From assembly GCA_019347945.1 (NCBI GenBank), contig JAHWKK010000004.1, positions 62,001 through 126,000 on the forward strand: DNA of 64,000 nt, written 5' to 3'. Made by a program: the position numbers and the translations under genes. The notes beneath the pieces are model-generated. The model had not been told where the DNA came from. It saw nothing but the letters and a program-made list of their open reading frames with translations, and did no database searches. This document shows, piece by piece, positions 1 through 64,000 of the stretch; within the stretch, counting starts at the first letter, position 1; the number at the start of each line of letters is the position of its first letter. The stretch comes from Acidobacteriota bacterium (GTDB lineage Bacteria; Acidobacteriota; Thermoanaerobaculia; Gp7-AA8; JAHWKK01).

Positions 1-666
1 TGGCTGATGCAGATCGCCATGTTCCTCGTGCTCGGGCTTCTCGTGTTCCCGTCGCAGCTCATCGAGGTGGCGTGGGTCGGCATCGCCGTGGCCCTCGTGC
101 TGATCTTCATCGCGCGCCCGGTCGCCGTGTTCGTGTCTCTCGCTTTCACTTCGCTCGGTTTACGGGAGAAGACACTGATCTCCTGGGTCGGGCTTCGTGG
201 GGCCGTGCCGATCATTCTCGCAACGTTCCCTCTGCTCGCGGGAGCGCCGGGAGCGGCGCTCATTTTCAATGTCGTCTTCTTCATCGTCCTGACGTCGGTC
301 ATTCTGCAGGGAACGACGATTCCTCTGGTGGCGCGCTGGCTGAGGGTCGACGTAGCGACCGTTCCGGATCTCCCGCCAGGCGAGCCGGCCTTTTCATCGC
401 GGAAGGAAAGCGCGCTTCTCACCATCGAAGTCGCCGAGGGCTCGCAGGCCGCCGACAAAAAGATCGTTCAGCTTCCGCAATGGCCGCGCGAAGCGCTGAT
501 CCTCGTCGTCTATCGCGATGACGAGTTCTTTCTCCCGGTGGGCGGGACCGAGCTGAAGCCGGGCGATCGGCTGATCGTCCTCACGAGCAAGAAGGTCGCT
601 GACCGGGTTCGCGCAATTGGAGCAGCACCTCCCCGGGACGGGGTCGGGTCTGAACTTGGAACTTAA
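1..666 (+). CDS. C-terminal part of a K+/H+ antiporter with RCK_C (TrkA-C) domain (5' truncated by window)
   Basis: The reading frame is open from base 1, so the start lies upstream; 221 residues are visible. Residues 1-110 form several hydrophobic helices, including the stretch MFLVLGLLVFPSQ and the GLRGAVPI motif typical of CPA1/NhaP2 (CvrA) antiporters. Residues about 130-205 match an RCK_C regulatory domain, ending in PGDRLIVLTS. The family exchanges cytoplasmic K+ or Na+ for protons across the inner membrane. The last nine codons and the TAA stop lie inside the left arm of the inverted repeat at 637-733, so the native C-terminus has probably been replaced by repeat-derived residues. The family call is firm; ion specificity is inferred. 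Confidence 0.85.
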   Translation, partial: WLMQIAMFLVLGLLVFPSQLIEVAWVGIAVALVLIFIARPVAVFVSLAFTSLGLREKTLISWVGLRGAVPIILATFPLLAGAPGAALIFNVVFFIVLTSVILQGTTIPLVARWLRVDVATVPDLPPGEPAFSSRKESALLTIEVAEGSQAADKKIVQLPQWPREALILVVYRDDEFFLPVGGTELKPGDRLIVLTSKKVADRVRAIGAAPPRDGVGSELGT

Positions 667-733
667 CTCCGAAATCATCAGGCCTTTTCCGCTGGTATCG
701 GTGTTAAGTTCCAAGTTCGGACCCGACCCCGTC
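637..733. repeat. REP/MITE-like inverted repeat, 31-bp arms with one mismatch
   Basis: The arms at 637-667 and 703-733 are reverse complements over 31 bp with a single mismatch (T651 against G719), around a 35-base loop. Each arm holds a GGTCGGGTC/GACCCGACC core plus AACTTGGAACTTAA. This architecture resembles non-autonomous elements mobilised by REP-associated tyrosine transposases (RAYT, IS200-like). No transposase is in the window. The left arm carries the antiporter stop codon, and the right arm ends 2 bases before the next gene's ATG. Confidence 0.8.
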
Positions 734-735
734 TA

Positions 736-1653
736 ATGCTCTTTCACATTCACAGCGGCGACATCTTTTTCAGCGCGGCGGGCATTCTGACGCTGGCGGT
801 GATTGCCGGATTCCTCCTTCCGGAGGGGAAGTACGACCTGGCGCGGCGCGTGATCCGGACGTTCTTTCTCCTCTCGGTTCCGCTCGGCGCACTCGGCACG
901 GTGCCGGTTCCTCCGGGGCTCGCGTTTGCGCTCGTCGGAGTGTGGGTCGTTCACGCCGCGCTCGGATTCGGGCGTCGCTCGAGGCGCGGCGCGGTGCTCA
1001 GCGGTTCGGTCCTGCTGCTTCTGGTCGTCGCGTCGGCCGCTCCGGAGATTGCATGGAGGCTTCGCCAGCCGCCTGAGCTCGCTCCGCCTCCGACAGTTTT
1101 CGTCTTCGGCGATTCCCTCAGTTCGGGAGGCTTCGGCGAGAGCCGAACCTGGGTCGACCATCTCGATGGCAGCGGAGGGACGAAGTTCATCAATCTCTCG
1201 ATGCCGTCCGACACGACCGGTTTCGTGCTTCGGTCGCGAATCGGCGAGCTCGAGGACGGCTGCCGGGCATGCGGAGTGGTGATCGAGCTCGGTGGAAACG
1301 AAATGGTCGGAAACGGATCGGCGCGCGAGTACGAGCACAACCTCCGAAAACTGATTGCCCAATCTCGCGAGCATGGTGCGGAAAGAGTCTGGCTCGTCGA
1401 GCTGCCGCCGCTTCCCGGCCGATGGTCGTGGCCAGCCGCACAGCGTCGCGTCGCCCGCGACACAGGATGTATTGCGGTTCCCCGTCGCGTCCTCGCCTCG
1501 GTTCTCGTCGATGAAGCGAATACCTTCGACGGGCTTCATCTCACCGATCGGGGACATCAAAGGCTCGCCGGGCTGATGCACGTCTGGCTCGGGCTCGCGG
1601 CGTCGGAGGCGACACCGGTACATCGTGAGGGCCCGGTACGCCGAAATCATTAA
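736..1653 (+). CDS. Membrane-anchored SGNH/GDSL-type hydrolase
   Basis: This is a 305-residue protein. The first 100 residues contain about three transmembrane helices. An SGNH hydrolase domain follows: block I FGDSLS near residue 120 (nucleophile Ser), block III GGNE near 190 (in place of the usual GxND), and block V DGLHLT near 262 (Asp/His). SGNH enzymes hydrolyse esters, often acyl or acetyl groups on lipids or polysaccharides; the substrate is unknown. The ATG sits 2 bases after the right arm of the REP-like repeat, so no ordinary ribosome binding site precedes it. The stop codon lies inside a second, degenerate copy of the repeat at 1641-1675. The gene is therefore bracketed by repeats and may have been moved or trimmed by them. 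Confidence 0.75.
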   Translation: MLFHIHSGDIFFSAAGILTLAVIAGFLLPEGKYDLARRVIRTFFLLSVPLGALGTVPVPPGLAFALVGVWVVHAALGFGRRSRRGAVLSGSVLLLLVVASAAPEIAWRLRQPPELAPPPTVFVFGDSLSSGGFGESRTWVDHLDGSGGTKFINLSMPSDTTGFVLRSRIGELEDGCRACGVVIELGGNEMVGNGSAREYEHNLRKLIAQSREHGAERVWLVELPPLPGRWSWPAAQRRVARDTGCIAVPRRVLASVLVDEANTFDGLHLTDRGHQRLAGLMHVWLGLAASEATPVHREGPVRRNH

Positions 1654-1675
1654 GTTGACCCGACCTTCTCCGTCA
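1641..1675. repeat. Degenerate, deleted copy of the REP-like element
   Basis: CCGAAATCAT at 1641-1650 matches the start of the loop of the 637-733 element. It is followed by TTAAGTT, GACCCGACC and CCGTC in the same order as its right arm, with about 9 bases missing and a short TTCT insertion. It contains the stop codon of the SGNH hydrolase (1651-1653). No complementary left arm is visible. Confidence 0.55.
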
Positions 1676-1741
1676 TTAAACAATACGACCTGGTTGGCGG
1701 CGCGTTCGTCAGATTGCGCCGCACGACACCGGAGGGCAATC

Positions 1742-4144
1742 ATGAAAGACGTTTCGATGAAGGCATTATTGGCGTTGGCGGCTCTGGTCATTGCCGTGAT
1801 CATCCCGGCAGGTCCCGTCCTTGCGCAGGACGAGGACGACGAACGGGAGGAGACCGAACAGACCGCGCGAAGAGTGACCGAAGAGATGACGGTCACGGCG
1901 CGAAAACAGGAAGAGTCGATTCAGGAGGTTCCGTTGTCGGTCGCGGCCCCGACCGAGGAGGAGCTGCGGGACCGTGGCGCCGAGACTCTCGAGGACGTCT
2001 CGGTCAACGTCGCGGGATTCACGGTGCAGAATGCAGGTCCGGGGCAAAGCCAGGTCGGAATGCGCGGCGTCTCGGCCGGGCGGATCATCCGCGACCAGCC
2101 GGGCGTGAAGGAACAGGTCGGCATGTACCTCGACGAGTCGGTCATTTCACTCTCGCTCTTCACTCCCGACATCGATCTGTTCGACCTCTCCCGCGTGGAA
2201 GTGCTTCGCGGCCCGCAGGGGACGCTCTTCGGCTCCGGATCCCTCTCCGGAACGGTTCGCTACATCACCAACCAGCCGCGGATCGGCGTATCGGAAACGA
2301 TCGCCGAGCTGAACGCCAACACCATTTCGGACGGCGACTTCGGCGGAAGCGCGAAGGTGGCGGCGAACGTGCCGATGGGCGACACCGCGGCAATGCGCGC
2401 AGTCGCCTACTTCACGGAGTACGGCGGCTTCATGGATGCCGTGCAGCCGGATCTCCGGGTGAATGAAGACGTGAACGACGGGAACCGTTTCGGCGGACGT
2501 CTTGCGTTTCTCTTCGAGCCGAACGAGCGGCTTTCGATCACCCCGCGCATCGTCTACCAGGAGGTGGAGACCGACGGATGGAACCGGATCGACGTCTTCA
2601 ACATCCTTGCAAATCCCTTCACGACGACGCGGCCGCAGGTCACTCTCGGTGACCGGAGGCAGTTCACCCAGTTCGAGGAGCCATTCACCGACGAATTCTT
2701 CCTCGGTGACCTCAACGTCGAGTACGACCTGGGTGGGCGAACTCTGACTTCGATTACCTCGTTCACGAATCGCGACATCCTGGTCATTCGCGACGCGACG
2801 GCGCTCACCGCGAGCATCACCGGTGGCACGATCGCTCTGCCGGAGAACATTTACACGATCGACGCGCCGCTGTTCGACGAGACCGGGGCGGAGTCGTTCA
2901 CTCAGGAGGTGCGGTTGTCGTCAGAGATGGCCCGGTGGCAGTGGGTCGCAGGGGCGTTCTACAGCGACAGTACGCGCGACTACGCACAGAATCTTCCGGT
3001 GATCGGATTCACCGCGCTGAGCGGTATTCCGACGGCGGGAACGAAGCTGGCCGAGACGGATGAGCTCTATAAGTCCGACCTCCACTACGACTTTACGCAA
3101 CTGGCGGCTTTCGGTGAGGTGACGTACGCCGTGAACGAGCGGCTCGATCTGACCGGCGGACTGCGCTGGTACGACTTCGAAGAGGATCGAGTACAGATCT
3201 TCGATGGTATCTTCGCCGACCCGATCGACAGCGTCGGCAGCGTGAGTGCGGACGGCTTCGCACCCCGCGTGATTCTCAGCTACGAGCTCTCCGAGGCGAC
3301 CCGGCTCAATGCGCAGGTATCGAAGGGATTCCGGCTCGGCGGGATCAACGATCCACTCAATACTCCCCTCTGCCGCGGAAACGACGAGCAGATCTACGGC
3401 GGACGGCCAACATGGGATGACGAGACGCTCTGGAACTACGAGGTTGGTGCCAAGTCGAACATCATGAACGGCCGCGGCACGTTCAATGTGGCGGCGTATC
3501 ACATGGACATCAAGGACCTGCAGGCGAGCGTCACGGCCGGATCGTGCTCCTCGCGCATCGTGATCAACGTACCGGATGCGAGAGCAACGGGAATCGAGGC
3601 GGAGTTCGAGCTCGCCCCGACGGACAGCTTCGACTTCGCGATCTCCGGCAACTTCAATGACTCCGAGCTCGGATCGAGCTTCATCGTGAATGGCGTCCCG
3701 CAGGCGGGAATCGTCGAAGGCAACCGGCTTCCGAGCGTGCCGGAGTTTCAGATGGCCGCCGCTGCGACGTACCGATGGACCATGAATCGCGGGATGGCCG
3801 GTTACGCAACCGGGGTCTACCAGCACGTCGGCGATCGCTTCACCCAGGTGAGTGATCAGCAGGAGGGTTTCGGAACGATTCCACTCGACTCCTTCGCGGG
3901 AGACATCGGCGGTCCCTTTACTCAGAACACCTTCACCTTCGATCCGAAGCTTCCGGCTTACGACGTCATCAACCTTCGCGTCGGGATTCTGCGAGGGATG
4001 TGGGACACGGCGTTGTACGTCAATAACGTGACCGATGAGCGGGCGTTGCTCGCCATCGACATCGAACGAGGGGCCCTTGCCCGCGTGTCGTACATGACGA
4101 ACCAGCCGCGGACATTCGGTGTGAGCGCCCGCGTCAACTTCTGA
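1742..4144 (+). CDS. TonB-dependent outer-membrane receptor
   Basis: This is an 800-residue outer-membrane receptor. The start at 1742 follows GGAGGG at 1731-1736; the open frame extends upstream but without a signal peptide. Residues 1-28 are a signal peptide (hydrophobic run then PVLAQ). The plug domain has the EEMTVTARKQ TonB-box region, the EVPLSV motif and VEVLRGPQGTLFGSGSLSG. A beta-barrel follows and ends in the aromatic-terminated strand FGVSARVNF. The family imports siderophores, vitamin B12, glycans or other large ligands using TonB energy. The plug style resembles receptors common in sphingomonads. The ligand cannot be read from the sequence, and the flanking hydrolase and methyltransferase do not identify it. 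Confidence 0.9.
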   Translation: MKDVSMKALLALAALVIAVIIPAGPVLAQDEDDEREETEQTARRVTEEMTVTARKQEESIQEVPLSVAAPTEEELRDRGAETLEDVSVNVAGFTVQNAGPGQSQVGMRGVSAGRIIRDQPGVKEQVGMYLDESVISLSLFTPDIDLFDLSRVEVLRGPQGTLFGSGSLSGTVRYITNQPRIGVSETIAELNANTISDGDFGGSAKVAANVPMGDTAAMRAVAYFTEYGGFMDAVQPDLRVNEDVNDGNRFGGRLAFLFEPNERLSITPRIVYQEVETDGWNRIDVFNILANPFTTTRPQVTLGDRRQFTQFEEPFTDEFFLGDLNVEYDLGGRTLTSITSFTNRDILVIRDATALTASITGGTIALPENIYTIDAPLFDETGAESFTQEVRLSSEMARWQWVAGAFYSDSTRDYAQNLPVIGFTALSGIPTAGTKLAETDELYKSDLHYDFTQLAAFGEVTYAVNERLDLTGGLRWYDFEEDRVQIFDGIFADPIDSVGSVSADGFAPRVILSYELSEATRLNAQVSKGFRLGGINDPLNTPLCRGNDEQIYGGRPTWDDETLWNYEVGAKSNIMNGRGTFNVAAYHMDIKDLQASVTAGSCSSRIVINVPDARATGIEAEFELAPTDSFDFAISGNFNDSELGSSFIVNGVPQAGIVEGNRLPSVPEFQMAAAATYRWTMNRGMAGYATGVYQHVGDRFTQVSDQQEGFGTIPLDSFAGDIGGPFTQNTFTFDPKLPAYDVINLRVGILRGMWDTALYVNNVTDERALLAIDIERGALARVSYMTNQPRTFGVSARVNF

Positions 4145-4152
4145 GCCCGCGA

Positions 4153-4193
4153 GTCTGCGGGGTCGCGGCCTGACGGCACACGGCCCCGCAGAC
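4153..4193 (+). other. Hairpin downstream of TonB receptor gene
   Basis: GTCTGCGGGG at 4153-4162 pairs perfectly with CCCCGCAGAC at 4184-4193 around a 21-base loop, 8 bases after the receptor stop. No T-tract follows, so it is more likely an mRNA 3'-end stabilising structure than a classical intrinsic terminator. The remainder of the 230-base gap to the next gene shows nothing else I recognise. Confidence 0.45.
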
Positions 4194-4374
4194 CGGCGAC
4201 GATGCCGGAGTGTTTGCCGGCGGACGCCGTATTCTTGTCAACCGGCGGGAGGGGTGATCCAATTGGCGTTCGTTTCGGCTCGCCGAACGCGCCCATGACC
4301 CGCCGCCGAACAACATCAGACGAGACCGGAAGTGTGACCTCGCCGCCCCCGTCGATCGAGGGAGCATCATCGTA

Positions 4375-5649
4375 ATGCGCTTCGGGTCGATCAGACGGCG
4401 TCTCGCGGGTTACCTCCTCGGGCTGGGCGGCCGGCCGGAGGAACATCCGATTCCTCCGGACTATCTCTCGCCCGCAGAGCTCAAGGGCACTCTCGACGAC
4501 AAGCAGATGCGGCAGAAGGCGGAGGATTACTTTTCGTCGATCGCGGACTGGAACGATCTGCTCCGGAAGCCGTTCAGCCGGATCGAGGACACGCCGCCTC
4601 TTCTCATCAACCTCGCCGTCCTGATTCGAGGGATGAATCTCGTTCCCGGCATGAAAGTCCTCGATTTCGCGGCAGGCAGCTGCTGGGCAACCGACGTCTT
4701 TCTTCGGCTCGGGTGTCACGTCGTCAGCATCGATGTCTCGATGACCGGCCTGAGAATCGGCCGGAGCCTGATCGAGCGGGACTCGTTCCGGCGCGCGGCG
4801 CAAATCCCTGCAGTGTTCGACGGCGAGCGGCTTCCGCTCGCGGATTCTTCGATCGACCGCATCTTCTGTTTCGACGCCTTTCATCACGTGCTGCGGCAGC
4901 GGGAGGTCCTGGGCGAGATGCATCGGGTACTCGTCGGTGGGGGGATTGCCGCCTTCGGCGAGCCGGGTCCTCATCATTCGAGATCGGCGCAGTCGCAATC
5001 CGAGATGAAGACCTATCGAGTTCTCGAGGACGACCTCGATCTAAGAAAGCTGAGCGAGATGGCGTCGGACGCAGGCTTCGTCACGATGAACGTTTCGCTT
5101 TTCAACGCGGATCCCTCTTCGGTGCCGCTCGATCAGTTCGAGGAGTTTCTCGAGGGAGGGCCCGCGTGTGTCGACTACGTCGATCAGTCGCGCCAGTTCC
5201 TCAGCAACGCCCGCGACTTCTTTCTGCAGAAGGCCGGGCGAGAACGCGCCGACAGCCGGAGACCCGCGGGTCTGCGGGCGGAGATCGAAGTCGCTCTCGA
5301 CGAGGTTCGATCCGACGGTTCGATTCCATTCTCGTTCAGGGTGAAGAATTCCGGGGAGGCTCACTGGCTTCCCTCGAGCGAGCCCGTCGGGGGGGTCTCG
5401 CTCGGATGTCATCTCTACGATGCGGAGCGGAAGCTGATCAGCTGGGACTTCCATTGGGAATCGCTGGAGGCGGATGGAGACAGATCGGGCGTCGCTCCCG
5501 GAGCCGTCGTCGAGGGGAGGGGAATCGTGCCGCGTCTCGCGCCGGGCGACTACATCCTCGAGCTCGATCTGGTGAGCAACGGTGTGATCTGGTTCACACA
5601 GAAGGGCTCACCGACGGTGAGCCTCCCCGTCTCGATTCCGGGTTCGTGA
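4375..5649 (+). CDS. Class I SAM-dependent methyltransferase with C-terminal beta-sandwich domain
   Basis: This is a 424-residue cytoplasmic protein. GAGGGAG about 10 bases upstream supports the ATG. Residues about 95-215 form a Rossmann methyltransferase domain (Methyltransf_11 type): motif I is VLDFAAGSCW, an acidic strand is VVSIDVS, and the motif IV region reads IDRIFCFDAFHHVL. Residues about 300-424 form a predicted all-beta region (FSFRVKNSGEAHW, then GDYILELDLVSNGVIWF). This resembles the beta-sandwich appended to polysaccharide-modifying or exporting proteins such as Wzt. Together they suggest methylation of a sugar or surface-glycan end group, but this is inference. No glycan gene cluster surrounds it. 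Confidence 0.8.
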   Translation: MRFGSIRRRLAGYLLGLGGRPEEHPIPPDYLSPAELKGTLDDKQMRQKAEDYFSSIADWNDLLRKPFSRIEDTPPLLINLAVLIRGMNLVPGMKVLDFAAGSCWATDVFLRLGCHVVSIDVSMTGLRIGRSLIERDSFRRAAQIPAVFDGERLPLADSSIDRIFCFDAFHHVLRQREVLGEMHRVLVGGGIAAFGEPGPHHSRSAQSQSEMKTYRVLEDDLDLRKLSEMASDAGFVTMNVSLFNADPSSVPLDQFEEFLEGGPACVDYVDQSRQFLSNARDFFLQKAGRERADSRRPAGLRAEIEVALDEVRSDGSIPFSFRVKNSGEAHWLPSSEPVGGVSLGCHLYDAERKLISWDFHWESLEADGDRSGVAPGAVVEGRGIVPRLAPGDYILELDLVSNGVIWFTQKGSPTVSLPVSIPGS

Positions 5650-5658
5650 TGCGATCCC

Positions 5659-5687
5659 TTGCGCTTTCCGCATGGCTCATGCATGAT
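5659..5687 (+). promoter_or_regulatory. Putative vapBC promoter with internal operator dyad
   Basis: TTGCGC at 5659-5664 and CATGAT at 5682-5687 are separated by 17 bases. The perfect dyad GCATG-GCT-CATGC at 5670-5682 lies between them. An operator placed there would fit autorepression by the VapB antitoxin, as is usual for this family. The predicted transcript would have a leader of only about 3 nt. Confidence 0.4.
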
Positions 5688-5697
5688 CTGTGTAGAG

Positions 5698-5946
5698 ATG
5701 CCGACCAAGACAATCAGCCTGAAGATCGAGGCGTACGAAAAGCTGAAGCGTGCCCGGCGCTCCCCTGAAGAGTCGTTCAGCAGCGTCGTTCTGCGGGCCA
5801 GCTGGCCGGAGGAGACCGTTACCGGAGCTGCACTCCTTGCTCATTACCGCAGACGCGGTTCGTCTTTCAGTGAAGACGAGCTTTCCCGAATCGAAGAAAT
5901 GAAGATCGCCGACGGACCGCCGGAGGATAAGTGGCGAGGGACCTGA
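5698..5946 (+). CDS. vapB: VapB-type antitoxin (DUF217-like)
   Basis: This is an 82-residue protein. The N-terminus MPTKTISLKIEAYEKLKRAR is characteristic of the VapB/DUF217 antitoxin family, in which the first 40 residues bind operator DNA. The rest, including EESFSSVVLRASW, binds and blocks the toxin. The start at 5698 is chosen because it matches the family N-terminus; an in-frame codon at 5659 would add residues the family lacks. The gene overlaps the downstream PIN toxin by 16 bases, the usual translational coupling of type II toxin-antitoxin pairs. Confidence 0.85.
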   Translation: MPTKTISLKIEAYEKLKRARRSPEESFSSVVLRASWPEETVTGAALLAHYRRRGSSFSEDELSRIEEMKIADGPPEDKWRGT

Positions 5947-6332
5947 TACTCGAGACCACATTTCTCATCGATCTCGAGCGAGAAGCGCAACGGGGAGATG
6001 AGGGCCCCGCGATGACGCTGCTCGAGCGCGAATCCCTCTCCAACCTTTTCATCACCTTCACAGTGGCGGGCGAACTGGCTGCCGGCACGAGTCTTCAGGA
6101 ACGCCACGCGTGGAATGAGTTCATTGCACCGTTTCGGGTGTTGCCGTCCAACGCTGAGGTCTGCTGGCAGTATGGAAAGATGTTCCGCTATCTCCAGGGG
6201 GTCGGTCTCCTCATCGGATCCAACGATCTCTGGATCGCGGCGACTGCGATCGCGAACCGGATGCCTCTGGTGATGCGCAACGCAAAACACTTCCGGCGAG
6301 TCCCGGATCTCGTTTTGGTTTCCTACCGGTGA
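5931..6332 (+). CDS. vapC: VapC-type PIN-domain ribonuclease toxin
   Basis: This is a 133-residue PIN-domain protein. A GTG start at 5931 follows GGAGG at 5922-5926, inside the end of vapB. Acidic residues expected for the Mg2+ site are present: the N-terminal Asp in TTFLIDLER, the Glu in VAGELAAG, and the Asp in SNDLWIAATAI. A conserved C-terminal NAKHF follows. VapC toxins cleave tRNA or rRNA when freed from the antitoxin; the target here is unknown. The gene appears intact. Confidence 0.88.
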   Translation: MARDLILETTFLIDLEREAQRGDEGPAMTLLERESLSNLFITFTVAGELAAGTSLQERHAWNEFIAPFRVLPSNAEVCWQYGKMFRYLQGVGLLIGSNDLWIAATAIANRMPLVMRNAKHFRRVPDLVLVSYR

Positions 6333-6482
6333 TCGACGCTTTGCCTCATTGAAGTTTCCGCGACGCGATCGTGCGTGTGCCGGGCAATTACCAGGTCCAT
6401 CATTGTCGAGCTGCCGGAGGTCTGTGAAGTCGACGCTCTCACGCGGGATCTGTGATGTGTCTTCAAGTCCAATCTCCGGGGG

Positions 6483-6511
6483 TTGACATCCCGAGAAAGC
6501 GGTGGGAGAAT
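6483..6511 (+). promoter_or_regulatory. Promoter of the iron-uptake locus
   Basis: TTGACA at 6483-6488 is a perfect -35 hexamer. GAGAAT at 6506-6511 is a plausible -10 after 17 bases. The predicted start of transcription, about 6518-6519, lies just before the Fur-like operator. Confidence 0.55.
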
Positions 6512-6522
6512 GGCCGCCTTAT

Positions 6523-6537
6523 TGAGACTGAGTCTCA
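6523..6537. promoter_or_regulatory. Fur-box-like 7-1-7 palindrome
   Basis: TGAGACT-G-AGTCTCA is a perfect 7-1-7 inverted repeat. It has the same geometry as the Fur core TGAGAATnATTCTCA, with one change in each half. It lies just downstream of the predicted -10 and 43 bases before a FecA-like receptor. Repression by a Fur-family regulator under iron sufficiency is the natural reading. Confidence 0.6.
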
Positions 6538-6580
6538 GTATGAATAAGGGACCTATCCCGACGCCAAGGAGTTTTCTTCC

Positions 6581-8893
6581 ATGTCTTCGCTTCACTCTCT
6601 CACCATCTTCGCTCTGCTCCTCGCGCTTCCGGCACAAGCCGCACCTCCCGAACAGGCTCCTCAATCGGATGCCGTCGCGGTGGCCGACGCCAGCGAGCCC
6701 GCTCCCGCCCCGGCTCCCGATCTCAGCGAGGGCCAGCCCGTTCTGATCGCCGCGAAACAACCGGTCCTCTTCGAGAACCTGACCATCGTCGGCGGCTCTG
6801 ATCGCGTCGAGGAGATCCCCGGCTCGGCTCACTACCTCTCGGAAGAGGAGCTCGAGGTCCAGGACTACACCGACATCCATCGCATCCTTCGCCAGATTCC
6901 CGGCATCAATGTCCAGGAGGAAGAAGGATTCGGTCTTCGCCCGAACATCGGGATGCGAGGGACCGGGCTCGAGCGGAGCCAGAAGATCACTCTCCTGGAA
7001 GACGGGGTGCTGATCGCCCCGGCACCCTACTCCGCCCCGGCCGCGTATTACTTCCCCACTGCGGGAAGGATGGAAGCAGTCGAAGTCCGGAAGGGCTCGA
7101 CTTCCATCATTCAGGGTCCGTACACGACGGGCGGCGCGATCAATCTGATCTCCACGAGCATCCCGTACGGCTTCGCCGGAGCCATCGAGGCCTCCGCGGG
7201 AGAGTTCGGCACCGGCAAGGCTCACGCCTCGTTCGGCGGATCTTCGGAACGATTCGGATGGCTCCTCGAGACTTTCCAGCTGCGGTCCGACGGATTCAAG
7301 GACCTCGATGGTGGCGGCGATACCGGCTTCGACCTTCAGGATTACATCGGAAAAATCCGCGTCAACAGCGACGCCTCGTCCCGCGTGCAGCAGGCGCTCG
7401 AGCTGAAGCTCGGCTACGTCACACAGGACGGAGACGAGACCTATCTGGGATTGACCGATGCCGACTTCCTCGCGGCTCCCTTCCGGAGATATGCGGCTTC
7501 TCAGGCGGACGTCATCGACACCGAGCATGAGCAGATCCAGCTTCGGCACCTCGTCGCACCTTCCTCGAAATGGGACGTGACGACGACCGCGTATCGAAAC
7601 GACTTCTTTCGCAACTGGCACAAGCTCGGATCGATCGGAGGAGTCGGCATCGCGTCGATTCTCGAGAATCCGGAGCTCCATGCCGATCTGATGGCAATCG
7701 CTCGCGGCGAGCTCGACGACGAGAGCGGCTCGCTCTCCGTCAGAAACAACCGTCGCGATTACTACTCGATGGGTATCCAGTCGGTCGCGGCGATTCGCGT
7801 CGATGGCGGAAGCGACCGTCGCCACGAGATCGAGATCGGCCTTCGCTATCACGAAGACGAAGAGGACCGGTTCCAGGAGGATGAGAAGTGGGGCATGAGG
7901 AATGGCCGCATGTTTTTCGTCAGCCAGAAAGATCCGGGGACCAATGCGAACCGGGTCGGTTCCGCTGAGGCAATTGCCTTTTTCGTTCAGGACCGAATCT
8001 CGATGGGACGGCTGACCCTGACCCCGGGTGTCCGCTACGAAACGATCGATTTCACCCGGGAGGATTTCGGACGGAACGATCCCGGCCGAACCGGTGACCC
8101 CAGCGTTCGCACGAACAGCGTCGACGCGTGGATTCCGGGCATCGGCCTCGTTTACGAGCTTTCTCCGCAGTGGGGCCTCTTCGGAGGGGTTCATCGCGGC
8201 TTCGCGCCTCCGGGACCCGGAGCGGATCAGCGGACCCGCCCCGAGCAGAGCATCAACTACGAGACCGGGGTTCGCTACGTCGCAAGCCCGTTCACCTCCC
8301 AGCTCGTCGCATTCTTCAACGACTATTCGAATCTCCTCGGACGCGACACGCTCTCGTCCGGAGGAGGAGGCTCCGGCGATCTCTTCAACGGTGGAAAAGT
8401 CGAGGTGAAGGGGTTGGAAGCAAGTGTCGACTCCGATCTGATCCGGATGTTCGGCGGAACTGCGAGCACTCTCTCTGCGCCGCTGCGGCTTGCGTTCACC
8501 TGGACCGAGGCCACCTTCCAGTCGAGCTTTGCGACCGGCTTCGCAGACTGGAAGCCGGAAGTGAGCGCCGGCGACCGGCTCCCCTACATCCCGGAGAATC
8601 AATGGACGCTCGGAGCCGGCCTCACCGGGGAGCGGTGGATGGGTTACGCCACGCTCAACTACAGCGACGAGATGCTGACCCGGCCCGCCCAGGGCGATAT
8701 TCCTGACCGATTCAAGACCGACGATCATCTGATCCTCGATCTCTCCGCGGAAGTTCAGCTCATCGGAAATCTGCGCGGCACGGCGCAACTGAGAAACGTC
8801 ACCGACGAGACTTACATCGTCGCACGCCGCCCCGCGGGAGCTCGTCCCGGCATGCCGCGAACTCTGTTTCTCGGCGTCCGTCTCGATTTCTGA
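6581..8893 (+). CDS. FecA-like TonB-dependent iron(III)-chelate receptor
   Basis: This is a 770-residue outer-membrane receptor. AAGGAG at 6566-6571 precedes the ATG. A signal peptide ends near residue 20 (LPAQA). A Pro/Ala-rich linker leads to the plug, with NLTIVGGSDRVEEIPGSAHY and the FecA-type signature PNIGMRGTGLERSQKITLLE. VEVRKGSTSIIQGPYTTGG and a 22-strand barrel follow, ending in LFLGVRLDF. FecA-type receptors import ferric dicitrate or related chelates. There is no FecR-interacting N-terminal signalling domain and no FecIR pair. Regulation is therefore more likely through the upstream Fur-box-like site. The next three genes encode the matching inner-membrane Fe3+ importer. Confidence 0.92.
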   Translation: MSSLHSLTIFALLLALPAQAAPPEQAPQSDAVAVADASEPAPAPAPDLSEGQPVLIAAKQPVLFENLTIVGGSDRVEEIPGSAHYLSEEELEVQDYTDIHRILRQIPGINVQEEEGFGLRPNIGMRGTGLERSQKITLLEDGVLIAPAPYSAPAAYYFPTAGRMEAVEVRKGSTSIIQGPYTTGGAINLISTSIPYGFAGAIEASAGEFGTGKAHASFGGSSERFGWLLETFQLRSDGFKDLDGGGDTGFDLQDYIGKIRVNSDASSRVQQALELKLGYVTQDGDETYLGLTDADFLAAPFRRYAASQADVIDTEHEQIQLRHLVAPSSKWDVTTTAYRNDFFRNWHKLGSIGGVGIASILENPELHADLMAIARGELDDESGSLSVRNNRRDYYSMGIQSVAAIRVDGGSDRRHEIEIGLRYHEDEEDRFQEDEKWGMRNGRMFFVSQKDPGTNANRVGSAEAIAFFVQDRISMGRLTLTPGVRYETIDFTREDFGRNDPGRTGDPSVRTNSVDAWIPGIGLVYELSPQWGLFGGVHRGFAPPGPGADQRTRPEQSINYETGVRYVASPFTSQLVAFFNDYSNLLGRDTLSSGGGGSGDLFNGGKVEVKGLEASVDSDLIRMFGGTASTLSAPLRLAFTWTEATFQSSFATGFADWKPEVSAGDRLPYIPENQWTLGAGLTGERWMGYATLNYSDEMLTRPAQGDIPDRFKTDDHLILDLSAEVQLIGNLRGTAQLRNVTDETYIVARRPAGARPGMPRTLFLGVRLDF

Positions 8894-8904
8894 ACTTTCA
8901 CACC

Positions 8905-8957
8905 AAGGCAGTCGAGGACGGCCGCCGCCCTGCTGATGGGCTGCGGCCGTTTGCCTT
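8905..8957 (+). other. Long intercistronic hairpin
   Basis: AAGGCA (8905-8910), ACGGCCGC and GCCC pair with GGGC, GCGGCCGT and TGCCTT (8952-8957) around a TGCTGAT loop, with small bulges. It fills most of the receptor-to-transporter gap and ends 2 bases before the GGAGGA ribosome binding site. No T-tract follows. Likely roles are partial termination, or stabilising the receptor mRNA relative to the transporter. Confidence 0.55.
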
Positions 8958-8975
8958 ATGGAGGACATCCGAAAA

Positions 8976-10004
8976 ATGAAACGAGCTCTTGCAACTCTTC
9001 TCGTCCTTCTGACCGTCGCTGCGTGCGGCGGCGAACGACCGGCAGGAACGGCGGTGGATTCGGGCGAGCCGGCGCAGTCCGAGCAGTCCATCACCGTCTA
9101 CTCCGGGCGAAACGAAAAGCTCATCGCGCCACTGATTGAACGCTTTGAGCAGGAAAGCGGTCTGGACGTGCAGGTTCGATACGGCGACACCGCGGAACTG
9201 GCGGCGACTCTGATGGAAGAAGGAGACCGCACGCCGGCGAGTCTCTTCATTTCGCAGGACGCAGCGGCGCTCGGCGCTCTCTCGGATGCGGGGCTGCTTC
9301 TTCCGGTCCCCGCGGACCTTCTGGAGAGGGTCCCGAGTCGCTTTCGCTCTCCCGATGGTGACTGGATCGGACTTTCGGGTCGAGCGAGAAGCGTCGTTTA
9401 CGACCCCGCGCGAATCAGCGTAGAGGATCTGCCGAAGAGCCTCGATGATCTGCGGGATCCACGATACCGGGGCCGTTTCGGTGTCGCTCCGAGCAACGGC
9501 TCGTTCCAGGCCCACATGGCGGTCTACGACGTGCTTCACGGACAGGAGCGCCTCGAAGAGCTTCTGGCCGGTATGGTCGCCAACGAGCCGCACCGCTATC
9601 CGAAGAACAGCACGATCGTCGAAGCGGTGATGCGCGGAGAGATCGACTTCGGCCTCGTCAACCACTATTACCTCTGGCAGGCGAAGAGCGAGGATCCCGC
9701 CGCTTCGGTCGAGAATTTCTTCATGCCCGAAGGAGAAGGCTCGAGCTTCGTGAACCTCGCGGGTGCGGGCATGCTGAAGAGAAGCGACGCAGCCGAGCGT
9801 CTGCTCCGGCATCTCCTCTCCGACGGGTCCCAGGAGTATTTTGCGACCGAGACGTTCGAGTACCCGCTGGTTGCGGGAGTCGAGCCGTCGGTCGAGCTTC
9901 TGCCGCTGGCGGAGATCCGCACACCCGATGTACCGATGGCCGAGGTCTCGAATCGGCTCGGTGAGACGCTGACTCTGATTCAGCGAAGCGGTCTGCTTCA
10001 ATGA
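8976..10004 (+). CDS. Fe3+ ABC transporter substrate-binding lipoprotein (FbpA/FutA family)
   Basis: This is a 342-residue protein. The ATG at 8976 is preferred over 8958 because GGAGGA at 8960-8965 would serve as its ribosome binding site. A lipoprotein signal peptide ends at the lipobox VAAC, so the protein is anchored in the periplasm. The family fold starts at ITVYSGRNEKLIAPLIERFE. The paired tyrosines that bind ferric iron in FbpA/FutA proteins are visible in VNHYYLW near residue 230. It delivers iron to the permease encoded next, which it overlaps by 4 nt. Confidence 0.92.
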   Translation: MKRALATLLVLLTVAACGGERPAGTAVDSGEPAQSEQSITVYSGRNEKLIAPLIERFEQESGLDVQVRYGDTAELAATLMEEGDRTPASLFISQDAAALGALSDAGLLLPVPADLLERVPSRFRSPDGDWIGLSGRARSVVYDPARISVEDLPKSLDDLRDPRYRGRFGVAPSNGSFQAHMAVYDVLHGQERLEELLAGMVANEPHRYPKNSTIVEAVMRGEIDFGLVNHYYLWQAKSEDPAASVENFFMPEGEGSSFVNLAGAGMLKRSDAAERLLRHLLSDGSQEYFATETFEYPLVAGVEPSVELLPLAEIRTPDVPMAEVSNRLGETLTLIQRSGLLQ

Positions 10005-11677
10005 TGGCGGCGGGCCGCAGCGAGACGGATGATCGCGCGGCCCGCCCGACTCTCGCGCGGAAGATCGCTTCGCCGTTCCGGGGGAGGCGGTATCCGCCCC
10101 TCGTCATCGTGGTGCCATCGATCGCCGCGGCCACGCTCGTCTCGGTTCCCCTGGTCTACGTCTTCGTCCGCGCGATCGCGCGCGGCTGGGGTGTCTACAC
10201 TCGTGCCCTCTCCTCATACGACGGCGCCGGACTGCTTCTCCGGACGCTCCTTCTGGTGTTCGGGGTCGCAATTCTCTCGATCGCGATCTCGGTGCCGATG
10301 GCGTGGCTCGTGACGCGAACCGATCTTCCCGGCCGCCGGCTGTGGGCGTTGCTGGGGGCGGTTCCTCTCGTCTTCCCCTCCTACATCGCCGCGTTCACCC
10401 TGGTCGCAGTCCTCGGGCCGCGCGGATATCTGCAGGAGGCCGTCGCGCGATTCGGCGTCGAAGTTCTTCCCGAGCTCGCTTACGGCTACAGCGGAGCGCT
10501 GCTCGCGCTCGCACTCTTCAGCTATCCCTATCTCTACCTGCTGCTGATCGCTTCGTTCCGGGAGAGCGATGCCAGTCTCGAAGAAGCTTCGCGCATGCTC
10601 GGGTACGGCGCCTGGCCGACCTTCTTCCGGGTCGTGCTGCCGCAGGCGCGGCCTGCGCTGTATGGGGGGACGCTACTGATCATTCTCTATACGCTCTCCG
10701 ACTTCGGGGCCGTTTCGATCGTTCGCTACAACACCTACACGCTGGCGATCTACAACGCCTACCGCGCGCTGTTCGATCGTTCGATTGCCGCCTCGCTCGC
10801 CACCGTACTAATCCTGCTGACGGTGATTTTCATCGTGATCGAGGTCGCTCTTCTTCGGAGGGTGAGGCCAGGCCCTGCGCGTCCCCGCCCCTCGCTTCGA
10901 ACCGTGAGGCTCGGGAGGTGGAAAGCACCGTCACTCGTTTTTCTCGCAATCCTCTCGATTCTGACGGTCGGGATTCCGATCGGGACGATCCTCCACTGGG
11001 GATGGAGGGCAATCGCGTATGACCGCGGCGCGGGAGATGTGGTGCAACCGGCTCTGAACTCGGTCGGATCGGCTGGCATCGCCGCGATCGCTGCGGTTCT
11101 GCTCGCGATCGCTCCTGCGGTCTGGAGCAGCCGCTATCGCGGAAAGATCGGCGTCGCGATGGAGAAGCTCGCTGCAGCCGGCTTCGCGCTGCCCGGAATC
11201 GTGATCGCGCTGGCGCTGGTCGTTTTTTCGCTCAGCTTCATTCCGTGGATGTATCAGACGCTCACGCTTCTGATCGCCGCGTACGTCATCCGCTTTCTGC
11301 CGGAAGCGATCGCGGCCGCGCGTGCGGCGATCACGGCGATTCCACGAGAGCTCGAAGAGGTCGCGCGCATGCTCGGGCGGGGGACGCTTGGGACGATCTT
11401 CACGGTGACGATTCCGCTGATGCGCCGGGGAATTCTCGCCGGAGCGTCGCTGGTCTTTCTCACTGCGATGAAGGAGCTACCCGCCACGCTGATTCTCCGT
11501 CCGATCGGCTTCGAGACGCTGGCCACCCGGATCTGGACGACGGCGTCAGAAGGTTTCTACTCCGAGACCGCCGCTCCCGCTCTCGTCCTCGTCCTCGCGT
11601 CCGCTCTGCCGGTGTACTGGTTCGTGATCCGGCCGGTCCTCTCGGACGGTGTGGAGCGCGCGGGGAGCCGGCGATGA
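10001..11677 (+). CDS. Fe3+ ABC transporter permease, two fused permease domains
   Basis: This is a 558-residue inner-membrane protein with two tandem BPD_transp_1 domains (about residues 70-280 and 345-545) and roughly 12 helices, as in FbpB/SfuB. Both halves carry the EAA loop that docks the ATPase: EEASRMLGYGAWPTFFRVVLP in the first half and EEVARMLGRGTLGTIF in the second. The ATG overlaps the stop of the binding-protein gene, and the end overlaps the ATPase start, each by 4 nt. This points to one translationally coupled operon. Confidence 0.93.
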   Translation: MMAAGRSETDDRAARPTLARKIASPFRGRRYPPLVIVVPSIAAATLVSVPLVYVFVRAIARGWGVYTRALSSYDGAGLLLRTLLLVFGVAILSIAISVPMAWLVTRTDLPGRRLWALLGAVPLVFPSYIAAFTLVAVLGPRGYLQEAVARFGVEVLPELAYGYSGALLALALFSYPYLYLLLIASFRESDASLEEASRMLGYGAWPTFFRVVLPQARPALYGGTLLIILYTLSDFGAVSIVRYNTYTLAIYNAYRALFDRSIAASLATVLILLTVIFIVIEVALLRRVRPGPARPRPSLRTVRLGRWKAPSLVFLAILSILTVGIPIGTILHWGWRAIAYDRGAGDVVQPALNSVGSAGIAAIAAVLLAIAPAVWSSRYRGKIGVAMEKLAAAGFALPGIVIALALVVFSLSFIPWMYQTLTLLIAAYVIRFLPEAIAAARAAITAIPRELEEVARMLGRGTLGTIFTVTIPLMRRGILAGASLVFLTAMKELPATLILRPIGFETLATRIWTTASEGFYSETAAPALVLVLASALPVYWFVIRPVLSDGVERAGSRR

Positions 11678-12723
11678 GCGTGACCGTCACCGACCTCGTC
11701 GTGAACTACGGCGACTTCACCGCTCTCGACCACGTATCGCTCGAGATCGAACCGAGAAAGCTGACGGCACTCCTCGGGCCGAGCGGATGCGGCAAGACGA
11801 CGCTGCTGCGCGCCATCTCGGGACTCGAGCCGATCGCCGGCGGTTCAATCCGGATCGGGGATCGTCTCGTGTCGGGGGACGGTGTCGCAGTTCCCCCCGA
11901 GAAGCGAAACCTCGGTCTCGTGTTTCAGCAGGGGGCGCTCTTTCCCCACATGACCGTTTCGAAGAACGTCCTTTTCGGACTGCGCGGAATCGCTGACCGG
12001 GAGGCTCGTGCGGAAGAAGCGTTGCGGCTCGTTGAGATGTGGCATCTGCGCGACCGCCACCCGGATGAGCTTTCAGGCGGCGAGCAGCAGCGGGTTGCGC
12101 TCGCCCGGGCTCTCGCTCCTTCTCCCGAGGTGGTTCTCCTCGACGAGCCGTTTGCGAACCTCGATGCCGCCCTTCGAGGGAGTATCCGCGAGGAAGTGCG
12201 GTCGATCCTGACGAATGCTGGAGTCACCGCGGTCCTCGTCACGCACGATCAGGAGGAGGCGCTTTCGATCGCCGACCTCGTTGCCGTGATGAACCGCGGT
12301 CGAATTCTCCAGGTGGGACCGCCGTCACAGATCTACCGCGAACCCGCATCGAGGGAGGTCGCCGATTTCGTCGGAGACAATCAGACGGTCGCATGCAGCG
12401 TCGAGTCCGGCCGGGTGGAGTCTCCTCTCGGAAGGCTTCGCAGCGAGGCACCCACGGGGCGGGCGGTGCTTCTGGTTCGCCCCGAGGAGATCGAAGTGAT
12501 GCCGAAGGAGAGCCGCGAAGGTGCGGTGGCGACGTTGATCGAGCGGCGATTCTTCGGTCACGACGTTCTCGACCGCGTCGAGCTCGAGGACGGAACCGTG
12601 CTCCAGGTTCGCCGGCATCCCGAGGATGCATGCACTCCCGGAGGCATGGTGAGGATCCGGCTGCGCGCCGGCGAGCTCACGCTCTTCGCGGCCGACGGTG
12701 CGATCTTCCGCGCGCACGTTTAG
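11674..12723 (+). CDS. Fe3+ ABC transporter ATP-binding protein
   Basis: This is a 349-residue protein. The ATG at 11674 overlaps the permease stop; the frame stays open upstream but that part is the permease gene in another frame. Walker A is GPSGCGKTT near residue 35, the ABC signature is LSGGEQQRVALARAL, Walker B is VVLLDEPFANLDA, and the switch His is in LVTHDQEEA. Residues about 240-349 form a TOBE-type regulatory domain, including VRPEEIEVMP. It powers iron import with the two preceding gene products (FbpC/PotA-like family). Confidence 0.93.
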   Translation: MSVTVTDLVVNYGDFTALDHVSLEIEPRKLTALLGPSGCGKTTLLRAISGLEPIAGGSIRIGDRLVSGDGVAVPPEKRNLGLVFQQGALFPHMTVSKNVLFGLRGIADREARAEEALRLVEMWHLRDRHPDELSGGEQQRVALARALAPSPEVVLLDEPFANLDAALRGSIREEVRSILTNAGVTAVLVTHDQEEALSIADLVAVMNRGRILQVGPPSQIYREPASREVADFVGDNQTVACSVESGRVESPLGRLRSEAPTGRAVLLVRPEEIEVMPKESREGAVATLIERRFFGHDVLDRVELEDGTVLQVRRHPEDACTPGGMVRIRLRAGELTLFAADGAIFRAHV

Positions 12724-12892
12724 CCGAATCAGAGCGCTCCGCCGGTTCATCTGTTCACGCCGTTTCTTTTCCCCCTTTTCACGTCGGCTTCACCCGCGAT
12801 CGATGCGCCTCACGGAATTCGAAGCTACAATTGAAGATGTGCTCCCCGACCATTAGAAGATCAACCGCAGAAGCGACTGGAGGCCTGGTTTC

Positions 12893-14635
12893 ATGAAGAG
12901 ATCAATGAGATTCGGACTGCTTGCCGTCATCACGATCGCATTCGCAGGAACTGCACTAGCCGGAGACGTGGGAGGGGAGGTCTTTTCCAGCCCGGGAACG
13001 ATTACGCTCCGACTCGAGTGGGGATCGAACTTCGAGAACTCGAAGGAGATCGAGGAGACCGGAGACGGCCCCTACTCCTTCGGCGTGAACATCCGAAACA
13101 ACACGAAATATCGAGTCATCGGAAAGTCGGCGCCCGCGGGATGGGCCTGCCGGGGGAAGCAGACGGATCAGTATCTGAGCAGCTCAGCGGCAACCAACAC
13201 GCACGTCTACTGCGGATCGTCGGCATCGGAAGGTGTGCGTGTGGCGTCATGGAACCTCGAGTGGTACGACTCGAGCGATCCGGTGGAAAAGAAGCAGGCG
13301 CTCGCCGATCTCATCAATCAGTACAACTTCGACGTTCTGATTGCGAACGAAGTGCTCGACGAGGCATCGTGGGATGACTTCATTCAGAATCATCTGGGCA
13401 ATTCCACGCAGTGGGACTACCGCATTTCACAGGCGGGCTGCTCGCTGCGACAGGTCACAATGTGGAACAAGAACAAGGTCACGTTCGAATCGGGCTACGA
13501 CCTGAATTGTGCGACCTCCAACTGCATCATCGACGAGAACAGCGCTACATGGGACGACTGTGGAGGCCGCCGCCCCTACGTTGCGACGTTCTCGATCAAC
13601 AGTACAGGCGTCACTTTCACGACCGCGACGATTCACTTCAAAGCGTTGACGACCACGAGCGACTGCCAGCTCCGGAAGGATCAGGTCGATTCTTTCGTCA
13701 CATGGGCCGACTGGGCCGGACTCGGATCCCAGAACTTCGTCGCGCTCGGGGATTTCAACGACACACTGCCGGGCAACGGGAACTGCAGCTCGATCGATAC
13801 GCTCACCTCCATGGAAGCTCACTCGAAGTTCACGTTCGTGACCGCCCAGCCCGATTACTTCTACTCGTACATGATGGGCAACGGACTCGTCACCTACGAC
13901 ACGAAGAGCTTTCAGGAAACGATCGACCATCTCTGGGTTTCCACCGGTCTGTTCGATCTGCTCGAGACGAGCGTCGATACCTATGGCAACCGGGCGAATG
14001 CCGTTCAGGCCAACATGTACTTTTCCGCCTGGGATGAGCCCGACCACAATCCCCCGTACATGGTGATCTCAACGGGTTCGGGCGGCGGTGGCGGGGATTC
14101 CGACACGACGGCGCCAACGACGGCGATCACCTCGCCCGCCGACGGCTCCACGGTGTCCGGTACGACTCTGGTCGCGGCCGACGCTACGGACGATGTCGGT
14201 GTGACGAAGGTCGAGTTCTATCTTGATGGAGCGCTCGCAGCCTCCGACACGAGTGCGCCTTACGAGTGGAGCTGGGACACGACCAGCGCCGCAAACGGAT
14301 CCCATTCATTGAGCTCGAAGGCTTACGACTCGGCTGGGAACGTCGGTTCGTCAGCGACCGTGAACGTCACCGTGGACAACTCCACCAGCTCCGAGGGGAT
14401 CACCTTGTCGGTCACGGGTTACAAGGTCAGAGGCCTTCAGAAGGCGGATCTGACGTGGGATGGCGCGACTTCCACCAGCGTCGACGTTCTTCGCAACGGT
14501 TCCCTGCTGACCACTACGGAAAACGATGGCTTCTTCACCGACCACATCGATCAGAACGGTAGCGGCACGTACACGTACCAGGTTTGCGAGGCTGGGACAT
14601 CGACCTGCTCACCGGAGGCGACGGTCGTTTTCTGA
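12893..14635 (+). CDS. Secreted endonuclease/exonuclease/phosphatase-fold protein with Ig-like domain
   Basis: This is a 580-residue protein. The start follows GGAGG in the bases just upstream. A signal peptide ends near residue 24 (GTALAG). Residues about 115-385 show the EEP nuclease fold: VRVASWNLEWYD, DVLIANEVLD (catalytic Glu position), FVALGDFNDTLPG (Asp/Asn pair) and the C-terminal TIDHLWVS. A Gly/Ser/Asp linker leads to an Ig-like domain (about 400-495: SPADGSTVSGTTLVAADATD). A second beta-sandwich follows at about 500-580. Six or more cysteines suggest disulphides, consistent with export. An extracellular nuclease that scavenges phosphate or nucleotides is the likely role. The gene is monocistronic. 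Confidence 0.8.
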   Translation: MKRSMRFGLLAVITIAFAGTALAGDVGGEVFSSPGTITLRLEWGSNFENSKEIEETGDGPYSFGVNIRNNTKYRVIGKSAPAGWACRGKQTDQYLSSSAATNTHVYCGSSASEGVRVASWNLEWYDSSDPVEKKQALADLINQYNFDVLIANEVLDEASWDDFIQNHLGNSTQWDYRISQAGCSLRQVTMWNKNKVTFESGYDLNCATSNCIIDENSATWDDCGGRRPYVATFSINSTGVTFTTATIHFKALTTTSDCQLRKDQVDSFVTWADWAGLGSQNFVALGDFNDTLPGNGNCSSIDTLTSMEAHSKFTFVTAQPDYFYSYMMGNGLVTYDTKSFQETIDHLWVSTGLFDLLETSVDTYGNRANAVQANMYFSAWDEPDHNPPYMVISTGSGGGGGDSDTTAPTTAITSPADGSTVSGTTLVAADATDDVGVTKVEFYLDGALAASDTSAPYEWSWDTTSAANGSHSLSSKAYDSAGNVGSSATVNVTVDNSTSSEGITLSVTGYKVRGLQKADLTWDGATSTSVDVLRNGSLLTTTENDGFFTDHIDQNGSGTYTYQVCEAGTSTCSPEATVVF

Positions 14636-14733
14636 CCTCCAGACGCACTGAAACAATGGAACGGGGGCTCCCGGCGATCGGGGGCTCCCGACTCCGGCAT
14701 CGCTGATCGCCTGAGACGTCCGGGGCTCGGGTT

Positions 14734-14913
14734 TCAGAGCCCTCGCATCCTGACCGCCAGAAGGAGCAACCCGAATCCGATGATCCAGGACCATTGAACG
14801 ATCTCTCCATCGATTCCCACGAGACCGAATGTGCCGAGAAGCGCGACGATATAGAGCACCAGGCAAATGACCCAGGTGATGTGCTTCGGAGCCTTGCCGC
14901 TCAATCGTGCCAT
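14734..14913 (-). CDS. Small two-helix membrane protein
   Basis: This is a 59-residue protein. GAGGAGG lies just upstream of the ATG at 14913, a near-perfect ribosome binding site; the frame extends further upstream but lacks such a site. Two hydrophobic helices are visible, ITWVICLVLYIVALLGTFG and WIIGFGLLLLAVRM, with a short polar turn holding DGE. It belongs to no family I can name with certainty. It resembles the small inner-membrane proteins that often stand alone in acidobacterial genomes. It converges on the nuclease gene; the 98-base gap between them holds two copies of GGGGGCTCCCG. Confidence 0.65.
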   Translation of the reverse strand: MARLSGKAPKHITWVICLVLYIVALLGTFGLVGIDGEIVQWSWIIGFGLLLLAVRMRGL

Positions 14914-15074
14914 GACGACCTCCTCGCGGTTTGATTCACTCGAGATTTCGCAGTGATTCTCGCAGCGACCAGATTCCGCTCGCTCACCCGAAGTGCACCC
15001 GTCGTGCCCGGCGAGGCGAGCGAGGCTTCCAAATCGGCTGCTATGCTTGCTGCGACGCAACGGAGGGTGACGCA

Positions 15075-15401
15075 ATGAAGTATCTGTTCGAGGTTCGCAT
15101 GCGCCCCGGATTCGCCGCGGAACAATACGCGGAGGCATGGGTACGCGCGAGCGAGATCATTCAACGAGCCCCCGGAGCGCGCGGTACCCGGTTACATCGG
15201 AAAATCGGAGAGCCAGGTGTCCTGATCGCAATCGCGGAGTGGGACTCGAAACGCGACCGCGATGCCGCGGTCGGTCTTGATCCGCGGGCCGATGAGATCA
15301 TCGCATCTGCCGCGAAATACTGTGACGTCACGATCATCGGCGAATTCGACGAGCCGGAGTGGGTGGTACTTCCTCCTGAACGTCAAGATGCTGATGTCTG
15401 A
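15075..15401 (+). CDS. Small dimeric alpha/beta-barrel (ABM-like) protein
   Basis: This is a 108-residue cytoplasmic protein. GGAGGG about 9 bases before the ATG at 15075 fixes the start. The pattern beta (KYLFEVRMRP), helix, beta (ARGTRLHRKI), beta (LIAIAEWDS), helix, beta (DVTIIGEFDE) matches the ferredoxin-like fold of antibiotic-biosynthesis-monooxygenase/NIPSNAP-type proteins. The substrate or partner is unknown. TATGCT at 15042-15047 could be its -10. It is divergent from the small membrane protein gene. Confidence 0.65.
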   Translation: MKYLFEVRMRPGFAAEQYAEAWVRASEIIQRAPGARGTRLHRKIGEPGVLIAIAEWDSKRDRDAAVGLDPRADEIIASAAKYCDVTIIGEFDEPEWVVLPPERQDADV

Positions 15402-15434
15402 GGTTCCCCGATAACTCGGCAAATCTCTCTGTCT

Positions 15435-16829
15435 TCATTCGGCATTGCGGACCCGGAAAAATAAGAGGTAGCTCATCGGACTGCTTCCATAGAAATGCTC
15501 GAGCTCGCTGGGGAACGCATAGGCAGTCGCGTTGAAGCCGGCTCCGTACACGACGGCCGGCGACGAATACACGTCACGAACATAACCGAGAGTCAGCGCA
15601 GTAATCCGGAACAGATCCTCTTCCAGATCCGCGTGATGACCTCCTTCTTCCGCTTCCAGAAGATCGTGGCTCGCGCGATCGACGATCTCGAGCCTGCCGG
15701 TGAGATGGTTCCGCGGCCCGACGCGAACGAGCGATTCGAGCGTAAACGCATCGAGGGTGCTTCCCTCCTCGGGATCGTTCCGACCCCAGATGAATCCGTG
15801 TGCCATCTCGCCGAACGAAGTAGGCCGGTGGTAGAGAACGGACGCAGTCGTTCGCTGCAGGTCTCCGGGGGCGTGAGCTTCGGGGTCTTCGAGGTGACCG
15901 GTGGAGATCTGCGCGCTCCAGTGAGGCGAAGGGGTAAAACCGATCCTGACGGACCACGAGTCGATCCGGCCCGTGTCGAGATCCCACCGTTCTTCGTCCG
16001 GCTCTTCCCCGTGGAAGCCGCTCATCTCGAGCCGCGCGATTCCGGAAGAAATGCCGAGCGTCAGAACGGATCCGGCAATGTGGGTCGAGTCCTGAAGGTG
16101 GTGCGCGAGCGTCGCCTGCGGAATTTCCATGGCGGAAACGCGATGGGGGAACGCAACCGGGCCGAGAGCGGGATCGCCGTGCACCGCCGCGTAGACGTTG
16201 CCGATCACGCCGGGCCACAACTCCTGCGCGTACTCAGCTGCGAGCTCCATGAAGAAGTCATGCGGATGCTGTCCGTCCACGATCGGCTCTCCATCCGCGA
16301 GCTCTCCCGTCTGAAACAGCTCCGGATAATACTCGTCGGAAATGGTCGCAGGCTCGAGGCTGAGCATCCCGCGAATGGCGAAGTGGCCTCCACCGAGCGG
16401 ACGATCGGCCATCACCATGAGCCAGTTCGTAGAAAAGATTTCGTCTTCTCCCCGGGGACCGGTCTGCACGACACCGTTCACAAATACCTGCCCGTGATGC
16501 ATCAGGTTCCATCCGCCGATCTGCCCGTGGTCGCCGTGCATCCCGGACGAAGCCGGGTTTACGCTGGTGCCGGAAGCCTGCTGCATCAGGAGCTTCCGGA
16601 TGGGATCTGTCGGGCCATGATCATGCACACCGTGCTCTTGCGCAGGAGGGGAGAGGTGCTGGATGACATCTTCCGCTTCCCCGGGCTCCGCCTGCTTCCC
16701 GGTTGGGCCCTCCTTTTCCTCGGGAGGAGCATGGTGCTGGTGCAGCGGCGCGACGGTCTCTCCGGTCGCTCGCTGGGCCAATATCGAAACCGCCACCAGC
16801 AGAGCGAAAAAGAAAAGACGATTCATCAT
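15435..16829 (-). CDS. His-rich outer-membrane beta-barrel protein, possibly metal-related
   Basis: This is a 464-residue protein, reading from MMNRLFFF at 16829; upstream in-frame codons add a non-signal stretch. A signal peptide ends near residue 20. Residues 25-120 are rich in His, Glu, Pro and Met (HQHHAPPEEKE, HGVHDHG, MHGDHG), a pattern common in copper or other transition-metal handling proteins. The remainder alternates aromatic and polar residues in barrel-like strands, with conserved-looking GQHPHDFFMELAAEYA. It ends in a strand SYLLFFRVRNAE, as in outer-membrane proteins. I know similar proteins only as hypotheticals near copper-resistance genes, but none of those genes is nearby. 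It lies 65 bases downstream of rtcB on the same strand. Confidence 0.6.
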   Translation of the reverse strand: MMNRLFFFALLVAVSILAQRATGETVAPLHQHHAPPEEKEGPTGKQAEPGEAEDVIQHLSPPAQEHGVHDHGPTDPIRKLLMQQASGTSVNPASSGMHGDHGQIGGWNLMHHGQVFVNGVVQTGPRGEDEIFSTNWLMVMADRPLGGGHFAIRGMLSLEPATISDEYYPELFQTGELADGEPIVDGQHPHDFFMELAAEYAQELWPGVIGNVYAAVHGDPALGPVAFPHRVSAMEIPQATLAHHLQDSTHIAGSVLTLGISSGIARLEMSGFHGEEPDEERWDLDTGRIDSWSVRIGFTPSPHWSAQISTGHLEDPEAHAPGDLQRTTASVLYHRPTSFGEMAHGFIWGRNDPEEGSTLDAFTLESLVRVGPRNHLTGRLEIVDRASHDLLEAEEGGHHADLEEDLFRITALTLGYVRDVYSSPAVVYGAGFNATAYAFPSELEHFYGSSPMSYLLFFRVRNAE

Positions 16830-16894
16830 GATGGGCGATCCAGCAAGAGCCAGGCCCTCCGCAACATCTCTAAAAGGAAGCACTCAAATCGCTC

Positions 16895-18118
16895 CTATCC
16901 TTTGACGCAGACGACCTGACGGAGAGTGTGCGCCACCTCGACGAGGTCCTTCTGCGCGGCCATCACGGCATCGATCGACTTGTAGGCCATCGGAGTCTCA
17001 TCGATGACTCCGATGTCCTTGCGGCATTCGACTCCTGCCGTTGCACGCGCGTGATCCTCCACCGAGAACCTCTTTCGCGCCTCGGTTCGCGACATCGCGC
17101 GACCGGCGCCGTGCGAGCAGCTCCGGAAACTCTCCGGATTTCCTTTGCCACGAACAATGTAGGAGCGTGCTCCCATGCTTCCCGGGATGATCCCGAGCTC
17201 CCCTTCGCCGGCGCGCACCGCTCCCTTGCGCGTGACGAGCACATCTTCACCGTAATGGTTCTCGATCGCGACGTAGTTATGGTGGCAGTTCACCGCCTCG
17301 AGGTCGATCTCGAACGGCGGGAGCTCTCCGGTGCCGCGGATCGCCTCGATCGTCGCAGCCATCATCAGACGCCGGTTGGTCGCCGCGAAATCCTGCGCCC
17401 AATGGACCGCCTCCACGTAATCGTCGAAATGCTCGCTTCCCTCGGACAGATACGCGAGGTCCCGGTCGGGAAGATTCTGCTGCTGCCGTTCCGCTTCCTT
17501 CTTAGCGAGGCTGATGAAGTAACTGCCGATCCGGTTCCCGACGCCGCGCGAGCCGCTGTGAAGCATGATCCAGACGTAATCGCTTTCGTCGAGACAGACC
17601 TCGATGAAGTGGTTGCCGGAGCCGAGCGTCCCGAGCTGATTGAAGTCGTTCCCTCTCCCGACCTTCGGATGCTTCTCGCTGATCGCACGGTAGCGCGGCT
17701 CGAGGTTTGCCCACGACTCCACTGCCGGCGCCGGCGGCCTGTGCCAGGCGCCGCGATCGTTCTTCCCACCGCGGTGGGTGCGGCCGTGGGGAACGGCCCG
17801 CTCGATCGCCGAGCGGATCGAACGGAGGTTGTCCGGTAGATCGGAGGCGGTGAGCGACGTGCGCATCGCCATCATTCCGCATCCGATGTCGACGCCGACT
17901 GCGGCCGGGATGATCGCCTTCTTCGTCGCGATCACGCTTCCGACGGTCGCTCCGATCCCGAAGTGGACGTCGGGCATCGCCGCGATCCAGCGGTAGATGA
18001 ACGGCATCCGGGAGAGATTCAGAAGCTGTTGCTTCGCTTCGTCCTCGACCGGCACGCCCCTCGTCCATGCCTTGACCGGGACACCACCACCCTCCTGCAG
18101 AATCTCGTAGCTCGGCAT
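16895..18118 (-). CDS. rtcB: RNA-splicing ligase RtcB
   Basis: This is a 407-residue protein. GGGGAGGAG a few bases before the ATG at 18118 sets the start. RtcB landmarks are all present: the Mn-binding Cys in VGVDIGCGMM near residue 80, GTLGSGNHFIEV near 165, and the His in VNCHHNYV. The nucleophilic His sits in SCSHGAGRAMSR. The enzyme joins RNA 2',3'-cyclic phosphate or 3'-phosphate ends to 5'-hydroxyl ends using GTP and Mn2+, for RNA repair. No archease, rtcA or sigma-54 activator RtcR flanks it, unlike the enterobacterial operon. Confidence 0.95.
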   Translation of the reverse strand: MPSYEILQEGGGVPVKAWTRGVPVEDEAKQQLLNLSRMPFIYRWIAAMPDVHFGIGATVGSVIATKKAIIPAAVGVDIGCGMMAMRTSLTASDLPDNLRSIRSAIERAVPHGRTHRGGKNDRGAWHRPPAPAVESWANLEPRYRAISEKHPKVGRGNDFNQLGTLGSGNHFIEVCLDESDYVWIMLHSGSRGVGNRIGSYFISLAKKEAERQQQNLPDRDLAYLSEGSEHFDDYVEAVHWAQDFAATNRRLMMAATIEAIRGTGELPPFEIDLEAVNCHHNYVAIENHYGEDVLVTRKGAVRAGEGELGIIPGSMGARSYIVRGKGNPESFRSCSHGAGRAMSRTEARKRFSVEDHARATAGVECRKDIGVIDETPMAYKSIDAVMAAQKDLVEVAHTLRQVVCVKG

Positions 18119-18210
18119 TCGTTCTCCTCCCCGTCGGGATATGCAACCCACGGCCCGATCCGGACGAAACGGCCTCGACTCGCCGGGTCGAAACACGAAT
18201 AATTGCGCGC

Positions 18211-18972
18211 GTGACTCATCCAGGGAAAGCGCGGTTCGACGTGATCATCTCCGCCCGGAACGAGGCGCCGACCATCGCGGGACCGGTCCAGGCGGCGCTT
18301 TCGACCCCTGGCGTCGGGCGTGTCATCGTCGTCGACGACGGCTCCACGGATGGAACCGGCGAGATCGCCCGCCTTGCGGGAGCCGAAGTCATTCGTCGCG
18401 ACGGCGCCGGGAGCAAGGCGCTCGCGATGCGCGAGGGGGTCGGGGCATCGAGCGCCGACGTGATCCTCTTCTTCGACGGCGACATCATTGCGACCGCTCC
18501 CGAACATCTCGAGGGGATCGCGGCACCGGTCCTCGACGGAACCGCCCCGCTGTCGATCGGAGTGGTCAGCTACGGAGGGATTCTCGACCCACTCCTTCTC
18601 CGCCTTCCGCCGATCTCAGGGCTGCGCGCGATGAAGCGCTGGGTCTTCGAGGACGTACCTCCGGAGAAGCTCCGCGGCTTTCAGATCGAGATCATGATCA
18701 ACGAGGTGATCGCGCGGAGGCGGCTTCCCTTCGCGGTCCGTACGCTGCGCGGCTGCTGCCATCGAACCAAACGCGACAAGCTCGGCCTCGTTCGCGGCTG
18801 GTCTTCGCAGCTCGCCATGGTCGGCGAGCTTCTCGGCTGTCTGAAAGTGGTCCCCCTCTGGACATACGGCTCGTTCCTCGGAAACCTCCATGTCCTGTCT
18901 CCCGTCGTCACCGCAGCTTCCGCGGCTTCTGATGTGGGGGTCCCGGCGCCGACCGGGGAGCAGCCGGGTTGA
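18211..18972 (+). CDS. Family 2 glycosyltransferase
   Basis: This is a 253-residue protein. Its GTG start lies 7 bases after AATAAT at 18198-18203, with no ribosome binding site, so the mRNA may be leaderless. The GT-A fold is clear: FDVIISARNEAPTI, VIVVDDGSTDGT, and the DxD-like DGD in VILFFDGDIIA. Residues 130-200 include GGILDPLLLRLPP and a Glu/Asp-rich region. A weak hydrophobic region follows, suggesting peripheral membrane association. Such enzymes transfer a sugar from a nucleotide or polyprenyl donor to a lipid or glycan; the acceptor is unknown. It is divergent from rtcB across 92 bases. Confidence 0.8.
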   Translation: MTHPGKARFDVIISARNEAPTIAGPVQAALSTPGVGRVIVVDDGSTDGTGEIARLAGAEVIRRDGAGSKALAMREGVGASSADVILFFDGDIIATAPEHLEGIAAPVLDGTAPLSIGVVSYGGILDPLLLRLPPISGLRAMKRWVFEDVPPEKLRGFQIEIMINEVIARRRLPFAVRTLRGCCHRTKRDKLGLVRGWSSQLAMVGELLGCLKVVPLWTYGSFLGNLHVLSPVVTAASAASDVGVPAPTGEQPG

Positions 18973-19031
18973 ACGGGGGCCGCTTCAACCGCGGCTCAGC
19001 GAGACCGTCTGCCCTTTCAACCCTCCAGACC

Positions 19032-19060
19032 TTCACGGCGAGCCAAAGGTAGTCTAGGAT
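19032..19060 (+). promoter_or_regulatory. Putative promoter of the radical SAM gene
   Basis: TTCACG at 19032-19037 and TAGGAT at 19055-19060 are separated by 17 bases. They lie about 40 bases upstream of the ATG, which also has GAGGAG before it. Confidence 0.4.
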
Positions 19061-19102
19061 GACTCACTCCGGCAGCCGAGTCGTCCGGAAGAGGAGAACG
19101 CA

Positions 19103-20452
19103 ATGAGCTTCGCCACGGCATGGTCGCTGTTCGTCGATCCGGTAACCGCTGAAAAGAGAAGATTGCTCGACGAGCGCTGGCAGAACCTTCCGCCCGCCGT
19201 GAAGGTCGCGACGCAGGGACTCGGCCAGAAGGCAACCGGCTGCGGCGCGACAATCGGCACTCAGCCAAAGTGTGACTTTGCATGCACCGGCTGTTACCTC
19301 GGTACCGAAGCCAACAGGATTCCCGCGCTGCCGGTCGAAGAAGTCCTCGCTCAGATAGACCGGATTCGCGCGTGGCTCGGACCGAAAAGCAACCTTCAGC
19401 TTACCGACGGGGAGATCACGTTGCGGCCTGCGGACGAGCTCGTCCGTATCCTTTCGCACGCGCGTAAGGTGGGCGCCATCCCGATGGTCATGACGCACGG
19501 CGACAACTTCCGCCGCAATCCCGGGCTTCTGGAGCGGCTGATGACGGAGGGGGGGCTGACCGAGGTCTCGATTCACGTCGACATCACACAGCGTGGGCGC
19601 GATGGCTATCGCTCCCCCAAATCCGAGGTCGAGCTGATGCCGCTGCGCGACGAGCTCGCCGATCTCGTGCGGAACGCCCGGAAGACCACGGGGCTCCGCT
19701 TGCGCGCGGCGACGACGATGACGATCACTTCGCAGAATGTCGGCCAGGTCTCCGACGTCTGCCGCTGGCTGATCCGGAACCGGGACGCGTTCAGCCTGAT
19801 CAGCTTTCAGCCGCTCGCGCAGGTGGGGCGCACCCGTTCCCATCTCGAAGGAGTCTCTTCTGATCAACTCTGGGCGGAAGTGGGGAAGGCAACCGCGGAG
19901 TTTGGAACGCCGATCGGAAACGCGCCGCTCCACTTCGGTCACCCCGACTGCACGCGCTTCATTCCGATGATCGCCCTCGAGGATTCGAAGGGATTGAAGC
20001 TGGTCGAGCTGATCCGCGATCACGAGAAGGATCTCGAGATCATGAAGGAGTACACGGACACCGGGCTGCTCGGCGTGGCGTTCCGGGACGACCGCCCCGA
20101 GGAGATGGTCGGTCGTGCGCTCGGCATGATGCGACAGGCGGGACGATTCATCTTCGGACGTGGCCGTCGCTGGGTGAACGAGAAACTGAAGGAATCGATG
20201 GGGACGTCGTTTGCGCCGGTCCTCGCCCGCGGCCTTCTGCGCCAGCTCCGCGTCGACTCGGTCACCTTCACGAGCCACCACTTCATGGACGCTTCGCAGC
20301 TCGAGACCGAGCGTGGAAAGGAACGGCTGGAGGCGTGCGTCTTTCGCGTTCCGATCGACGACGAGATGGTTCCGATGTGCCGGGTCAACGCGGGCGGCGT
20401 GCGGGAGAAGTTCTACGAAGAGATCACGGCGAAAGCTCACGTCCACGCGTAG
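19103..20452 (+). CDS. Radical SAM enzyme of unknown substrate
   Basis: This is a 449-residue cytoplasmic protein, with GAGGAG about 10 bases before the ATG. The radical SAM cluster motif CxxxCxxC appears as CDFACTGCYLG near residues 57-67, preceded by GCGATIGTQPK. LQLTDGEITLRP near 98 fits the glycine-rich SAM contact region. STIHVDI-like sequence (EVSIHVDITQRGRDGYRSP) and the remaining barrel strands follow. The last 170 residues carry one more Cys (in LEACVFRVP) near the C-terminus but no SPASM-like cysteine cluster. The reaction is unknown; the following YdjY-like gene is the only clue. It is not a close match to MoaA, NifB, HemN or Tes by its flanking motifs. Confidence 0.8.
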   Translation: MSFATAWSLFVDPVTAEKRRLLDERWQNLPPAVKVATQGLGQKATGCGATIGTQPKCDFACTGCYLGTEANRIPALPVEEVLAQIDRIRAWLGPKSNLQLTDGEITLRPADELVRILSHARKVGAIPMVMTHGDNFRRNPGLLERLMTEGGLTEVSIHVDITQRGRDGYRSPKSEVELMPLRDELADLVRNARKTTGLRLRAATTMTITSQNVGQVSDVCRWLIRNRDAFSLISFQPLAQVGRTRSHLEGVSSDQLWAEVGKATAEFGTPIGNAPLHFGHPDCTRFIPMIALEDSKGLKLVELIRDHEKDLEIMKEYTDTGLLGVAFRDDRPEEMVGRALGMMRQAGRFIFGRGRRWVNEKLKESMGTSFAPVLARGLLRQLRVDSVTFTSHHFMDASQLETERGKERLEACVFRVPIDDEMVPMCRVNAGGVREKFYEEITAKAHVHA

Positions 20453-20489
20453 GCAAAGGCTCGCGGTCGTCGGGCTGCTGACGGGCGCC

Positions 20490-21104
20490 GTGGCGCTCGC
20501 TTTCTGCATCTCCTGCAGCTCGGCCGAAGATTCGAAGATTGCCGTCGATCGCTCGCGTCGCGAGATTCGATTTCCGGCGATCGTTCAGATCGATGCGTTC
20601 AGCCGGTCGATGTTCCAGCCGGGCCATCATTCGGTCGTCTCGAAGTACGGCGTCTCTCGCTTCGGCGCGCTGTTGCTGGCCGAGGTGAGCGACCTCGAGG
20701 TTCGACGCGCGCTCGAGTCGCTCGGGGCGGAACCCGGTGACAATCTCGTTCCGGAGAGTTGGACCAAGCGGAACGACCCGGCCGCCACCGCGCCGGACAT
20801 TCGGGTCGAGGGATCTCGCGTCGAGGTTTTCGTCGAGGCCGGCGGGAAGCGGTACCGGCTCGACGAGTTGATCCGCTCGACGCCCGAGTCCGATCTCGAC
20901 CTTCGGTACGGCGGCAACGAGGCCTGGCGCTCACGATTCCGGAGCGGCTGCATCGTCTGCAACTACTCCTGTCCCGGCGGCGCGGTCGGGAATCACACGC
21001 TGACGATTCGCGACGAGGCGACCGAGCGCGTGGTTTTCAGGCTCGCGAACGATTTTCCACTCGCGGATGGCGACCGGGTCCGGGTCGTTCTGCGTCTCGA
21101 GTAG
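20490..21104 (+). CDS. YdjY-domain-like exported protein (start uncertain)
   Basis: The frame encodes a short hydrophobic segment with two Cys (LAFCISCSS). About 180 residues follow, resembling the YdjY domain: GALLLAEVSDLEVRRALES followed by LGAEPGD, then IRVEGSRVEVFVEAGGKRYRL. A Cys pair CIVCNYSCPGG appears near the C-terminus. Upstream codons would give a better signal peptide (RRQR followed by LAVVGLLTGAVAL). However, no ATG, GTG or TTG lies in frame between the radical SAM stop at 20452 and GTG 20490; CTG at 20475 is another option. The true start is therefore unclear and coupling with the upstream gene is likely. YdjY family function is unknown. Confidence 0.6.
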   Translation: MALAFCISCSSAEDSKIAVDRSRREIRFPAIVQIDAFSRSMFQPGHHSVVSKYGVSRFGALLLAEVSDLEVRRALESLGAEPGDNLVPESWTKRNDPAATAPDIRVEGSRVEVFVEAGGKRYRLDELIRSTPESDLDLRYGGNEAWRSRFRSGCIVCNYSCPGGAVGNHTLTIRDEATERVVFRLANDFPLADGDRVRVVLRLE

Positions 21105-21159
21105 TCGCTCGGTGCGCATCGCATAAAAGCGCTGGGGCGCGTCCCTCGCCCCGCCTTTC

Positions 21160-21222
21160 CTGATCCCTGATCCCTGATCCCTGATCCCTGATCCCTAATC
21201 CCTAATCACTAATCCCTAATCC
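21160..21222. repeat. Heptamer tandem array, nine units
   Basis: There are five copies of CTGATCC followed by CTAATCC, CTAATCA, CTAATCC and CTAATCC. The array runs directly into CTA at 21223-21225, the complement of the hslU TAG stop. Because 7 is not a multiple of 3, the TGA/TAA in each unit stops all three frames on the + strand. The TAG in each TAATCC unit does the same on the - strand. Confidence 0.9.
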
Positions 21223-22617
21223 CTACAAAATATAGCGACTCAGATCGTCGTCGCGGACGATGTCGCCGACGTGATCGCGGACGTAGTCAGCGTCGATCGC
21301 CACCGTCTCGCCGGGACGTTCGCTCGCTTCGAAGCTCAGCGTATCAAGCACCCGCTCCATCACGGTCTGCAGCCGCCGCGCTCCGATGTTCTCGGTTCTA
21401 TCGTTGACGGTGACGGCGATCTTCGCGATCTCCGCAACGGCGTCGTCCGTGAACACGACCGTGAGCCCCTCCGTGGAAAGCAATGCTTCGTACTGCCGTG
21501 TCAGCGCCGCGCGGGGCTCGCGGAGAATGCGGACGAAATCAGCCTCCGTCAGCGCATCGAGCTCGACGCGAATCGGAAAGCGACCCTGGAGCTCCGGGAT
21601 CAGATCCGAGGGTTTCGAAACGTGGAATGCACCGGCGGCAATGAAGAGAACGTGGTCGGTACGGACGATCCCGTACTTCGTGTTGACCGCCGTCCCCTCG
21701 ACGATCGGGAGAAGGTCCCGCTGCACTCCTTCTCTCGAGACGTCCGGCCCCTGCTTCGATTCTCTCCCCGCGACCTTGTCGATCTCGTCGAGGAAGACGA
21801 TGCCGCTCTGTTCGACGCGGTTGACGGCTTCCCTGGCGAGCGAAGACTGGTCGATCAGCTTCGCCGCCTCCTCCTCGATCAGGATCTCCCGCGCATCGCC
21901 GACGCGCATCTTTTGCTTCTTTGTCTTGCCGCCGAAGAGGCCGGGAAGCATGTCCTTCATGTTGACGCCCATCTCCTCGACGCCCTGATTCGTGAAGATC
22001 TCGAACGAGGGAAAGCCCTGATCCCGGACATCCACCTCGATCTCACGGTCTTCGAGACGTCCCTGGTCGAGCCAGATTCCCATCTTTTCGCGGGTCTCGG
22101 TGCGGTCGGTCTCTTCGTTCTGCGGCTGAAAGGCGGGAGCGGGCCGCGAGCGGCCCGGAAGCAGAAGATCGAGCAGACGCTCTCTGGCCGCCTTCTCCGC
22201 CTGGGCGCGCACCTGTTTCGCGCGTTCCTCGCGGACCATCGCGACGCCCAGCTCGGTGAGGTCGCGGACGATCGACTCGACATCCCGCCCGACGTAACCG
22301 ACCTCGGTGAACTTGGAGGCTTCGACTTTCAGGAACGGCGAGCTCGTCAGCCGTGCGAGCCGTCTCGCGATCTCGGTCTTTCCGACGCCGGTCGGTCCGA
22401 TCATGATGATGTTCTTCGGCGAGATCTCTTCACGGAGCTCCGCGCCGAGCTGCTGGCGCCGCCAGCGGTTGCGGAGCGCAATCGCGACCGCGCGCTTCGC
22501 GGCGTTCTGCCCGACGATGTAACGGTCGAGCTCCGCGACGACCCGCTTCGGTGTCAGATCGTGCTCGACCTCCGACTTCTCGCCCGCTCCGACCGACCCA
22601 GGAAGAATGATCGCCAT
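21223..22617 (-). CDS. hslU: HslU, ATPase subunit of the HslVU protease
   Basis: This is a 464-residue AAA+ protein of normal length for HslU. N-terminal [17 protein letters not shown], Walker [10 protein letters not shown] near residue 75, the substrate-gripping pore motif EVGYVGRD, Walker [13 protein letters not shown] and the C-terminal [12 protein letters not shown] sensor-2 region are all present. It ends in a hydrophobic ISRYIL-like tail (DLSRYIL) that docks into HslV. HslU unfolds substrates and feeds them to the HslV peptidase ring. Its ATG follows the hslV stop with no gap. The intermediate domain is present (residues about 110-235). Confidence 0.97.
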
Positions 22618-23160
22618 TCAGAGCACCTCGACCGTGATGTTGTCGTTCGTGTAGATACAGATCGTCGAGGCGATCTCGAGCGCTTTTCGGACGATCTCCT
22701 CGGCGCTCATCTCCGTGTGCGCGAGCAGAGCCATCGCCGCGGAATGCGCATACGGGCCTCCCGAACCGATCGAGAGAATGCCATTCTCGTCCGGCTGGAT
22801 GAGATCACCGGTCCCGGAGACGAGATACGACCGCTCGGCATTCGCGACGATCAGATAGGCCTGAAGCTGGCGGAGGTACTTGTCGAGCCTCCAGTCCTTC
22901 GCAAGCTCGACGACCGAACGCTCGATGTTCCCTCCGTACTCTTCGAGCTTCGCCTCGAAGCGTGAAAACAGGGCGAATGCGTCGGCGGCGGAGCCAGCGA
23001 AACCGGCGAGGACTTCTCCGCGGTAGAGCCTCCGCACTTTGGAGGCCCCTCGCTTCATGACGGTGTTGCCGACGGTCACCTGGCCATCGCCGGCCATCGC
23101 GATTTTTCCATCGCGACGCACGCTGACGACGGTCGTCGCGTGAATGATCTGCTCAGACAT
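22618..23160 (-). CDS. hslV: HslV, peptidase subunit of the HslVU protease
   Basis: This is a 180-residue Ntn-hydrolase. The catalytic Thr starts [12 protein letters not shown], so the first eight residues are a propeptide; in E. coli only Met is removed. Other conserved parts are [27 protein letters not shown] and [14 protein letters not shown] use ATG 23160; a TTG three bases earlier is possible but unneeded. It forms the proteolytic double ring of HslVU, and stop and start codons of hslV/hslU are adjacent, ensuring equal expression. No xerC, topA or trmFO homologue flanks it in this window. Confidence 0.96.
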
Positions 23161-23284
23161 CAATTGCCCGTTCCGAAATCTGTTCTCGAGTCACCAGTGG
23201 GCCTAACCGATCGGCCGGGCAAGCTAATCCTGAGCGCAGAAGTCGCTCATCGCTCGTCACTCACCTCTCGCCCCTCGTCTTCGT

Positions 23285-25276
23285 CTATCTCAAATCACGT
23301 CCAGGTTTCGACGCCACCCTGTAGAGACCGAACATCACGATTGCGAGAAGAATCAGACCGATCGTTCTTACCGGAGTTTCGACCAGCCGCAGAACGTCCG
23401 GATTCTCCGTCGCCGCAATCGGGATCGCGAGCGCGATTCCCAGAAGCGCCTCACCGGTGATGAGCCCGGCCGCGAAGAGAAGTCCGTTCCGTTCGCCAGT
23501 CGTTCTCGCATCGGTCAGCGGGGCCTCCAGCTCGCCATCCGCCTGATCCTGCACTTTTCCATAAGCGCGGCCGGCGATCCATGCAATCAGACCTCCCAGC
23601 AGGATCGGCGTCATCAGCTCGAGCGGCAGATAGATCCCGACGGCGAACGCGAGCACCGGGAACTTCCAGGCGCTTCCACGCTTCTCCAGGATCACGTCGA
23701 TGATGATCACGACCACGGCGATTACCATTCCGGCGATCACCATGTCCCACGGAAGGCCTCCGAAGAAAACACCCTGCGCCACCGACGCCATCAGGGTCGC
23801 CTGCGGCGCCTGGAGGGCGTTGGGGCGATCTGCGGTTTGTGGACCGAAGCCGTACCCGTCGAGGAGGAGGTTGAGGATGGGCGCCATCGCGAGCGCAGCA
23901 GCAACCACGCCGATCATCTGCATGATCTGCTGCTTGTAGGGCGTGGCACCGAGAAGGTAGCCCGCCTTCAGATCCTGCATGTTGTCTCCGCCGATCGCTG
24001 CCGCGCAGCAGACGACCGCACCGATGAAGATGGCCGCCGCAGCGCCCTGCGCATTGCCACTCCCCATCATCAGGAGAAGAAGGAGCGAGGAGACGAGAAT
24101 CGTCGAGATTGTGATTCCAGAGATCGGATTGTTCGATGATCCGACGAGTCCGGCCATGTACGCCGCGACGGCCGAGAAGAGGAAGCCGGCGACGAGCATC
24201 AGGCCGGCCATCACCGCCGCGATCGCGGCGTTATCGATGAAATGATGGAAGACGTAGAAAAGCGGGATCGCGCTGACGATGAGCCCGATGCCGACCCACT
24301 GAATCGGCGTGTCGCGATCGGTGCGATCGACCGCATCTCCGCCGCGCGCACTCCGGTAGGCACGGACGCTCGACCTGATGCCTTCGACCAGGCTCTTCGA
24401 GAGCCGGATCAGAGCCCACAAACCGCCGACGAGCATCGCGCCGACACCGAGGTAGCGCGTCTGCGTGGACCAGAGCGTCCCCGCGACCTCGACCGCGGAT
24501 CCCGCAACCGGCCCCGCTCCCGTCGCCACGAGATACGGAATGACGATGAACCAGTTGATTGCGCTCCCGAGAAAGAGAACGACCGCAATGTTCAGACCGA
24601 CGATGTAACCGACGCCCACGAGAGCGGGCGAGACATTGGTTCCGATGTACGCGATCGTGTTTCCCACGTATCGCGCGTACTCGACCGAGCCGGTCCAGAG
24701 ACGGAAGCCGGTGTCGCCCAGCTTGAAGATTGCGCCGATGATGCCACCGCTGATGATCTGGCCGATGCCCGAGCCACCACCCTGGCCCACCTTGAGAACT
24801 TCGGCGGTGGCCACACCTTCGGGAAACTGAAGCGGGTTCTCGACGATCATCGCCCGCCGCAGCGGGATCGTGAACATCACGCCGATCACCCCGCCGAGCC
24901 CGGTGACGATCGCAGTCTCGACATAGTCGAACCGCCCCCAGATCTGCATCATGATCAGCGCGGGCATCGTGAAGATCGCGCCGGCTGCCAGACTCTCACC
25001 CGCCGATGCGGACGTCTGTACGATGTTGTTCTCGAGAATGTTCGACTGCCGGAAGAGCCGCAGGACCGCCATCGAGATGACCGCCGCCGGAATCGACGCG
25101 GAGACCGTCATTCCGACGAGCAACCCGAGATACGCGTTCGCCGCCGAGAGGATGACCGACAGAACGACCCCGAGCACGATCGCCTTGACCGTGATCTCCG
25201 GAAGGATCGTCGAGGCCGGTATGTAGGGCCCGGATCCTCTCGGAGTCGGGGTCACGCTGGACGAAGGGTTTTCCAT
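23285..25276 (-). CDS. OPT-family oligopeptide/metal-chelate transporter
   Basis: This is a 663-residue inner-membrane protein with about 14-16 helices. GGGAGG about 7 bases before ATG 25276 sets the start; a longer frame upstream lacks a site. The OPT signatures are present: LPEITVKAIVLGVVLSVILS followed by AANAYLGL near the N-terminus, NIVQTSASAGESLAAG, and GGDNMQDLKAGYLLGATP near residue 440. The family takes up oligopeptides or, in the YSL branch, metal chelates, driven by protons. The substrate is not readable. The gene is isolated, sitting between hslV and a divergent ABC ATPase. Confidence 0.93.
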   Translation of the reverse strand: MENPSSSVTPTPRGSGPYIPASTILPEITVKAIVLGVVLSVILSAANAYLGLLVGMTVSASIPAAVISMAVLRLFRQSNILENNIVQTSASAGESLAAGAIFTMPALIMMQIWGRFDYVETAIVTGLGGVIGVMFTIPLRRAMIVENPLQFPEGVATAEVLKVGQGGGSGIGQIISGGIIGAIFKLGDTGFRLWTGSVEYARYVGNTIAYIGTNVSPALVGVGYIVGLNIAVVLFLGSAINWFIVIPYLVATGAGPVAGSAVEVAGTLWSTQTRYLGVGAMLVGGLWALIRLSKSLVEGIRSSVRAYRSARGGDAVDRTDRDTPIQWVGIGLIVSAIPLFYVFHHFIDNAAIAAVMAGLMLVAGFLFSAVAAYMAGLVGSSNNPISGITISTILVSSLLLLLMMGSGNAQGAAAAIFIGAVVCCAAAIGGDNMQDLKAGYLLGATPYKQQIMQMIGVVAAALAMAPILNLLLDGYGFGPQTADRPNALQAPQATLMASVAQGVFFGGLPWDMVIAGMVIAVVVIIIDVILEKRGSAWKFPVLAFAVGIYLPLELMTPILLGGLIAWIAGRAYGKVQDQADGELEAPLTDARTTGERNGLLFAAGLITGEALLGIALAIPIAATENPDVLRLVETPVRTIGLILLAIVMFGLYRVASKPGRDLR

Positions 25277-25356
25277 CGGCACACCTCCCGTAAAATCGCG
25301 CAATCATACCCCACCCGCGGGCGCCGGCCAGGCAGGACCGGCCGAGTAGGAAGAGA

Positions 25357-25391
25357 GTTGGAGGTTGGAGGTTGGCGGTTGGAGGTTGGAG
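25357..25391. repeat. Heptamer tandem array, five units
   Basis: There are four GTTGGAG units and one GTTGGCG unit in direct tandem, located in the divergent gap between the OPT transporter and the ABC ATPase gene. It is the second 7-bp array in the window and differs in sequence from the one at 21160. Confidence 0.85.
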
Positions 25392-25484
25392 GCGTGCAAA
25401 CAGGTTGATGGTTGCCACTCTCATCCAGGTTGCTGGGCACCACCCTGCGGCCCGGTCATTCCCCTTCGCCGACGGAATCGCGTC

Positions 25485-25490
25485 TACAAT
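25485..25490 (+). promoter_or_regulatory. -10 element TACAAT, predicting a leaderless transcript
   Basis: TACAAT ends 7 bases before GTG 25498, placing the predicted transcription start at the start codon. No convincing -35 hexamer or ribosome binding site is visible. Confidence 0.45.
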
Positions 25491-25497
25491 GCGCACC

Positions 25498-26418
25498 GTG
25501 AATTCGGCAATTGAATGTCACGGACTCCGAAAACGCTTCGACACCGTCGTGGCGGTCGACGGGCTCGATCTCGATGTTCGTGAAGGTGAATGCTTCGGGC
25601 TGCTCGGACCAAACGGAGCTGGCAAGACGACGACCATTGAAATGCTCGAGGGGCTCACCCGCCCCGACGAAGGCTCGATCCGGATCCTCGGGCTCGACTG
25701 GAACGGCGACGCCACCAGGATCCGTCAGAAGATCGGCGTATCGCTCCAGGAGACCAAACTCAACGAGAAGCTGACCGTCGCCGAAACGCTAAGGCTTTTC
25801 CGATCCTTCTATCCGGAGGGCCGCGATCCCGACGCGCTGATCGACGAGCTCTCGCTGAACGAGAAGCGCGACGCGAGAGTGGGGAAGCTGTCGGGCGGGC
25901 AGCGTCAGCGACTCGCCGTAGCCGTCGCCCTCTCGGGAGATCCATCGATCCTCTTCCTCGACGAGCCGACCACCGGTCTCGATCCGCAGAGCCGTCTCCA
26001 GCTTTGGGAGCAGGTGAACCGGTTCCGCGTCGAGGGACGAACGGTGCTCCTCACCACCCACTACATGGACGAAGCCGAAAGGCTCTGCGACCGCGTTGCC
26101 ATCGTCGACCACGGCCGCGTGATCGCGCTGGGGACGCCCGCCGAGCTGATCTCCTCTCTGGAAGGTTCGAAGGTCATCGAGATCGAGACCCAGCCATTGC
26201 TGTCCGACGACGTTCTGGCAGCGATCGACGGTGTCGCAAGCGTCGTTCACCGCGGAAATGCCAGGGCGCTCAACTGCGATGCCCTCGCCGATACCGTTCC
26301 CCGGGTTCTCCGCACGATCGAGGAGAACGGGGCGAAGCTCGTCAATCTCTCCACACACAACGCGACGCTGGAGGACCTTTTTGTATCGCTCACCGGACGC
26401 GAGCTGCGGGAAGATTGA
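25498..26418 (+). CDS. ABC transporter ATP-binding protein (DrrA/CcmA-like)
   Basis: This is a 306-residue protein. GTG 25498 is favoured because it coincides with the predicted transcription start; ATG 25489 would place the start codon inside the -10. Walker A is LLGPNGAGKTTT near residue 40, the signature is KLSGGQRQRLAVA, Walker B is ILFLDEPTTGLDPQ, and the switch His is in LTTHYMDEAERL. The C-terminal 90 residues match the extension of drug-export type (DRA) ATPases. No permease gene follows on the same strand, so the partner membrane protein must be encoded elsewhere. Export of a drug, lipid or haem-like compound is the usual role. Confidence 0.88.
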   Translation: MNSAIECHGLRKRFDTVVAVDGLDLDVREGECFGLLGPNGAGKTTTIEMLEGLTRPDEGSIRILGLDWNGDATRIRQKIGVSLQETKLNEKLTVAETLRLFRSFYPEGRDPDALIDELSLNEKRDARVGKLSGGQRQRLAVAVALSGDPSILFLDEPTTGLDPQSRLQLWEQVNRFRVEGRTVLLTTHYMDEAERLCDRVAIVDHGRVIALGTPAELISSLEGSKVIEIETQPLLSDDVLAAIDGVASVVHRGNARALNCDALADTVPRVLRTIEENGAKLVNLSTHNATLEDLFVSLTGRELRED

Positions 26419-26591
26419 AGCCCGTGCCCCAGTGTTGACATTTTTTGTTCTTCAGGCGCATACCGCCCGAATGATCTTGATCTCTCAATCAGATCGAACA
26501 TCAAAGACCTGAACCCGCTGTCTGCTGGGTTCGAGCCGTTTTACGCCCCGCGAGCGGAGCGACTCGATCAGCTGTCCGTTAGAATCTCCGC

Positions 26592-26681
26592 ATGAATTCG
26601 CTTGATGTCCGGGCCGGGTTGCTCGTCGCGCGTGCGACGGAGCGTTTTCGTTCGTCGCGACGGGAGCAGCAGTGTCGTTAG
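26592..26681 (+). CDS. Possible 29-residue leader peptide before the kinase gene
   Basis: TAGAAT at 26580-26585 lies 6 bases before ATG 26592, the same spacing seen at other leaderless starts in this window. The frame encodes 29 residues rich in Arg (ten) with two Gln and one Cys near the end. It overlaps the GTG start of the kinase by 10 bases. It could couple translation of the kinase or be fortuitous. No similar peptide is known to me. Confidence 0.3.
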   Translation: MNSLDVRAGLLVARATERFRSSRREQQCR

Positions 26682-29317
26682 AGCGGGGCCGTCGCCTCGG
26701 ACCGTACGAGATCGTCTCCTCGATCGGGGCCGGAGGAATGGGCGAGGTGTACGAGGCGCGTGACACGCGTCTGGGACGGACCGTCGCCATCAAGATCCTA
26801 CCCGAGGGACTCGCCGCGCACGCGGACCGCCGCGCGCGCTTCGAGCGCGAGGCGCGTGCCGTATCGCAGCTGTCGCACCCGCACGTCTGCACGCTCCACG
26901 ATATCGGCGAAGAGCAAGGCCTCCACTTCCTCGTGATGGAGCATTGCCAGGGAGAGACGCTGGCGGAGCGGCTGCGACGTGGCGCGATGGATCTCCCCGA
27001 GGTGCTTCGAGTGGGCGCCCAGATCGCCGAGGCTCTTCACGCAGCCCATCGGCAGGGGATCGTGCACCGCGATCTGAAACCGGGCAACATCATGATCACG
27101 GGCGCCGGCGCGAAGCTCCTCGACTTCGGCCTCGCGCGGGTGGCGGCGGGAGATGGCGGCACCGAGTCGAGCATGGGATCGATGGCGACATTGGCGCGTG
27201 ACCCGGACCAGCCGCTGACCGCCGAGGGGACGATTCTGGGGACGTATCCGTACATGGCGCCCGAGCAGATCGAGGGGGCCCAGACCGACGGGCGCTCGGA
27301 CATTTTCGCCCTCGGTGCGGTCCTCTACGAAATGGCTACGGGAAAGCGGGCCTTCGAGGGGAAGAGTGCGGCGAGCGTGATGGCAGCGGTGCTCAGAGAG
27401 CATCCCGACCCGATCTCGAAGGTGCAGCCGATCTCGCCCCCTGCGCTCGATCACGTCGTCTCGCGCTGTCTGGCGAAGGATCCCGAAGAGCGGTGGCAGA
27501 GTGCGCGGGACCTCGCGGCCGAATTGCGATGGATCTCCGAAGCCGGATCGGGCGCGGGCGTGGCAGCGCCAGTGGCACGGCGACGAAGAAGTCGCGAGCG
27601 TCAGGCGTGGTGGGCGGCAGGACTACTGGGGCTGTTGCTGCTGATTACGGTTGCCGCGTGGCTGTGGAGCCATGAGGCGATCGAGCGGCCGGTGGTGCGG
27701 ATTCCGATCGACATTCCGCAGGATGCGAACGTATCTGGTCCGGCGATCTCTCCGGACGGGACGACCGTTGCCTATTCGCTTTGGCGCGAAGGAAAGGGGC
27801 AGCTGTACCTGCATCCCCTCTCACAGCTCGAGCCGGCGCCGGTACTCGGTGCCACGAATGCCAGACGCCCCTTCTTCTCACCCGATGGTCGCTGGATCGG
27901 GTACTTCGCCGACCGGGAACTGCGCAAGATCCCGGTCTCGGGTGGCTCGCCCATCACTCTGTGCGCGATCGACTCCTTCACAGGAGGTTCATGGGGAGAC
28001 GACGGAACGATCGTCTTCAGCAAGAGCGCTCCCTCAGGGCTCTGGGAAGTTTCCGAGTCGGGAGGAGATCCCGTCGAGCTGACGCACCCGAGAGTCGGGG
28101 CCAAAGAAGATCGCGTCGACGCCCACTTCAGACCCGCGTTGTTGCCGGATGGTCGAGGCATTCTGTTCACGTCGTGGGCGCCAGGTACGAGAGTGGAGAC
28201 GACAGTCGCGATGCTGGTCCCCGGATCGGAGGGAACTCGCAGAGTGATTGCGGGCGCGGACCCATCGTACGATCCCGCCGGTTACCTCCTGTACAGGGAC
28301 GCCGAGAGGGATGTGCTGAACGCGGTGGCGTTCGATCTCGATTCGCTGGAGGTGCGAGGGGAGCCGCGGGTGATTGCACGCGACGTGGGCAACGGCGCGA
28401 CCTCGAACGGGAGAACTCTCGTCTATCAGACCCTCAGAGAGACGCCGCAGCGCCTCGTGAGAGTGAGCCGCGACGGGGCACGCGAGGTCCTGCCTCTGAC
28501 CCAACAGGAGTACGAGCCGCTGGCGATCTCCCCGGACGGCAGGCGGGTGGCGGTGGTAATCGAGGAAACGACGAGCGAGATATGGGTGATCGATCTGGAA
28601 CGCGGGAGTTTCACGCGACTGACGAACTACCCGGGATTTGACAATGCCCCGATCTGGTCGCCCGATGGTGAGGGGATCATCTTCTCCTCGGACAGAGACG
28701 GTCCTCCGAACCTTTACCGGGTTCGCGCCGGCGGTGGCGCGGTGGAGCGAATCACGAACGCATTCGCAGTGCAGAAGGCCGAAGCGTTCACGCCGGACGG
28801 AAGGCACCTGATCATCTCGTACCGTGATCTGGCCGCGGAGAAGGATGGCGCTCCCACGAACTACGACATCGGCATGATCGATCTCGAAACCAGCGAGATG
28901 ACTCCGCTCATCGCTTCCCCCTCTGAGGAAAGGGGAGCCTCTCTTTCTCCCGATGGTCGCTGGCTCGCCTACGGATCCGACGAGACGGGCCGGTTTGAGA
29001 TCTATGTGAGGCCGCTGGGTGATGCCGGGAGAAAGACTCGCGTCAGCCTGCAGGGGATGGACACGCGTGGCCTCTGGGCTCCCGACGGCGGGACGATCTA
29101 CTACGCGAAGGGCGGGAAAATGGTGGCGGTGCCAGTCTCCACGGAGCCGGAGCTGAGGCTGGGCGAGCCGGTCGAGCTGTTCGACGTCCCGGAGCTCGTC
29201 AGCTTCGACGTCGGCCCCGACGGGCGGTTCCTGATCAGCGAACGGACCGGCTCTCGCCACCGCGGCATCGTGGCAGTGCTGAACTGGGCGCAGGAGCTCG
29301 TGGCGCAGGGTCGCTGA
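26672..29317 (+). CDS. Ser/Thr protein kinase fused to a periplasmic beta-propeller (TolB/PD40-like)
   Basis: This is an 881-residue protein. Its GTG start follows GGGAG. The kinase domain spans residues 11-275: glycine loop GAGGMGEVYEAR, Lys41, HRDLKPGN at 132-139 and DFG at 151-153. A single transmembrane helix lies at about 310-330. The C-terminal 540 residues contain repeated SPDG-type blades (ISPDGTTVAYS, FSPDGRWIGYF, LSPDGRWLAYG), forming a predicted periplasmic propeller. This kinase-propeller architecture is very common in Acidobacteriota. It probably senses an extracytoplasmic ligand and phosphorylates cytoplasmic targets. No phosphatase or substrate is adjacent. Confidence 0.92.
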   Translation: MSLERGRRLGPYEIVSSIGAGGMGEVYEARDTRLGRTVAIKILPEGLAAHADRRARFEREARAVSQLSHPHVCTLHDIGEEQGLHFLVMEHCQGETLAERLRRGAMDLPEVLRVGAQIAEALHAAHRQGIVHRDLKPGNIMITGAGAKLLDFGLARVAAGDGGTESSMGSMATLARDPDQPLTAEGTILGTYPYMAPEQIEGAQTDGRSDIFALGAVLYEMATGKRAFEGKSAASVMAAVLREHPDPISKVQPISPPALDHVVSRCLAKDPEERWQSARDLAAELRWISEAGSGAGVAAPVARRRRSRERQAWWAAGLLGLLLLITVAAWLWSHEAIERPVVRIPIDIPQDANVSGPAISPDGTTVAYSLWREGKGQLYLHPLSQLEPAPVLGATNARRPFFSPDGRWIGYFADRELRKIPVSGGSPITLCAIDSFTGGSWGDDGTIVFSKSAPSGLWEVSESGGDPVELTHPRVGAKEDRVDAHFRPALLPDGRGILFTSWAPGTRVETTVAMLVPGSEGTRRVIAGADPSYDPAGYLLYRDAERDVLNAVAFDLDSLEVRGEPRVIARDVGNGATSNGRTLVYQTLRETPQRLVRVSRDGAREVLPLTQQEYEPLAISPDGRRVAVVIEETTSEIWVIDLERGSFTRLTNYPGFDNAPIWSPDGEGIIFSSDRDGPPNLYRVRAGGGAVERITNAFAVQKAEAFTPDGRHLIISYRDLAAEKDGAPTNYDIGMIDLETSEMTPLIASPSEERGASLSPDGRWLAYGSDETGRFEIYVRPLGDAGRKTRVSLQGMDTRGLWAPDGGTIYYAKGGKMVAVPVSTEPELRLGEPVELFDVPELVSFDVGPDGRFLISERTGSRHRGIVAVLNWAQELVAQGR

Positions 29318-29366
29318 CCTCTTCACGAAAGAAAACGGCCGAACACCGGAAAGAACGCTCGCTCAA

Positions 29367-30230
29367 TCACCGGCCGCCGACAGGACCCTCGCCCCACTTC
29401 AGCTTCCCCCGCAGGACATCGAAGTAATCCTTGGTCGGGGACTGCACGAGAGCAACGGTCCGCTCCGACTTTTTCACCACCACCGTGTCATCGTGGTCGA
29501 CCGGCACGGCTTCCTGGCCGTCGAGCGTCAGGTAAATCTCCTCCCGCGTCTTTTCGAAGCGGAGCGTAATCTCACATCCGTCGGGGAGCACGATCGGGCG
29601 ATTCGTGAGGGTATGCGGGCAGATGGGTGTGATGACGATTGCGGCGAGCGTCGGATAGATGATCGGACCCCCGGCCGAGAGGTTGTAAGCGGTCGACCCG
29701 GTCGGCGTGGAGATGATCAGGCCATCTGCACGAAATACGGTCACGAAGGTGGAATCGACTTCGACGTGGATATCGATGATGCGGGCCAACGCTCCCTTGT
29801 TGACCACCGCGTCGTTGAGCACACGGTAGCGATCCTCCGTGCGATCGCCCCTGATCGTTGCCTCGAGTGTGCTTCGCGGTTCGATCGGCGCCTTCCCGTC
29901 GAGAGCCAGATCGAGAACCTCGTCCAGCTCATCGGCGCGGATCTCGGTCAGAAAGCCGAGCGTCCCCATATTCACACCGATGATCGGGGTCTCTTCCGGG
30001 GCATGACGCGCGACCGAGAGCAGTGTTCCGTCTCCGCCGAAAGTCACAACGAGATCCGCTTTCGATCCGATCTCTCGCTTGTCGAACGCTTCTCCGCCTC
30101 GTCGCTCGAGCGACGACGCGGTTGCACGATCCATCACGATCGAATGGCCGGCCGATTCGAGGCGGTCGATGATCACGGAGGCGAGCTCGAGCGCCGTACG
30201 GGTCGGCTTCGAAATGATCGCGACCTTCAA
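29367..30230 (-). CDS. nadK: NAD kinase
   Basis: This is a 287-residue protein. TTG 30230 is chosen because GGAGGAGG lies immediately upstream, the residues that follow (KVAIISKP) match the family start, and TTGA overlaps the ubiX stop by 4 nt. The diagnostic motif GGDGTLLSVAR, GVNMGTLGFLTEI, the NDAVV stretch and the ISTPTGSTAYNLSAGGP signature are present. The enzyme phosphorylates NAD to NADP using ATP or polyphosphate. It is co-directional and probably co-transcribed with ubiX. Confidence 0.95.
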   Translation of the reverse strand: MKVAIISKPTRTALELASVIIDRLESAGHSIVMDRATASSLERRGGEAFDKREIGSKADLVVTFGGDGTLLSVARHAPEETPIIGVNMGTLGFLTEIRADELDEVLDLALDGKAPIEPRSTLEATIRGDRTEDRYRVLNDAVVNKGALARIIDIHVEVDSTFVTVFRADGLIISTPTGSTAYNLSAGGPIIYPTLAAIVITPICPHTLTNRPIVLPDGCEITLRFEKTREEIYLTLDGQEAVPVDHDDTVVVKKSERTVALVQSPTKDYFDVLRGKLKWGEGPVGGR

Positions 30231-30859
30231 GACACCTCCTCCGATTCGGAGCCACCACCGCCACCCCATCTCAGGTCGTCGAGACCGCTCTCGACTCCGA
30301 ACAGATCGAGTGTCCGCATCGAGAAGTGATCCACGAAGGAGTCCCACGACTGGCCGGCGTAAAAGGCCGGGATCGGAGGCATCACGATCGCTCCCGCCTG
30401 CGTTGCCTTCAGGATGTTCTCCGCATGGATCAACGAGAAGGGCGTCTCCCGCAGAACGAGAATCAGACGCCGGCGCTCCTTCAGCGTCAGGTCGGCCGCC
30501 CGCTGAATCAATCCTCGCGAGATACCGGTCGCGATCGACGCGAGCGTTCCCGAAGAGCACGGAATCACGATCATTCCGTCCGTTCGGTAGGAACCGGATG
30601 CGATGGAAGCACCGATGTCGGCATCGGGATGGTGCTCGACCTTCTGCCGCTGTTCATCGGTGAGGCCCGCGCTTCCAACGACTTCCTCCACCGTTCTCGG
30701 TGCCGGCTCGATCTCGTGCCCTCCCACCCGCATCGCGTGGGGGCTCACGATCAGATGCAGCCGCTCGACCTCCGGGCTCTGCGCCGCGAACCTCAGAAAT
30801 CGCAGCGCCAGCGAAATTCCGGACGCTCCCGATATACCGACGACGATCCGTTTACCCAT
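30227..30859 (-). CDS. ubiX: UbiX-type flavin prenyltransferase
   Basis: This is a 210-residue protein matching UbiX/Pad1. It has the FMN-binding GISGASGISLALRFLR and the conserved PCSSGTLASIATG. RETPFSLIHAENI and the C-terminal MPPIPAFY are also present. The enzyme prenylates reduced FMN to make the cofactor of UbiD-type decarboxylases, used in quinone synthesis or aromatic acid metabolism. No ubiD is in this window. Its stop overlaps the TTG of nadK. The C-terminus has a Gly/Ser/Glu-rich tail. Confidence 0.94.
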   Translation of the reverse strand: MGKRIVVGISGASGISLALRFLRFAAQSPEVERLHLIVSPHAMRVGGHEIEPAPRTVEEVVGSAGLTDEQRQKVEHHPDADIGASIASGSYRTDGMIVIPCSSGTLASIATGISRGLIQRAADLTLKERRRLILVLRETPFSLIHAENILKATQAGAIVMPPIPAFYAGQSWDSFVDHFSMRTLDLFGVESGLDDLRWGGGGGSESEEVS

Positions 30860-31211
30860 CTGCCATCACACTCCGCCGGCGAGCCCGCGCCGAGGCGAAA
30901 GTATACGTTGCGACTTCAAGCCGGAAGCCGCCGACTCCCGTAAAGCTTCCTTTCAGAGGCGCCCTCCCCGCAAAAAAATTTGACGACCGCCGAAGCCTGC
31001 CGCCAGCACAAGTAGCTCCAGAACCGTCATTTAACCCGTAATGCCAGGTGGCCGCGCTTTTGACTTCATTGCCCCCTCGAAAGGAGGTGATGCCGGGCAG
31101 AGCCAAAAAAGAAGCGGGTGACAAAACGAGTGGACAACTCAAATCGAACCAAGCGTAAGAAACCAGCAGTTCCATCACAACCATTTTCGAAACTAAAGGA
31201 GGAAAGACCAG
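30860..31211 (+). other. Intergenic region with a perfect anti-SD complement
   Basis: This 352-base divergent gap between ubiX and the ComEA-like gene has no coding pattern beyond short frames. AAAGGAGGTGAT at 31080-31091 is a 12-base perfect match to the complement of the 16S rRNA 3' end. The nearest ATG (31090) is too close to use it; it would encode a 22-residue peptide ending at 31158. A TTGACG at 30980-30985 has no convincing -10 partner. The ribosome binding site proper of the next gene is AAAGGAGG near 31195. Confidence 0.5.
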
Positions 31212-31556
31212 ATGCGCAAATCTCTGAACATCGCATTGCTCGTCGCCATGACGATTCTCATGGCAATCCCCGCCGTCGCCGCGGACAAGGCCGCCGGCAA
31301 GATCAACATCAACACCGCCACCGTCGAGCAGCTCCAGCTGCTTCCTCGGGTCGGTCCGAAAGTCGCCGAGCGGATCGTTCAGTGGCGTGAGGACAACGGC
31401 CCGTTCGTGCGAGCCACCGACCTGATGCAGGTACGAGGCATCGGTGACAGCACCTTCAGCCTTCTCGAGCCTCACATCAGCGTCGAAGGCGAATCGACTC
31501 TCTCCGAGAAGGTTCCGTCGCCGCGCAAAGCAAAACCTGCCAACTCGGCTGACTAG
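31212..31556 (+). CDS. ComEA-like helix-hairpin-helix protein
   Basis: This is a 114-residue protein. A strong AAAGGAGG precedes the ATG. A signal peptide ends at VAA|DK near residue 24. Residues 30-90 form the ComEA helix-hairpin-helix: ININTATVEQLQLLPRVGP, then AERIVQWREDNGPF and DLMQVRGIGDSTF. ComEA-type proteins bind double-stranded DNA in the periplasm during uptake. Short versions without a separate membrane domain also occur outside competence systems. The pseudopilin gene 80 bases downstream strengthens a DNA-uptake or type IV pilus link. The C-terminal 20 residues are basic and disordered. Confidence 0.85.
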   Translation: MRKSLNIALLVAMTILMAIPAVAADKAAGKININTATVEQLQLLPRVGPKVAERIVQWREDNGPFVRATDLMQVRGIGDSTFSLLEPHISVEGESTLSEKVPSPRKAKPANSAD

Positions 31557-31635
31557 GCCGTCCCACCTCACTCCCGCAGTACCGGGCCGCCCGACCCAGA
31601 TCGGGCGGCCCACCTCCCCAGGAAAAGGAGAACTC

Positions 31636-32217
31636 ATGTCGAGAGAACCTGCCGGCTACACCCTCCTCGAGATCATCACGGTCATCGCGATCATCGGGGC
31701 CTTCGTCCTCGCCGCGGTGCCCGCGCTGAGCTCAATCAACAAGCGGAGAGCCGTTCGCGTCGCATCCCAGGAGCTGCGAGGTGTCTTTCACGAAGCGAGG
31801 TCGCGCGCGATCAGCAAGGCCCGTCACGTAGGACTTCGCTTCATCGAGACCGGCGACCAATGGAGCTATGAGATTTATGAGGACGGCGACTGGGACGGTC
31901 TCTCCAACGCCGACATCAAGAAAGGCATCGACAAGAAGGTTTCCGGACCCCGTCGTCTGCTCGAGCACACGGACGATGTTCGGATCGCCCTGCCGACGTT
32001 CACTCTGAGCGATCCGGAGGGGAAGGTGATTCCTGAAGGCAAAGCGGTCCGCTTCGGAAAGTCCCTCCTCTGCTCATTCTCACCGAGAGGATCTTCGAGC
32101 AGCGGATCGATCTTCCTCACCGACGGCGACGAGCTCGTAGCCATGGTCCGCGTCTATGGCCCGACCGCAAAGATCCGCTCGATGATCTATCACCCAAGAC
32201 AGGGAATCTGGAAGTGA
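31636..32217 (+). CDS. Type IV pilin-like/GspH-FimT pseudopilin
   Basis: This is a 193-residue protein. AAGGAG lies 5 bases before the ATG at 31636. The prepilin signature is clear: short leader MSREPAG, cleavage G|Y, Glu at mature position 5 (YTLLEIITVIAII), then a long hydrophobic helix. The remainder fits a GspH/FimT-type globular domain (FHEARSRAISKARHVGLRF). Minor pseudopilins prime assembly of type II secretion or type IV pilus fibres. It is isolated from a full pilus operon but adjacent to the ComEA-like gene. It may share that transcript. Confidence 0.82.
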   Translation: MSREPAGYTLLEIITVIAIIGAFVLAAVPALSSINKRRAVRVASQELRGVFHEARSRAISKARHVGLRFIETGDQWSYEIYEDGDWDGLSNADIKKGIDKKVSGPRRLLEHTDDVRIALPTFTLSDPEGKVIPEGKAVRFGKSLLCSFSPRGSSSSGSIFLTDGDELVAMVRVYGPTAKIRSMIYHPRQGIWK

Positions 32218-32231
32218 CGAGCTTCGAACGT

Positions 32232-33824
32232 TCAGCGGGGAGGCCCGCGCCTGAAATCCCAGCTCGGTACCAGCTCGAGCGGGTGGTCGCGAAGGAACTC
32301 TTCACGAAACATCTCGAAGATCACCCGCCCGTCGAGATCCCGCGCAACCGGCCAGCCCGAGGCGAAAAAGAGCGTTGGAACGACATCGGTGACGCCGACC
32401 GGCAGCGGGCCCATGGCGCCGCTCCGGATGCCCGGCCCTTCGATCATCAACAGCCCGTCCGCATCCCCGGTCTCCGCTCGAACCCGCGACCGGAAGTAGC
32501 TCGCGAGATCATCGGGCGTGAAGTGAGGCTGGAAAGCCGAGGGGGAGACGACGACGAAGGTCGCCTCGGGAACGGCCGTTCGGAGCTCGAGCAGCGCCTC
32601 ACCGAGAAGGTGAACGCTGTCCCTGAAGATCTCCCCGCGCTCGGTTCCCTCTGCCTCGAGCAGATTTCCGCCACCGAGAGTCTCTCGGATCCGTCCGAGC
32701 GCATCTGCTTCGACCACGCGGACGAATGCTCCCGACTCCCGGACTGCACGGAGACGAGCGAGATCGCCCTCGAGGTGACGCAGGGCGACACGCCCTTCCT
32801 CTCCGCGGGACCGCAGCCGTTCCCTCGCGTCTTCGACACCCGGCCAGCTTTCCTCGGAACGGGCCAGACCGCGAAGCGTGCCCGCATGAAGCACCTTCAC
32901 CCCGCTCGCCTCGAGCACCGACCAGAAGGGACGCGAGCGCCCGAAGGGAGAACCGAGCGAGGTTCGTCTGCCCGGAGCGAGTCCCCACGTCCGAAATCCG
33001 AGACCGCTGGGAATGATCCGGAAGGGCTCGCTTTCCCACGGGACTCGATACGCCCATACGCCCGTCACACCATGCTGATAGGGGAGTTTTCCCGTCAGCA
33101 GGGAAGCCCAGATCGCCCTCCGGCTCGTCGTCGGAAAGGGCTCGATCCGCGCTCTGAATCCTCGGGTGCCCGCCTCCGTAAAATACGGAATCTCTCCCTC
33201 CCCCTCGAGCTGGATGATCCAGTCATACGGGAGATACCGGACCGCGACGACCACCAGCGGCCGGTCGAATGCAGCCGGGATGGTCGCGGAGGAAGGTCCC
33301 GGACTCTCCCCCGGGTCCAGCAAAGTCCGCTTCCAGCTGAGGGCCACGAAACAGATCGCGATCAGTGCCAGCGCCGTCCCGAACACGATCTGCTTCCGCC
33401 ATCCGACCGCATTCCTCTCCACAAGCCACAGAATGAACAGCGCAATCGTCAGCAGGCCGACGAACCCGGCCGACCGCGAAAGCTGGGTCACCGCGTCCTT
33501 CGGCAGATAGATCTGCAACGTGAGGCGGTGCATGAAGAAGATGACCGTGCAATAGGCGGCGGCAACGACGATGAATCCGAACCCGTGCGGGCGCAACTCG
33601 CCGGGTGGAAGAACTCTCATCCGCACCAGCCGAACGAGCCACAGCGCGAATCCGATCACAAGGCCACCGGCTGCACCATAGGCCGCGCTCACCAGCATCA
33701 GTTTGAGGAAACTGATTTCGATCTGTGGATTCAACGAATAGAGGAGCTGGACCGACAGAGCGGAGAAAGTAGCTCCGGCCACCAGCCGTCGGAGCAATCC
33801 CTTCGGAACCCGGCGAGTCAGCAT
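32232..33824 (-). CDS. Membrane protein with degenerate alkaline-phosphatase-superfamily domain
   Basis: This is a 530-residue protein. Residues 10-160 hold about five transmembrane helices. The remainder resembles type I phosphodiesterase/sulfatase enzymes. It has the phosphodiesterase-type stretch TTSRRAIWASLLTGKLPYQHG and the terminal GVTDVVPTLFFASGWPVARD followed by LDG. However, the first metal-binding Asp motif (usually a DG pair after a hydrophobic strand) is replaced by AVRYLPYDWI. The central metal-ligand His motif is not obvious. Activity may therefore be altered or lost. It could act on lipid or glycan phosphates at the membrane. It converges with the pseudopilin gene across 14 bases. 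Confidence 0.65.
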   Translation of the reverse strand: MLTRRVPKGLLRRLVAGATFSALSVQLLYSLNPQIEISFLKLMLVSAAYGAAGGLVIGFALWLVRLVRMRVLPPGELRPHGFGFIVVAAAYCTVIFFMHRLTLQIYLPKDAVTQLSRSAGFVGLLTIALFILWLVERNAVGWRKQIVFGTALALIAICFVALSWKRTLLDPGESPGPSSATIPAAFDRPLVVVAVRYLPYDWIIQLEGEGEIPYFTEAGTRGFRARIEPFPTTSRRAIWASLLTGKLPYQHGVTGVWAYRVPWESEPFRIIPSGLGFRTWGLAPGRRTSLGSPFGRSRPFWSVLEASGVKVLHAGTLRGLARSEESWPGVEDARERLRSRGEEGRVALRHLEGDLARLRAVRESGAFVRVVEADALGRIRETLGGGNLLEAEGTERGEIFRDSVHLLGEALLELRTAVPEATFVVVSPSAFQPHFTPDDLASYFRSRVRAETGDADGLLMIEGPGIRSGAMGPLPVGVTDVVPTLFFASGWPVARDLDGRVIFEMFREEFLRDHPLELVPSWDFRRGPPR

Positions 33825-33874
33825 TCGCCGCTCGATACTACCCGATCGCGATTGGAGCCCGGAGCCGGCAAATC

Positions 33875-36800
33875 TTGATCAGCCGGTCTTCCCTCACCAG
33901 GCTCGGTCATTCGCCCACCGCGCTCTTCGAGATGCTCGAACTTCCGGTGACCCCGGTCGAGATCGATGTCGATGACTGGCGGCGCTGCGGATTCGACCCA
34001 TCGATTCGACCTCCAGTGCGCCTGATTCACGCCGGAAGCCTCGGAAGGGTCGACCTGATCGCTCTCGAGGGTCCCGGCGCTTCTCTTCAGGCAAAAGCCC
34101 TGATCGAATCCTATTTCCGCTGGAGTCGCGATCTTACCCCCCTCGTTTCGGTTGCCGACGGTTCGCACCTTTCCGCGTGGAGCATTTCGAACAGCTCGGT
34201 TCGCCGGCTCGACATCGACACCCGCTCTCCGGGCTCCGATCTGATCGCCCGGCTCAATGCGCTTCGGGCACACCAGAGGTCGGGCGACCGGCTCGCCGGC
34301 CAGCTCCGCTCCGCCTTCGCCCGGGAAGACGTGTCGATGGTTTTTCTCCGAAGCTTTCGCGGCGGCGTGGCGAACATCGAGGAGATCACCTCGAGTCGCC
34401 TCGGCGTCTCCCGAACGGAAGCCGCCCGATTCGCGCTTCGACTCGCTTCACGGCTTCTGTTTCTGCAATTCATTCAGGCCGAAGGATGGCTCGATCACGA
34501 CACGTCGTTTCTTCGAAACCGGATCGGGGCGGCGATAGCAAAAGGAAGGAATGCCTACCGCGCCGTTCTGATCCCTCTTTTCTTCGGCGCTCTCGATCGC
34601 CCGGCTGCCAGACGCTCGGCACGTGCGGCCGGTCTCGGATCGATCCCATTTCTCAACGGCGGGCTCTTCCGCAGGACTCTACTCGAGCGACGCAACACCG
34701 CGCTGACCCTTCCGAACGAGATCCTCTCGTCTTTGTTGGAGAAAGTGTTCGACCCGTTCACCTACACCATCCGCGAGGATGATTCCGAGGGGCTTTCGAT
34801 CGACCCCGAAATGCTCGGGCATGTTTTCGAATCGCTCATGTCGTCGAACGAACGTGCGGAAAGCGGCAGCTTCTACACCCCCCGACCCGTGGTCGATCGC
34901 CTCACCAGGAGCGCGCTCGTTCAATGGCTTGCGAACGGCGACACCGAACAACGCCAGCGGATCGAAGCAAATGAAACCGAAGCGTTCGAGAGCCGCCAGA
35001 TGTATCGGAGACTTCAGAGAGCTCGAGTCGTCGATCCCGCCTGCGGCTCGGGCGCATTCCTCCTATCCGTAATGCAGACAATCGAGCGATTGAGCCGCGA
35101 GCTCGCCGGCGCGGCCGGTTTCTCTCCGCCGCGCAGGCTCAGGAGGAGGATCGTCGCACGCTCACTCCATGGGGTCGATCTCAAGCCCGAGGCCGTCGAG
35201 CTCTGCGAGCTGAGGCTCTGGCTGGCCGTCGCGGGCTCCGAGCGGAACGTGCCGACTCACCGAATCCAGCCGCTCCCCAATCTCGACAGGAACATCCGCC
35301 AGGGAAACTCGCTCCTTTCTCCGCTCGACTTGATCGGCGCCAGCCGGCACCGAGCATCGTCCCGCTGGGTAAAGGAAGTCCGTCGAAGGCGCCATCTGCT
35401 CGATCGCTACCGCGCCGGCGGCAGTGGATCTCGTCTTATTTCAGAGAAACTCCACCAGTTCGACAGAAATATCACGGTGGCGATCCTTCGAGATCTCATC
35501 GCTGAAGATCGTGAGCTCCTTCGCCTGTTGCGAGCTCAATCGACACTCGTGGGCCAACCCAATGAAACGGCACATATTGCCGAAGCCGAACGGCGAATAC
35601 GCGAACGGACCCGACAGCTGCGAAGCACGGAGCGAGGGAGCGTCGATGCCTTTTCGTGGGAAGTGCACTTTGGCGAAGCGATGCAGAACGGTTTCGATCT
35701 CGTCGTCGGTAACCCGCCGTGGGTCCGCTCTTCCCGCGTTCCCCCCGCTACCAGAGCACGACTGGCCGAAGTCTACGACGGCGCAAGAGGCGGAACAGGC
35801 GGGGTGAGACAGTTCGATCTGGCATCGTTGTTCGTCGAAGCTGCAATCGACCGCCTCGCGCCGGACGGCGTTGCCGCGATGCTCGTTCCATCGAAGATTC
35901 TGAAGTCGAACTACGGCCTGCCGATCCGGCAGCGAATCGAAAAGAACCATTCCCTGCTCGCCGTTCATGACTGGTCTCGCGACTCGTCGATCTTCGACGC
36001 CGATGTGTTCCCGGTCGGGCTCACGGTCGGGAAGCGCGCCTCCGTTGCGGGACCGGTCCGCATCCTTCGCGACTCGTCCACACTCGAGGTTTCACGCGAA
36101 CGGATGAGTCATCGCGGCCGATGGCTTCTTCTTCCGCCGGAGCTCCTCGAGCTGATCGACTCGCTCGGAAAGCGGCATCGAACCCTCGAGGAAGTGCTAC
36201 GGCGGAAGCCGTTCATGGGAATCAGGACTGGAGGAAATGCCGAGCACTTTCTGCGGGTGAGCCGGATCGGAGATCGGTTTCTCGAGCTCGAAGACGGTGG
36301 CCAGATTCCGCTGGACCAGGCCGCGCTCTGTGCTCGCGGAAGAGACGTCCGTCGATGGAATTGCGAGCCGGCGACCTTCCTCAGAATGACACTCGATTCG
36401 AGGCCTCGCTTCGTCTCCCCCGCACACCTCGGAATGAAAGTCGTCTGGAAAGACGTCGCAACGCGCCTGGAGTGCGTTGCGCTTGCGCCGCGGCGACGGA
36501 TTCACGGCTGCTCCATTCCGCTCGTTCCCAACCAGACGCTCTACGGACTGCAGACGTTCAGCCGCGAAGAGTCGCATTACCTCTCGGCGATGCTGAACTC
36601 CGCCGTCTGCACGTTTCTCGCGATCGCGCTCGCCGATCAGGCCAAAGATGGTCACTATCGATTCTACGGAGCCACGGTCGGCCAGATTCCGTTTCCGCGA
36701 CTCGACCCGTCCTCGCCCCTTCGAAAGAGGCTCGCACGACTCGGCGCAGCGGCTCACGCCGGCGGAAATCACGGAAAGCGAATCGACGAGATCGCTGCGA

Positions 36801-36889
36801 CCGCCTACGGCATCCGTCTCGTAGAACTTTCACTGATCGGAGAAGCACTCGAGGATGGTCGGCATCCGGGACAATCCGCCCAACCGTGA
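33875..36889 (+). CDS. Eco57I-like adenine-N6 DNA methyltransferase
   Basis: This is a 1004-residue protein; a TTG start follows GGAG about 10 bases upstream. The catalytic core is intact: SAM-binding motif I VVDPACGSGAFLLS near residue 386 and catalytic motif IV DLVVGNPPWV near 611. FESLMSSNERAESGSFYTP marks the Eco57I/PglX-type N-terminal region. The C-terminal 300 residues form the usual target-recognition and TaqI-C-like part (YHYRFYGATVGQIPFPRL-like end). I see no convincing PD-(D/E)xK nuclease triad in the first 300 residues. The helicase gene downstream overlaps by 35 bases, so the two are a unit. It probably methylates adenine in a restriction or defence context. Confidence 0.85.
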   Translation: MISRSSLTRLGHSPTALFEMLELPVTPVEIDVDDWRRCGFDPSIRPPVRLIHAGSLGRVDLIALEGPGASLQAKALIESYFRWSRDLTPLVSVADGSHLSAWSISNSSVRRLDIDTRSPGSDLIARLNALRAHQRSGDRLAGQLRSAFAREDVSMVFLRSFRGGVANIEEITSSRLGVSRTEAARFALRLASRLLFLQFIQAEGWLDHDTSFLRNRIGAAIAKGRNAYRAVLIPLFFGALDRPAARRSARAAGLGSIPFLNGGLFRRTLLERRNTALTLPNEILSSLLEKVFDPFTYTIREDDSEGLSIDPEMLGHVFESLMSSNERAESGSFYTPRPVVDRLTRSALVQWLANGDTEQRQRIEANETEAFESRQMYRRLQRARVVDPACGSGAFLLSVMQTIERLSRELAGAAGFSPPRRLRRRIVARSLHGVDLKPEAVELCELRLWLAVAGSERNVPTHRIQPLPNLDRNIRQGNSLLSPLDLIGASRHRASSRWVKEVRRRRHLLDRYRAGGSGSRLISEKLHQFDRNITVAILRDLIAEDRELLRLLRAQSTLVGQPNETAHIAEAERRIRERTRQLRSTERGSVDAFSWEVHFGEAMQNGFDLVVGNPPWVRSSRVPPATRARLAEVYDGARGGTGGVRQFDLASLFVEAAIDRLAPDGVAAMLVPSKILKSNYGLPIRQRIEKNHSLLAVHDWSRDSSIFDADVFPVGLTVGKRASVAGPVRILRDSSTLEVSRERMSHRGRWLLLPPELLELIDSLGKRHRTLEEVLRRKPFMGIRTGGNAEHFLRVSRIGDRFLELEDGGQIPLDQAALCARGRDVRRWNCEPATFLRMTLDSRPRFVSPAHLGMKVVWKDVATRLECVALAPRRRIHGCSIPLVPNQTLYGLQTFSREESHYLSAMLNSAVCTFLAIALADQAKDGHYRFYGATVGQIPFPRLDPSSPLRKRLARLGAAAHAGGNHGKRIDEIAATAYGIRLVELSLIGEALEDGRHPGQSAQP

Positions 36890-38720
36890 ATCGCAGGGAT
36901 TCGCCTCGGTTCTCGAGTTTCTCGGCTCGGCTGTGGAGTCGAACGTCGGCGAGCTCTCGCCACACCAGCGGATTGGGGCGGGATGGCTCGTCGACCGCAT
37001 CAGGCGATACGGTGGCGCGGTTCTCGCGGATGACGTCGGAACCGGAAAGACCCGAACGGCGCTGGCTGCCTCAAATCTGCTACGCCGTGATCGTCTTGCA
37101 TTCGGCGTCATCTGTTCCCCTTCGCTCGTTCCGCACTGGCGACAGGAAGCTTCGAAGCAGAATCTCGCAGTCGAGATCGTTTCCACCGGCCTGCTCGGGC
37201 GCCGCGATCTTCCTCCCCTCGACGGATGGATCATCGATGAAGCTCACGCTTTCAGGAATCCGTCGACACGAGGCTGGAAGACACTCCACACTCTCGCTCG
37301 CAATCACTCGCTGATTCTCGTCACGGCCACGCCGCTCTGGAACGGGCTCGACGATCTCGAGGCTCTGATTCGAATCTTTGCGAGCGACTCCGCGCTTCGC
37401 TGCGAAGGCGTGGCATCGATCGCCCGAGCCTTCGCAGATCGCGATCGCCGGGCGATCTCCATCGTCTTCGAGGCACTCGTTCTCCGACGCGATCGGTCAT
37501 GGTTCGATCCCGTCGCGTCGAGCAGTCTCGTCTGGAGATCCATCGGCAGACCCGGGGCGGCCGAGGTGACCGCGCTGGCCCGCGAGCTCCAGACACTGAC
37601 GTTCCCGCTGAGCCTGAGCGATTCGGCCCATCTTCAGCGCGCATTCCTTCTCGCAAGGCTGGAGTCGGGTTACGGCGCACTTCGTTCGTCCCTGATCCGA
37701 CAAAGACGCTTCTGCTCCCGGGCTCTTTCAATGGCCCGGCGCGGCCGTCGCCTCGGCAGACGATCGGATTTGAGTGATCTCGCGATCGACTCGGACTTGT
37801 GGCAACTGCCGCTCTTTCCGTCTCTCCTCGGAATTCCTCTCAAAGATCCTGATGATCTGGAAGAGCTCGAGCGGGAAATAGACACGATCGATCGCATCGC
37901 CCGGATCATCCCGCCCGATGACCCGAAGCTCGACGCGCTGACGGAACTGTTCGTCGATGGACCGACCATCATTTTCTCGAGCTGGTCAGAGTCCGCGCTC
38001 GAGATCTACCGGAGACTGATCGAAGCAGGAGTGCGAGCCGTCGTCGTCACGGCGGGACGGACCGAGCGATCCGGCGTTGCCTGTTCCCACTTCGAGGCGA
38101 TCGAGCTCTTCCGCACCGGCGGGGCCGACACGCTCGTCGCGACCGATCTCGCAGGCGAAGGACTCAATCTTCAGCGCGCCCGCCGGATCGTTCACTGGGA
38201 TGTGCCCTGGTCGCCCGTCAGACTCGATCAACGAAACGTACGCGCCTGGCGGATGGGCCAGATCCACGACGTCGAGGTCGTCCTGTTCCGGCCGGTCGTC
38301 TCCTTCCGGCAGCACGCGCTCTTCCACAAGGAGGCGCAGAAGCAGAGCTGGCTCGATGCCTGTTCGATTCCAGGACCGGAGGCGGCGCCACGTCAGCCGG
38401 TCGTACCATCCGAACGCGGAGTCCTGCTCCTGATGGAGCACCGTTCCACACCGCGAGCAATCCTGTTCGATGCTCACTTCCGGATCCTCCCGACCTGCGG
38501 CCTCGGGACCAAACTCCTGAACCGAGGAGTCCATCCCGGAACGCTCGAATCCGTGAGAATCGTGCTCGAAGGCCGGCACCGATTGCCCGCTTCGGAGCGC
38601 GCTACTCGCGACTGTTCGCTTCTCGACGGTCAGATCCTCGATGCATTCGTCGTGAATGATCCGGCTGAAGCGGGCGGCTCAGCGACCGAAGATCAGACTC
38701 CAGATCGAGCGACGCGGTGA
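36855..38720 (+). CDS. SNF2-family helicase/translocase paired with the methyltransferase
   Basis: This is a 621-residue superfamily 2 protein. Motif I is LADDVGTGKTRTA near residue 58, motif II is DEAH near 125, and motif III is VTATPLWNGLDDLEAL. The C-terminal RecA domain has IFSSWSESALEIYR, the VATDLAGEGLNLQRAR motif V and the arginine-finger motif VI DQRNVRAWRMGQ. The SNF2 accessory insert is reduced. Such enzymes translocate on duplex DNA. Its start lies inside the methyltransferase end. No nuclease domain is visible. It overlaps the convergent M23 peptidase gene by 42 bases. Confidence 0.85.
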   Translation: MVGIRDNPPNRESQGFASVLEFLGSAVESNVGELSPHQRIGAGWLVDRIRRYGGAVLADDVGTGKTRTALAASNLLRRDRLAFGVICSPSLVPHWRQEASKQNLAVEIVSTGLLGRRDLPPLDGWIIDEAHAFRNPSTRGWKTLHTLARNHSLILVTATPLWNGLDDLEALIRIFASDSALRCEGVASIARAFADRDRRAISIVFEALVLRRDRSWFDPVASSSLVWRSIGRPGAAEVTALARELQTLTFPLSLSDSAHLQRAFLLARLESGYGALRSSLIRQRRFCSRALSMARRGRRLGRRSDLSDLAIDSDLWQLPLFPSLLGIPLKDPDDLEELEREIDTIDRIARIIPPDDPKLDALTELFVDGPTIIFSSWSESALEIYRRLIEAGVRAVVVTAGRTERSGVACSHFEAIELFRTGGADTLVATDLAGEGLNLQRARRIVHWDVPWSPVRLDQRNVRAWRMGQIHDVEVVLFRPVVSFRQHALFHKEAQKQSWLDACSIPGPEAAPRQPVVPSERGVLLLMEHRSTPRAILFDAHFRILPTCGLGTKLLNRGVHPGTLESVRIVLEGRHRLPASERATRDCSLLDGQILDAFVVNDPAEAGGSATEDQTPDRATR

Positions 38721-39368
38721 TCGAGATCGCGGCTCCTTCGCACTCGCCATGCGGACATCCTCATCGTAGATCGTTCGAGATTGAGCCAGAACCGGATACG
38801 GATTCATGACTCTGCTCCGCTCACGCACTTCGAAGTGGAGGTGTGTAGGCGTATGGATCGCGTTCCCGCTGTTTCCGACATAGCCAAGAAGATCGCCGGC
38901 GCGCACCGCGAGTCCCTCGCGCAATCCATCAGCCCAGTCTTCCAGGTGGGCATAGAAATACGAGCGGCCGTCTCTGCCACTGACCCGGAGTGCCTTTCCG
39001 GAGCGTGCACCCGTCTGGATCGATGCGACCCGACCGTCGACGACGGCAACTGCCGGCGTCCATCGCGGAGCGAAAATGTCGATCCCCTGGTGGCTTCGTC
39101 CGCCGGAGCGCGGATCACCGAAGCTGTCGCGCAGCTCGTGATTGGTCACACCCGCGACGGGCATTACGATCGTCCCGTAGGGCCGCTGCCGCTGAGGCGT
39201 GCGGGAGCTCCTCGTCACACCCGACAAAACGCCGCGAAGGCCCTTGACCGAGACACGGGCAGAGTGGTTTTCTGTCCTCTCGGGGGGTCGCGGTTCACCA
39301 GAAACGGACAGTGCAGCAGCCCCGACCAACGCCGCCATTGCCGTCGCAAGGTACTTTGTTCTCATCAT
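38679..39368 (-). CDS. M23-family (LytM/NlpD-like) peptidase
   Basis: This is a 229-residue exported protein with a signal peptide ending near residue 24. Two adjacent ATGs start it (39368 and 39365); GGGAG is better spaced from the second. The LytM metal site is present: His in SHQGIDIFAP near residue 102, Asp close by, and the HxH pair in THLHFEVRE near 175. These enzymes cut peptidoglycan crosslinks or activate amidases. The 40-residue N-terminal linker is Arg-rich. The C-terminal tail SRSPRRSIWSLIF is basic then hydrophobic. The last 14 codons overlap the 3' end of the convergent helicase gene. Confidence 0.88.
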   Translation of the reverse strand: MMRTKYLATAMAALVGAAALSVSGEPRPPERTENHSARVSVKGLRGVLSGVTRSSRTPQRQRPYGTIVMPVAGVTNHELRDSFGDPRSGGRSHQGIDIFAPRWTPAVAVVDGRVASIQTGARSGKALRVSGRDGRSYFYAHLEDWADGLREGLAVRAGDLLGYVGNSGNAIHTPTHLHFEVRERSRVMNPYPVLAQSRTIYDEDVRMASAKEPRSRSPRRSIWSLIFGR

Positions 39369-39484
39369 TTACTCCCTTCGAACCGAAATCTGGACGAAGG
39401 GGATAGCGCAACCTGCGGACCACTTGGTTGCAGTGGGCGCCCGAGACGCCCGGGCGCGGGCGAATCAACCGAGCGAGACGGATC

Positions 39485-40711
39485 TCAGGGCCGGCTTCTG
39501 CTGCGGCCCGATCGGAATCCGCGGGAACGGCCCGTCGGACGGCGGTTGGAGAACGACGCCGATTTGCGGCTTCGTTCCTTCACCGGAGGAATTGTCAGTC
39601 CCTCGATGTGGAGTTGCTTGATCTCGACACCCGTGACCTTCTCGACCCTTCGGACGACCGATTCGTCCTCGAACGTGACGAAACTGATCGCGATCCCCGA
39701 GACCTCGGCCCGTCCGGTCCGGCCGATTCGATGAACGTAGTCATCCGGCTGGGGCGGAAAGTCGAAGTTGATCACGTGAGAGATGCCGTCGACATCGATT
39801 CCGCGAGCGGCGACGTCGGTTCCGATGAGAACTCTGACGCGTTCCTGTTTGAATTTGTCGAGAACGGAGGTTCTCTGCGCCTGCGTGCGGTTCGAATGAA
39901 TCCGCTCGCAAGAGATGCCTGCAGCGCTGAGCTTGCGATGAATCTTGTCCGCGCCGTGCTTGGTGCGGGAAAAGACGAGAACCTTGGACAGACTCTCGTC
40001 CTGGAGAATGTGGAGGAGAACGTCGATCTTGCTCTCTCGCACGACTCCGTATCGAAACTGCTCGACGAGATCCGAGGTGCGTGAGCGCGCTCCGATCTCG
40101 ATATTCACGGGATTGCGGAGCATTTCCTGCGCGATCTTCTCGATTTCCGGCGAAAAAGTTGCCGAGAAGAGCAGCGACTGGCGTCGCGACGGAAGTTTCT
40201 GAACGATCCGGCGGATGGCCGGAAGAAAGCCGATGTCGAGCATTCGATCCGCTTCATCGAGCACGAGAAGCTCGATCCCGCCGATGTCGACGAGGTTCCG
40301 GCGAAGCAGATCCTCGAGTCGCCCCGGGGTCGCGACGATGATGTCGACACCCTGTCGGACGGCCTGGATCTGTCCCTTCTCGCTCACGCCACCATAGATG
40401 GCGGTGAGCCGCAGCGACAGTCCTTTTCCGTACGTGCGAACGCTCTCCTCGACCTGCACGGCAAGCTCTCTGGTCGGAGCGAGCACCAGCGCACGGGGCC
40501 GTTTGTTCGACTGACCGCGGCTGAGTGTGTTCAGGATCGGGAGAACGAAAGCCGCGGTTTTCCCGGTTCCCGTCTGCGCGATGCCGACGACATCCCTCCC
40601 GGCGAGGATTTCGGGGATGGCCTGCTGCTGAATCGGGGTCGGTTGAAGATACCCCTCGTTACGTATGGCTGTAGTGATTGCCGGCTCGAGGCCGAGCTCA
40701 TGAAATGGCAT
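39485..40711 (-). CDS. DEAD-box RNA helicase (RhlE-like)
   Basis: This is a 408-residue protein with all DEAD-box motifs. The Q motif is YLQPTPIQQQAIPEI, motif I is AQTGTGKT near 46, motif II is DEAD near 150, and motif III is SAT. The C-terminal domain ends in HRIGRTGRAEVSG (motif VI). The tail beyond residue 375 is Arg/Ser-rich (RRPTGRSRGFRSGRSRSRP) and probably binds RNA. RhlE-type helicases remodel structured RNA in ribosome assembly, decay or cold adaptation. The 5' leader holds a stable hairpin at 40729-40757, suggesting post-transcriptional control. Confidence 0.95.
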   Translation of the reverse strand: MPFHELGLEPAITTAIRNEGYLQPTPIQQQAIPEILAGRDVVGIAQTGTGKTAAFVLPILNTLSRGQSNKRPRALVLAPTRELAVQVEESVRTYGKGLSLRLTAIYGGVSEKGQIQAVRQGVDIIVATPGRLEDLLRRNLVDIGGIELLVLDEADRMLDIGFLPAIRRIVQKLPSRRQSLLFSATFSPEIEKIAQEMLRNPVNIEIGARSRTSDLVEQFRYGVVRESKIDVLLHILQDESLSKVLVFSRTKHGADKIHRKLSAAGISCERIHSNRTQAQRTSVLDKFKQERVRVLIGTDVAARGIDVDGISHVINFDFPPQPDDYVHRIGRTGRAEVSGIAISFVTFEDESVVRRVEKVTGVEIKQLHIEGLTIPPVKERSRKSASFSNRRPTGRSRGFRSGRSRSRP

Positions 40712-40728
40712 GGGTTACACCTGTCTTC

Positions 40729-40757
40729 CTTCAGAGTATTCTGCGTTCACTCTGAAG
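40729..40757 (-). promoter_or_regulatory. Hairpin in the 5' leader of the DEAD-box helicase gene
   Basis: CTTCAGAGT (40729-40737) and ACTCTGAAG (40749-40757) pair perfectly around an 11-base loop. An outer GTTAC/GTAAC pair at 40715-40719 and 40764-40768 extends it across the AGGTG ribosome binding site region. It may modulate ribosome access. It matches no riboswitch class that I recognise. Confidence 0.45.
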
Positions 40758-41003
40758 CGTTCGGGTAACTCACCGTACTGAATGCCTGCAGATGCGAATG
40801 CGGTAATCAGGCGAACAGCCCTTCCGGCAAACTTATTCACCGCTTTTGAAAAAGGGCAGAAACCGAAAGATCCGGGCTGCGCTCGTATCGGATCATTTCC
40901 GGTACCCGGTCGCTACGCACGACGGTGTCCGCGTCACGAGGTTGTCAATAAAAGTACATTTTCACTACCATACGGAAAGGAAATGCAAATCCGAGGAGGC
41001 AAT

Positions 41004-43916
41004 ATGTCGAGGTTACGTGTTCTGCGTTCAGTTCTGTTAGTCGCACTCTTCACCGTTCCGTGCTCCCTGCTCTTCGCGCAACAGACCGGGACGATCATCG
41101 GGCAGGTGAGAGCCTCCGACGGCGGAGGATTACCGGGGGTGACCGTCGAGGCCAGCTCGAATGTTCTGCCTCAGACGCGTGTGGTCACGACCAGCCTCAA
41201 CGGCGACTACCGCATTCCGGCCTTGCCGGTAGGGCAGTACACGGTCCGCTTCAGCCTGGCCGGGATGGCCACTCAGGAACGCAATGTCAACGTTCGTCTC
41301 GGTCAGGAGTCGGTCGTCGACGCGATCCTCGGTCTCGCGACGCTGGCCGAGGAGATCGTGGTGACCGCCGACGCTCCGTTCACCGATCCGACCACCACCG
41401 CGATCCGAAGCTCCGTCTCCCAGGAGATGCTCGACCAGCTTCCCCTCGGTCAGGAGTATCGGGACCTGCTCAAGCTGGCTCCGGCCATTCAGTACACCGA
41501 AACCTCGGTTCGCGGACCGTCCGCGGGCGGGAGTGGACAGGACAACGTCTACGAGTTCGACGGCGTCAACGTCACCCTTCCTCTTTTCGGAACGCTCGCC
41601 GCCGAGCCATCGGCACATGACATCGAGCAGCTCGAAGTCGTCAAGGGTGGCGCCAAGGCAGTCGATTTCAATCGAGCCGGGGGATTCACGATCGATTCGG
41701 TCAGCAAGTCCGGCACGAACGAATGGTCGGGCGATCTGAAATATGAGATCCAGACGGACAGCATGATCGCGGACCGTGACGGCGTCACGGGGTCGACGTT
41801 CGATCAGAATCGCGACTGGCTTTCGCTCGGAGTGGGCGGACCCGTCGTCGAGGACATGCTCTTCGTCTACGGCTCCTACTACCGGCCGACGGTCGACCGC
41901 GAGAACCGGGCGAACGCTTACGGCGAGGTTCCGGACTTCGACAGCACCCGCGACGAGTACTTCGGCAAAATGACGTTCACACCGATGAGCAATCTTCTGC
42001 TGAACATCAGCTACCGTGATTCCGATCGCGAGGCCAGAAACGCCAGCATCGGCTCCTTCTCCACGCCGTCGACATCGACTGGTGAGTCGAATTCGCAGAC
42101 CATCGGGATCTTCGAAGGATCATGGATCGTCACCGACCGGAGCTTCGTCACCGCGAAATACAATGATTACGAGCTTCTGACGTCAGAGCGTCCCGACCTG
42201 ATTCTCGACGTGATCCCCGGCGGAAACCTCAACCTGGACATCCTCGATCAGCTCGGTTTATTCCTAGTTCCGTCTCTGGGCGATGACGAGGCGTTCAACG
42301 CGTTTGCTGCACCGTTCGTCGAGCGCTACGGTTTCCTTCGTGACGGGGTGCGGACCGGCGGCGGAGCGGTCGGAGCGGCGTCCACGTTCAACGATCAGGA
42401 CTTCTACCGGACCAGCTATCAGCTCGGTTACGACATCACCCTCGGCGACATGCTGACTCACGACATTCACATCGGTTATCAGTGGTACCGTGACGAGGAA
42501 GATCTCTCCCGTTTCTCCAACGGTTTCGGCGTCATCACCGTGCTTGGCGGGCAGGAAGAGTTCAATGGCCAGCCGGCATTCTTCAAGACGAGATATCAGC
42601 GATCCAACTTCTCCGATGATCCGGGGCAGGTCATTCACTCCGAATTCGAGTCGAGCAACATCGAGATCAACGACACGATCCGGATGGACAACTGGTCGTT
42701 CAACGTCGGTGTCATGCTCTCCAACGACACCCTCTACGGCCAGGGACTTCGCGAAGATCCCTCGACGATCTCGGGGTTCGTTTCGGCCCCCGGCAACAAG
42801 TACGAGATGTACGAGATCGACTTCGAGGACCAGATCCAGCCCCGCCTCGGAGCCACCTGGGCCTACAACGGCTCGGATACGGTTTATGCCAGCTACTCCC
42901 GCTACAACCCTGCGGCCAGCTCGCTGCCACGCGCCGCATCCTGGGATCGCAACACCCTCGGTCTCGTGACCGACGCCTACTACGACATGAACGGAGTTCT
43001 GATCGGAAGCGAGCAGCTCCGCGGCAGCTCCGGCAAACTCTTCGTCGAGGACATGGATCCACGCTATACCGACGAGTACCTGGTGGGCACGGGACGGCAG
43101 GTCACTCCGGGTCTCGCGGGACGAGCCTACGTTCGCTACCGCTATTCGGCCAACTTCTGGGAAGACACAAACAACAACGCGCGGGTCAGGTTCGAGCCTC
43201 CGCCCGGAATCCCTCGCGAGCTCTATATTCCCGATCTCAATGAAAAGCGCGACCAGATCGGCAGCGGCTCCTCGTACGTCATCGCCGAGCTCGACGGCGC
43301 CTTCACCAAGTACTGGGAAGCGACACTCGAGGCCGATTGGCGCGCGACCGACAACTCTATGCTTCGCGGCACCTATACCTGGAGCCATTACTACGGCAAT
43401 TTCGACCAGGACGGCACCTCGGCCTTCAGGGGAGGGGACTTCGCGACGTTCATCGGATCATCGTTCCTCGCGGACGGCGCCGGGCGCCAGATCTGGGACA
43501 ATAAGTACGGAAATCTGCGCGGTGATCGCCGTCATCTCCTCAAGCTCTATGGCTCATACGACCTGCCATGGGCCGCCACCTTCGGCGCCTTCGGCCTTTA
43601 TCAGTCCGGCCATGCGTGGGAGGCGTGGAACTACGAGCCCTACTCCCATCTGACGGGTTCCACGAGCAGCACCAACCGGTACGCCGAGCCTGCCGGATCA
43701 CGCACCACGGACGCCCACTACCAGGTCGATCTCAATTACACGCAGAACATCCCGCTCGGAGGGACGAGCCTCCAGCTGATCGCCGAGATTCTCAACCTCT
43801 TCGACAACCAGACCGGTTACTCACCGAACCCCGTCGAGCGAAGCTCGCTGTTCGGCGTTCCGTCACTTCAGTACGCACCACGGAGATTCGAGCTGGCGGC
43901 GCGCCTCCGCTTCTGA
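41004..43916 (+). CDS. TonB-dependent receptor with carboxypeptidase-regulatory-like N-domain
   Basis: This is a 970-residue outer-membrane protein. GAGGAGG at 40993-40999 sets the ATG at 41004; the frame extends further upstream but without a signal. A signal peptide ends near 27 (LLFAQ). Residues 30-110 are a CarboxypepD_reg domain (TGTIIGQVRASDGGGLPGVT, then SLNGDYRIPALPVGQYTV). A plug domain (EEIVVTADAPF, VEFDGVNV-like) and a large barrel follow, ending in RRFELAARLRF. This receptor type (Oar-like) is abundant in Acidobacteriota and Bacteroidota and takes up glycans, peptides or other polymers. A perfect intrinsic terminator follows. Confidence 0.9.
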   Translation: MSRLRVLRSVLLVALFTVPCSLLFAQQTGTIIGQVRASDGGGLPGVTVEASSNVLPQTRVVTTSLNGDYRIPALPVGQYTVRFSLAGMATQERNVNVRLGQESVVDAILGLATLAEEIVVTADAPFTDPTTTAIRSSVSQEMLDQLPLGQEYRDLLKLAPAIQYTETSVRGPSAGGSGQDNVYEFDGVNVTLPLFGTLAAEPSAHDIEQLEVVKGGAKAVDFNRAGGFTIDSVSKSGTNEWSGDLKYEIQTDSMIADRDGVTGSTFDQNRDWLSLGVGGPVVEDMLFVYGSYYRPTVDRENRANAYGEVPDFDSTRDEYFGKMTFTPMSNLLLNISYRDSDREARNASIGSFSTPSTSTGESNSQTIGIFEGSWIVTDRSFVTAKYNDYELLTSERPDLILDVIPGGNLNLDILDQLGLFLVPSLGDDEAFNAFAAPFVERYGFLRDGVRTGGGAVGAASTFNDQDFYRTSYQLGYDITLGDMLTHDIHIGYQWYRDEEDLSRFSNGFGVITVLGGQEEFNGQPAFFKTRYQRSNFSDDPGQVIHSEFESSNIEINDTIRMDNWSFNVGVMLSNDTLYGQGLREDPSTISGFVSAPGNKYEMYEIDFEDQIQPRLGATWAYNGSDTVYASYSRYNPAASSLPRAASWDRNTLGLVTDAYYDMNGVLIGSEQLRGSSGKLFVEDMDPRYTDEYLVGTGRQVTPGLAGRAYVRYRYSANFWEDTNNNARVRFEPPPGIPRELYIPDLNEKRDQIGSGSSYVIAELDGAFTKYWEATLEADWRATDNSMLRGTYTWSHYYGNFDQDGTSAFRGGDFATFIGSSFLADGAGRQIWDNKYGNLRGDRRHLLKLYGSYDLPWAATFGAFGLYQSGHAWEAWNYEPYSHLTGSTSSTNRYAEPAGSRTTDAHYQVDLNYTQNIPLGGTSLQLIAEILNLFDNQTGYSPNPVERSSLFGVPSLQYAPRRFELAARLRF

Positions 43917-43939
43917 TTCTCAGCTTCATCCAACACTCA

Positions 43940-43969
43940 GGGCCCGGTGGAAATCACCGGGCCCTTTTT
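43940..43969 (+). terminator. Rho-independent terminator of the TonB receptor gene
   Basis: GGGCCCGGTG (43940-43949) pairs perfectly with CACCGGGCCC (43955-43964) around a GAAAT loop, followed by TTTTT. It is the only textbook intrinsic terminator I find in the window. Confidence 0.95.
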
Positions 43970-44107
43970 GCGGCAATTCCGGACGTTCCGCCAGGAATTG
44001 GCCCTCTGTTAACTAGTTTGACTAGCTCATGACCAGAAGAAGCCGTCTCGCCAGGTCATCCCCTTCGGGGTCCCGACCTGAGTGGAGCCCTTCAGCCGTA
44101 AATTCGT

Positions 44108-44113
44108 TAGAAT
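44108..44113 (+). promoter_or_regulatory. -10 element TAGAAT, predicting a leaderless transcript
   Basis: TAGAAT ends 6 bases before ATG 44120, so transcription should begin at or next to the start codon. No ribosome binding site is present. Confidence 0.45.
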
Positions 44114-44119
44114 TCCGGC

Positions 44120-47100
44120 ATGTCGAAAAAGGGCTCGGGACCCTCCGCCGAGGCGGAGCTCTCGCTCGCTGCGTTTTCATGGGATCGACATGCTCTCGCG
44201 GCTGTCGAGCATGCGACCCTTCCCCACTGGGGGCGCGTCGGGCCGGATCCCGACCTGGAATCCGCTTCGCCACTCGCATCGAGGAAATGGTCCCACCGCG
44301 ACTCCCTTTCGATTCTCGCGCAGGCCGCGGCTCATCAGGCGATGCTTCTAGCGGTGGGAATCGCCGAGACCGAGCTCGATCCTGATCAATGGGCCGTCCA
44401 TCGCAAGCGCGGCGAGGATGTCCGACTCGTTCGACGTTTCGCCGCCCCGGACTCCGCAGCGCCTGCAGAGGGCATTGCGCCGTCGGAGTGGATCGAGGCC
44501 CTGGCGGACTATCTCGGGATTCGCGATCTTCACGTATTCGACCACGCCTGGTTTCGCGCCGACGAGGTCTATGCACAGAGCGTCATTCAGGATGCAGGAC
44601 TACCTGAGCACGACCGGCGCTGGCTTCGGCGCGCCGGGTACGGTTCGATCCTCGTCTCCCCGGATGATCTCCAACTGGTCTACGACAGTCCGGGAAGCGT
44701 CTTCATCCGACACGGACACTCGAAGCTTCCATTCGAGCGGATCACCCGGCTCGATCCGACCAAAAGATTGCTGACGGCCGGAGGCCGTGGCAGCTCCATT
44801 CTCGAACCGGGATCCGCGCTCGGTCCGGAGTGGGGCAGGACCTCAGCCGGATCCGATCCCCACCACCTCGCCGATCGGATACTCGACGATCATCCCCCGG
44901 TCGTATGGCTGGAATCGTCGTCGGCGCTCGATCCCTGGAGCCGCTCGGTCCTGGAGGCTCTCCGTTCATCCAACGCCACCATCGTGATCTCGGATGACGA
45001 CAGGCTTTCGGAAGAAGCGAACGCGAGGCGGCTCGGTCCTCCGATGGTTCGAATCATGGCACCATCGGTTCGATCAGCGCGGCTCATCGAAGAACGGCTC
45101 GGTTCACGCGATCATGAGGAGTTGACCAGCTTCGTCACCTCTCCCGCGTATCTCTCTTTTCTGAAAACGGGTCTTGCGCCGATGCTGCTCGGGGGCCGTA
45201 CCCATGTGACGATCGCGGAGCCAGAGCGCTCTTTTCTCGCTGCGGTCGCCGTCGCGGGGGACCGTGTTCCTCTGACGATCGCGGACGAAATTCTCGATTC
45301 GGTCGGAGCGGGAGTCAAAGCCGAGTCACTCGGATCGGACGCCATTCCGCTCGTCGATGGGGAACTGATCTTCGAGGCTGATCTGCGCGAAGGGCTCGTC
45401 ACGAGCGTTCCAGGTGACGTCCGGAACAGCATCGCGAAGCTCGCTTCGAGATCGTTCGCGAGTCGTGGAGATCCGCTGCGCGCTTCGGAAACGCTCATTC
45501 TCAATGCGCTCTACAGGGATGCCGCCACCTCTCTTTCCGAGCGCGATGGCGACCTGCACCCCGAGGATCTCGACCGGGCGCTCCGATCGCTCCCTTCGGT
45601 TTTCGCCGCTCCTCATGCAGGCCTGGCTCTCAGGAAAGCGCGTTCACTGATCTCCCAGGGCCTCTATGACGACGCACTCTCGATCCTCGATGAGACAAAG
45701 CCGGACCATCGTCATCTCTGTGCCGTGGCGCATCGCCGTCAGGGGAGTTATTCGAAAGCTCTCGATCTCGTCGCAGCACTCGACGACGTCGACAGTCTGA
45801 TCCTCAAGGCGGAGATTCTCCGGTTGACGGGAGAGCTCGATGACGCCGCTGCGACGCTGGAGTCGCTCGGCAAGCGGAAGCTCGACGCGAGGCGTCGCTC
45901 ACGGCTCGGCTTCGAAGAGTTCCTTCTCGCTCTCGATCGCGGAACCACTCCCTCCCACGCCTGGATGGCGCTCGACACCGATCGCTATCACGCAGAACGC
46001 TCCCTCGCATATTCGCTGATGTCGCGCCGCGAGTTCACAGAAGCAGCGCAGGCCGCCGAGCGAGCTCTGCTTCACGCGCCGGACCTACCCTGCGAGATCG
46101 ATGCTGCGGTCGATCGCTTCTATGCCGGCTTCCTGTCCGGAAACTGGAGTGCCGCGCGGGAGCACGGCCGGTCGGCGCTCTCCCGGATCGAGCGCGCACA
46201 GGGAGATCGCGCGTCCGCCGGTGTCCTGTTCACGCTCGCCTTTCTCCTCGCCGACGATGGCCGCACTTCACAGGCAGAGAGAATCATCGACAAGCTCGAC
46301 CGCTTCTACGCTTCTCACGGTGACGATCGGCGCCAGCGGGAGATCGACCTCCTGCGCGCCCAGCTCGCTCTGATTCGATTCGATCTCAAAACCTCCGGCG
46401 ATCTCGCTCATGCTTTGATCAGGGACGGAAGCCTCAGCGGAGATCTGCTCGTAGCGGCGGAGCTCGTTCTTCACGAGGCACGCTGGGCCTGCGGCGGCGA
46501 TTCGTACGAGATCACAGCCCCGGCGACCTGCGAAGAGCTCGAGCGGCGCCGGCAGTTCGCGCGCGCGCGACTCCGACAGGTGGCCACCCGAACCGACGAT
46601 TTCAATGGTCGCGTGATCGAGCTCGAGGAAGCGACCCTCGGGGGCGACGAGATCGAGCTTCCCGTTCCATCGAATCGGTCGGAGCAACGCCTTCTCCTTC
46701 GCTCGGCACTCGGTCTCAGCCATCGGGGTGCGGGCGGCGATCGCATCCGGTCGGCGATCACTGAGCTCTCCAGAGCGCTGGGCGTCGAGATTCGTCTCGA
46801 CGCTGACCTTTCCTCCGAAGACGCGCTGTTCACGATTGCTGGTCTCGATCTGGAAGATAAGGACGTTCGCCCGATTTGCGGACGAAACTGGTTTCTCGCG
46901 ACCCGCAATCGGCTCGCCCGATGGATGATCGTCGGAACCGAAACGCGCGACGACGAAACTCTCGATGAATGGATCGGCACCATTCCGCCCGACGTCGTTC
47001 GGATTTCCGACAGTCGCCTGCTCTGGGTCGACGGGGGGAACGAGCTCGGAGAACCGACTCTCGATGCCTGGGGCAGGCTGATCTCTGCTCTCGCCGACCG

Positions 47101-48124
47101 TGACGGCTACCGGCGCATCGTCGATGCAGAACGGGCTGCGGCATCTCAGCCCGCGCCCTCGGTTCACGACCTGATCATCGGGGCTTCTCCGAAACTACTG
47201 CAGTCGCTCGAGACGATCAGAATGATCTCACCTCGCGACATTCCGGTGCTCATCGGAGGTGAATCGGGTACGGGAAAGGAGCTTGCCGCTCTCGCCATTC
47301 ACCGCGGCTCCCCCCGTCGCTCCCGTCCTTTCATCGAGGTCAACTGCGCTGCGCTCCCGGAATCGCTGGTCGAGAGCGAGCTCTTCGGCCACGTTCGCGG
47401 TGCATTCACCGGCGCGGATCGCGATCGCGTCGGTCTCGTCGAACAGGCCGACGGAGGAACGCTTTTTCTCGATGAGCTCGGAGAGATGCCCCTGTCGATT
47501 CAAGCGAAAATCCTCCGGCTTCTCCAGGAGGGTCAGTACCGCCGCGTCGGCGATTCCACCACCCGAACCGTGGATGTCCGGATCGTCGCGGCAACCAACC
47601 GCGACCTCGCCTCCGAGGTCGACTCCGGGCGATTCCGGGAGGATCTCTACTACCGGGTTCGCGGAGCAGAGATTCAGTTGCCTCCGCTCCGCGAGCGAGG
47701 TGACGACATTCGCAACCTCGCCGAGCACTTTCTCCGGAAGGAGCTTCGAGAGTATCCCGATGGTGCGACCAGATTTTCGGACGAAGCCGCCGCTGCTCTC
47801 GAGTCGTGGGACTGGCCCGGTAACGTTCGCGAGCTTGCCCAGGTGGTGCGCGCATCCCATGCGCTGGCCGGCCAGACGCGCTCGATCGAGCTCCAGCACA
47901 TTCCCGAGCGTATTCGCGAGGCCGTCAGTCGCAGACCGAAGGAAGGGCACTACAAGGACGAGCTCGAAAGGTTCCGCCGCGATCTCATTCAGAAGGCACT
48001 TCTCGCGACGGGAGGAAGCATGGCCCGCGCAGCCGACAGACTCGGGATCACCCGCCAGGCGCTCTCCTATCAGGCGAGAGAGCTCGGTATCCGAACGACG
48101 AGAAAACGGCCACAGAGCGGATGA
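44120..48124 (+). CDS. Giant sigma-54-dependent activator with TPR region
   Basis: This is a 1334-residue cytoplasmic protein. Residues about 1030-1250 are a sigma-54-interacting AAA+ domain: Walker A GESGTGKE near 1048, the sigma-54-contacting GAFTGA near 1094, Walker [12 protein letters not shown] near 1112 and the arginine-finger region [12 protein letters not shown] Fis-type helix-turn-helix ends the protein ([21 protein letters not shown]). Residues about 450-800 contain degenerate TPR-like helical repeats. Residues 1-430 look like a degraded kinase-like plus ATPase-like region; no intact P-loop is visible there. It activates sigma-54 promoters on an unknown cue. Sigma-54 itself is not in the window. 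Confidence 0.85.
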
Positions 48125-48154
48125 GCGCTCCCGTACGCGGGGGTTCAGGAGATG

Positions 48155-48550
48155 TCACTCATTCGCCGCCTCTCTGCGGTACAGCTCACGGCCGGACATG
48201 ATCGAGGCGTGAAAGGAAGGCCGGTTCTTCTCGAGAAGCTCGATCTCCCGTTCGGTGTACGGAAAGATATCCAGATCCGTGGGAAAGTTGTCCGGCTGAT
48301 AGCGGGGGATTCGATCGAACCACCGGCCGTCATCCCCGGAGAGTATCAGGCAGAGGTCGACGTCGCTTCCAACGCGAGATCGCCCCTGAACCCTCGAGCC
48401 GAACCAGATAATGCGGCGAATTTCCGAATGCGTTTCCGCCAGCTTTGCCGCAAGCCCGAGAACAGCCTGCTCAACCGCCTCAGGATCGTCTCGCTCGATC
48501 GTGACACCATTCGAGAATCGCTTCAGAACGCTCGATGGCACTTTTTGCAT
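48155..48550 (-). CDS. MNT-type nucleotidyltransferase antitoxin
   Basis: This is a 131-residue protein. The nucleotidyltransferase signature GSRVQGRSRVGSDVDLCLI is intact near residues 51-69 (GSx10DxD). MNT partners of HEPN toxins (MntA) AMPylate the toxin to silence it. A third acidic residue is available in NFPTDLDIFPY. The start at 48550 lies inside the HEPN gene, giving a 71-base overlap; a GTG three codons later is an alternative. The N-terminal 30 residues encoded within the overlap look less conserved. Confidence 0.82.
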   Translation of the reverse strand: MQKVPSSVLKRFSNGVTIERDDPEAVEQAVLGLAAKLAETHSEIRRIIWFGSRVQGRSRVGSDVDLCLILSGDDGRWFDRIPRYQPDNFPTDLDIFPYTEREIELLEKNRPSFHASIMSGRELYRREAANE

Positions 48551-48872
48551 CCTCCTGTGTGTAGAAATCCACCGGCGCTCCCTCTGGAAAACCGTTCGGA
48601 TAGCGAGACGGGATGCAATGTCGATCCAGTTCTCGTGCCGCGTCGATCAGGGTTTTCCCTGCTGCCGGATCCCCGATGGCTTCAATCAGTCCCCTGACCG
48701 AATGACCCCGCGGGGAAACTGCCTCGAGCTCGTGAATCGCTTTGGCCGCTTTCTCGGCCGCCTGCTGAGCAGCGAAACATGCCCACTCATAGCTTTCACC
48801 TTCGAGAGCCGTGCAGGCCAGCCTGCGGTCGGCGTCGGCTTGCTTGAGCCAGTCTCTGCCACGATTCGCCAC
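48480..48872 (-). CDS. HEPN-domain toxin-like protein
   Basis: This is a 130-residue all-helical HEPN protein. Its GTG start lies at 48872. Typical features are FAAQQAAEKAAKAIHEL (helix 2) and the C-terminal LDRHCIPSRYPNGFPEG followed by FYTQEDAKSAIERSEAIL. In the RNase HEPN type an Rx4-6H motif is catalytic. Here RGHSVRGLIEAIG and DRHCIP hold the only Arg/His pairs, so nuclease activity is not assured. It is the upstream gene of a HEPN-MNT module. A dyad at 48863-48877 covers its start codon. Confidence 0.82.
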   Translation of the reverse strand: MANRGRDWLKQADADRRLACTALEGESYEWACFAAQQAAEKAAKAIHELEAVSPRGHSVRGLIEAIGDPAAGKTLIDAARELDRHCIPSRYPNGFPEGAPVDFYTQEDAKSAIERSEAILEWCHDRARRS

Positions 48873-48877
48873 GAATC
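48863..48877. promoter_or_regulatory. Dyad over the HEPN start codon, possible operator
   Basis: GATTCG-CCA-CGAATC is a perfect 6-bp inverted repeat with a 3-base spacer, centred on the GTG start of the HEPN gene. CACAAT just upstream on the minus strand may be a -10. Autoregulation of the module is plausible. Confidence 0.35.
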
Positions 48878-48922
48878 ATTGTGGCACACAGACGAATTGT
48901 CGCGGAAAGCACGTCACCCTGC

Positions 48923-50077
48923 CTACATCGCGGCGCGGATCTGCTCGAGGAACTCGATGGCGTGGGGCGAAAACCACGCGGGATCGAGACGCGCGCCGGG
49001 ATCGACGGCCAGAGCTGCCCGGAAGTCCTCTGCCGCGCGATCCCGTAACGCAGCCTCCCCGCTCATCACCGACTCGACGAACAGCGAATATCCGCGGAGC
49101 ATCAGCGCCTCGAGATTCGACCGGTCGGTCGCGAGAACGCGGTCGAGCATCCGCGTGCTCGATTCCCGGTCCCCGGATGCGATCGCCTGAAACGCTTCGA
49201 TGACCTCACTCGTGACTCTCGACTCGGAGGGCACCCGTTCGCGTGCCGCGGGCGGAGCGGACTGCACCCTCGAAACCGGCTCTGCGACGAGACTCGTCGG
49301 CGGTTCGGGGGGAGGCGACGTCACCCGAGTCGGCGGTGCCGGCTCTCTCTCGGCGAGGACGACAGGCTCTTCCGCCGGAGCCGGTTCTTCCTCTTCCACC
49401 GGCGCCCCGGGAACCGGAGTCGGCTGTTCCCGGCCCCTCACGATTCGGGTTCGGGTCGTCGGTCGGGACGCCGCGATTGCGCTGTCGAAAAGCCGGACCG
49501 CTTCCTCGAGCGCCGCAACCGACGTCTCGTATCCGGCGGAGGTCCCGAGCCGTCGGGCCTGATTCGCTTCCGAAACCTTCGTCCCCGCACTTCGATAGTC
49601 GTTCTCCCGGGTGGCACCTGCCGCGATGGCGCGACCCTGCGCCTCGAGTGCTTTCTTCATCGCCTCGTCGCTGCGCTGTTTCGCAGCCTCGAGTCCGGCG
49701 TTGTCCGGTCGTGAGGCTCCGGATTCCAGCGACGCCTTCAACTGCCGGAAGTCCGCAAAGTTCGGGGTTTTCTGAATGACTCGATAGTTGTCGCTCTGCC
49801 TCAACGCCGACAGCGCCTCGTCGCGTTGCCCCAGTTCGGCGTGAGCCTTTCCGAGCCAGTACCACGGGATGTAGGTCACCCGCTGGCGCCGGATCACAAT
49901 CCCCTCGCGGGGAGTCGGGTCGAGCGCGATTGCTTCCTTCATCTTCGCGATCGCCGTGTTCCAGTCGGATTGTTCGATTGCCCGCAGGCCTTCCGCGTAG
50001 ACATCCTCCAGCTTCGCCGCCCAGGCAGACGAGCAGATGAACGCGACGACGATTGCGATCAGAGTGAAGCGCTTCAT
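48923..50077 (-). CDS. Exported TPR-like protein of the FHA-kinase operon
   Basis: This is a 384-residue protein with a signal peptide ending AWAA near residue 21. Residues 25-120 carry TPR-like repeats (DVYAEGLRAIEQSDWNTAIA; GKAHAELGQRDEALSALRQS). A central Pro/Glu/Val-rich linker lies at 225-285. A C-terminal helical repeat follows (SNLEALMLRGYSLFVESVMS). It is likely periplasmic. Its start overlaps the kinase stop by 4 nt, so it is the last gene of a three-gene operon. It could be the sensory or scaffold partner of the membrane kinase. No enzymatic motif is seen. Confidence 0.75.
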   Translation of the reverse strand: MKRFTLIAIVVAFICSSAWAAKLEDVYAEGLRAIEQSDWNTAIAKMKEAIALDPTPREGIVIRRQRVTYIPWYWLGKAHAELGQRDEALSALRQSDNYRVIQKTPNFADFRQLKASLESGASRPDNAGLEAAKQRSDEAMKKALEAQGRAIAAGATRENDYRSAGTKVSEANQARRLGTSAGYETSVAALEEAVRLFDSAIAASRPTTRTRIVRGREQPTPVPGAPVEEEEPAPAEEPVVLAEREPAPPTRVTSPPPEPPTSLVAEPVSRVQSAPPAARERVPSESRVTSEVIEAFQAIASGDRESSTRMLDRVLATDRSNLEALMLRGYSLFVESVMSGEAALRDRAAEDFRAALAVDPGARLDPAWFSPHAIEFLEQIRAAM

Positions 50078-51741
50078 CTCGATGCGCTCCTGAACTCGGG
50101 AAGCGGGGCTTCGTCGGGAGCGAGATCGAAATGCACCTCTTCTCGGTCACCCGGCTCTACGATGGAGGTCTGCCTGGCAACGTCGTTCGATCGCCCGGAC
50201 CGCACCGCGATCTCGTATCGACCGGCCGGGATCTCGAGAGTCATGGGTGTCGGAACCGGCGCTTCGAGGACATCCCGTCCGGAATCGAGATCGGTGATCG
50301 ACTCGACCGTGGCCCATGGAAAGGAATCGACTGCAAGCGTCGAGACCGATGCCGCGACCGGGCTTCGACCCGGCTCGGCGACCTCCGGCTCGCTTCGCGA
50401 CGCGATGAACCACCCGAGCCCGGCAATCAGAAGAATCACCGCAGCCAGGCCGATCCACTTCCACGGAATCGCAGACTCTCCATCGCCGCGAGTGGCATGG
50501 ACCGGACGGTCCAGCGTGGCGCTCTCGAAGCCTTCTCCTCGCTGGTCTGCGATGGTCGGCGGCGCAGACGAGCCCTTCGTTTCCTGGGTCACCGTGACGT
50601 CGGTAACGTCGGCGACTTCCCGTTGAATCGTCTGATCGCCACCGACCACCTCACCCGGTTCGTCGAACAGATCGGGCACCTCGGTCGCCGCCATCGTCTC
50701 GGCCGTCATCGGCTCCTGATCGTCGTCGCGGATGGAAAGCGACCGGATCGTATCGAGCGTCTGCGACAACTCCTCGTCCGCACTCGGAAGATCCGGAAGC
50801 ACAGACTGAAGCGCCTTGAGGAACTGGCTTGCGGTGGAAAACCGCTTTTCCCGATCCTTCTCGAGTCCCCTGAAGATCACAGCCTCGAGCTCGCCCAGAT
50901 TCACGAGTTCCGGATTTTTCGATTCCAGCGGGTCCGGATCGGCTGTCGAATGCAGAACGACGAACTGGTGAGGGGTCTGGGCGTCGAACGGCGGAACTCC
51001 GGTGAGCATCTGATAGAGCACGATCGCGTAGGAGTAGAGGTCGGCGCGCCCATCGATGACTTCTCCGCTCTTCAGAAGCCCGAGGTGCTCGGGCGAACAA
51101 TAGCGCCACTTCCCGACGAACATCCCCGTCTTGGTTTTCTCGTCGGTCGTATCGTCCCACTGCTTGGCGATTCCGAGGTCGATGATCTTGACGAGCTCGT
51201 CGCCATCCTCGTCGCGTGTGACCATCATATTTTCCGGACTGATGTCGCGGTGGACGACCCCGGCCTTGTGCACCGCGTTGAGCCCGGCCAGTGCCTGAAT
51301 CGAGAGCCGCACTGCATGCGAGGGAGCGAGAGTCTTGCGCGCGCGGATCAGATCGGAAAACGTAATTCCCTCGATGTACTCCCAGACCATGTAGAACGAG
51401 CCGTCACTGAGCTCGGAGAAATCGAACAGCGACGCGACATTCGGGTGGTTGATCTTGGTCGCCAGCCGTGCCTCGCGGACAAAGCGCCACTGGGTCTTTT
51501 CGTCGGCCGAAATGCTCGGCCGCATCAGCTTGATCACGCGCGGAGTATTGAGGTGAAGGTGGAGTACCTTGTAGACCTCGCCCATTCCGCCGATTCCAAG
51601 CCGGGAGAGGATCTTGTACTTGCCGTCGATCGGCTCTTCGATGTATTTCCGGAGAAAGTCGGTGATCGGCTCTCCGCAGTATGGACATGCCTTGAATTCG
51701 GGGTCGGTCGCCGATCGGCAATTGATGCAGAAGAAGGCCAC
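50074..51741 (-). CDS. Membrane Ser/Thr kinase with N-terminal zinc ribbon and C-terminal PEGA-like domain
   Basis: This is a 555-residue protein. Residues 5-22 form a zinc ribbon (CINC then CPYC). The kinase spans about 42-300: GIGGMGEVYKVLH, catalytic HRDISPENM and IDLGIAKQW in the DFG position. HRDIS and DLG are variants but the catalytic Asp residues are kept. A transmembrane helix lies at about 425-443 (GLAAVILLIAGLGWFIA). A periplasmic PEGA-like domain follows (FPWATVESI, PVPTPMTLEIPAGRYEI). The stop of the FHA gene directly precedes its start. It probably signals with the FHA-STAS protein. Confidence 0.9.
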   Translation of the reverse strand: MAFFCINCRSATDPEFKACPYCGEPITDFLRKYIEEPIDGKYKILSRLGIGGMGEVYKVLHLHLNTPRVIKLMRPSISADEKTQWRFVREARLATKINHPNVASLFDFSELSDGSFYMVWEYIEGITFSDLIRARKTLAPSHAVRLSIQALAGLNAVHKAGVVHRDISPENMMVTRDEDGDELVKIIDLGIAKQWDDTTDEKTKTGMFVGKWRYCSPEHLGLLKSGEVIDGRADLYSYAIVLYQMLTGVPPFDAQTPHQFVVLHSTADPDPLESKNPELVNLGELEAVIFRGLEKDREKRFSTASQFLKALQSVLPDLPSADEELSQTLDTIRSLSIRDDDQEPMTAETMAATEVPDLFDEPGEVVGGDQTIQREVADVTDVTVTQETKGSSAPPTIADQRGEGFESATLDRPVHATRGDGESAIPWKWIGLAAVILLIAGLGWFIASRSEPEVAEPGRSPVAASVSTLAVDSFPWATVESITDLDSGRDVLEAPVPTPMTLEIPAGRYEIAVRSGRSNDVARQTSIVEPGDREEVHFDLAPDEAPLPEFRSASR

Positions 51742-52821
51742 TCAGCGAGCCTCCTCATGGACCGAAGCGTCCGACAGGTGCGGCGCGATCACAGCCCGTC
51801 TCGAGGACGCCTGGATCAGGTCGAGGATCCGCTGAGACGCGCTGACCAGCCGGAGTGGAACTCCGCGCATTGAGGCCACTCTGACGGCCTGCGCGAGGCT
51901 CTCGAGCCCACCGTCATCGATTCCGACGACATATCCGAGGTCGATCGTCAGCCGGGTCACGCCGGAGTCGAGCTGATCGAGCTCTCGTTCGAAGACCGGG
52001 GCGTTCTTGCCGCCGAGAAAGCCGATGATCTCGATCCTCCTCGAGCCACCCGATCCCTGGCTCACCCGGCAGCTCATTCCGAGATTCGAGCCCCCCTCGG
52101 GGATGCGATGGCTCGCGGACGAGCTCGCGTCGAAGTCGAGTAGTGTGCCGCAGATGTCGATCACATCTCCGGCGACCAGCCGTCGGTTTTCTCCCTCGCC
52201 CAGCTTCTTCCCGTTCACGGCGACGGGATTCACGCGGGAGAGCCGCTTCAGATAGAACGCCCCTGCCCGGCGGAAGACGGTGCAGTGATGGCGCGAGATG
52301 TCGGGTGCATCGAGCTCGATGTCGGCGTCGTGACTCCGTCCGATCATTGTGGTCATGCCGAGCGAGAACTCCCGTTCCGAGCCGTCCTCCAGGCGCAGTC
52401 GAAGCGATGCCATCGGATTCTCCGCCGTATTTTCCGCCATCGTCGGACGGGCATCCCGTCCTCGGGGAATCTCGGACTGAACGGTCGTATCGTGAGTGGC
52501 CTCGATGTTTTCTTCGGTCGTCTCCCCGCTCTGCGGTTGCGGCAGCACCGTCAGCTTGAACGAGGCGATCTCGAGCTCGACCGGCCCTTCGATTCGAGCG
52601 GATGTGATCGCCCGACCGTTCATCATCGTTCCTTTCGCACTCTGGTTGATTGCGGTCACCGATCCGTCATCGTTGACCTTGAGCACGACATGGCTCGCCG
52701 AAACTGCCGCGTCATCGAGAACGACGTCGTTGGTTTCGCTTCGTCCGATCGAGACGAAGGGGCCGTCGACAATCCGGTCCCCGAGTATGCTCGACCCCCG
52801 TTCGATGATGATTCTGAACAC
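51742..52821 (-). CDS. FHA-FHA-STAS adaptor protein
   Basis: This is a 359-residue cytoplasmic protein. FHA domain 1 (about residues 22-95) has SIGRSETNDVVL and SASHVVL. FHA domain 2 (about 150-230) has MIGRSHDADIELDAPDISRH followed by HC. Both keep the Arg and Ser/His that bind phosphothreonine. A STAS domain (about 255-350) has FERELDQLDSGVTRLTIDLG then VVGIDDGGLESL, as in anti-sigma-factor antagonists. It can bind the phosphorylated adjacent kinase and relay the signal to a STAS partner. It is the first gene of the operon and is divergent from 52896. Confidence 0.9.
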   Translation of the reverse strand: MFRIIIERGSSILGDRIVDGPFVSIGRSETNDVVLDDAAVSASHVVLKVNDDGSVTAINQSAKGTMMNGRAITSARIEGPVELEIASFKLTVLPQPQSGETTEENIEATHDTTVQSEIPRGRDARPTMAENTAENPMASLRLRLEDGSEREFSLGMTTMIGRSHDADIELDAPDISRHHCTVFRRAGAFYLKRLSRVNPVAVNGKKLGEGENRRLVAGDVIDICGTLLDFDASSSASHRIPEGGSNLGMSCRVSQGSGGSRRIEIIGFLGGKNAPVFERELDQLDSGVTRLTIDLGYVVGIDDGGLESLAQAVRVASMRGVPLRLVSASQRILDLIQASSRRAVIAPHLSDASVHEEAR

Positions 52822-52895
52822 GCCGGTTCATTATCCCGCCTCAGGCCGGACACCGCAAAGAGAATCTTGCCATAAACAGTGGAGTTGGATAAATT

Positions 52896-54050
52896 GTGCT
52901 CCGCATGCGCGGCTGGCTGATCGTTTCGCTCGTCCTCATGGCTGCTGGCTCGGCGGCCGACGTGGTTCAGGATGCAGGAGGGAATTCCTGTCTGGCCTAC
53001 GAGTATCCGATCCAGGTGTGGAGCTCCGAGACACGGCGCTACAACGAGGTCTTCGGCCTCAACCGGTTCGCCCGCCAGGAACAGTGCGAACAGGCCCGGC
53101 TCGCCGAACAGGCCGCGAGCGATGCGATCATCGGTTACGTCCTCCGAGCCGCCCCGAAAGCCCGCCTGCAGAAGTGGAACTTTCTCGAGTGCCGATGCGA
53201 TCGTACACGTGACGCCTCCAGTCCCGTCTTTCTCGATGAGAGACGCCGCGAGGCCTTCGTGAAGATTTACGAAGCGGGCCGTTACGACATCTGGGAGGAA
53301 GCGCTCGACAAGAGGTTGAGCGAGCAGAACGAGATCGCCCGCCAGTTCCACGCGACTCGCCGCGACTCGCTTCCCTCCGGGGCGTGGCCGCTCGTGGTCG
53401 CCGTTCCCGAAGAGTCGGAGGAACGCCTGCTCAACCCGACGGCCACTCGTCTCAAGCCGACGTCCGTTCAGGTCACCGCGGCCACAGGGCCGGTTCTGGA
53501 TCACCTGCAACTGGTGGAAGTCGACTTCGGAGATCTCGACCAGCCCTACACGATCGAAACGATCGACGGAACCGAACGAACATCCATCGCTTTCATCGAG
53601 CGACAGATCGAACGGGTTCAGTCGCTGCTTCCTCGGACTTTCGAGATCACCGACGAAGCCGTCCGGGACGAGCTGATCGAGGTGTTTCAGCAGCGGCTCC
53701 AGCTGCTCTCGAACCTCGATCGGATCATCGGATCCGCACCGTCTTCCAGCGCGCTCGTTCTCGAGGCGACCTCGGCAGCCTCCCCCGCGGACGACGAGGC
53801 TCTCATACGATCATTTTTCGGACCGGAAGTCAGCGAGCACTGGACTCCTCCGAATCTCGAAGATGCACTCGTCGAATTGCCGACGCGCGTTGCAGATGAT
53901 CCGCTGGCGGTGCTCAGAAGCACCGATACGGTCGATCCGAGCATACGAGGTCTCGCCCTGTACGCCTATCTGATGCGAACTCCGTCGCTGACGGAGAACG
54001 AGGAGATCTGGATGGCATCGCTCCTCGACGCAACCGTGAGGGAAAACTGA
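52896..54050 (+). CDS. Secreted protein of unknown family
   Basis: This is a 384-residue protein. GTG 52896 and ATG 52905 are both possible starts; either gives a signal peptide (WLIVSLVLMAAGSA) ending near residue 20. A Cys cluster (CLAYEYP, QCEQAR, ECRCD) lies in the first 110 residues, suggesting disulphides. The middle is acidic and helical, with a coiled-coil-like stretch FIERQIERVQSLLPRTFEIT. I recognise no enzyme motif. It is translationally coupled to the next gene by TGATG and divergent from the FHA operon. It is probably part of the same envelope-sensing or scaffold system. Confidence 0.65.
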   Translation: MLRMRGWLIVSLVLMAAGSAADVVQDAGGNSCLAYEYPIQVWSSETRRYNEVFGLNRFARQEQCEQARLAEQAASDAIIGYVLRAAPKARLQKWNFLECRCDRTRDASSPVFLDERRREAFVKIYEAGRYDIWEEALDKRLSEQNEIARQFHATRRDSLPSGAWPLVVAVPEESEERLLNPTATRLKPTSVQVTAATGPVLDHLQLVEVDFGDLDQPYTIETIDGTERTSIAFIERQIERVQSLLPRTFEITDEAVRDELIEVFQQRLQLLSNLDRIIGSAPSSSALVLEATSAASPADDEALIRSFFGPEVSEHWTPPNLEDALVELPTRVADDPLAVLRSTDTVDPSIRGLALYAYLMRTPSLTENEEIWMASLLDATVREN

Positions 54051-55747
54051 TGATTCGTCAGACCGCCTTCGCCCTTTCTTTTCTTCTCTTCTCCTTCGCC
54101 GCGGCCTCTCAGGAGGTGGAACCGGATCGCGCAGAGATCGCCGTCGAGCTCGAAGGGACGAATTTGCCAGCGGGAATCACGCCCGCGGTTCGTGAGGAGT
54201 TCGTGCGGGCCGCGCGCTTTGCGAGCCGCTACTACGATCTCGGCGACCTGAACTCCGCTTTTCAGCAGCTGCAACAGGCCAATGCCGCGTTTCCCGACCA
54301 CCCTGCGATTCTCCACAATCTCGCCGTCGTTCTGACGCGCCTCGGTCGCTACGCGGAAGCGCAGGAGCAGGTCGACGCCTATCTCCGCCTCTATCCCAAT
54401 GGCCCCGAAGCCGATCGGATCCGATCGCTCCAGATCGACCTCGATTTTCAGCGGGACCTTCAACAGCGAGCACAGCAAACGCAGAATTATGTCGAGCTTT
54501 TCAACCGGGCATCGTTCGCATTCGAACAGGGAAACTTCCAGGAAGCTCTCGAGCAATTTCGACAGGCCGAACAGCGAAACCCCACCGATGCAGCTGCCGT
54601 TTACAATCAGGCCATCGCGCTCGAGGCGCTCGGCGACTATGCCGGTGCGACCGAGAGGTTGCGGCGCTATCTCGCCCTGGAAAACGACCCGAACGTCAAG
54701 GCCGAGGCCGATCGGCGCATCTTCGATCTCGAACGGGAAATCACTGACCGTCGGACCGCGCTCGTCTGCGCTTTCTGCGGCTGGAAGCTCGGGGCCGGCC
54801 AGTACTGGTGCCCCCATTGCTGGCGCGGGCCCTACCTCGCGGATTCGCCGAGAATGAACACGCGGCCCTGCGGATCCGGCGCGAGCGCCACACGCTCGAG
54901 CTTTTATGCCGATGGCCGCGTTGCTCTCAACGAGGAGCTCTCCTGCCTGTTCGACGGCGCCAACTATCACGAAGCCCTCCGCTATTCACGCACGAAGCAG
55001 CTCGCGATCCAGAATGAACGGAAAAAAGAGGGGTGGACGTACGACGGCGACGTCATCGCATCGTATGAGAAACGCGGCGACACGATCGATCTCGTTCAGG
55101 GCGACTATCTCCGTGCGCTCCGCTCGCCGTCGACAGGCGCCGTGCTCCACTTCGATGCCGAGCGCGTCGATCAGGTGTGGCTTCTCAAAGAAGAAGACCT
55201 CCTGATCGAAGACGACATCTACCGAAAGCGCTACACCTACGATGACCGGGGAAGAATCGCGACCGAGAGCGTCTCATACCGCGCCACCGGAGAGTGCGGC
55301 CACATCATCCACGCGCAGGCGACCTATCAATACGAAGGGGATCTTCTGGTTTCCATCTCCTTTTCCGGCGGCAATGACGGGTTCAACTTCGAAGGGCTAC
55401 CGAAAACCACCTGGACCGCAAGCCTCATCTTCAGGCGCGACGACAAGGGAAGAATAACGAGCGAAGTGTTCGACGTGGACAAATACGAAAAGGTCGTCAC
55501 ACAGAAGCCGGAGCGACAGATCGACATGGTGTTCGATCGGAGCTATCCCGGATGGCGACGGAACCGACCGATCGATCTCCGCTCACGCGGCGACTACTGC
55601 GGAATCATCGGCTCGAAACTCATCGGCAACCTGATCGATCTTCGGCCGTTCTACTCGGTGTCTCCTTCGATTGCCACCCAGCTCGGCTTCGGTGTGACCC
55701 GGATCGAAACGAGCTACACCTACCCCTCCAGCTTCGAGCTCCCGTAA
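54050..55747 (+). CDS. Secreted TPR protein with zinc-ribbon-like cysteines
   Basis: This is a 565-residue protein with a signal peptide ending near 21. Residues 55-235 are TPR repeats (LNSAFQQLQQANAAFPDHPA; YVELFNRASFAFEQGNFQEA). At about 240-262 a CxxC...CxxC ribbon occurs (CAFCGWKL, WCPHCWRG), unusual for an exported protein. Residues 300-565 are beta-rich, with repeated aromatic strands (YTYDDRGRIATESVSY, ATYQYEGDLLVSISF) like a YD/RHS-type sheet. It overlaps the preceding stop by one base. Function is unknown; a periplasmic protein-interaction role is inferred. Confidence 0.75.
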   Translation: MIRQTAFALSFLLFSFAAASQEVEPDRAEIAVELEGTNLPAGITPAVREEFVRAARFASRYYDLGDLNSAFQQLQQANAAFPDHPAILHNLAVVLTRLGRYAEAQEQVDAYLRLYPNGPEADRIRSLQIDLDFQRDLQQRAQQTQNYVELFNRASFAFEQGNFQEALEQFRQAEQRNPTDAAAVYNQAIALEALGDYAGATERLRRYLALENDPNVKAEADRRIFDLEREITDRRTALVCAFCGWKLGAGQYWCPHCWRGPYLADSPRMNTRPCGSGASATRSSFYADGRVALNEELSCLFDGANYHEALRYSRTKQLAIQNERKKEGWTYDGDVIASYEKRGDTIDLVQGDYLRALRSPSTGAVLHFDAERVDQVWLLKEEDLLIEDDIYRKRYTYDDRGRIATESVSYRATGECGHIIHAQATYQYEGDLLVSISFSGGNDGFNFEGLPKTTWTASLIFRRDDKGRITSEVFDVDKYEKVVTQKPERQIDMVFDRSYPGWRRNRPIDLRSRGDYCGIIGSKLIGNLIDLRPFYSVSPSIATQLGFGVTRIETSYTYPSSFELP

Positions 55748-55807
55748 AGAGGATCTTCGGCCGCGGCCCCGCCTTCGCTCCGCGCGCCCTCACCCTGCGC
55801 TCCAGGC

Positions 55808-56839
55808 TCAATCCCCGCCGCTCGTACCTCGCCGGCGCACGGCGCGCCGCCGCTTCGGCTCGGCTGCCGGTGCCTCCCAACCCAGCTCGATCACTTCGAA
55901 ATCGGACGCGGTGAGCGACCGGAACGCCGGGTTGAGCAGATCGTTGTTCCATCGCGTGTCGTAGGTTCCGGTCACGAAGAGATCCGATCCATTGTCCGCA
56001 ACGATGAGCCCGTAGGTCTTCATCGCCTGAAAGATCTTCCGCAGCGGCTCCGGATAGCCGGTGATATCGACGCCGGCCTTCAACCGAAGCCGGGCGCCCA
56101 TCGGCAGCGCGCCTGAAGTCGAGCCGGCGGTGTGGGATGCCGGAAAGACGTGGCCGTTGGTCTGGCGGACGGTGACGCGAAAGGCGTGACGGAGCTCGTC
56201 CGGCCCGTAGACTTCGTCGTAGCGCACGAGACCGGGGAGGATCGCGAGTCCTGCAGCGTCGGCACTCGTCCACCCCTCGGGGCGCCGCGCGTTGCTGTCG
56301 AGCGGAAAGATCGCGCCCGAACCGGCGCTCCACCGCTGTGTCCCCCCATCCCAGTCGACGTCGAAGAGCTCGAAGAGAATCCGGTTGTCGCGATCGACGA
56401 TCAGCATGTGCCGGTCGCCCCCGGCGGCGGGGTCGTTGCCGGGCCGGCCTCCCTCGATCCAACGCGTTCCCGTTCGGGCCTCCTCCGGAATGGGATAGCC
56501 GGAAGGCCGGCCCGGCGCCGCGAAGTCGCTTTCGCCGGCGTAGAAGAAGGTCACCTGTTCGAGCGGCTCGTCCCCGCCGACGACGATGTACGGGATCCCG
56601 TAGATCAGCGGATCGCTCTCGCCGGAGTCGCCGCCGAAGTCGGGGTGCATGCCGCGGTCGGGGCCGATGAACGCGATGAAGCTCGCGCTCGCCGGGTCCA
56701 CCGGCGCATCCGAGATGTCGACGTTCCACCAGTTGTCGGACGGAAAGAGCGGCAGCGGTCCGGGCAGCTCTCCGTTACGGACCGGCTGCGCCGAGGCGGT
56801 TCCCGCGAGAATCGCGATGATCAATGTGAATAGACGCAC
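55808..56839 (-). CDS. Secreted protein of unknown family
   Basis: This is a 343-residue protein. GTG 56839 follows TATTCT at 56851-56846 with a 6-base gap, a predicted leaderless start. A signal peptide ends GTASAQ near residue 18. Conserved-looking features are LFPSDNWWNVDISDAPVDP, RHMLIVDRDN and NGHVFPASHTAGS. An Arg-rich C-terminus follows (EPKRRRAVRRRG). The composition suggests a single globular beta-rich domain. I recognise no named family. It is convergent with the TPR gene and isolated from operon partners. Confidence 0.65.
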   Translation of the reverse strand: MRLFTLIIAILAGTASAQPVRNGELPGPLPLFPSDNWWNVDISDAPVDPASASFIAFIGPDRGMHPDFGGDSGESDPLIYGIPYIVVGGDEPLEQVTFFYAGESDFAAPGRPSGYPIPEEARTGTRWIEGGRPGNDPAAGGDRHMLIVDRDNRILFELFDVDWDGGTQRWSAGSGAIFPLDSNARRPEGWTSADAAGLAILPGLVRYDEVYGPDELRHAFRVTVRQTNGHVFPASHTAGSTSGALPMGARLRLKAGVDITGYPEPLRKIFQAMKTYGLIVADNGSDLFVTGTYDTRWNNDLLNPAFRSLTASDFEVIELGWEAPAAEPKRRRAVRRRGTSGGD

Positions 56840-57132
56840 CGGAAGAGAATACAGCGCTTCGTGCGAAACTCCTGCTCGCCGCACTCCAGGGTCGAGGCGG
56901 CCGCGGTTCCGGCCCCTTTGCGCCTCATTCCTGCCCATCTGATCGAAAACCTCTCGATCGACCGAAGCGACTTCGAGCGGATGGCGGTCTTCAGCCGATA
57001 TAGTGGGTGGAGCGCCGCGGATCGCACATTCTGTAGCAAACCTGTAATCTCCTGTCCGATTTGAACAAGGCGGTCGCCGCCCTGAGGCAGGCGAATTGCA
57101 GCGAGCGGCCTGTTACACTGGAGAACGAGACG

Positions 57133-57336
57133 ATGAGTAAGAAGGCGACCAAAACAACAGGAAAAGCCTCGAGCTCGCGCTCCGCGATGGCGGGTCGCTT
57201 CGTGGTTCAGAAAAAATCCTCCGGCGTCTTCATCAACGGGAACAAAGTCCTTGTTCCCGCTGGAAAGAGCTCAGTAAGCCGGAAGAAGATTGGTCAGGCC
57301 GTCGAGAAAGTCGTTTCCCGAAGGAAGTCGGCCTGA
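57133..57336 (+). CDS. Small basic protein paired with the FINCPFD-family gene
   Basis: This is a 67-residue protein. GGAGA lies upstream of ATG 57133; a longer in-frame start at 57061 is less likely. It is rich in Lys, Ser and Ala at the N-terminus (MSKKATKTTGKASSSRSAMA), then has a hydrophobic beta-like core FVVQKKSSGVFINGNKVLVP and a basic tail. The high charge suggests nucleic-acid or partner binding. I recognise no family. Its stop is 8 bases before the next gene, so the two form an operon. Confidence 0.6.
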   Translation: MSKKATKTTGKASSSRSAMAGRFVVQKKSSGVFINGNKVLVPAGKSSVSRKKIGQAVEKVVSRRKSA

Positions 57337-57344
57337 GGGCCGGA

Positions 57345-57971
57345 GTGGCTGGCTCGAAAACCGCCCACTACTCCCGTAACGTTTTCATCAACTGCCCTTT
57401 CGACGACGAGTACGTCCCGATCTTCGAGTCGATCGTCTTCACGGTGATGGCCTGTGGATTTCGTCCTCTCTCGGCCAGGCAGCGCCTTGACTCCGCCGAG
57501 GTGAGGATCGACAAGATCGTTTCCCTGATCGGCAATGCTCGTTACTCGATCCATGATCTCTCACGGACGGAGATCGATGCGACCACCAGCCTGCCGCGAT
57601 TCAACATGCCGCTGGAGCTCGGGGTCGACATCGGATGTCGCCGGTTCAGCAAAAGGCATGGAGACAAGACAGCTCTCATCCTTATTGGTCGGCCCTTCCA
57701 GCACCAGAAGTTCATCTCTGACATCGCTGGTCAGGATCCTGTCGCACACCGAGATGATCCGCTGATGGCTATCCGTAAGGTACGGGACTGGCTCAGAGCA
57801 GAGTCGGCTCAAGGGAGCATGCCGGGCCCGAAGATGATCGAACGAAAATACGAGAAGTTTCGGCTCGATCTGCCTGCCATCTGTGATGAGCTCGGGCTCG
57901 AGGTGGCGGACATGACGTTCGTCGATCTCACGTTCACAATCGAGCGATGGTTCGAAGAGATCGGCACCTGA
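57345..57971 (+). CDS. FINCPFD-family protein, TIR/NDT-like fold suspected
   Basis: This is a 208-residue cytoplasmic protein; the GTG start follows GAGGG. The N-terminus VFINCPFDDEYVPIFESIV followed by FTVMACGF, then SAEVRIDKIVSLIGNARYSI, then HDLSRTEIDATTSLPRFNMP and LELGVDIG are strongly patterned. They belong to a widespread hypothetical family. A flavodoxin-like fold (TIR or nucleoside 2-deoxyribosyltransferase-like) is my inference from the beta-alpha order and the Arg/Glu/Asp spacing; I cannot confirm it. The upstream small basic gene is the only partner. It could be an NAD- or nucleotide-acting defence effector. Confidence 0.65.
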   Translation: MAGSKTAHYSRNVFINCPFDDEYVPIFESIVFTVMACGFRPLSARQRLDSAEVRIDKIVSLIGNARYSIHDLSRTEIDATTSLPRFNMPLELGVDIGCRRFSKRHGDKTALILIGRPFQHQKFISDIAGQDPVAHRDDPLMAIRKVRDWLRAESAQGSMPGPKMIERKYEKFRLDLPAICDELGLEVADMTFVDLTFTIERWFEEIGT

Positions 57972-58275
57972 TCGACGCCCGTCAAACTCCTCGACAATCT
58001 CCGATCAACATAGACATCCACTCCATCCCCGCGGCTTGCATCCCCCGGGGGAAATTGTTCGTCCATGTGGGGATACCGAAGACCTTCGGTCCGAGCCCGG
58101 CTATCGCGTGCGCCCACTCATACGATCGACTTGCCGTATCCGTCAAAGTGCTCGGTCCTTCGCGCGCTCGTGGAAGCACGCTTGACTAAGACTGTGACGA
58201 ACCGCGGATCACCTGAACGGCTGCCGGATCCTCAGGGCTTCATAATTCAGGGAAACCTACGTTCTCTCCCGCCCC
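57972..58275. other. Gene-poor gap of 304 bases
   Basis: I see no convincing coding frame on either strand. It holds the palindrome TCCCCCGGGGGA near 58041 and a short dyad ACCGAAG-AC-CTTCGGT at 58075-58090. Neither has a T-tract, so neither is a clear terminator for the two converging genes. Confidence 0.5.
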
Positions 58276-58806
58276 TCATTCCGCTGCAGAGACGTCGCTG
58301 AAGGAATTCAGCACGGCCTCGAAGTCGGCTACGTGCTCATCGAATCGCGACGGCAGGCTCCAGAGAAGCACCTGGTGAAAATGATCCCCGGAGTCGATCG
58401 AGACGTGCCAGTACTTTACTCGGATCCGGTCGATCGTTCCGTTCAGCACGTACCGAAGCGCCGGCTCGCCGTTCACGGTCATCCTCTCGGGTCCCTCCTC
58501 GGAACCGTTCTCGAGCGACTCCATCATCAGCTCGCGCGTCATGTCGCTGTACTCGGCGAGCGTCAGGTCCTCGGCGAAATCGCCCTTCGGCTCGCTCAGA
58601 ACCATGCCGTACGCCTCGGTGCGCGGATTTCCCATTTCGAGATCAGCTTCCTCGTTGAGTCCGGGAATCAGCCTCCAGTCCGCGGGCTTCGTCACCGAGA
58701 ATCGGCCATCGAGAAACTCGACGGTCTCAGAGGTTGCTTCCGTCGTACAGGAACCGAGGGCGAGCAGGAGAACCGGGACAGCGAGGCGAAGTGTCGAGTA
58801 ATCCAT
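58276..58806 (-). CDS. Lipoprotein, PsbP/LpqN-like
   Basis: This is a 176-residue protein. ATG 58806 lies 7 bases after TATTTT (58819-58814), a predicted leaderless start; an upstream TTG is less likely. A lipoprotein signal peptide ends at the lipobox LGSC near residue 20. The mature part, DGRFSVTKPADWRLIP, then TVNGEPALRYVLNG and YWHVSIDSGDHFHQVLLWSLP, resembles small PsbP/LpqN-type domains. Such domains recur in many exported proteins without enzymatic activity. The role is unknown. Confidence 0.7.
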   Translation of the reverse strand: MDYSTLRLAVPVLLLALGSCTTEATSETVEFLDGRFSVTKPADWRLIPGLNEEADLEMGNPRTEAYGMVLSEPKGDFAEDLTLAEYSDMTRELMMESLENGSEEGPERMTVNGEPALRYVLNGTIDRIRVKYWHVSIDSGDHFHQVLLWSLPSRFDEHVADFEAVLNSFSDVSAAE

Positions 58807-58984
58807 GATGATCAAAATAGCGCTCCCCGAGAATGGCTACAAGCGAGAATTTTGATGTACGGAAGCTCGCCCCCGGGAACCCTCCCCCGACGAGAAAGCA
58901 CGCGGCATCGGTGGGGACCTGGTCCGGTGTGACCATGAAATGTCGTTTTTTCCATATTAAATGGGTGGTTTTGCCGATAGATTG

Positions 58985-60475
58985 TCAAGCGCGCCTCGTG
59001 TTCTCTATGATCGAGCGGAGCTTGGCCGCCGCGGAAGGGCCCGCCCAGTTCGACGGCGCGCGCCAGCGCCAGTTGCCCTCGACCGTTCCCGGGGTGTTCA
59101 GCCGCGCCGAGGAACCGAGGCTCAGGACGTCCTGTATCGGGAAGATTGCGAGCCCCGCGCGGGAGCGGCACACCGCTTCGATCGCGCGCCACGACACCTC
59201 GACAGGATCGCGCGTACCGAGATACGACGTCGCGTGCTCCCGCTGGTCGGACGGCGCCGATTCGAACCAGCCGCGCGTCGTGTCGTTGTCGTGCGTCGCC
59301 GTGTACCCGATGACGTCCGCCGCATACATGTGCGGCAGATGTTCGTTGTCGGGTTCGCCGAAGCCGAACTGGATGACCTTCATTCCGGGGATTCCGAGCC
59401 TGCGGCGAAGCGCGTGGACGTCGGGCGTGATCAGGCCGAGATCCTCTGCGACGAGCGGCACGCGTCCGAGCTTCGCGAAGATAGCGTCGAAGAGCGCCAT
59501 TCCGGGGCCATCCCGCCAGCGGCCGTTGACCGCGGTCGGTTCCGACGCCTGGATTTCCCAGTAGCCGGCGAACGCGCGAAAGTGATCGAGCCGGAGCACA
59601 TCGACCATTCGGAGGTTCGCCGCGATCCGCTCGGCCCACCACCGGTATCCGCTCCGGTGATGCGCCGGCCAGTCGTAGAGGGGATTTCCCCAGCGCTGAC
59701 CGTGCTTCGCGAAGTAGTCAGGGGGCACTCCCGAGACGACGACCGGGCGCCGCTCCGCGTTCAGCTGGAAGAGCTCGGGGTGCGCCCAGACGTCAGCGCT
59801 GTCGAGCGAGACATAGATCGGAGCGTCGCCGAGAATTCTGATCCCGCGGGCCGACGCCGCGTCTCTCACGCGCGACCACTGCCTGAAGAAGAGAAACTGT
59901 CCCCACCGATGCACCGCGCGTTCGTCAGCGAGCTCCGAGGAGAGCTTCTCGAGCGCATTCGTATCCCGCATCCGGATCGGGCGCTCCCACTCCTGCCAGG
60001 TCGCGTCGCCGAAGTGGTCCTTGAGTGCGCGGAAGAGAGTCCAGTCCTCGAGCCATGGGCGCTGCTCATCATCGCGCGACCACCGGGCCGCCTCCGCGAC
60101 GAGCGTCGATTTGTCGCGGTTCGCTCGTCGCCACGATTCGGCGAGCATCGCCATGCGCTCCTCGCGCACCGCCGGGTAGTCGACTCTGCTGACCTCGACG
60201 GTCCGCCCGCGCCACTCGTCGCCAGCGAGCCCTTCTGCAACCAGCAGCGCCGGTGAGATCAGCAGTGGGTTTCCAGCGAACGCCGACCGCGCATCGTATG
60301 GCGATCCGCCGTCGCCCACCGGCCCGAGCGGCAGGATCTGCCAGTACCGAACGCCGGTCTCGCGGAGCCAGTCGAGCATCCGATCGACCCGCGGTCCCAG
60401 ATCGCCGATCCCATACTCCGAAGGAAGAGAGGAGAGATGGAAAAGAAGACCGGCAGCCCGACGAGGCACGCTCAC
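58985..60475 (-). CDS. malQ: 4-alpha-glucanotransferase (amylomaltase, GH77)
   Basis: This is a 496-residue protein. Its GTG overlaps the response regulator's stop by 4 nt (GTGA). GH77 features are clear: RAAGLLFHLSSLPSEYGIGD at the start, then LPLGPVGDGGSPYDARSAFA. The nucleophile Asp is in VLRLDHFRAFAGYWEI near residue 283, the acid Glu in LVAEDLGLIT and the third Asp in ATHDNDTTRGWF. It disproportionates maltodextrins during glycogen or starch use. Coupling to MerR and response-regulator genes is unusual for malQ. No other glycogen gene is near. Confidence 0.95.
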   Translation of the reverse strand: MSVPRRAAGLLFHLSSLPSEYGIGDLGPRVDRMLDWLRETGVRYWQILPLGPVGDGGSPYDARSAFAGNPLLISPALLVAEGLAGDEWRGRTVEVSRVDYPAVREERMAMLAESWRRANRDKSTLVAEAARWSRDDEQRPWLEDWTLFRALKDHFGDATWQEWERPIRMRDTNALEKLSSELADERAVHRWGQFLFFRQWSRVRDAASARGIRILGDAPIYVSLDSADVWAHPELFQLNAERRPVVVSGVPPDYFAKHGQRWGNPLYDWPAHHRSGYRWWAERIAANLRMVDVLRLDHFRAFAGYWEIQASEPTAVNGRWRDGPGMALFDAIFAKLGRVPLVAEDLGLITPDVHALRRRLGIPGMKVIQFGFGEPDNEHLPHMYAADVIGYTATHDNDTTRGWFESAPSDQREHATSYLGTRDPVEVSWRAIEAVCRSRAGLAIFPIQDVLSLGSSARLNTPGTVEGNWRWRAPSNWAGPSAAAKLRSIIENTRRA

Positions 60476-60846
60476 GCTTCGCTGAGATAACGACGGACGA
60501 TTGCAGCGATGTTGGTCGGGTCGAATGGTTTCCGGATGATCGCGGTGACGACCGACTCGTCGAGTCGGGTATTTTCGTTTGCGACGGCGCTCAGAACGAT
60601 CACCTTCGGCCGAGTGTCCGCATCAGTTTCGCGAAGGTGATCGATCACTGTCTGGCCGCTTCCACCCGGCATCCGAAGGTCGAGGAAGACGAGGTCGTAC
60701 TCGTGCTCACTCAACCGGGCATTCGCGTCCATCCCGTTGACGGCGACCTCGACTTCCGCCTCCGGCTCAATGACCGTGCGAAGAAGATTCGTGATCATCT
60801 CGTCGTCATCGACGATCAGCACACGTCCTCTGGTTTGATCCGTCAT
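60472..60846 (-). CDS. Response regulator receiver-domain protein
   Basis: This is a 124-residue stand-alone receiver domain. ATG 60846 is preferred over 60861 because GGAGG between them is the ribosome binding site. The acidic pair is in LIVDDDEM, the phospho-Asp is in YDLVFLDLRMPGGSG near 53, the Thr/Ser in VLSAV and the Lys in IIRKPFDP. There is no output domain. Its kinase is not in the window. It sits between a MerR-type gene (20-base gap) and malQ (4-nt overlap). Confidence 0.93.
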   Translation of the reverse strand: MTDQTRGRVLIVDDDEMITNLLRTVIEPEAEVEVAVNGMDANARLSEHEYDLVFLDLRMPGGSGQTVIDHLRETDADTRPKVIVLSAVANENTRLDESVVTAIIRKPFDPTNIAAIVRRYLSEA

Positions 60847-60866
60847 TGTCCTGGCCTCCATACGGT

Positions 60867-61220
60867 TCAGCGGTCGAGAATTCTGAGCAGGGCCTTCAGT
60901 TCGTTTCGCGTTTCCCTGAGCAACTTGCTCGCCTCGTCGGACGGTGGTGCCGGCTCTGCTTCCTCGAGAAGTTTTCCACCCCGGACCTCGGCGGCGAGCT
61001 TCTTCTTGGCCCCGGGAATGGTGAAGCCCTCGCCGTAGAGGAGTTCCTTGATTCGAAGGATGATCGCGACCTCGTCCTGCGAGTAGAGCCGCTGGCCGCC
61101 GCCGGTTTTCTTCGGAGCGAGCTGCTCGAACTCCGATTCCCAGTGCCTCAGCACGTACGGCTGAACATCCGCAATCCTGCAGACCTCGCCGATCTTTACC
61201 CCTTTGGGTTCCCTGGCCAC
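60867..61220 (-). CDS. MerR-family transcriptional regulator
   Basis: This is a 117-residue protein. The GTG start lies 6 bases after the consensus -10 TATAAT (61232-61227), a leaderless start. The MerR winged-helix is KIGEVCRIADVQPYVLRHWE followed by SEFEQLAP and GGQRLYSQDEVAIILRIKEL. A C-terminal coiled coil (EASKLLRETRNELKALLRIL) gives dimerisation. No Cys cluster for metal sensing is present; the one Cys is in the DNA-binding part. It is first in the merR/response-regulator/malQ operon. Confidence 0.92.
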   Translation of the reverse strand: MAREPKGVKIGEVCRIADVQPYVLRHWESEFEQLAPKKTGGGQRLYSQDEVAIILRIKELLYGEGFTIPGAKKKLAAEVRGGKLLEEAEPAPPSDEASKLLRETRNELKALLRILDR

Positions 61221-61226
61221 GCCGCG

Positions 61227-61232
61227 ATTATA
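61227..61232 (-). promoter_or_regulatory. Consensus -10 TATAAT of the merR operon, leaderless
   Basis: TATAAT on the minus strand ends 6 bases before the GTG at 61220. The predicted start of transcription is at the start codon. Confidence 0.55.
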
Positions 61233-61265
61233 GATTCGACCAGCGGGTCGAGTCAGGCGATCCCG

Positions 61266-63803
61266 CTAGAGAAACGATGGTGTGTAGAGAACCGAGTTGA
61301 GGAACAGCGGCAGCGTTCCCTTCCAGAAGCCTCTGAAGTAGGGCTCGTCCGCGAACGTGATCATGCGGCCGCGGCCCACGCGTTCGGCGACCATCCAGGC
61401 GGCGCCGCGCACCTTCTCGCGCGATTCGTCGAACACGACACCCGCGACGACCGGATCCTCCTCGGCGATCGTCACGATATTCGCCGCGCCGTGCGGCTCG
61501 GGCTCGAGGGTGATGCTCCCCGTGACCATCACGAACGGAGCTTCCGTCATCCCCATCGTGTAGTGGCTCCGCATGTTGGCCTCGGTTCGGAACACCGCTC
61601 CCGGTATCTCGATCGGCACGTAGCGCTGCGGCTCCTCGGCCTCTTCGTCCTCGTCGGCATCCTCATCGGCGCCGCGCAGTCGAAGCTTCGACACCCCCGA
61701 AGGTTGGCGCAGAGCGGCGGCGGCCCCCCCGACGGCGACGAGCGTACCTCCTCCCCTCACCCAGGAGCCGAGCTTCTCCATCACCGGCTCGGTCAAGGCT
61801 GCCGCGTAGCCATAGCCATCGGGCAGAACGATCACGCGATACGCATCGAGATCGACCGCGGCGAGCGTATCGAGCCGGAGGACGGAATGAGGTATCCCGA
61901 TTTCGGCATCGAGTCCCCACCAGAGACTTCCGAACGACGAGGGAAAGACTCCATTGCCGGAGACGAGCGCGATCTGCGGATTCCTCACCGGTACGACCCG
62001 GGTGGAGCCGAGGGGAAGACCACCAGTCCATCCGGAGTCGAACCCGATGAATGATGCTCCCGTTGCACGCCCCATCAGGTCGAGCAGCATCGCGACGTCG
62101 TCCGGGTTCTCGTGGCGCAGGATGACCAGTGAGCCACGAGCGAACTCGCGCTCGCCCAACCGCCCCCGCTCAGAGAGAACACCGAAGCGGATCTGACGGT
62201 CGAGCAGTCTTCCGGCGGCCTTGAAAACAGCCGGCTCCGCGCCGTCGAGGACCCATCCGTACCGCGCCGGCGGCGCGCCCCCCGCCGGCTGAGAAGGGCG
62301 GGCCGCGCTCGATACCGGAAGCGGTGCGGTCACTCTCCACGAATCGAGATTCAGTGCGAGGGGAAGCGACCAGCCGGTAATGTCGTAGAACTCGGTCGAT
62401 TCGTCGAACTCGACCCTCTCCCGCTGTTTCTCGAGAAACTCAGGCGAAACTTCCGGCGAACGCTCGAACAATGTGTTGACGAGCCCCCCGGCAGGTTGCG
62501 CGACCGGGATGACGAGCGCCCCGGCGGGGAGCGACGTCGAGACGACACGCGCGGTCTCGACGGCCTGCGCGCGGACGGTCCTCGAATCCGCGAGAAACGA
62601 GTACTCGATCCCCTGGACGTCGAGAAGCCGGATGAGATCGCCGAAGAAACGAGAATCGGGATCGATGACGAACTGGGTCGGGTCGTCGAGCAACCTGGCG
62701 CGCGCGTTCCACGTATGCTCGAGAAGGCTCGCAGCGTTTGCCGAAGCCGTCCGGACCGTCGTGATCGCCGCAGTCGTGTGCTTCTGGATCCGGTCGCTCA
62801 ACGTGACGAGCCGCTCGTCCTCGGTCTCGACGATTGTCCCGGCTGCTCCATGTCCCCCGACCTCGTAGGTCATACCGATGGAGCCTCGAAGGCTCGGCCA
62901 TGAGTCGCCGTAGCCGGGATAAAACAGATCGAAAGCCTCGCCGACGAAGAACGGCCACCCATGCTCCGAGAAGGCCTCGGCATTCTCTCGTCCGAATCGG
63001 TCGAGCCACGCGGTGGTGTCGGGATGAATGTTGGTGTTGACGGGGCTCGTCGCCGGCGGGAAGAAATACGTGTCTTCGTAGTACATCTCGTGAAGGTCGA
63101 CGACGACCTGAGGCTGCCAATCGCGATAGACGGCGATGCGACCGCGCGTTTCCGGCTGAGTTGCCCACGCCCAGTCTCGATTCATATCGAAGAGATAGTG
63201 GTTGTATCGCCCCCCGGGCCATTGCTCACGATGCTCGACCGCTTCCGGATTCGGATTCGGACGCACACCCTGCGTCTGGTGATACCAGCCGACATAGCGT
63301 TCGCGGCCATCGGGGTTCTGGACCGGATCGATCAGCAGGATCGTATTTCCGAGGATCTCTTCCCCCGCTTCGCTCACGGCCCACCAGGCGACGCGCATCG
63401 CCGCCTCGGACGATGACGACTCGTTGCCGTGAACACCGAACGCCAGCCAGACCACGACCGGCTCCTCTTCCGCGGTGCGGCGAAGCGCCGAGAAAGTCGT
63501 TTTGCGCGGGTTGAGGAGCTGACGGTGACGGAGGCGGATCTCGTCGATGCGCGCCTGGTTCGATTCGGTCGTGATGACCGCGAGGGTGAGCGGGCGCCCT
63601 TCCCACGTTTCGCCGTACTGCTCAATCGAGACCTTCCCCGACTCCGCGGCGAGATGATCGAAATAGTCGACGATCCGGTGGTGAGGCGTGAACCTCGTTC
63701 CGAGCTCGTAGCCGAGAAACTCCGAAGGGGCAGTCGGCTGTGCGAGAAGCGGAAGAGCGAAAAGGGAGAAAAGAAGAGCTCTGCTGCCGAGTGTACGCAT
63801 CAT
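61266..63803 (-). CDS. Exported M14-family zinc carboxypeptidase
   Basis: This is an 845-residue protein with a signal peptide ending near residue 21 (LLAQP). Residues 40-350 form the M14 domain: zinc ligands His125 and Glu128 in HGNESSS, His238 in VVDLHEMYY, NPDGRERY and NRDW substrate-contact motifs, and a catalytic Glu in GMTYEVGG near 328. The C-terminal half resembles a class I glutamine-amidotransferase-like fold (VIVLPDGYGYAAALTEPVME), probably non-catalytic. It degrades or processes peptides outside the cytoplasm. TAGAAT lies 8 bases before the start. Confidence 0.9.
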   Translation of the reverse strand: MMRTLGSRALLFSLFALPLLAQPTAPSEFLGYELGTRFTPHHRIVDYFDHLAAESGKVSIEQYGETWEGRPLTLAVITTESNQARIDEIRLRHRQLLNPRKTTFSALRRTAEEEPVVVWLAFGVHGNESSSSEAAMRVAWWAVSEAGEEILGNTILLIDPVQNPDGRERYVGWYHQTQGVRPNPNPEAVEHREQWPGGRYNHYLFDMNRDWAWATQPETRGRIAVYRDWQPQVVVDLHEMYYEDTYFFPPATSPVNTNIHPDTTAWLDRFGRENAEAFSEHGWPFFVGEAFDLFYPGYGDSWPSLRGSIGMTYEVGGHGAAGTIVETEDERLVTLSDRIQKHTTAAITTVRTASANAASLLEHTWNARARLLDDPTQFVIDPDSRFFGDLIRLLDVQGIEYSFLADSRTVRAQAVETARVVSTSLPAGALVIPVAQPAGGLVNTLFERSPEVSPEFLEKQRERVEFDESTEFYDITGWSLPLALNLDSWRVTAPLPVSSAARPSQPAGGAPPARYGWVLDGAEPAVFKAAGRLLDRQIRFGVLSERGRLGEREFARGSLVILRHENPDDVAMLLDLMGRATGASFIGFDSGWTGGLPLGSTRVVPVRNPQIALVSGNGVFPSSFGSLWWGLDAEIGIPHSVLRLDTLAAVDLDAYRVIVLPDGYGYAAALTEPVMEKLGSWVRGGGTLVAVGGAAAALRQPSGVSKLRLRGADEDADEDEEAEEPQRYVPIEIPGAVFRTEANMRSHYTMGMTEAPFVMVTGSITLEPEPHGAANIVTIAEEDPVVAGVVFDESREKVRGAAWMVAERVGRGRMITFADEPYFRGFWKGTLPLFLNSVLYTPSFL

Positions 63804-63833
63804 CGCGGGCGATTCTATCGCGCCCCGCAGCGC

Positions 63834-64000
63834 TCAACGCGATCGGAGGCTGAAGTTCACCGTGACGGTGTAGTAGACATCGATCGGGCGGCCGCGGTAT
63901 GTGGCGGGTCGGAATGTCCAGCGTTCCACGGCGCTTCGGGCAGCCTCTCCGAGACCCTGCGGCTGATCCTTGAGGATCTGTGCGCTCTCGACGCGGCCAT
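63834..64000 (-). CDS. TonB-family C-terminal domain (5' truncated by window)
   Basis: The frame on the minus strand is open from 64000 to the TGA at 63836-63834, giving about 54 residues of a protein that starts beyond the window. Features of the TonB C-terminal fold are visible: LGEAARSAVERWTFRPATYR, then GRPIDVYYTVTVNF. This domain, in TonB or TonB-like proteins, contacts the TonB box of outer-membrane receptors, three of which are in the window. It could equally be a TonB-domain fusion protein. Confidence 0.75.
   Translation of the reverse strand, partial: GRVESAQILKDQPQGLGEAARSAVERWTFRPATYRGRPIDVYYTVTVNFSLRSR

Follow-up and report, generated by a model that had tools for sequence, protein, structure and literature searches.

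A Tes-like radical SAM subfamily with a recurrent DUF547 neighbour, and a YdjY-domain gene without a standard start codon at its signal-like segment

The radical SAM protein encoded in the window (the whole stretch of DNA that was analysed, 64,000 nucleotides in length, from a bacterium that is probably a member of the Acidobacteriota) belongs to a bacterial subfamily that has no name; among solved structures, its nearest relative is the archaeal tetraether lipid synthase Tes (GDGT-MAS). We consider that this enzyme merits attention for its Tes-like fold, its changed cluster ligand and its recurrent DUF547 neighbour, and that the junction with the YdjY-domain gene located directly behind it is a small annotation puzzle. 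The YdjY-domain gene itself looks like a lineage-specific neighbour and not like the usual partner of the enzyme. The identity of the bacterial enzymes that produce membrane-spanning lipids is presented in PMC8941075 and PMC11868695 as an open question behind lipid palaeothermometers. The coordinates of all the features are collected in Table 1.

Table 1. Positions of the features discussed (window coordinates, except where another contig is named)
Feature	Position	Strand	Evidence or remark
GT2 glycosyltransferase gene	18211..18972	+	Pfam PF00535, 6.7e-15
Tes-like radical SAM gene	19103..20452	+	449 aa, ATG start, Pfam PF04055
CX3CX2C motif (residues 57-64)	19271..19294	+	C57, C61 and C64 in 57/57 rows
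TTG in the YdjY frame, within the radical SAM gene; improbable start	20211..20213	+	
Codon of His392, which aligns with Tes Met439	20276..20278	+	Ungapped 7TOL alignment around HFMD
GTG in the YdjY frame, within the radical SAM gene; improbable start	20313..20315	+	
ACG, candidate non-standard start	20439..20441	+	Without Shine-Dalgarno match
ACG, favoured candidate start	20445..20447	+	8-base overlap with the radical SAM gene; without Shine-Dalgarno match (-2.1)
Cys-type YdjY-domain gene (start is a candidate)	20445..21104	+	NF040466, 63.3 bits (cut-off 50); alignment with relatives and E. coli YdjY; codon-position G+C
Signal-like segment LAVVGLLTGAVALAFCISC	20460..20516	+	Lipobox imperfect, by eye
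CIVCNYSC motif	20949..20972	+	Residues 169-176, counting from ACG 20445
DUF547 gene of the window genome (L132)	9272-10039 of L132 (on contig C6)		Unlinked to the enzyme

Two genes at one junction

Both the radical SAM gene and the YdjY-domain gene are genuine genes. The radical SAM frame, which is closed by the stop codon at 20450-20452, begins with a good Shine-Dalgarno match (-9.1, vs a local mean of -2.2) and has a codon-position G+C of 0.65/0.45/0.81. The YdjY frame is shifted by +1 relative to it and ends at the stop at 21104; its codon-position G+C amounts to 0.68/0.49/0.81 from 20454 to 21101, vs 0.38/0.81/0.68 from 20313 to 20453. Since this frame carries a coding pattern only from the junction on, the two genes are real and YdjY begins approximately at the junction. 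A programmed frameshift leading from the radical SAM gene into YdjY was considered and rejected, as the +1 step required would fall at GCG-TAG, where no re-pairing site was seen by reading, and the YdjY genes of relatives are separate. Between the YdjY stop and an opposite-strand hslU gene we noticed (by reading) a run of TGATCCC/TAATCCC-like repeats (21160-21227).

Family of the radical SAM enzyme

The earlier note had left the radical SAM family unassigned, and our searches agree: no NCBIfam model attained its cut-off, and the Pfam assignment is at superfamily level only. Under their cut-offs, the models for Tes (NF045702; 56 bits, cut-off 450) and TrsS (NF045646; 52.4 bits over residues 45-247, cut-off 490) were matched by the window protein, as well as by 44/57 and 49/57 family rows, respectively. 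Given that TrsS scores nearly as high as Tes and matches more rows, the substrate may not be a lipid. Among solved structures, Tes (7TOL) was the only one matched in the sequence searches (at E ≤ 0.1, or E ≤ 0.01 for profiles), with E-values of 3.2e-9 by sequence and 5e-15 by profile. By using the 57-row alignment as input for AlphaFold2, we obtained a model (mean pLDDT 94.9) for which 7TOL was the best fold match (Z = 28.6, 348 residues, rmsd 3.5, model residues 30-449), followed by 7TOM (Z = 28.3) and, as third entry, by viperin (Z = 17.6); Foldseek again ranked 7TOL and 7TOM as the first two (E = 2e-16).

Seven residues (C47, C57, C61, C64, H280, C283 and H392) are invariant in all the 57 rows, and C412 and C426 are present in 56 (the remaining row being gapped). 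The Cys set is also kept in L042-L047, a remoter sister group from the same class, which has either His or Gln at the place of His392; in this group, DUF547 adjoins the enzyme in L043 only.

A protein encoded on contig C26 of the same genome matched the Tes model more strongly (NF045702, 79.2 bits) and was discarded as a Tes orthologue, since it appears MoaA-like, an identity that we presume from its first residues.

Bacterial Tes homologues, with Acidobacteria among the carriers, were collected by Zeng et al. (2022) at E < 1e-50 with a different Tes query (available part of PMC8941075). As the window enzyme reaches 3.2e-9 against the M. jannaschii chain (with another query and database), it probably lies outside the set described in that part of the source.

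Distribution and the DUF547 neighbour

The enzyme was located in 63 loci by a single genome scan (all of them titled as MAGs), and the tree was built from 56 complete rows, which came from Acidobacteriota, Gemmatimonadota, Pseudomonadota, Verrucomicrobiota, Myxococcota and Planctomycetota, with two left unassigned; the window enzyme groups with Thermoanaerobaculia rows (support 99/93). A DUF547 gene lies within 600 bp of the enzyme in 47/63 loci (on the same strand in 44) and anywhere in the fetched stretch in 51/63, as detected with a search profile seeded with 13 neighbours from these loci and hence not independent of them; the DUF547 identity was confirmed by Pfam for two representatives and in whole genomes. 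Six of the 16 loci without a near DUF547 have a contig end within 1 kb. The fetched stretch contains DUF547 in 6/14 loci of relatives (at least two of those genomes being also among the 63) and in 2/8 additional loci from the phylum sample. At the genome level, DUF547 occurs in 13/14 enzyme carriers vs 31/86 others (Fisher p = 7e-5, kinship ignored).

The window genome also encodes a DUF547 protein, which is close to the enzyme-adjacent DUF547 of locus L036 (275 bits). In two relatives with a close homologue of the GT2 gene (L065 and L066, at 52% and 56% identity) the gene order is GT2-DUF547-radical SAM. The simplest history would be that DUF547 was lost from the window locus and YdjY gained behind the enzyme.

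Judging by eye from their N-termini, the DUF547 proteins are probably exported. The DUF547 model (pLDDT 92.3) had no Foldseek match at E ≤ 0.001, its best fold comparison (Z = 5.2, 14-3-3 proteins) was taken as noise, and by sequence it gave nothing credible under E = 1 among solved structures (best 0.67). Among the open-access papers searched, none names DUF547 together with radical SAM or with TVP38, and the DUF547 papers among the matches listed were (judging by title) mostly plant studies.

Genes for TVP38/TMEM64-type membrane proteins and for disulfide reductases are both found within the fetched stretch in 13/63 loci. A gene for a MauE/DoxX-type small membrane protein (MauE checked by Pfam in L088 only) is placed between DUF547 and radical SAM in L084, L088 and L094, and behind DUF547 in L105. 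The Alphaproteobacteria-type loci L076, L082, L083, L096, L097 and L098 have a YCII-like gene ahead of the enzyme, and behind the DUF547 or the enzyme gene they have one for a response regulator of LuxR type (both checked by Pfam in L082 only).

The YdjY-domain protein

That the partner is of YdjY type, as the earlier note proposed, is borne out by its score above the NF040466 cut-off, and the hydrophobic stretch LAVVGLLTGAVALAFC, directly after the radical SAM stop, has the appearance of a signal, as had been described. The CIVCNYSC motif is real as well: the pattern CxxCxxxCP is present in the window protein, in E. coli YdjY and in all the other 15 Cys-type YdjY loci, which were found with our own Cys-type YdjY profile, the pattern being our own criterion. 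It is absent from six other YdjY-domain proteins of the phylum (L157, L158, L159, L160, L162 and L135); since NF040466 thus includes proteins without CxxCxxxCP, its members may differ in function. Against solved structures the YdjY protein had no match at E ≤ 1, and among the open-access papers searched, judged by title, there was none on the function of YdjY.

The expectation that the radical SAM enzyme and YdjY form a standing pair was not sustained. YdjY adjoins the enzyme in none of the 63 scanned loci, the 14 loci of relatives or the 8 additional loci, and the check for co-occurrence also spoke mostly against a pair, with the enzyme found in 0/21 other YdjY-domain loci (15 with CxxCxxxCP; some on short contigs). 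Among the nearest 100 genomes, YdjY is present in 3/14 enzyme carriers vs 1/86 others (p = 0.008); in the phylum sample (396 genomes, drawn by two samplings with the same settings and size and presumed to be the same genomes) it is present in 2/15 carriers vs 14/381 others (p = 0.12), a count that includes domains with and without the Cys motif. In L048 the YdjY gene is situated behind a disulfide reductase gene. As gene types that accompany YdjY (DedA-type in E. coli, disulfide reductase in L048) also accompany the enzyme in some loci, an indirect link of YdjY to the enzyme is possible, and we regard it as a lead.

Start of the YdjY gene

The claim that no ATG, GTG or TTG precedes the signal-like segment in frame was correct in that none is usable at the signal, and incorrect in that TTG 20211 and GTG 20313 lie in frame further upstream. 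Going upstream, the first stop in the YdjY frame is at 20187; between 20205 and 20520 its standard starts are these two, which would add 78 and 44 residues, respectively, ahead of the ACG 20445 position, and GTG 20490, which falls within the hydrophobic segment. At the local base composition, a run of 58 codons lacking any standard start would arise with a probability of about 9%; what makes it worth noting is solely that a gene ought to begin at this place.

Among the near-standard triplets found at the junction are ACG 20439, ACG 20445, CTG 20475 and CTG 20478. We regard ACG 20445 as the best start candidate, its product consisting of TRRQR, then an 18-residue apolar stretch, then Cys24; a gene starting there would overlap the end of the radical SAM gene by 8 bases. 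Overlaps of this kind are common among coupled genes. In L048, the ATG of YdjY overlaps the stop of the preceding gene, which indicates that overlapping starts occur in the YdjY family; the signals of L048 and L049 are uncharged, which weakens the argument from charge in favour of ACG. GTC 20466 has the best Shine-Dalgarno-like match nearby (-4.1) and was set aside, as it is not a start codon. ACG is not mentioned in the available part of a paper on non-standard starts (PMC11497404).

An ATG, GTG or TTG at or before the signal was found in 15/15 other Cys-type YdjY loci (one of which, L168, contains masked bases) and in E. coli. None of them shares the window junction, so the normal starts of relatives do not show an error in the window. 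None of the 99 other genomes compared belongs to the same taxonomic family as the window genome. The missing start codon is of minor importance and matters mainly for annotation, as gene-calling software with a limit on overlaps would probably choose GTG 20490 and cut off the signal.

Proposed function and alternatives

Our preferred reading, to which we give a probability of about 0.4, is that of a Tes-like enzyme that modifies a lipid or another long hydrocarbon chain, with a DUF547 partner in the envelope and a YdjY read from ACG 20445 (or from an ATG at that place). The enzyme would make a 5'-deoxyadenosyl radical and take a hydrogen from an unactivated carbon of the chain; the carbon radical would be caught on a second [4Fe-4S] cluster, whose ligands are probably C283, C412, C426 and His392; and the DUF547 protein may act on, or deliver, the same compound in the envelope. 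By the simplest account, ribosomes finishing the enzyme gene would initiate YdjY at ACG 20445, or at an ATG if the living strain has one at that place. The reading is favoured by the fold comparison, which Tes leads by far, by the fact that Tes was the sole solved structure found by sequence, and by the recurrence of DUF547 as neighbour (47/63 loci); it is weakened by the replacement of both conserved Tes residues (Met439 and Tyr459), by the lower frequency with which DUF547 adjoins in the Acidobacteriota samples (6/14 and 2/8), by the lack of a Shine-Dalgarno match at either ACG, and by a DUF547 without a fold match.

The substrate may also be of another kind, and an enzyme acting on a thiol-containing peptide or cofactor, closer to TrsS or to another SPASM-like maturase, has a considerable though less than even chance: it would fit the breadth of the TrsS matches (49/57 rows), the 13/63 loci in which the disulfide reductase and TVP38/TMEM64-type genes occur in the fetched stretch, and the few loci in which MauE-type genes adjoin, but Tes is ahead by 11 Z units of all the other solved structures compared (with no TrsS structure among the matches listed), and TVP38/TMEM64-type membrane proteins would suit work on lipids too. 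It is unlikely, in our estimation, that YdjY works together with the enzyme and stands in for DUF547 in the window lineage, since no other adjacency was found in the loci surveyed, the phylum sample shows no enrichment and DUF547 is still present in the window genome; what speaks for it is that YdjY, within the nearest 100 genomes, is more frequent where the enzyme is present, as well as the DedA-type and disulfide reductase neighbours of YdjY that are also near the enzyme in 13/63 loci.

With regard to the junction, an ordinary ATG at 20439 or 20445 in the strain, shown in the assembly with a C for its T through a sequence variant or error, appears somewhat doubtful. The standard starts in all the 15 other Cys-type loci and E. 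coli would agree with it, as would the draft state of the genome (49 contigs), and the change from C to T at either ACG is silent in the radical SAM gene (His as CAC or CAT), so that the living strain may have an ATG; against it, nothing else in the two genes resembles an error, and both frames are intact. A start at CTG 20475 or 20478, as suggested in the earlier note, or at GTG 20313 or TTG 20211 with a long N-terminal extension (given the frame open back to 20187), is quite improbable: CTG 20475 would leave 13 residues before Cys24 and no charge, the Shine-Dalgarno values of the two CTG (-2.4 and -2.5) are set against a local mean of -2.2, and ahead of the junction the codon-position G+C follows the radical SAM frame. 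That YdjY recently lost its start and is on the way out, which would accord with its usual contexts lying elsewhere, with a pairing that is not conserved and with the lack of a standard start, is very improbable, since the frame is unbroken over 219 codons, shows the G+C pattern of coding sequence and retains the Cys motif.

Returning to the preferred Tes-like reading, its broadest version would be a widespread, undescribed bacterial system, present in several phyla, in which the unactivated hydrocarbon chains of membrane lipids are coupled or modified by a Tes-like enzyme with a His-ligated second [4Fe-4S] cluster together with an envelope DUF547 protein, and often with a TVP38/TMEM64 membrane protein and a flavin disulfide reductase, YdjY having joined in the window lineage and being started at ACG by translational coupling; taken as a whole, we hold this to be speculative and rather unlikely. 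Tes makes bonds at unactivated carbons. With its altered cluster ligand and its recurrent DUF547 neighbour, a subfamily seen across six phyla lends itself to direct tests.

Comparison with known systems

E. coli YdjY (b1751; NF040466) resembles the window protein in overall sequence (27% identity), in CxxCxxxCP and in its signal-like N-terminus, but its gene lies between the DedA-family ydjX and ydjZ and has no radical SAM neighbour. TrsS (NF045646) is similar to the window enzyme in its near-Tes score and in the 49/57 rows that match it, and differs in that the score is far under the cut-off; we found no function for TrsS, which is only named in a list in the available part of PMC13188914.

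According to the available part of PMC9433317, the Tes reaction, which joins lipid tails, passes through an intermediate attached to a [4Fe-4S] cluster sulfur; Met439, fully conserved across 1000 archaeal homologues, serves the C-terminal cluster as a labile ligand. Tes (MJ0619; PDB 7TOL, 7TOM; NF045702) shares with the window protein the radical SAM core and the C-terminal auxiliary-cluster domain, and its HFMD stretch and two C-terminal Cys align with it. In contrast, the window protein has His392 where Tes has Met439, and Tyr459 is replaced (its place being Arg415 or Val416, depending on the alignment), with Tyr not among the common residues at either of these columns in the 57 rows. Moreover, C47 is an extra invariant Cys and the first of the window protein, past the Tes positions C73-C80 in the alignment; as no Cys is found ahead of it, the ligands of the rubredoxin iron and of the N-terminal [4Fe-4S] cluster of Tes are missing. 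Since several of the tested features of Tes fail in it, the window enzyme is not a Tes, and we infer that it resembles Tes in its working outline.
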